From positions 1-13,673 of the forward strand of contig JAKOSS010000878.1 of NCBI GenBank assembly GCA_029777145.1: a stretch of 13,673 nucleotides of DNA, given 5' to 3'. The stretch's first letter is position 1. The number at the start of each line of letters is the position of its first letter. The notes beneath the pieces are model-generated. The model searched no databases. It saw nothing but the letters and a program-made list of their open reading frames with translations, and was not told the origin of the DNA. This stretch comes from Acidobacteriota bacterium. Its GTDB lineage: Bacteria > Acidobacteriota > Blastocatellia > Pyrinomonadales > Pyrinomonadaceae. A program made the translations under genes and the position numbers. Shown here piece by piece: positions 1 to 13,673 of the stretch.

Positions 1-4
1 CACC

Positions 5-64
5 GCGAACTTGGCGAGTCTTCCGTGAAGCCGGTTTTCCTCACGCGAAGGACGCGGAGATCGC
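5..64. repeat. Intergenic imperfect-palindrome repeat, copy 1
   Basis: This 60-bp element is repeated 115 bp downstream with 7 mismatches by hand alignment. It has a left arm starting GCGAACTTGGCGAGTC, a central GCCGGTTTTCCTCAC and a right arm with GACGCGGAGATCGC. The right arm, reverse-complemented, resembles the left arm, so each unit is an imperfect dyad. Similar dyads built from short GCGAA/GCAAAG-type words around a TTTTCCTCACGC core are, from memory, common between genes in many environmental bacteria. They sometimes create spurious Arg-rich open frames. The function is unknown. Confidence 0.75.
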
Positions 65-119
65 AAAGGGAATCTGTTCGTCCGAAGTGTTGTAGAAACG
101 CAATTCCCGGTCAAACTTT

Positions 120-179
120 GCGAACTTTGCGAGTCTCCCGGGAAGCCGGTTTTCCTCACGCGGAGGACGCGAACGTCGC
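120..179. repeat. Intergenic imperfect-palindrome repeat, copy 2
   Basis: This is the second copy of the 60-bp element at 5-64, in the same orientation, with 53 of 60 positions identical. Differences are scattered in the arms, while the core GCCGGTTTTCCTCACGCG is unchanged. Its dyad is better preserved than that of copy 1: 117-144 pairs imperfectly with about 157-183 around the core. It ends about 150 bp before the HD-GYP start codon, upstream of the predicted promoter. Confidence 0.75.
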
Positions 180-259
180 GAACATTTCGTGCCTAGGATC
201 TCCGGCAAAACCTAACTCGACGGTCGTTTGAATTGTGCGTTCAACGTCGTTAAAAATTG

Positions 260-289
260 TTGACCGCAAAATTCCCAATACGTTAGACT
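260..289 (+). promoter_or_regulatory. Candidate sigma70 promoter for the HD-GYP gene
   Basis: A -35-like TTGACC (260-265, 5 of 6 consensus) is followed after 18 bp by a -10-like TAGACT (284-289, 4 of 6). Both lie in the locally most AT-rich part of the region. Transcription would begin near 296, leaving a short leader of about 35 nt before the ATG at 332. This is a consensus match only. Confidence 0.4.
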
Positions 290-331
290 ATTAGTGCGAT
301 TCCGGTCGCGCTCGCGTCCGTTCCTCCTCCG

Positions 332-2143
332 ATGAAGACAAAGATCAGTCTAATCTACTTTGTAATTCTTACCCTTCTCGTTGTCGGCTTGTTTCCGTTA
401 CTGCTCGTCAGTTGGACACTTTCAGACCGCAGCGCGAAGGAATTGCGCGCGCTCGAAGGCCGGTACCAGACACAGCTCGTACAGGACAAGGCCCGTCAGA
501 TCGAATTGTTCGGGCAACGCTATGGCGATCTTGTCGCCAGCTACGCCAAAGCTCTCGAACTCTCAAATGACTTTTCCGTACTTTCATCACCGCAAACCGA
601 AGAAAAACTCGGGACTACGCTTGAGGAAAATCCGTTTCTTCTAGCGCTTTACATCAAACCCGTCGGCTCCGAATCGATCGCCGTCCGCCGTGCCAAATTC
701 GTCGCGACCGAAGAACTGGAACAGATGTCGTCCGACTTTGCGAGGTCCTTTGAAAATCGGCGACTCGTCTTCGGCAAGCCCCAGAAAATTCCAACAAGCG
801 GCGAGATCGTGCTTCCGATCGCGTCGCCGGTGATCATCAACGGCAATGTGTCGGCGACCGTCATGGCCGTCGTCAGTCTGCGGGAGATCTCGCGGATCAT
901 GGCCGAGACGCGACCGATGTCGGAAGCCGAACTCTGGAATTCCGGTCTGCCGATAATCCTCGTCGTTGACGAGACCGGAAGCGCGGTTTTTCACCCGGAC
1001 GCCTCGGTCGTCGCTTCGCAGAAATCGTTTGCGTCGCTGAAGATCGTTCAGGAATGGATGGAGTCCAGTGTTCAGGTTCAATCGGCGCTCGTGCCGTTCT
1101 CGACCGAATACGACAGCAAAGAGCACGAAATGATCGGCGCATATTCGACGGCCAATCTTCGCAATGAACTGAAACTCGGCGTGATCGCGATGCAGGATGA
1201 GAGCCGCGCGCTGGCGTCCGTCGGCGAAATGCGTCGGACCGTGTGGCTGATCGGACTCGGTTTTGCATTTCTCGCGTTGCTCGTCGGACTCTTTCTCGCG
1301 CGGATGATGACGGTTCCGATCCTCAATCTCGTCTCCGTTGCCCATCAGATCGCCGCGGGCGATTATTCGACGCGTGTCGAAGCCAAGAGTTTTTCAGAGA
1401 TCGGCCAACTGGGCGAATCGTTCAATGTCATGAGCGACAAGGTCCAGGAGCAGATCGAAAAGCTGGCGCGCGCCGCCGAAGAGAACCGCGAATTGTTCGT
1501 CGGAACCGTGAAGGCCCTCGCCGCCGCGATCGACGGCAAGGACCGATACACGCGGGGCCATTCGGAACGCGTCGCACGTTTCTCGGTGGCGATCGGACGA
1601 CGTCTCAGGATGTCCGAGGACGATCTTGAGGCCCTCCGTATCAGCGCTCTCCTTCATGACGTCGGAAAGATCGCGATCGACGATGCGATCCTCAAGAAGC
1701 CGGCGGCTCTGACCGACGAAGAATTCGAGATCATGAAGACGCACCCCCAACGCGGCTTCAAGATCATGTCGCAGATCCCGCGGATGAGTGAATTCCTGCC
1801 CGGAATGTACATGCACCATGAGATGGTGAACGGCCAGGGTTATCCGCAGGGACTCAAGGGTGACGATATTCCGCTGCAGGCGAAGATCGTCTCGGTGGCA
1901 GACACTTTCGACGCTATGACAACCGATCGGCCGTATTCAAAGGGCATGGATCTCGCCGCGGCGCTTGATCGCATCCGGAGTTTCATTGGAACCCGGTACG
2001 ACGGAGCCGTTGTCGAGGCACTCATCCACGCCTGCGAATCCGGTGAGGTCCGGCCCGTCGGCGGCGTCGTCAAACCTAAGCAAACTCCTGTCGCAAACGG
2101 CGACCAGGAGTGTATGAAGTTGTTCGAACGTCGTGTTGCTTAG
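332..2143 (+). CDS. Membrane-anchored HAMP/HD-GYP protein, predicted c-di-GMP phosphodiesterase
   Basis: This 603-residue protein has a classical transmembrane sensor layout. Transmembrane helix 1 is at about 7-28, followed by a periplasmic sensor region of about 270 residues (Cache-like by length and position, not confirmed). Helix 2 is at about 304-323, then a HAMP linker at about 324-377 (ending in an LGESFNVMSDKV-type helix) and a C-terminal HD-GYP domain from about 386 to 580. The HD-GYP signature is complete: H410, the HD pair at 442-443 with K446, H471, the HH pair at 495-496, NGQGYP at 500-505, and D524 in SVADTFDAMT. The HHE..DG.GYP motif reads HHEMVNGQGYP here, so the usual Asp before the glycine is Asn. 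In known members this domain hydrolyses c-di-GMP in the cytoplasm. The ligand of the sensor part is unknown. The ATG at 332 begins a normal membrane helix, but no Shine-Dalgarno sequence precedes it; the bases just upstream are pyrimidine-rich. It is followed after 141 nt by the two membrane paralogs. Confidence 0.93.
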   Translation: MKTKISLIYFVILTLLVVGLFPLLLVSWTLSDRSAKELRALEGRYQTQLVQDKARQIELFGQRYGDLVASYAKALELSNDFSVLSSPQTEEKLGTTLEENPFLLALYIKPVGSESIAVRRAKFVATEELEQMSSDFARSFENRRLVFGKPQKIPTSGEIVLPIASPVIINGNVSATVMAVVSLREISRIMAETRPMSEAELWNSGLPIILVVDETGSAVFHPDASVVASQKSFASLKIVQEWMESSVQVQSALVPFSTEYDSKEHEMIGAYSTANLRNELKLGVIAMQDESRALASVGEMRRTVWLIGLGFAFLALLVGLFLARMMTVPILNLVSVAHQIAAGDYSTRVEAKSFSEIGQLGESFNVMSDKVQEQIEKLARAAEENRELFVGTVKALAAAIDGKDRYTRGHSERVARFSVAIGRRLRMSEDDLEALRISALLHDVGKIAIDDAILKKPAALTDEEFEIMKTHPQRGFKIMSQIPRMSEFLPGMYMHHEMVNGQGYPQGLKGDDIPLQAKIVSVADTFDAMTTDRPYSKGMDLAAALDRIRSFIGTRYDGAVVEALIHACESGEVRPVGGVVKPKQTPVANGDQECMKLFERRVA

Positions 2144-2200
2144 CGCGTTCGTTTCCCACGTATTGATCTTTGACACAAAATCAAGCGGCGCGCGTTCCGA

Positions 2201-2217
2201 GCGAACAGATCGTTCGC
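2201..2217 (+). other. Short hairpin in the gap after the HD-GYP gene
   Basis: GCGAAC (2201-2206) and GTTCGC (2212-2217) form a perfect 6-bp stem with a 5-nt loop. No T-tract follows, so it is not a typical intrinsic terminator. It could be a weak RNA structure in the leader of the following gene, or chance. Transcription may therefore run from the HD-GYP gene into the paralog pair. Confidence 0.3.
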
Positions 2218-2270
2218 CGGACCGACCGCGGAAGTAGTGGTCAATCATCAAGACAATCCGATTCTCAATA

Positions 2271-2276
2271 GGGAGG
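2271..2276 (+). promoter_or_regulatory. Ribosome binding site deciding the start of the first B-box-like paralog
   Basis: GGGAGG lies 8 nt before the ATG at 2285, an ideal Shine-Dalgarno position. The open frame extends 16 codons upstream to a GTG at 2237, but that GTG has no such site. The annotated start is therefore moved to 2285. Confidence 0.8.
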
Positions 2277-2284
2277 TGCAGTCG

Positions 2285-3754
2285 ATGCTTCCTACAGATT
2301 GTTTTGAACTTAGGGTCCTTAACCATACGCTTCATGCTGATCGGAACGAGATAATCCGGAAGATCAGAAAAGGCGCGATCGTCCCGGGCGATCAGATTCT
2401 GGAACACAGCGGGACATGGTCGGCGATCGAATCGAGCGCCGAGTTCGGAGAGCTGTTTCTTGAAATGGAGCGTGAGCTGGAAGATTCGCGCGTATCCGAG
2501 TTTCGGGACGTGTACACGAACTTCCAGGTCAAGCCGGCGACGTTTGAATCGTCGGATGATTCCGACCGCTTGGCAAAAAGCTGCGCCATTCATCCCGAAT
2601 CGGCGCCGGTCTACATCTGCTCGGTCTGCGAGAACCTGTTCTGTGCGGACTGCCCGACGATCGTCGACGGCAAGCGGGTTTGCCCGTTTTGCGGCGGACA
2701 ATGCGTCCTTTACCTCGGTCAGCGGTGGTCGTTCGAAAACCGGATCGAGAATCAGTACCGGAACCACGCCGAGGAACCGATCGCAACGGAACCGGTCATC
2801 GCCGTCAGGGAGCGTCTGGAATGGTCCGACTTCACGACCGCCTTTTCCTACCCGATGCGCTTCAAGGCGGGACTTGCGACGTGCGCACTGCTCGGCGTCG
2901 TTCTGTTCTTCGGATTGATAATCACGTTGTTTCGGGGCGACTGGATGTTGATCGTCAGCGGGATCATCGTCCTCTCGCTGATCGCCTTGCAGTTCGGCGT
3001 GATGATCCGGACGTTCGACAACTTCGAACGCGCGGACGAAGAAAGGGGCTACATGCCGCATCTCGCCGATTTCTCGTTCGCCGACGACGTCGTTCATCCG
3101 GTCCTCTCCGGACTCACCGCGTACTTCGAAGCGTTCGGTCCGAGCTTCGCCGTTCTGGTGATCGCGATCGCCGTTGCCTGGAGTGCCGTTGAGACAAATC
3201 TGACGCGGATGGACGGAAAAGCCGACGATACGGGAGCGCTGGTTTCGAGGGTTGTCGACGGCCACGGACCGGAAGCCGAATCGGCGCGGCGACTCGCCGT
3301 CGAACGACGGGTGAGGCAACTCGAATCAGTGTTCGGAAAGAATCATCTGGTCGAGAACGAAGGATTCGAGCGCCTGACCGGCTCGCTGGTCCGGATGACT
3401 GTCTGGTTCGAAATACCGCTGGTCGTGTTATTAGTATTTGGTTTGGTCTTCTTCCCCGGAGTCTGTATCAGTGTTACCCGCAAGCATAGAAACCTCACCG
3501 ACCGCATCGCAGGAGGATTTCGCGAAATGAAAAATATCGGCTTTGATTATGTCAAGATCATGATCTCCCTGATCATTCTTCAACTGATCTCGGCCGTCGC
3601 CGCCACCTCGGCGTCAAAACTGATCACCGCGGCCGGATTCCCGTCGGTCGCGCTTGTGGTCGCGCTGATGATCAGCGGCATATTCGCAGCATATAGTTGG
3701 GTGACGGCATCGGCGATCCTCGGAATTGTCAGGGTCAAGCTCGCCGTCGAATGA
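2285..3754 (+). CDS. B-box-like zinc-finger polytopic membrane protein, paralog A (unknown function)
   Basis: This 489-residue protein has three parts. Residues 1-60 form a small domain resembling GYF/DUF4339-type modules (pattern of L, G-x-I-x-P-G-D and W). Residues 100-136 carry a cross-brace-type metal motif C-x2-H-x8-C-x2-C-x4-C-x2-C-x9-C-x2-C (C100, H103, C112, C115, C120, C123, C133, C136), much like a B-box zinc finger, with one more Cys at 140. The C-terminal half has about six hydrophobic segments (roughly 195-217, 219-242, 285-303, 376-397, 424-443, 451-479). A polar, charged loop lies near 305-370. The next gene encodes a clear paralog with the same order of parts. Shared blocks include DDVVHP (267-272), YP-x-[RK]-FKA near 189-195, and DY-[VF]-KI near 421-425. 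I do not recognise a characterised homologue. The zinc finger may act in protein contacts on the cytoplasmic face, which is inference. The start is set by GGGAGG at 2271-2276. Confidence 0.85.
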   Translation: MLPTDCFELRVLNHTLHADRNEIIRKIRKGAIVPGDQILEHSGTWSAIESSAEFGELFLEMERELEDSRVSEFRDVYTNFQVKPATFESSDDSDRLAKSCAIHPESAPVYICSVCENLFCADCPTIVDGKRVCPFCGGQCVLYLGQRWSFENRIENQYRNHAEEPIATEPVIAVRERLEWSDFTTAFSYPMRFKAGLATCALLGVVLFFGLIITLFRGDWMLIVSGIIVLSLIALQFGVMIRTFDNFERADEERGYMPHLADFSFADDVVHPVLSGLTAYFEAFGPSFAVLVIAIAVAWSAVETNLTRMDGKADDTGALVSRVVDGHGPEAESARRLAVERRVRQLESVFGKNHLVENEGFERLTGSLVRMTVWFEIPLVVLLVFGLVFFPGVCISVTRKHRNLTDRIAGGFREMKNIGFDYVKIMISLIILQLISAVAATSASKLITAAGFPSVALVVALMISGIFAAYSWVTASAILGIVRVKLAVE

Positions 3755-3811
3755 TCCGATCCTCGTTCCCGCCTTCAACGGTCCGTCCCGCCGGATCAGA
3801 TCTCACGTGCC

Positions 3812-3817
3812 GGGAGA
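3812..3817 (+). promoter_or_regulatory. Ribosome binding site deciding the start of the second paralog
   Basis: GGGAGA lies 10 nt before the ATG at 3828. The open frame continues upstream to a TTG at 3726, but that start would lie inside the preceding gene and lacks a comparable site. The first conserved residues (around VWQVDVG) follow directly after the ATG at 3828. Confidence 0.7.
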
Positions 3818-3827
3818 AATTCAAATT

Positions 3828-5690
3828 ATGAACGTTACCGATTTTCAGGAAGTTTGGCAGGTCGATGTCGGAACTCAGGTTTACGAAGCGACGTTCGAAG
3901 TTCTGACTCAATGGATTGGCGAGGGTTCGCTGCTTCCGCAGGACCGCGTCCGCCGGGGCAATCTCCGATGGATCGAGGCCCGGCGGGTTCCGGCGCTGAT
4001 GCCGTTCTTCAACGCCAAGGACGCCGGGACTCCGCCGCCGGTAAGCCAGCCGACGGTCGCGCAGTCAACGGTTACGGAGCCCGCGGTTGATCCCGTTTCC
4101 CGAAGCGTCCCGCCGGCGGTCACTTTCGAGCAAACTCCGGCAACCGCGCCGCCGACCGCGACAACCGCATTCTTTACTGACGGGCCGGCGACGGCTCCCG
4201 ATCCGTTCGATCCGTTTCCGGCAACCGCCGAACCCGCGAATCCCTACAAAACCACTTTCGTCAACGAAGTTCAGCCGCCGCCGTCTTCCGGCATCACCGC
4301 GCCCGTTGCCGCTCCGCCGGAGGCCGCGCCGTTGCCGGATTATCCACAGACCGCCAATTTTGCGCCGGCGCCGACATCGTTCGAGCCCGCCGGAAACGTC
4401 AACGTCTTCGAACCGGCAGGCGTGGCCGAACCCGTTCCGGTCTTCGACGCCGCCGATTTCCAGCTGGCTTGCGCGATGCACCCGGAATCGCCCGCGTTTT
4501 TCGTCTGCGAAACTTGCGCGAACGTCTTTTGCAAAGTCTGTCCGAAATCGTACGGCGGAACCGTGAGGATCTGTCCGTTCTGCGGTGCGATGTGCCAGCG
4601 GATCGAGCAAAAGAAGAAGAAGGACGACGAGATCACGCGAATGCATTCCGAGATCACCGAGGGTTTCGGCTTCGGCGATTTCGGGCGGGCGTTGATATAT
4701 CCCTTCAAGTTCAAGGCGAGCCTCTTTTTCGGGGCGATCCTGTTCATGTTCTTCACGCTCGGCCAGAACGCATCGTCGGTCGGCGGTATCTTTATGCTGT
4801 CGGCCTCGCTGACGTGCTACATGCTGAGCAACATGCTCTATTTCGGCATTCTGACGAACGTTCTCGAAAACTTTTCACAAGGGATCACGAACCGGAATTT
4901 CATGCCGAGTTTCGATGAGTTCTCGCTCTGGGACGATGTCGTCCATCCTTTTTTCCTCAGCATCGCGGTCTATCTTGTGTCGTTCGGTCTGTTTGTGCTC
5001 ATCGCCGTTGGGGTCGTGCTTTACGGAGCAAACGCGGTGGCGAGCAGCTTCGATAATTCGCCAAGCATTACTCAGGCTCACAACGAGGAGGCGGAGCGAT
5101 TCGCGCGTCAGTTTCAGGAGCGCGGCCGCGTCGAGCCTTACGGGTCAAACTCCCAAGTGTCGCCGGGCGACTCAGACGAGGACGCGGAATTCGAGAAGAT
5201 GAACGAATTCATCCAGGAACAGCGCCGGAAGCAATTGGAATCGGGAATCGGAAAAACACCGGAGACCGTTGAAAAAGAACGGAACGAGATGATCGCCGGC
5301 TTCTTCAAAACCGCTCTCCCGCTGCTGCTTCTGGCGGGTGCGGCGATGCTCTGGGGAATCTTCTATTTCCCGGCGGCTTGCATGGTCGCCGGATATACGC
5401 GATCGTTCGCGGCGACGATGAATCCGAAGATCGGGATCGATACGATCCGTGTCCTCGGCGCCGATTACTTCAAGATCCTTGTCATGGGATTCCTGGTCGG
5501 CGTGATGTCGGTAACTTTCGGTATAATCCTCAGCATCATTTTCTTCCCGTTCAATCTGCCCGGCGTCGGCAATCTGCCGGCGAAGGCGATCGGATCGTTG
5601 TTCGGATTCTATTTGTCGGTGGTCTTTACGGTCATCCTTGGTTACGCACTTTACAAGAACTCGGGCAAACTACAACTTTACAAGGGTTGA
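3828..5690 (+). CDS. B-box-like zinc-finger polytopic membrane protein, paralog B (unknown function)
   Basis: This 620-residue protein has the same plan as the preceding gene with a long insertion. Residues 8-62 form a GYF/DUF4339-like module (W10, W29 in LTQWIGEGSLLPQDRV, W48). Residues about 65-205 are a low-complexity Pro/Thr/Ala-rich linker, probably disordered. Residues 215-252 carry C-x2-H-x8-C-x2-C-x4-C-x2-C-x10-C-x2-C (C215, H218, C227, C230, C235, C238, C249, C252), followed by C256 and a lysine run at 262-265. About six membrane segments follow (roughly 298-316, 319-342, 375-400, 492-520, 548-575, 588-608), with a charged loop at about 405-490. DDVVHP recurs at 369-374 and DYFKI at 546-550. 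The gene starts 73 nt after its paralog and ends just before a strong terminator, so the two are probably co-transcribed. Function is unknown. The soluble N-terminal modules joined by a flexible linker suggest a membrane-anchored interaction protein, which is inference. The start is chosen by GGGAGA at 3812-3817. Confidence 0.85.
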   Translation: MNVTDFQEVWQVDVGTQVYEATFEVLTQWIGEGSLLPQDRVRRGNLRWIEARRVPALMPFFNAKDAGTPPPVSQPTVAQSTVTEPAVDPVSRSVPPAVTFEQTPATAPPTATTAFFTDGPATAPDPFDPFPATAEPANPYKTTFVNEVQPPPSSGITAPVAAPPEAAPLPDYPQTANFAPAPTSFEPAGNVNVFEPAGVAEPVPVFDAADFQLACAMHPESPAFFVCETCANVFCKVCPKSYGGTVRICPFCGAMCQRIEQKKKKDDEITRMHSEITEGFGFGDFGRALIYPFKFKASLFFGAILFMFFTLGQNASSVGGIFMLSASLTCYMLSNMLYFGILTNVLENFSQGITNRNFMPSFDEFSLWDDVVHPFFLSIAVYLVSFGLFVLIAVGVVLYGANAVASSFDNSPSITQAHNEEAERFARQFQERGRVEPYGSNSQVSPGDSDEDAEFEKMNEFIQEQRRKQLESGIGKTPETVEKERNEMIAGFFKTALPLLLLAGAAMLWGIFYFPAACMVAGYTRSFAATMNPKIGIDTIRVLGADYFKILVMGFLVGVMSVTFGIILSIIFFPFNLPGVGNLPAKAIGSLFGFYLSVVFTVILGYALYKNSGKLQLYKG

Positions 5691-5711
5691 TCATCAACGA
5701 TCGGCTGAAGC

Positions 5712-5744
5712 GCGGGGGGCGATCTATCCGCCTCCCGCCTTTTT
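5712..5744 (+). terminator. Rho-independent terminator after the paralog pair
   Basis: GCGGGGGGCG (5712-5721) pairs with CGCCTCCCGC (5729-5738) to give a 10-bp stem with a single G-U wobble and a 7-nt loop. It is followed by CTTTTT (5739-5744). It starts 21 nt after the stop codon of paralog B and ends its transcript before ftsY. Confidence 0.88.
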
Positions 5745-5770
5745 CATTTGTCCGGCTAGTTTCCTATAAT
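5741..5770 (+). promoter_or_regulatory. Candidate promoter for ftsY-ribD
   Basis: A perfect -10 box TATAAT lies at 5765-5770. The best -35 partner is TTTTCA at 5741-5746 (4 of 6, 18-bp spacing), inside the T-tract of the preceding terminator. Transcription would begin near 5777, about 57 nt before the ftsY ATG. The -10 box is convincing; the -35 is weak. Confidence 0.55.
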
Positions 5771-5833
5771 CGACTATTTGGGCGAGTCGCCGTCGCAGAT
5801 CTTTAGCGGCGCCGGGATCGTTCCGACAAAGCT

Positions 5834-6871
5834 ATGGCATTTTTTTGGCGGCGAAAAAAAGACGAAGACAAGTTCTCGACCTCGGTTCTGGGCCTCGACA
5901 AGTCGATCGAGGAACTGCAGAAGCAGGAAGAAGAGGCCGAGAAGGCGATCGGCGTAAGGTTTTACAACGCGATCGAAAAGACCCGTTATTCGATCAACAA
6001 CAAGCTCGACACGATCTTCGAAGGGCGCAAGAAGATCGACGACGAATTTCTCGACGAGCTTGAAGAGATGCTGATATCGACTGACATCGGCGTCTCGACG
6101 ACGATGCAGATACTCGATGCGATCCGGCGCGGCGTTTCGCGCCAGGAGATCAACGATCTCGACGCTCTCAAACGCATCATGAAGGGCGAGCTTCTGGCGA
6201 TCCTCAATCATTCGACCGAAAGCGGCGTCGCCGACGAAACGAAGTATGCGCTCGACATCAAGCCGTACGTCCTGATGGTCGTCGGCGTCAACGGCGTCGG
6301 CAAAACGACGACGATCGGCAAACTTGCGCAGCGCATCAAGGCCGAAGGAAACGGCGTCCTGATCTGCGCCGCCGACACCTTCCGCGCCGCCGCCAGCGAC
6401 CAGCTCGAGATCTGGGCTGATCGCGCCGGCGTCGAGATCATCCAGCAAAAGCAGGGAACCGATCCGGCAGCGGTGTTGTTCGATTCGCTGCACGCCGCCA
6501 AGGCACGCAGCGCCGACGTTTTGATCGTCGATACCGCCGGCCGGCTCCATAACAAGTCGAACCTGATGGCCGAACTCGAAAAGATGAAGCGCGTCGCCGG
6601 CCGCGAAGTTGACGGCGCGCCGCACGAGACCCTGCTCGTGATCGACGCGGTCACCGGGCAGAACGGACTCGAGCAGGCGCGGCAGTTCATGAGAACCGCC
6701 GATGTCACGGGGATCGTTCTGACGAAACTCGACGGGACGGCGAAGGGCGGGATCGCCGTCGCGATCGCCAAGGAACTGAATCTTCCGATCCGTTATGTCG
6801 GCGTCGGCGAAAAGGTCGACGACCTGATGGTCTTCGATGCCGAACAGTACGTCAACGGGCTTTTCAACTGA
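5834..6871 (+). CDS. ftsY: Signal recognition particle receptor FtsY
   Basis: This 345-residue SRP receptor GTPase works at the inner membrane. It binds the Ffh-4.5S RNA complex and hands ribosomes making membrane proteins to the Sec translocon. An N-domain helical bundle covers about 40-130. The NG GTPase motifs are all intact: P-loop [10 protein letters not shown] at 151-160, DTFRAAA at 181-187, DTAGR at 233-237, TKLD at 297-300 and the closing GVGEKVDDL at 323-331. The charged N-terminus (residues 1-39, with two basic clusters and a Glu-rich stretch) is short. The long acidic A domain of the E. coli protein is absent, as in many phyla. The ATG at 5834 is the obvious start, although a strong Shine-Dalgarno sequence is lacking. 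Only 5 nt separate it from ribD, implying co-transcription and probable translational coupling. Confidence 0.98.
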
Positions 6872-6876
6872 TTATT

Positions 6877-7983
6877 TTGGATTCCGCCTTTACAAACAGT
6901 GACGCGGCGCTCGTCCGGCGATCGTTGGAACTGGCCGCCGGAGGGATCGGCCTCGCCAGTCCGAATCCGCTGGTCGGCTGCGTGGTCACCGATCGCGACG
7001 GCAACGTCGTCGGCGAGGGAACGTTCGAATACGAGCGGGTGACGCATGCCGAGGCGATCGCCCTCGAACAGGCGGGTGAGCGCGCCCGCGGGGGGACGGC
7101 CTACGTTTCGCTCGAGCCGCATTCATACCACGGCCGGACGCCGCCGTGCACCGAGGCGCTGATCGCCGCCGGCATCGCGCGGGTCGTGTGCCCGATCGAG
7201 GATCCGAATCCGCGTGTTTCAGGCCGCGGATTCGACGCGCTTCGGGCTGCCGGAATCGAGGTCGTGACGGGACTTTTGGCGGATGAGGCGCGGCGGCTCA
7301 ATGAAAAGTTCTGCGTCTGGCACGATCAGGGAAGGCCTTTTGTTCATTTGAAGCTCGCGATGAGCCTCGACGGGCGGATCTCGCTCGCCAATTCCGTATC
7401 GACGGCACTTTCCGGCACTCAATCCGCCGCCCGCGTGCAGGAGATCAGGCATGAGCACGACGCGATCCTCGTCGGCGGCACGACCGCCTTCGTCGATGAT
7501 CCGTCACTCACCGACCGGAGCGGAAAACGCCGCCGCCGGCCGTTGGTCCGGATCGTTCTCGACAATCGCCTGCGAATCCCGATCGGCTCGACGCTCGTGC
7601 GGACGGCGCACGAGACGCCGACGCTGGTCGTCACGAATTCACTCGACGGATCGAAGTTGAAGGAACTTAGGAAATTCGGGGTCGATGTCGAGAACGCCGA
7701 TGCGCGCGATCTCGATCAGGTCATGCGGGCGCTTCGGACGCGCGAACTGCAAAGCGTTCTGGTCGAGGGCGGGAGCGCGGTCGCCGGCGCTTTTGCCGAC
7801 GCGAAGCTGGTCGATAAGGTGACGCTGATCGTCGCGCCGCTGCTTATCGGCGGTTCTTCGGCACCGAATGCGATCGGCGGATCGGGAGCGCGGTCGCTCG
7901 CCGAGGCGATGCGGCTGAAGCGCGTCAACGTCATGCGACACGGTCCGGACATCGAGATCACCGGCTACCCGGACGACATCTGA
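6877..7983 (+). CDS. ribD: Bifunctional riboflavin biosynthesis deaminase/reductase RibD
   Basis: This 368-residue protein catalyses two consecutive steps of riboflavin synthesis in the cytoplasm: deamination of the diaminopyrimidine made from GTP, then NADPH-dependent reduction of its ribosyl side chain. The N-terminal deaminase (about 8-145) shows SPNPLVGCVV at 28-37, the catalytic HAE at 57-59 and GRTPPC at 86-91. The second zinc-binding loop, normally EPC, reads E80-P81-H82, so one Cys ligand is replaced by His while H57 and C91 remain. The C-terminal reductase (about 153-365) shows KLAMSLDGRIS near 158-168, the GTQSAARVQEIRHEHDAILVG block near 180-200 and LVEGGS near 295-300. Length is normal for the family. 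The start is a TTG 5 nt after the ftsY stop and gives the usual distance to the first motif. An ATT overlapping the ftsY stop is a less likely alternative. No Shine-Dalgarno sequence is seen, so coupling to ftsY translation is likely. Confidence 0.95.
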   Translation: MDSAFTNSDAALVRRSLELAAGGIGLASPNPLVGCVVTDRDGNVVGEGTFEYERVTHAEAIALEQAGERARGGTAYVSLEPHSYHGRTPPCTEALIAAGIARVVCPIEDPNPRVSGRGFDALRAAGIEVVTGLLADEARRLNEKFCVWHDQGRPFVHLKLAMSLDGRISLANSVSTALSGTQSAARVQEIRHEHDAILVGGTTAFVDDPSLTDRSGKRRRRPLVRIVLDNRLRIPIGSTLVRTAHETPTLVVTNSLDGSKLKELRKFGVDVENADARDLDQVMRALRTRELQSVLVEGGSAVAGAFADAKLVDKVTLIVAPLLIGGSSAPNAIGGSGARSLAEAMRLKRVNVMRHGPDIEITGYPDDI

Positions 7984-7987
7984 CACG

Positions 7988-9466
7988 TCACGGGAGCATG
8001 AATCCGAGATCATCGACCGCGAAATTGCCGAGATTCGGAAATACATACGGGAGATCGCTGTTCGAAAGCCCGAACCATTTCGCGAGCGTCGCCGCGTACT
8101 GTTCGACCGAAGTTGTCGGAATCCAGCGTCCGCGGGCGGCCGAACCGCTGTCGGCATCGTCCGGTCCGTTCTGCACGAGCGTCGGAAACGGCGTACCGTT
8201 CGAGGCGTTCATCCCGTAAAAATTCCCGCCGGCGACGGCTCCGCCGACGACGAACGAGTGGTTCGCCCAGGCGTGATCGCTCCCGACATTGACGCCGCTT
8301 CCGCCGGGATTGAACGTCCGGTTGAAATCGGACATCGTGAACTGCGTTACCTTGTCGCTGATCCCCTGAATCACCATCTCGTCGTAGAACGCCCGCATCG
8401 CCTGGCCGAGTTGGCCGAACAGTGCAGCCTGGCCGAGCAACTGCCCGGTGTGCGTATCGAAGCCGTCAAGCCGGCAATAAAAGACCTGCCGTGAGACGTT
8501 CAGGATCGAACGCGTCTTGATCATTCGCGCGGCTTGTTTGAGCTGATTGCCGATCTCCGTGTTCGGGAACGTCGCGGTGACCTCCGGTGACGAATTCAAC
8601 GCTTCGCTGATCTGAAGCGCCTGCGTATGGACATTGCTCGACGCGGCGATCAACTCCTGTCCGGAATCGAATCCGAGCGCCGCCTGAAGAGCCGCAAAAC
8701 GCGCGTCCGTGACCGGCGTATTGTTGTAGCCGATGAGCGACAGGACATTCGCGAGGGAGGTCGGCGCGGGCGCGAGCGCGAGCGGCTGCGTCGTGTCGCC
8801 GATCGTGAACAGCAAATTGCCTCCGAACGAACTGACGAACGGGACAAGTGCCGCCGGATTCGACGCGGTCGTCATCTTGTCCGCGATCCGTCCGCCCCAA
8901 CCCGTCAGCGAGACCGAATCCGCCCGGCAGGTATAATGTTGCGCCGTCTGATCCGTATGCGAAAAGAGCTGGAACGGACGCGGGACCGAGCCGCTCTGCC
9001 ACTGCGCACGCGTCATCGGCGCGACCAGCGTTCCGATATTCGTGACCGCCGCCAGCCGGCCCTGCGCCCACAGCTCGTAAATTCCGTTGTTGACCCCGCC
9101 GGTCACCGGCCCGAAGCTCGGGTGAAGCCCGTACGAGAGCCCGCCGATCCGCGGCACGGAAACCGGCAGCAATGAAGCCTGGGAAAGCGCCAGTCCCTGC
9201 GGCGACCTCGCCGCCGAATATGACGCATAGTTGCTGACATTCTGATCGTCATGCGCCGGAACGATCATGTTGTTGCCGTCGTTTCCTCCGGAAAGGTAAA
9301 CGAGAACCAGCGCGCGATAGTCGGACGGCGTCCCCGACGGCCGTTTGACGGATCGTTTCTGCGCGAGCGCACTGATCGAGCCGAAAAAACCGATCTCGGA
9401 CGCAAGTGCCGACATCGTGACGGCCCCGCCAAGTGATTTCAAGAAGCTGCGTCTGTTGTTTTTCAT
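7988..9466 (-). CDS. DUF1501 family protein, Tat-exported
   Basis: This 492-residue protein belongs to the DUF1501 family, which has distant alkaline-phosphatase/sulfatase-like sequence features but no settled function. It begins with a twin-arginine signal (NRRSFLK at 4-10, hydrophobic stretch, ALA cleavage site near 33-35), so it should be exported folded, possibly carrying a bound metal. Family blocks visible are [10 protein letters not shown] (57-66), FSHTDQ (168-173), DGFDTH (334-339), SDFNRT (379-384) and GSDHAWANH (395-403). The His and Asp residues in these blocks are candidate metal ligands. The start ATG has a good Shine-Dalgarno sequence. The gene follows the DUF1800 gene by 26 nt in the same operon, an order found repeatedly in bacteria. 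Its stop codon is 4 bp from the ribD stop, tail to tail, with no terminator between. Confidence 0.92.
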
Positions 9467-9474
9467 TGAATAAA

Positions 9475-9478
9475 CCTC
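9475..9478 (-). promoter_or_regulatory. Ribosome binding site of the DUF1501 gene
   Basis: Read on the minus strand, GAGG (within CTGAGG) lies 8 nt before the ATG at 9466. It sits in the 26-nt gap after the DUF1800 stop codon, so the second gene of the pair has its own initiation site and does not depend fully on translational coupling. Confidence 0.7.
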
Positions 9479-9492
9479 AGCTATTTGCGCAC

Positions 9493-11601
9493 TCAGCGCT
9501 GGATCTGAAATTGCGACGAAGCCGCGACAAGGTAAACAGCCTGTTTCGCCCTCAACGCCGGATTCGATTCCGGCACGGCGAGAATCGCGTTCAGCAGCGA
9601 ATCACGGTGTTCGGCTGAGATCGTGCCGTGCAACAGTCGGTAATCAAGCAGATCGACGAGTCTGTTGCCCGTCGGGTCGGCCGCGGCCGCTTCGGTCGCC
9701 TCGCTGAGGTCGATCGATATTCCCCGAAGCGAGTCGGTCGCGTTCGGGGCGAAACCGTCGAAAACGAGCACCGAAATGAAGTTCGTCCGGTTCGTCGCGA
9801 GCGACGTGTTCAAAAGCGCGAATTCGGGCGCATTGAGCGAGGTCCCCGGAACGATGAAATCAGGCGGGTAGTAGTTGAAAACGGTCGGCGAATTGAAAGG
9901 ATTCTGGCCGAGTTTCTTCATCGGATCGCTCAACCCGCCGTCGGTGATCGATTCGCCGTTCCACGAACGCGCCGGAAAGTTCCTTCCGAGATTCGTCATC
10001 AATTGAACGGGTTCACGGAGTTTTCCGTATCGCGGAGCCGTCTTGACGTCGCCGCGGGCCTCGGGATCGAGCAGGATCGCTTTGATCACGGCCTTCATGT
10101 CGCCGCGGACGTTCTGTCCGTTGTTGTTGAAGACATTCGCGACGCGTTCGACGTATGCCGGCGACGGATCGCTGGTGACGAGATGCTGGATCATCAGCCG
10201 GCCGATATACGGACCGACGTTCGGATGGTTGAAAATGTTGTCGATCGCGGCGTTCAGCGAAGCATATGCATAAGTCGAGGTCGCTTCCGGCGTCGCGCAA
10301 TCGGCACATGCAGCGATCTCATTCACCGCTCCGGGATAATCGAGGAGCGATTTCGGCCCGGTGTCGTGATTTGCCGGATTGAGCAACATCGGATCCTTGA
10401 AATTCTGGATCCCGGGAATCGCGCTCGGACAACCTGCCGTGTTGCAGAACGTCCAACCGGTGAAGACTTTCGCGAAGTTGTTGACGGTTTCCTGATCGTA
10501 GGTCGCGATCGGGTTGTTTGATCCGTCGCGTTGGATCGTCCCGTCGGGATTGAGCCTGAAGAGTCCGATCGAGAACAGTTGGAGGATCTCGCGTCCGTAA
10601 TTTTCGTTCGGATTGTTCTTCGTACTGCGGACCATATCGAGGTAATCGCCCATCGCCGGATTCAGCGTGACGTCATAAAGGATGTCGCGGTAATTCGAAA
10701 ACGCATCCCGGGCGAGCAGTTTCTGATACGCGATCATGTGGCCCGACTGCTGGATCGTCACCCCCGAAGTGACGAGTATCTGACTCAGCGCCCACGCTAC
10801 ACGGTGCCGAAGCTGCGCATCACCGTAATAAGCTTCCTTGAAGAACCATTGCTGCAACGGCTGCATCGTGTAGCGCTCCCTAAAACACGCGGGAAACGTC
10901 GTCGCCGAGCACGACGTCGGCGGCGTCGTCGGCATCATCGGAATGTCAGGGTAGGGAATCGTCGGATACGGAGCGTCGAATTGTTCCGCGAGCCACGTGC
11001 GCAGGCCGATCCGGCGGAGTCGATTGTCGAGCTGCGCGGTCGGGCCAAACGCGGCCTGTTCGAGAAAACGGATGCGGTCACCGGACCATCGGTATCCAAC
11101 GACCTCGGGAGCCGGAGTCGCGGAATTTGCGGGGCGCAAGCCCGACGGTATCCCGATCGTTCCTCCGGTGCGCCCGAGGTTGATCTTAACGACGTTGCTC
11201 ATCAACCCGCGCCACGTCACGTAGATCAGCGATTCGCCGTCGAAAACCGGTTCGCTGTAATTTCCGGTCGCGTCGGCGATCCGCACCGTAAGTGCGATAC
11301 CGGACTTTTCGGATCTGTCGAATTTCTCAACCGGCAGCTGAAAGGTACGCCCGCTTTTTTGGTAAAGAAAGACACCGAACGCCCGCGGATCGTTACCGTC
11401 CGCATCGCCGAGATCCGCCAGGCGAAGGCGGGCGTACGGCCGATCAGGGCTGACGATCGCGCCCCGTGATGGCTTTCCCAAGGTTTCCAGGCCCGTCAGT
11501 ACCGGTGCAGGCGAGTTCGGGTCGGGATCGTCCTCACCGAAAACGTGTGTCGGAACGATGAAAAGGATCGCCGCGAAAATCAGGAACGCAAACTTATTCA
11601 T
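9493..11601 (-). CDS. DUF1800 family protein, Sec-exported
   Basis: This 702-residue protein (from the ATG at 11601) has a Sec-type signal peptide at about 1-22 (basic N-terminus, hydrophobic core, cleavage near VFG-ED). An N-terminal beta-rich region lies at about 30-150, and the DUF1800 domain runs from about 175 to the C-terminus. Family blocks include [11 protein letters not shown] (178-188), [11 protein letters not shown] (267-277), [17 protein letters not shown] (332-348) and [12 protein letters not shown] (374-385). It ends in SSQFQIQR, the usual C-terminus of the family. Three closely spaced Cys pairs (231/239, 386/391, 432/435) could form disulfides after export. An open frame extends 60 codons upstream to 11781, but that would overlap rsmA and bury the signal peptide. 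The ATG at 11601 has a GGGG stretch 7 nt upstream. The DUF1501 gene follows directly. Members of this pair are presumed to act together outside the cytoplasm; the biochemical role is not established. Confidence 0.92.
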
Positions 11602-11653
11602 GGTTGAACCCCGGTTGATCTGCTGGATTGGTGGCAATGATGCGAACTCTGGA

Positions 11654-11682
11654 AGAGTAAACGACACTCGGATTATTTTCAA
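11654..11682 (-). promoter_or_regulatory. Candidate promoter for the DUF1800-DUF1501 operon
   Basis: On the minus strand, TTGAAA (11682-11677, 5 of 6 to the -35 consensus) is followed after exactly 17 bp by TACTCT (11659-11654, 3 of 6). Transcription would begin near 11647, giving a leader of about 45 nt. The -10 is poor, so this is only a candidate. Confidence 0.3.
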
Positions 11683-11701
11683 CAGAAACATTCGGCGCGG
11701 C

Positions 11702-11730
11702 TTCAAACTCTCGGTCGAAACGCCTAAACT
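11702..11730 (+). promoter_or_regulatory. Candidate promoter for rsmA
   Basis: TTCAAA (11702-11707, 4 of 6) and TAAACT (11725-11730, 4 of 6) are 17 bp apart. The predicted transcription start near 11737 falls only about 2 nt before the rsmA ATG at 11739. A real promoter here would yield a nearly leaderless mRNA, which fits the lack of any Shine-Dalgarno sequence before that ATG. Confidence 0.35.
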
Positions 11731-11738
11731 CGAACCCG

Positions 11739-12545
11739 ATGCGAAATCGCGACCGCGGCATTCCATACGCGAAAAAGTCACTCGGGCAGAACTTCTTGGC
11801 CGATCGGGCGATCGTGCGCAAGATCGTCGACAGCCTTGAGGTCGCGAACGGCGAACCGGTGATCGAGATCGGCCCGGGACGCGGAGCCCTGACGGAGGAA
11901 CTTCTGGTGCGCGGTGCCGAAGTGTCGGCGATCGAGATCGATCGGGACCTCGTTCCCGAACTCGCGCAGCAGTTCTCCGATCAGCCTCGGTTCAAAGTGA
12001 TCGAGGCCGACGCTCTGACTGTCGATTTCGGAGAACTTGCAGCGTCGCCGTCGAAACTTGCCGCGAATCTTCCGTACTACATTTCGACGCCGATCCTCCG
12101 CCGACTCGCGGAACAGCGATCGTACTTTACAAGCCTCGTTCTGATGCTTCAAAAAGAGGTCGTCGACCGGATGACGGCACCGCCCGGCAACAGCGATCGG
12201 GGCTTTCTGACCGTGATCGTCGAAGCCGCTTTCGACGCCGAGAAGCTTTTTGACGTGCCTCCGGGTGCGTTCCGACCGGTTCCAAAAGTCACGAGTTCCG
12301 TTGTCAGATTGACGCCTAAGGATTGCGGGATCACAAATGAGAGGCAGTTTGAAATGGTCGTCAGCGCGGGATTCAAGCAGAAACGCAAGACCTTGCTGAA
12401 CAATCTGAAAAAGGCGCCGGAGCTTGGATTTGATGATCCGGCGGACATAATGTCGCGCGCCGGGATCGACCAAAAAGCAAGGGCCGAAGACCTGACGCTA
12501 GAAGACTGGAGGCGGTTGGCGGATGCCGTGTCGCTTACTTCTTGA
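11739..12545 (+). CDS. rsmA: 16S rRNA (adenine1518-N6/adenine1519-N6)-dimethyltransferase RsmA (KsgA)
   Basis: This 268-residue SAM-dependent enzyme dimethylates two adjacent adenines in the 3' terminal helix of 16S rRNA late in small-subunit assembly. The N-terminus contains the family tag KKSLGQNFL (12-20). The SAM site is EIGPGRGALT (43-52) with acidic E66/D68 at the end of the second strand and D91 in EADAL. The catalytic NLPYYIS motif is at 110-116. QKEVVDRMTAPPGNSDRG (128-145) and FRPVPKVTSSVV (168-179) are also conserved family blocks. The C-terminal helical domain with KQKRKTLLNNL (214-224) is complete, and length is normal. The ATG at 11739 is the natural start, with no Shine-Dalgarno sequence. 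The last 11 bp overlap the 3' end of the convergent VWA gene. Confidence 0.97.
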   Translation: MRNRDRGIPYAKKSLGQNFLADRAIVRKIVDSLEVANGEPVIEIGPGRGALTEELLVRGAEVSAIEIDRDLVPELAQQFSDQPRFKVIEADALTVDFGELAASPSKLAANLPYYISTPILRRLAEQRSYFTSLVLMLQKEVVDRMTAPPGNSDRGFLTVIVEAAFDAEKLFDVPPGAFRPVPKVTSSVVRLTPKDCGITNERQFEMVVSAGFKQKRKTLLNNLKKAPELGFDDPADIMSRAGIDQKARAEDLTLEDWRRLADAVSLTS

Positions 12546-13536
12546 CGCGGTAGCTGTATCGCGAGCGGACCGAAACGTCCGGACGCGAAACTTTGACCTT
12601 GATCTCGTGGACGGACGAATCGTCGAGGCCTTCATCCGGATAGAATCCGATCCGATACTGCTGACGGAGTTCCTGCGCGATGCTCAGAAAAACCTTATCG
12701 AGATCGTTGTCCTTTTTCTCAAAAAGCGTGCCCGCCGACAAATCCGCGAGTCGTTTCAGATAATCCATCGCGCGCTCGTTCTGGATCTCGTCGCGGCGCC
12801 GGACCCGGTCGTCCTGACGCGGAAACGGCCGTCGGTTGCGCCCCATTCCTCCGCCGAACCGCCGGTTGCGTCTCATCATCACCTGCTGCCTGAACGAGGT
12901 TTCATAGAAGATCGGATAGATCATTACGTCCGATTCCTCGATCCGGCGGAGAACTTCGTTTTCGAGCGCATAACTCCCGAAATCCTTTCCGTCGGTCAGC
13001 ATGATGATCGCCTTGCGCCCGGTCGATTTGGACAGATGCTTGGTCACCGTGTCGATCACCGCATCGCGCATCACGGTGCCTGTCATCTCGCCGATCTCGA
13101 CGTCCTTGATCGCTTTTTCAAGCTGTTTCTTGTCGGAAGTCAGAGGCGAATTGATGTGGACGTCGTAATCGAACGACACGATCATTGCGCTGTCATTCGG
13201 TGAAAGGATTCTGACAAACTCTTTGGCGGCTTTTTTGATGTTACCGAGAACGCCTTCGGTGCTCCGGCTCGTATCGAGCAGAATCGCCACCCTGAGCGGC
13301 TCTTCGGCGGTAGCGAAAAAGGCGATCTCGCGGGGTTTTCCGTCGGACCACACCGCAAATTCTTCGCGTTTCAAGCCCGGAAGATAACGTCCCTGACGGT
13401 CGCTGACGACGACCGGGACACTCACCAAGCTCGTCTCGACGCGGATCGTTTCGCTGTCCTCGGTCTGCGCGTAGACCGGCGCGATCGCTGCCAAAAGCGG
13501 TAAGAGAAGGATTCCGATGCGGATTCGGGCATTCAT
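12535..13536 (-). CDS. Exported VWA-domain protein of the acidobacterial VWFA-related type
   Basis: This 333-residue protein has a Sec signal peptide (about 1-23, cleavage near VYA-Q). A beta-rich N-terminal segment (about 30-75) contains the VSVPVVVSDRQGRYLPGL and FAVWSDGKP pattern seen at the front of the acidobacterial VWFA-related family. A VWA domain spans about 82-290. The metal-ion-dependent adhesion site is complete: D88-x-S90-x-S92, T154 and D182. A C-terminal beta segment (about 291-333) has YRIGFYP. An unusual stretch at about 207-250 is very rich in Arg with Gly and Pro, and interrupts the domain between a predicted strand (MIYPIFYE) and helix (MDYLKRLADLSAGTLF). The likely setting is the periplasm or outer surface, in metal-dependent protein contacts; the partner is unknown. 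No clear Shine-Dalgarno sequence precedes the ATG. Instead a perfect 9-bp dyad sits 3 nt in front of it. Confidence 0.9.
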   Translation of the reverse strand: MNARIRIGILLLPLLAAIAPVYAQTEDSETIRVETSLVSVPVVVSDRQGRYLPGLKREEFAVWSDGKPREIAFFATAEEPLRVAILLDTSRSTEGVLGNIKKAAKEFVRILSPNDSAMIVSFDYDVHINSPLTSDKKQLEKAIKDVEIGEMTGTVMRDAVIDTVTKHLSKSTGRKAIIMLTDGKDFGSYALENEVLRRIEESDVMIYPIFYETSFRQQVMMRRNRRFGGGMGRNRRPFPRQDDRVRRRDEIQNERAMDYLKRLADLSAGTLFEKKDNDLDKVFLSIAQELRQQYRIGFYPDEGLDDSSVHEIKVKVSRPDVSVRSRYSYRVKK

Positions 13537-13539
13537 ATT

Positions 13540-13564
13540 CGGGCGTCATGGTATTTGACGCCCG
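13540..13564 (-). promoter_or_regulatory. Perfect 9-bp inverted repeat in front of the VWA start codon
   Basis: CGGGCGTCA (13540-13548) and TGACGCCCG (13556-13564) are exact reverse complements around a 7-nt loop. On the minus strand the element lies between the stop codon of the upstream membrane protein (13580) and the VWA ATG (13536), ending 3 nt before that ATG. No T-tract follows, so it is not a standard intrinsic terminator. It may be an operator for a dimeric regulator, or an mRNA hairpin that masks the ribosome site. Confidence 0.6.
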
Positions 13565-13579
13565 GAATGCGTTGTTGGT

Positions 13580-13673
13580 CTAAAGAGTTTCCTCGATCGG
13601 CGGATCGACGGCCTTCGGAAACAGCAGGGAAGCGATGATCGAGACCGCGATCGCCGTGAGGATAAATCCGAGC
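13580..13673 (-). CDS. C-terminal end of a membrane protein, probably a transporter (partial)
   Basis: Only the last 30 codons lie in the window; the gene runs in from beyond the right edge on the minus strand and ends with TAG at 13580-13582. The translation begins LGFILTAIAVSIIASLLFPK, a final transmembrane helix, and continues with the short acidic/Pro tail AVDPPIEETL. This shape is typical of the last helix and tail of secondary transporters such as sodium:solute symporters, but 30 residues do not allow a family call. It is in the same orientation as the VWA gene, 43 nt upstream of it. Confidence 0.6.
   Translation of the reverse strand, partial: LGFILTAIAVSIIASLLFPKAVDPPIEETL

Follow-up and report, generated by a model that had tools for sequence, protein, structure and literature searches.

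GltJ of Myxococcus xanthus carries a zinc module ahead of its GYF domain, has a single membrane helix and belongs to a motility complex; a literature search on GltJ found no paper treating its GYF or zinc parts. The SLC44 proteins have long been named choline transporters, and the classical B-box zinc finger ends in a His-His ligand pair. Fusion of GYF domains to TM-rich regions in bacteria is described for planctomycete conflict systems, where the relevant part of the source deals with a GYF pair in GTPase-centred systems and mentions no zinc module (PMC7159879). In the sections concerned of a study of CTL/PNS1 proteins, CTL1, PNS1 and CherI transported no choline in oocytes, a non-transport role is favoured while transport under other conditions is left possible, and PNS1 is noted to resemble the sulfate permease CysZ in structure (PMC13160678).

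The window analysed here, a stretch of 13,673 nucleotides from an Acidobacteriota bacterium (contig JAKOSS010000878.1), contains two adjacent genes, A and B. Both encode a GYF-type module, a Cys/His module and a polytopic membrane domain in that order, bearing out the shared unusual architecture proposed in the initial annotation; the order and the number of membrane helices set them apart from GltJ. The features are as follows.

332 to 2143, plus strand: HD-GYP gene, with a weak dCache match, a HAMP and an HD-GYP domain
2285 to 3754, plus strand: gene for protein A, an open frame of 489 aa, rare paralog
2288 to 2473, plus strand: diverged GYF-like N-terminal module of A, from alignment A4 with B-type modules
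2582 to 2704, plus strand: zinc-type Cys/His module of A (residues 100-140), ligand candidates invariant across A-type rows
2708 to 3751, plus strand: membrane domain of A, from alignment A3 to that of B
3828 to 5690, plus strand: gene for protein B, an open frame of 620 aa, widespread family
3840 to 4025, plus strand: GYF_2-like domain of B
4026 to 4469, plus strand: Pro/Thr-rich linker of B, low in pLDDT and holding a PPP segment close to its beginning
4470 to 4595, plus strand: zinc-type Cys/His module of B (residues 215-256), from conservation in alignment A1
4599 to 5687, plus strand: DUF4013-related membrane domain of B, modelled as six core helices in three hairpins
5049 to 5255, plus strand: charged insert of B between membrane helices 3 and 4 (residues 408-476), placed outside as the topology would suggest
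5712 to 5738, plus strand: terminator-like hairpin (10 pairs, 9 of them G-C) and T-run 3' of B
5834 to 6871, plus strand: ftsY (SRP54, 1.2e-76), next gene and marker of the conserved locus

The closeness of the pair to an HD-GYP gene was confirmed. The product of that gene matched HD_5 (1.8e-35, 122.6 bits) and HAMP (2.4e-13), with dCache_1 under the cut-off, and direct inspection identified both the HD (LLHDVGK) and the HHE..NGQGYP motifs. Having the HD domain and the HD...GYP residues, it is a predicted c-di-GMP phosphodiesterase. A GGGAGG sequence can be read at 2271-2276, a short distance 5' of the ATG of A. Rfam yielded nothing within the window at gathering scores.

Proteins A and B aligned with 27% identity over 426 columns (E 1e-37); identity was 23% between their membrane domains (alignment A3) and 13% between their GYF-type modules (alignment A4). 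A tree of 32 proteins set 7 rows apart as an A clade, the other 25 being B and its distant relatives, and this split had 100/100 support. Forks around the distant relatives stayed open, so that the B-types may or may not be one clade; they were told apart from the distant relatives by score and, for 7 of the outlying loci, by this tree. The origin of the pair by duplication, as first proposed, thus stands as regards paralogy, but A is an old and rare paralog, and a recent duplication of B giving rise to A was rejected by the 32-protein tree. A protein search with B returned 732 matches among 7997 scored candidates; the search with A returned 3, a figure that gauges close relatives only, as it missed even B. 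When 162 genomes of the class were searched with an A profile, three of them (G135, G136 and G059, themselves rows of that profile) scored 746-751 bits and the next match 386 bits. The order HD-GYP, A, B, ftsY recurs in G135 as in the window, which places the A-B tandem in two diverged lineages. G136 has HD-GYP, A and ftsY, with no separate B among the matches listed, while in G059 B lies within the locus and A elsewhere in the genome. By these sequence comparisons A is a rare, old paralog and B the widespread family member. The A-type proteins also carry a motif, [IV][FY]TNFQV, between the GYF-like and Cys/His modules (window 2510-2530, residues 76-82 of A); it was found in 5 of 7 A-type rows (window A, L094, P0002, P0003 and P0004), as a variant in L004 and not in L089.

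The N-terminal domain matched solved GYF domains in structure. Window B scored 16.4 bits for GYF_2 (PF14237), under the gathering cut-off of 25.8, and 42 of 55 N-termini in the family matched this model at E≤1. The Pfam search found no GYF match in full-length A, and a PDB sequence search with alignment A4 gave one unrelated row (E 0.29). According to the initial annotation, B had gained a linker of about 140 residues. Such a gain was rejected by the range among the B-search proteins: in the 114 of 120 that could be measured, the linker from GYF to Cys/His module spans 43-156 residues (median 94; 153 in window B). In B, pLDDT is below 50 over most of this length. A PPP or PPxP sequence stood just behind the GYF domain in 60 of the 114 proteins, where shuffling of the linkers gave an expectation of 12.5 and never more than 23 in 200 rounds; the rows being related, this enrichment counts as support for the predicted peptide binding by GYF and not as a test of it. 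No proline run follows the GYF-like module of window A.

Nine candidate ligands of the Cys/His module were invariant in all 7 A-type rows, and in B the ligands were invariant or almost so in alignment A1; the strict nine-ligand pattern was present in 117 of 120 B-search proteins. The module probably binds zinc, judging from this conservation. The earlier description as an eight-ligand, B-box-like motif holds for the Cys/His module as such but fails for the B-box. The first six ligands have B-box spacing, whereas the last pair is Cys-x2-Cys in 117/120 proteins instead of His-His, and a ninth Cys is present; scores for PF00643 were 16.5 bits for A and 16.2 for B, under the gathering cut-off of 24.1. 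B-box membership was rejected on these grounds. A PDB sequence search with alignment A1 returned weak rows only (best E 0.017), with RING-type proteins frequent among them. Ligands conserved to this degree could also belong to a metal or redox sensor, in which the head would detect zinc or oxidants and alter the membrane part. The near-fixed B-box/RING-type spacing suggests a structural zinc fold instead, and no metal-homeostasis gene was seen among the examined, partly annotated neighbours; we hold such a sensor to be quite improbable.

No family model covered A or B over its full length, and PADLOC and PHROGs gave no matches for either protein. The membrane domain of B was well modelled (pLDDT 89.7, pTM 0.78): it is predicted to consist of six core helices arranged as three hairpins, each started by a short helix or turn, with a bowl-like shape. 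DUF4013 (PF13197), a family without known function whose Pfam model lacks a GYF or zinc part, matched 43 of 55 family members at E≤1. Window B scored 16.3 bits (17.6 with the domain alone), under the gathering cut-off of 26.9, whereas in 58 class genomes six matches exceeded it, all of them in genes found with the B profile. Comparisons by hhalign revealed no internal repeats (probabilities of 0.9% for r1/r3, 4.0% for r1/r2, 6.0% for r1/r2a and 0.2% for r2a/r3). The B insert ends in a QLES..GK.PET motif, conserved in B-types, only partly kept in A-types and not kept in the distant relatives.

Foldseek gave no match at E≤0.001 for either model. The best structural rows for the membrane domain were SLC44 proteins, which covered nearly the whole domain; identity was only 11% and 8% to yeast PNS1 and human CTL1, and PF04515, the SLC44 sequence family, was not among the best 25 of 51 family matches; a genome search for this family gave no signal, even for the controls. 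In the CTL proteins the hairpins are linked by short amphipathic helices parallel to the membrane (AH1-AH3), an arrangement that the modelled domain, with a short helix or turn at the start of each hairpin, may share. Helices M1-M4 of the CTL proteins are not matched by any part of the model, and the sections concerned do not report a GYF and zinc head for CTL1 or PNS1 (PMC13160678). This model-based likeness is a hint, and the most interesting lead. That DUF4013 is a prokaryotic CTL/PNS1 (SLC44) fold, fused to a GYF and zinc recruiting head and wired to HD-GYP as a lipid- or ligand-sensing adaptor, is nonetheless unlikely in our estimate. The SLC44 rows, with their traditional name, and the likeness of PNS1 to CysZ would equally suit a transporter or permease, whose bowl would move a small solute or lipid under the gating of the cytosolic head. 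Against this stand the oocyte results and the non-transport role favoured there, as well as the comparison of alignment A3 with EI24/CysZ (PF07264), which was not significant (probability 2.6%, P 0.018; the comparison set held the protein from 12 of 14 loci, picked by position and hydrophobicity, two under the family cut-off). VIA-align did not list CysZ either, an absence that carries no weight. We consider transport improbable as the function of the domain.

According to the initial annotation, nothing in the window explained the pair. In relatives, however, B proved to be a regular member of the HD-GYP/ftsY locus. Among 43 genome loci found with B, HD-GYP lay upstream in 39, B starting no more than 133 bases from the end in the other four; ftsY lay downstream in 40 (L003 and L027 end too early, and L006 has none within 6 kb), and other neighbours were ribD (36) and rsmA (32). 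The HD-GYP-to-B gap was at most 81 bp in 37 of the 39 loci with both frames, 10 of which overlap; only L004, where A intervenes, and L034, where the B frame starts late, depart from this. Since the B frame nearly touches that of HD-GYP, the two genes are probably co-transcribed in relatives. Gaps from B to ftsY are larger and variable (10 to 2186 bp). In the window, minus-strand DUF1501 and DUF1800 genes occupy 7988-11781, flanked by ribD and rsmA. This pair adjoins ribD, whole or cut by a contig end, in L001, L018, L020, L028, L029, L030, L039, L043 and L098, and was not seen in the remaining loci of the two surveys (that of the 43 B loci and that including L098). A VWA-domain gene at 12535-13536, minus strand, overlaps the end of rsmA; of the 43 B loci, only L001, L017 and L042 show a match to it.

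The genome survey, covering rows entered from the 162 class genomes, found a B-type, A-type or related gene in 65 genomes. It belongs to the HD-GYP/ftsY locus in 52 of them, lying downstream of HD-GYP in 47 and next to ftsY where the contig ends in 5, and it is placed outside this locus in 13. HD-GYP and ftsY were at most 8 kb apart in 79 of 100 genomes, and in 38 there was no adjacent B, indicating that the HD-GYP/ftsY order is independent of B. Even close genomes (G045, G046, G078, G088, G090) lack B. In 20 further loci (L075-L094), only L089 belonged to an HD-GYP locus, the other 19 having no HD-GYP or ftsY match; a search for a recurrent neighbour among the 20 gave a largest group of 6 rows, three from one locus, and a next one of 4. 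The survey thus upheld the regular association of B with HD-GYP and rejected a fixed partnership. These figures also bear on a housekeeping role, in which B would aid membrane-protein insertion with FtsY/SRP and its zinc and GYF head would contact the ribosome or signal recognition. A gene of the family lies at most 4 kb upstream of ftsY in 46 genomes (in one, G136, an A-type gene), yet the wide, varied B-ftsY gaps, the terminator-like hairpin between the two genes here, the 38 genomes without adjacent B and the 13 with relatives elsewhere make this role very unlikely. A stronger contender is that B has a function of its own and merely resides in a stable housekeeping cluster, not working with HD-GYP. 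HD-GYP, ftsY, ribD and rsmA do keep their order without B, and relatives of B occur elsewhere; the overlapping or almost touching HD-GYP/B frames speak against it. We regard this as a real possibility, though not the probable case, and parts of the other readings could hold alongside it.

We tentatively favour, at somewhat less than an even chance, a model in which A and B form one polytopic membrane adaptor family, with a GYF head that is closed on a proline segment and released by a partner or ligand. The GYF domain would dock on a proline-rich segment, by default that of its own linker immediately C-terminal to it, keeping the head closed. Release would come from a partner peptide or from an alteration of the membrane bowl by a lipid or small amphipathic ligand, of the kind suspected for the PNS1/CTL fold, and the freed GYF/zinc head could then recruit a cytosolic partner. 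We infer that recruitment would go through the zinc or the GYF module. A complex of B with the HD-GYP phosphodiesterase would be the most likely setting in the window, where HD-GYP is the likely partner of B; the main objection is that each gene is also found where the other is missing. Protein A, whose GYF-like module is not followed by a proline run, would probably vary the output or pair with B.

A and B represent a real, large and uncharacterised family that includes an old pair of paralogs; they are no quirk of the window, and a literature search found no paper treating its GYF, Cys/His and membrane architecture. The family, large, well conserved and without known function, belongs to soil Acidobacteriota. 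It links GYF and B-box-like Cys/His modules to a membrane domain whose closest structural likeness is to a eukaryotic family of disputed role, and in one genome group it is tied to the gene of a c-di-GMP enzyme. If the kinship with CTL/PNS1 were true, the disputed eukaryotic fold would gain a tractable bacterial model.
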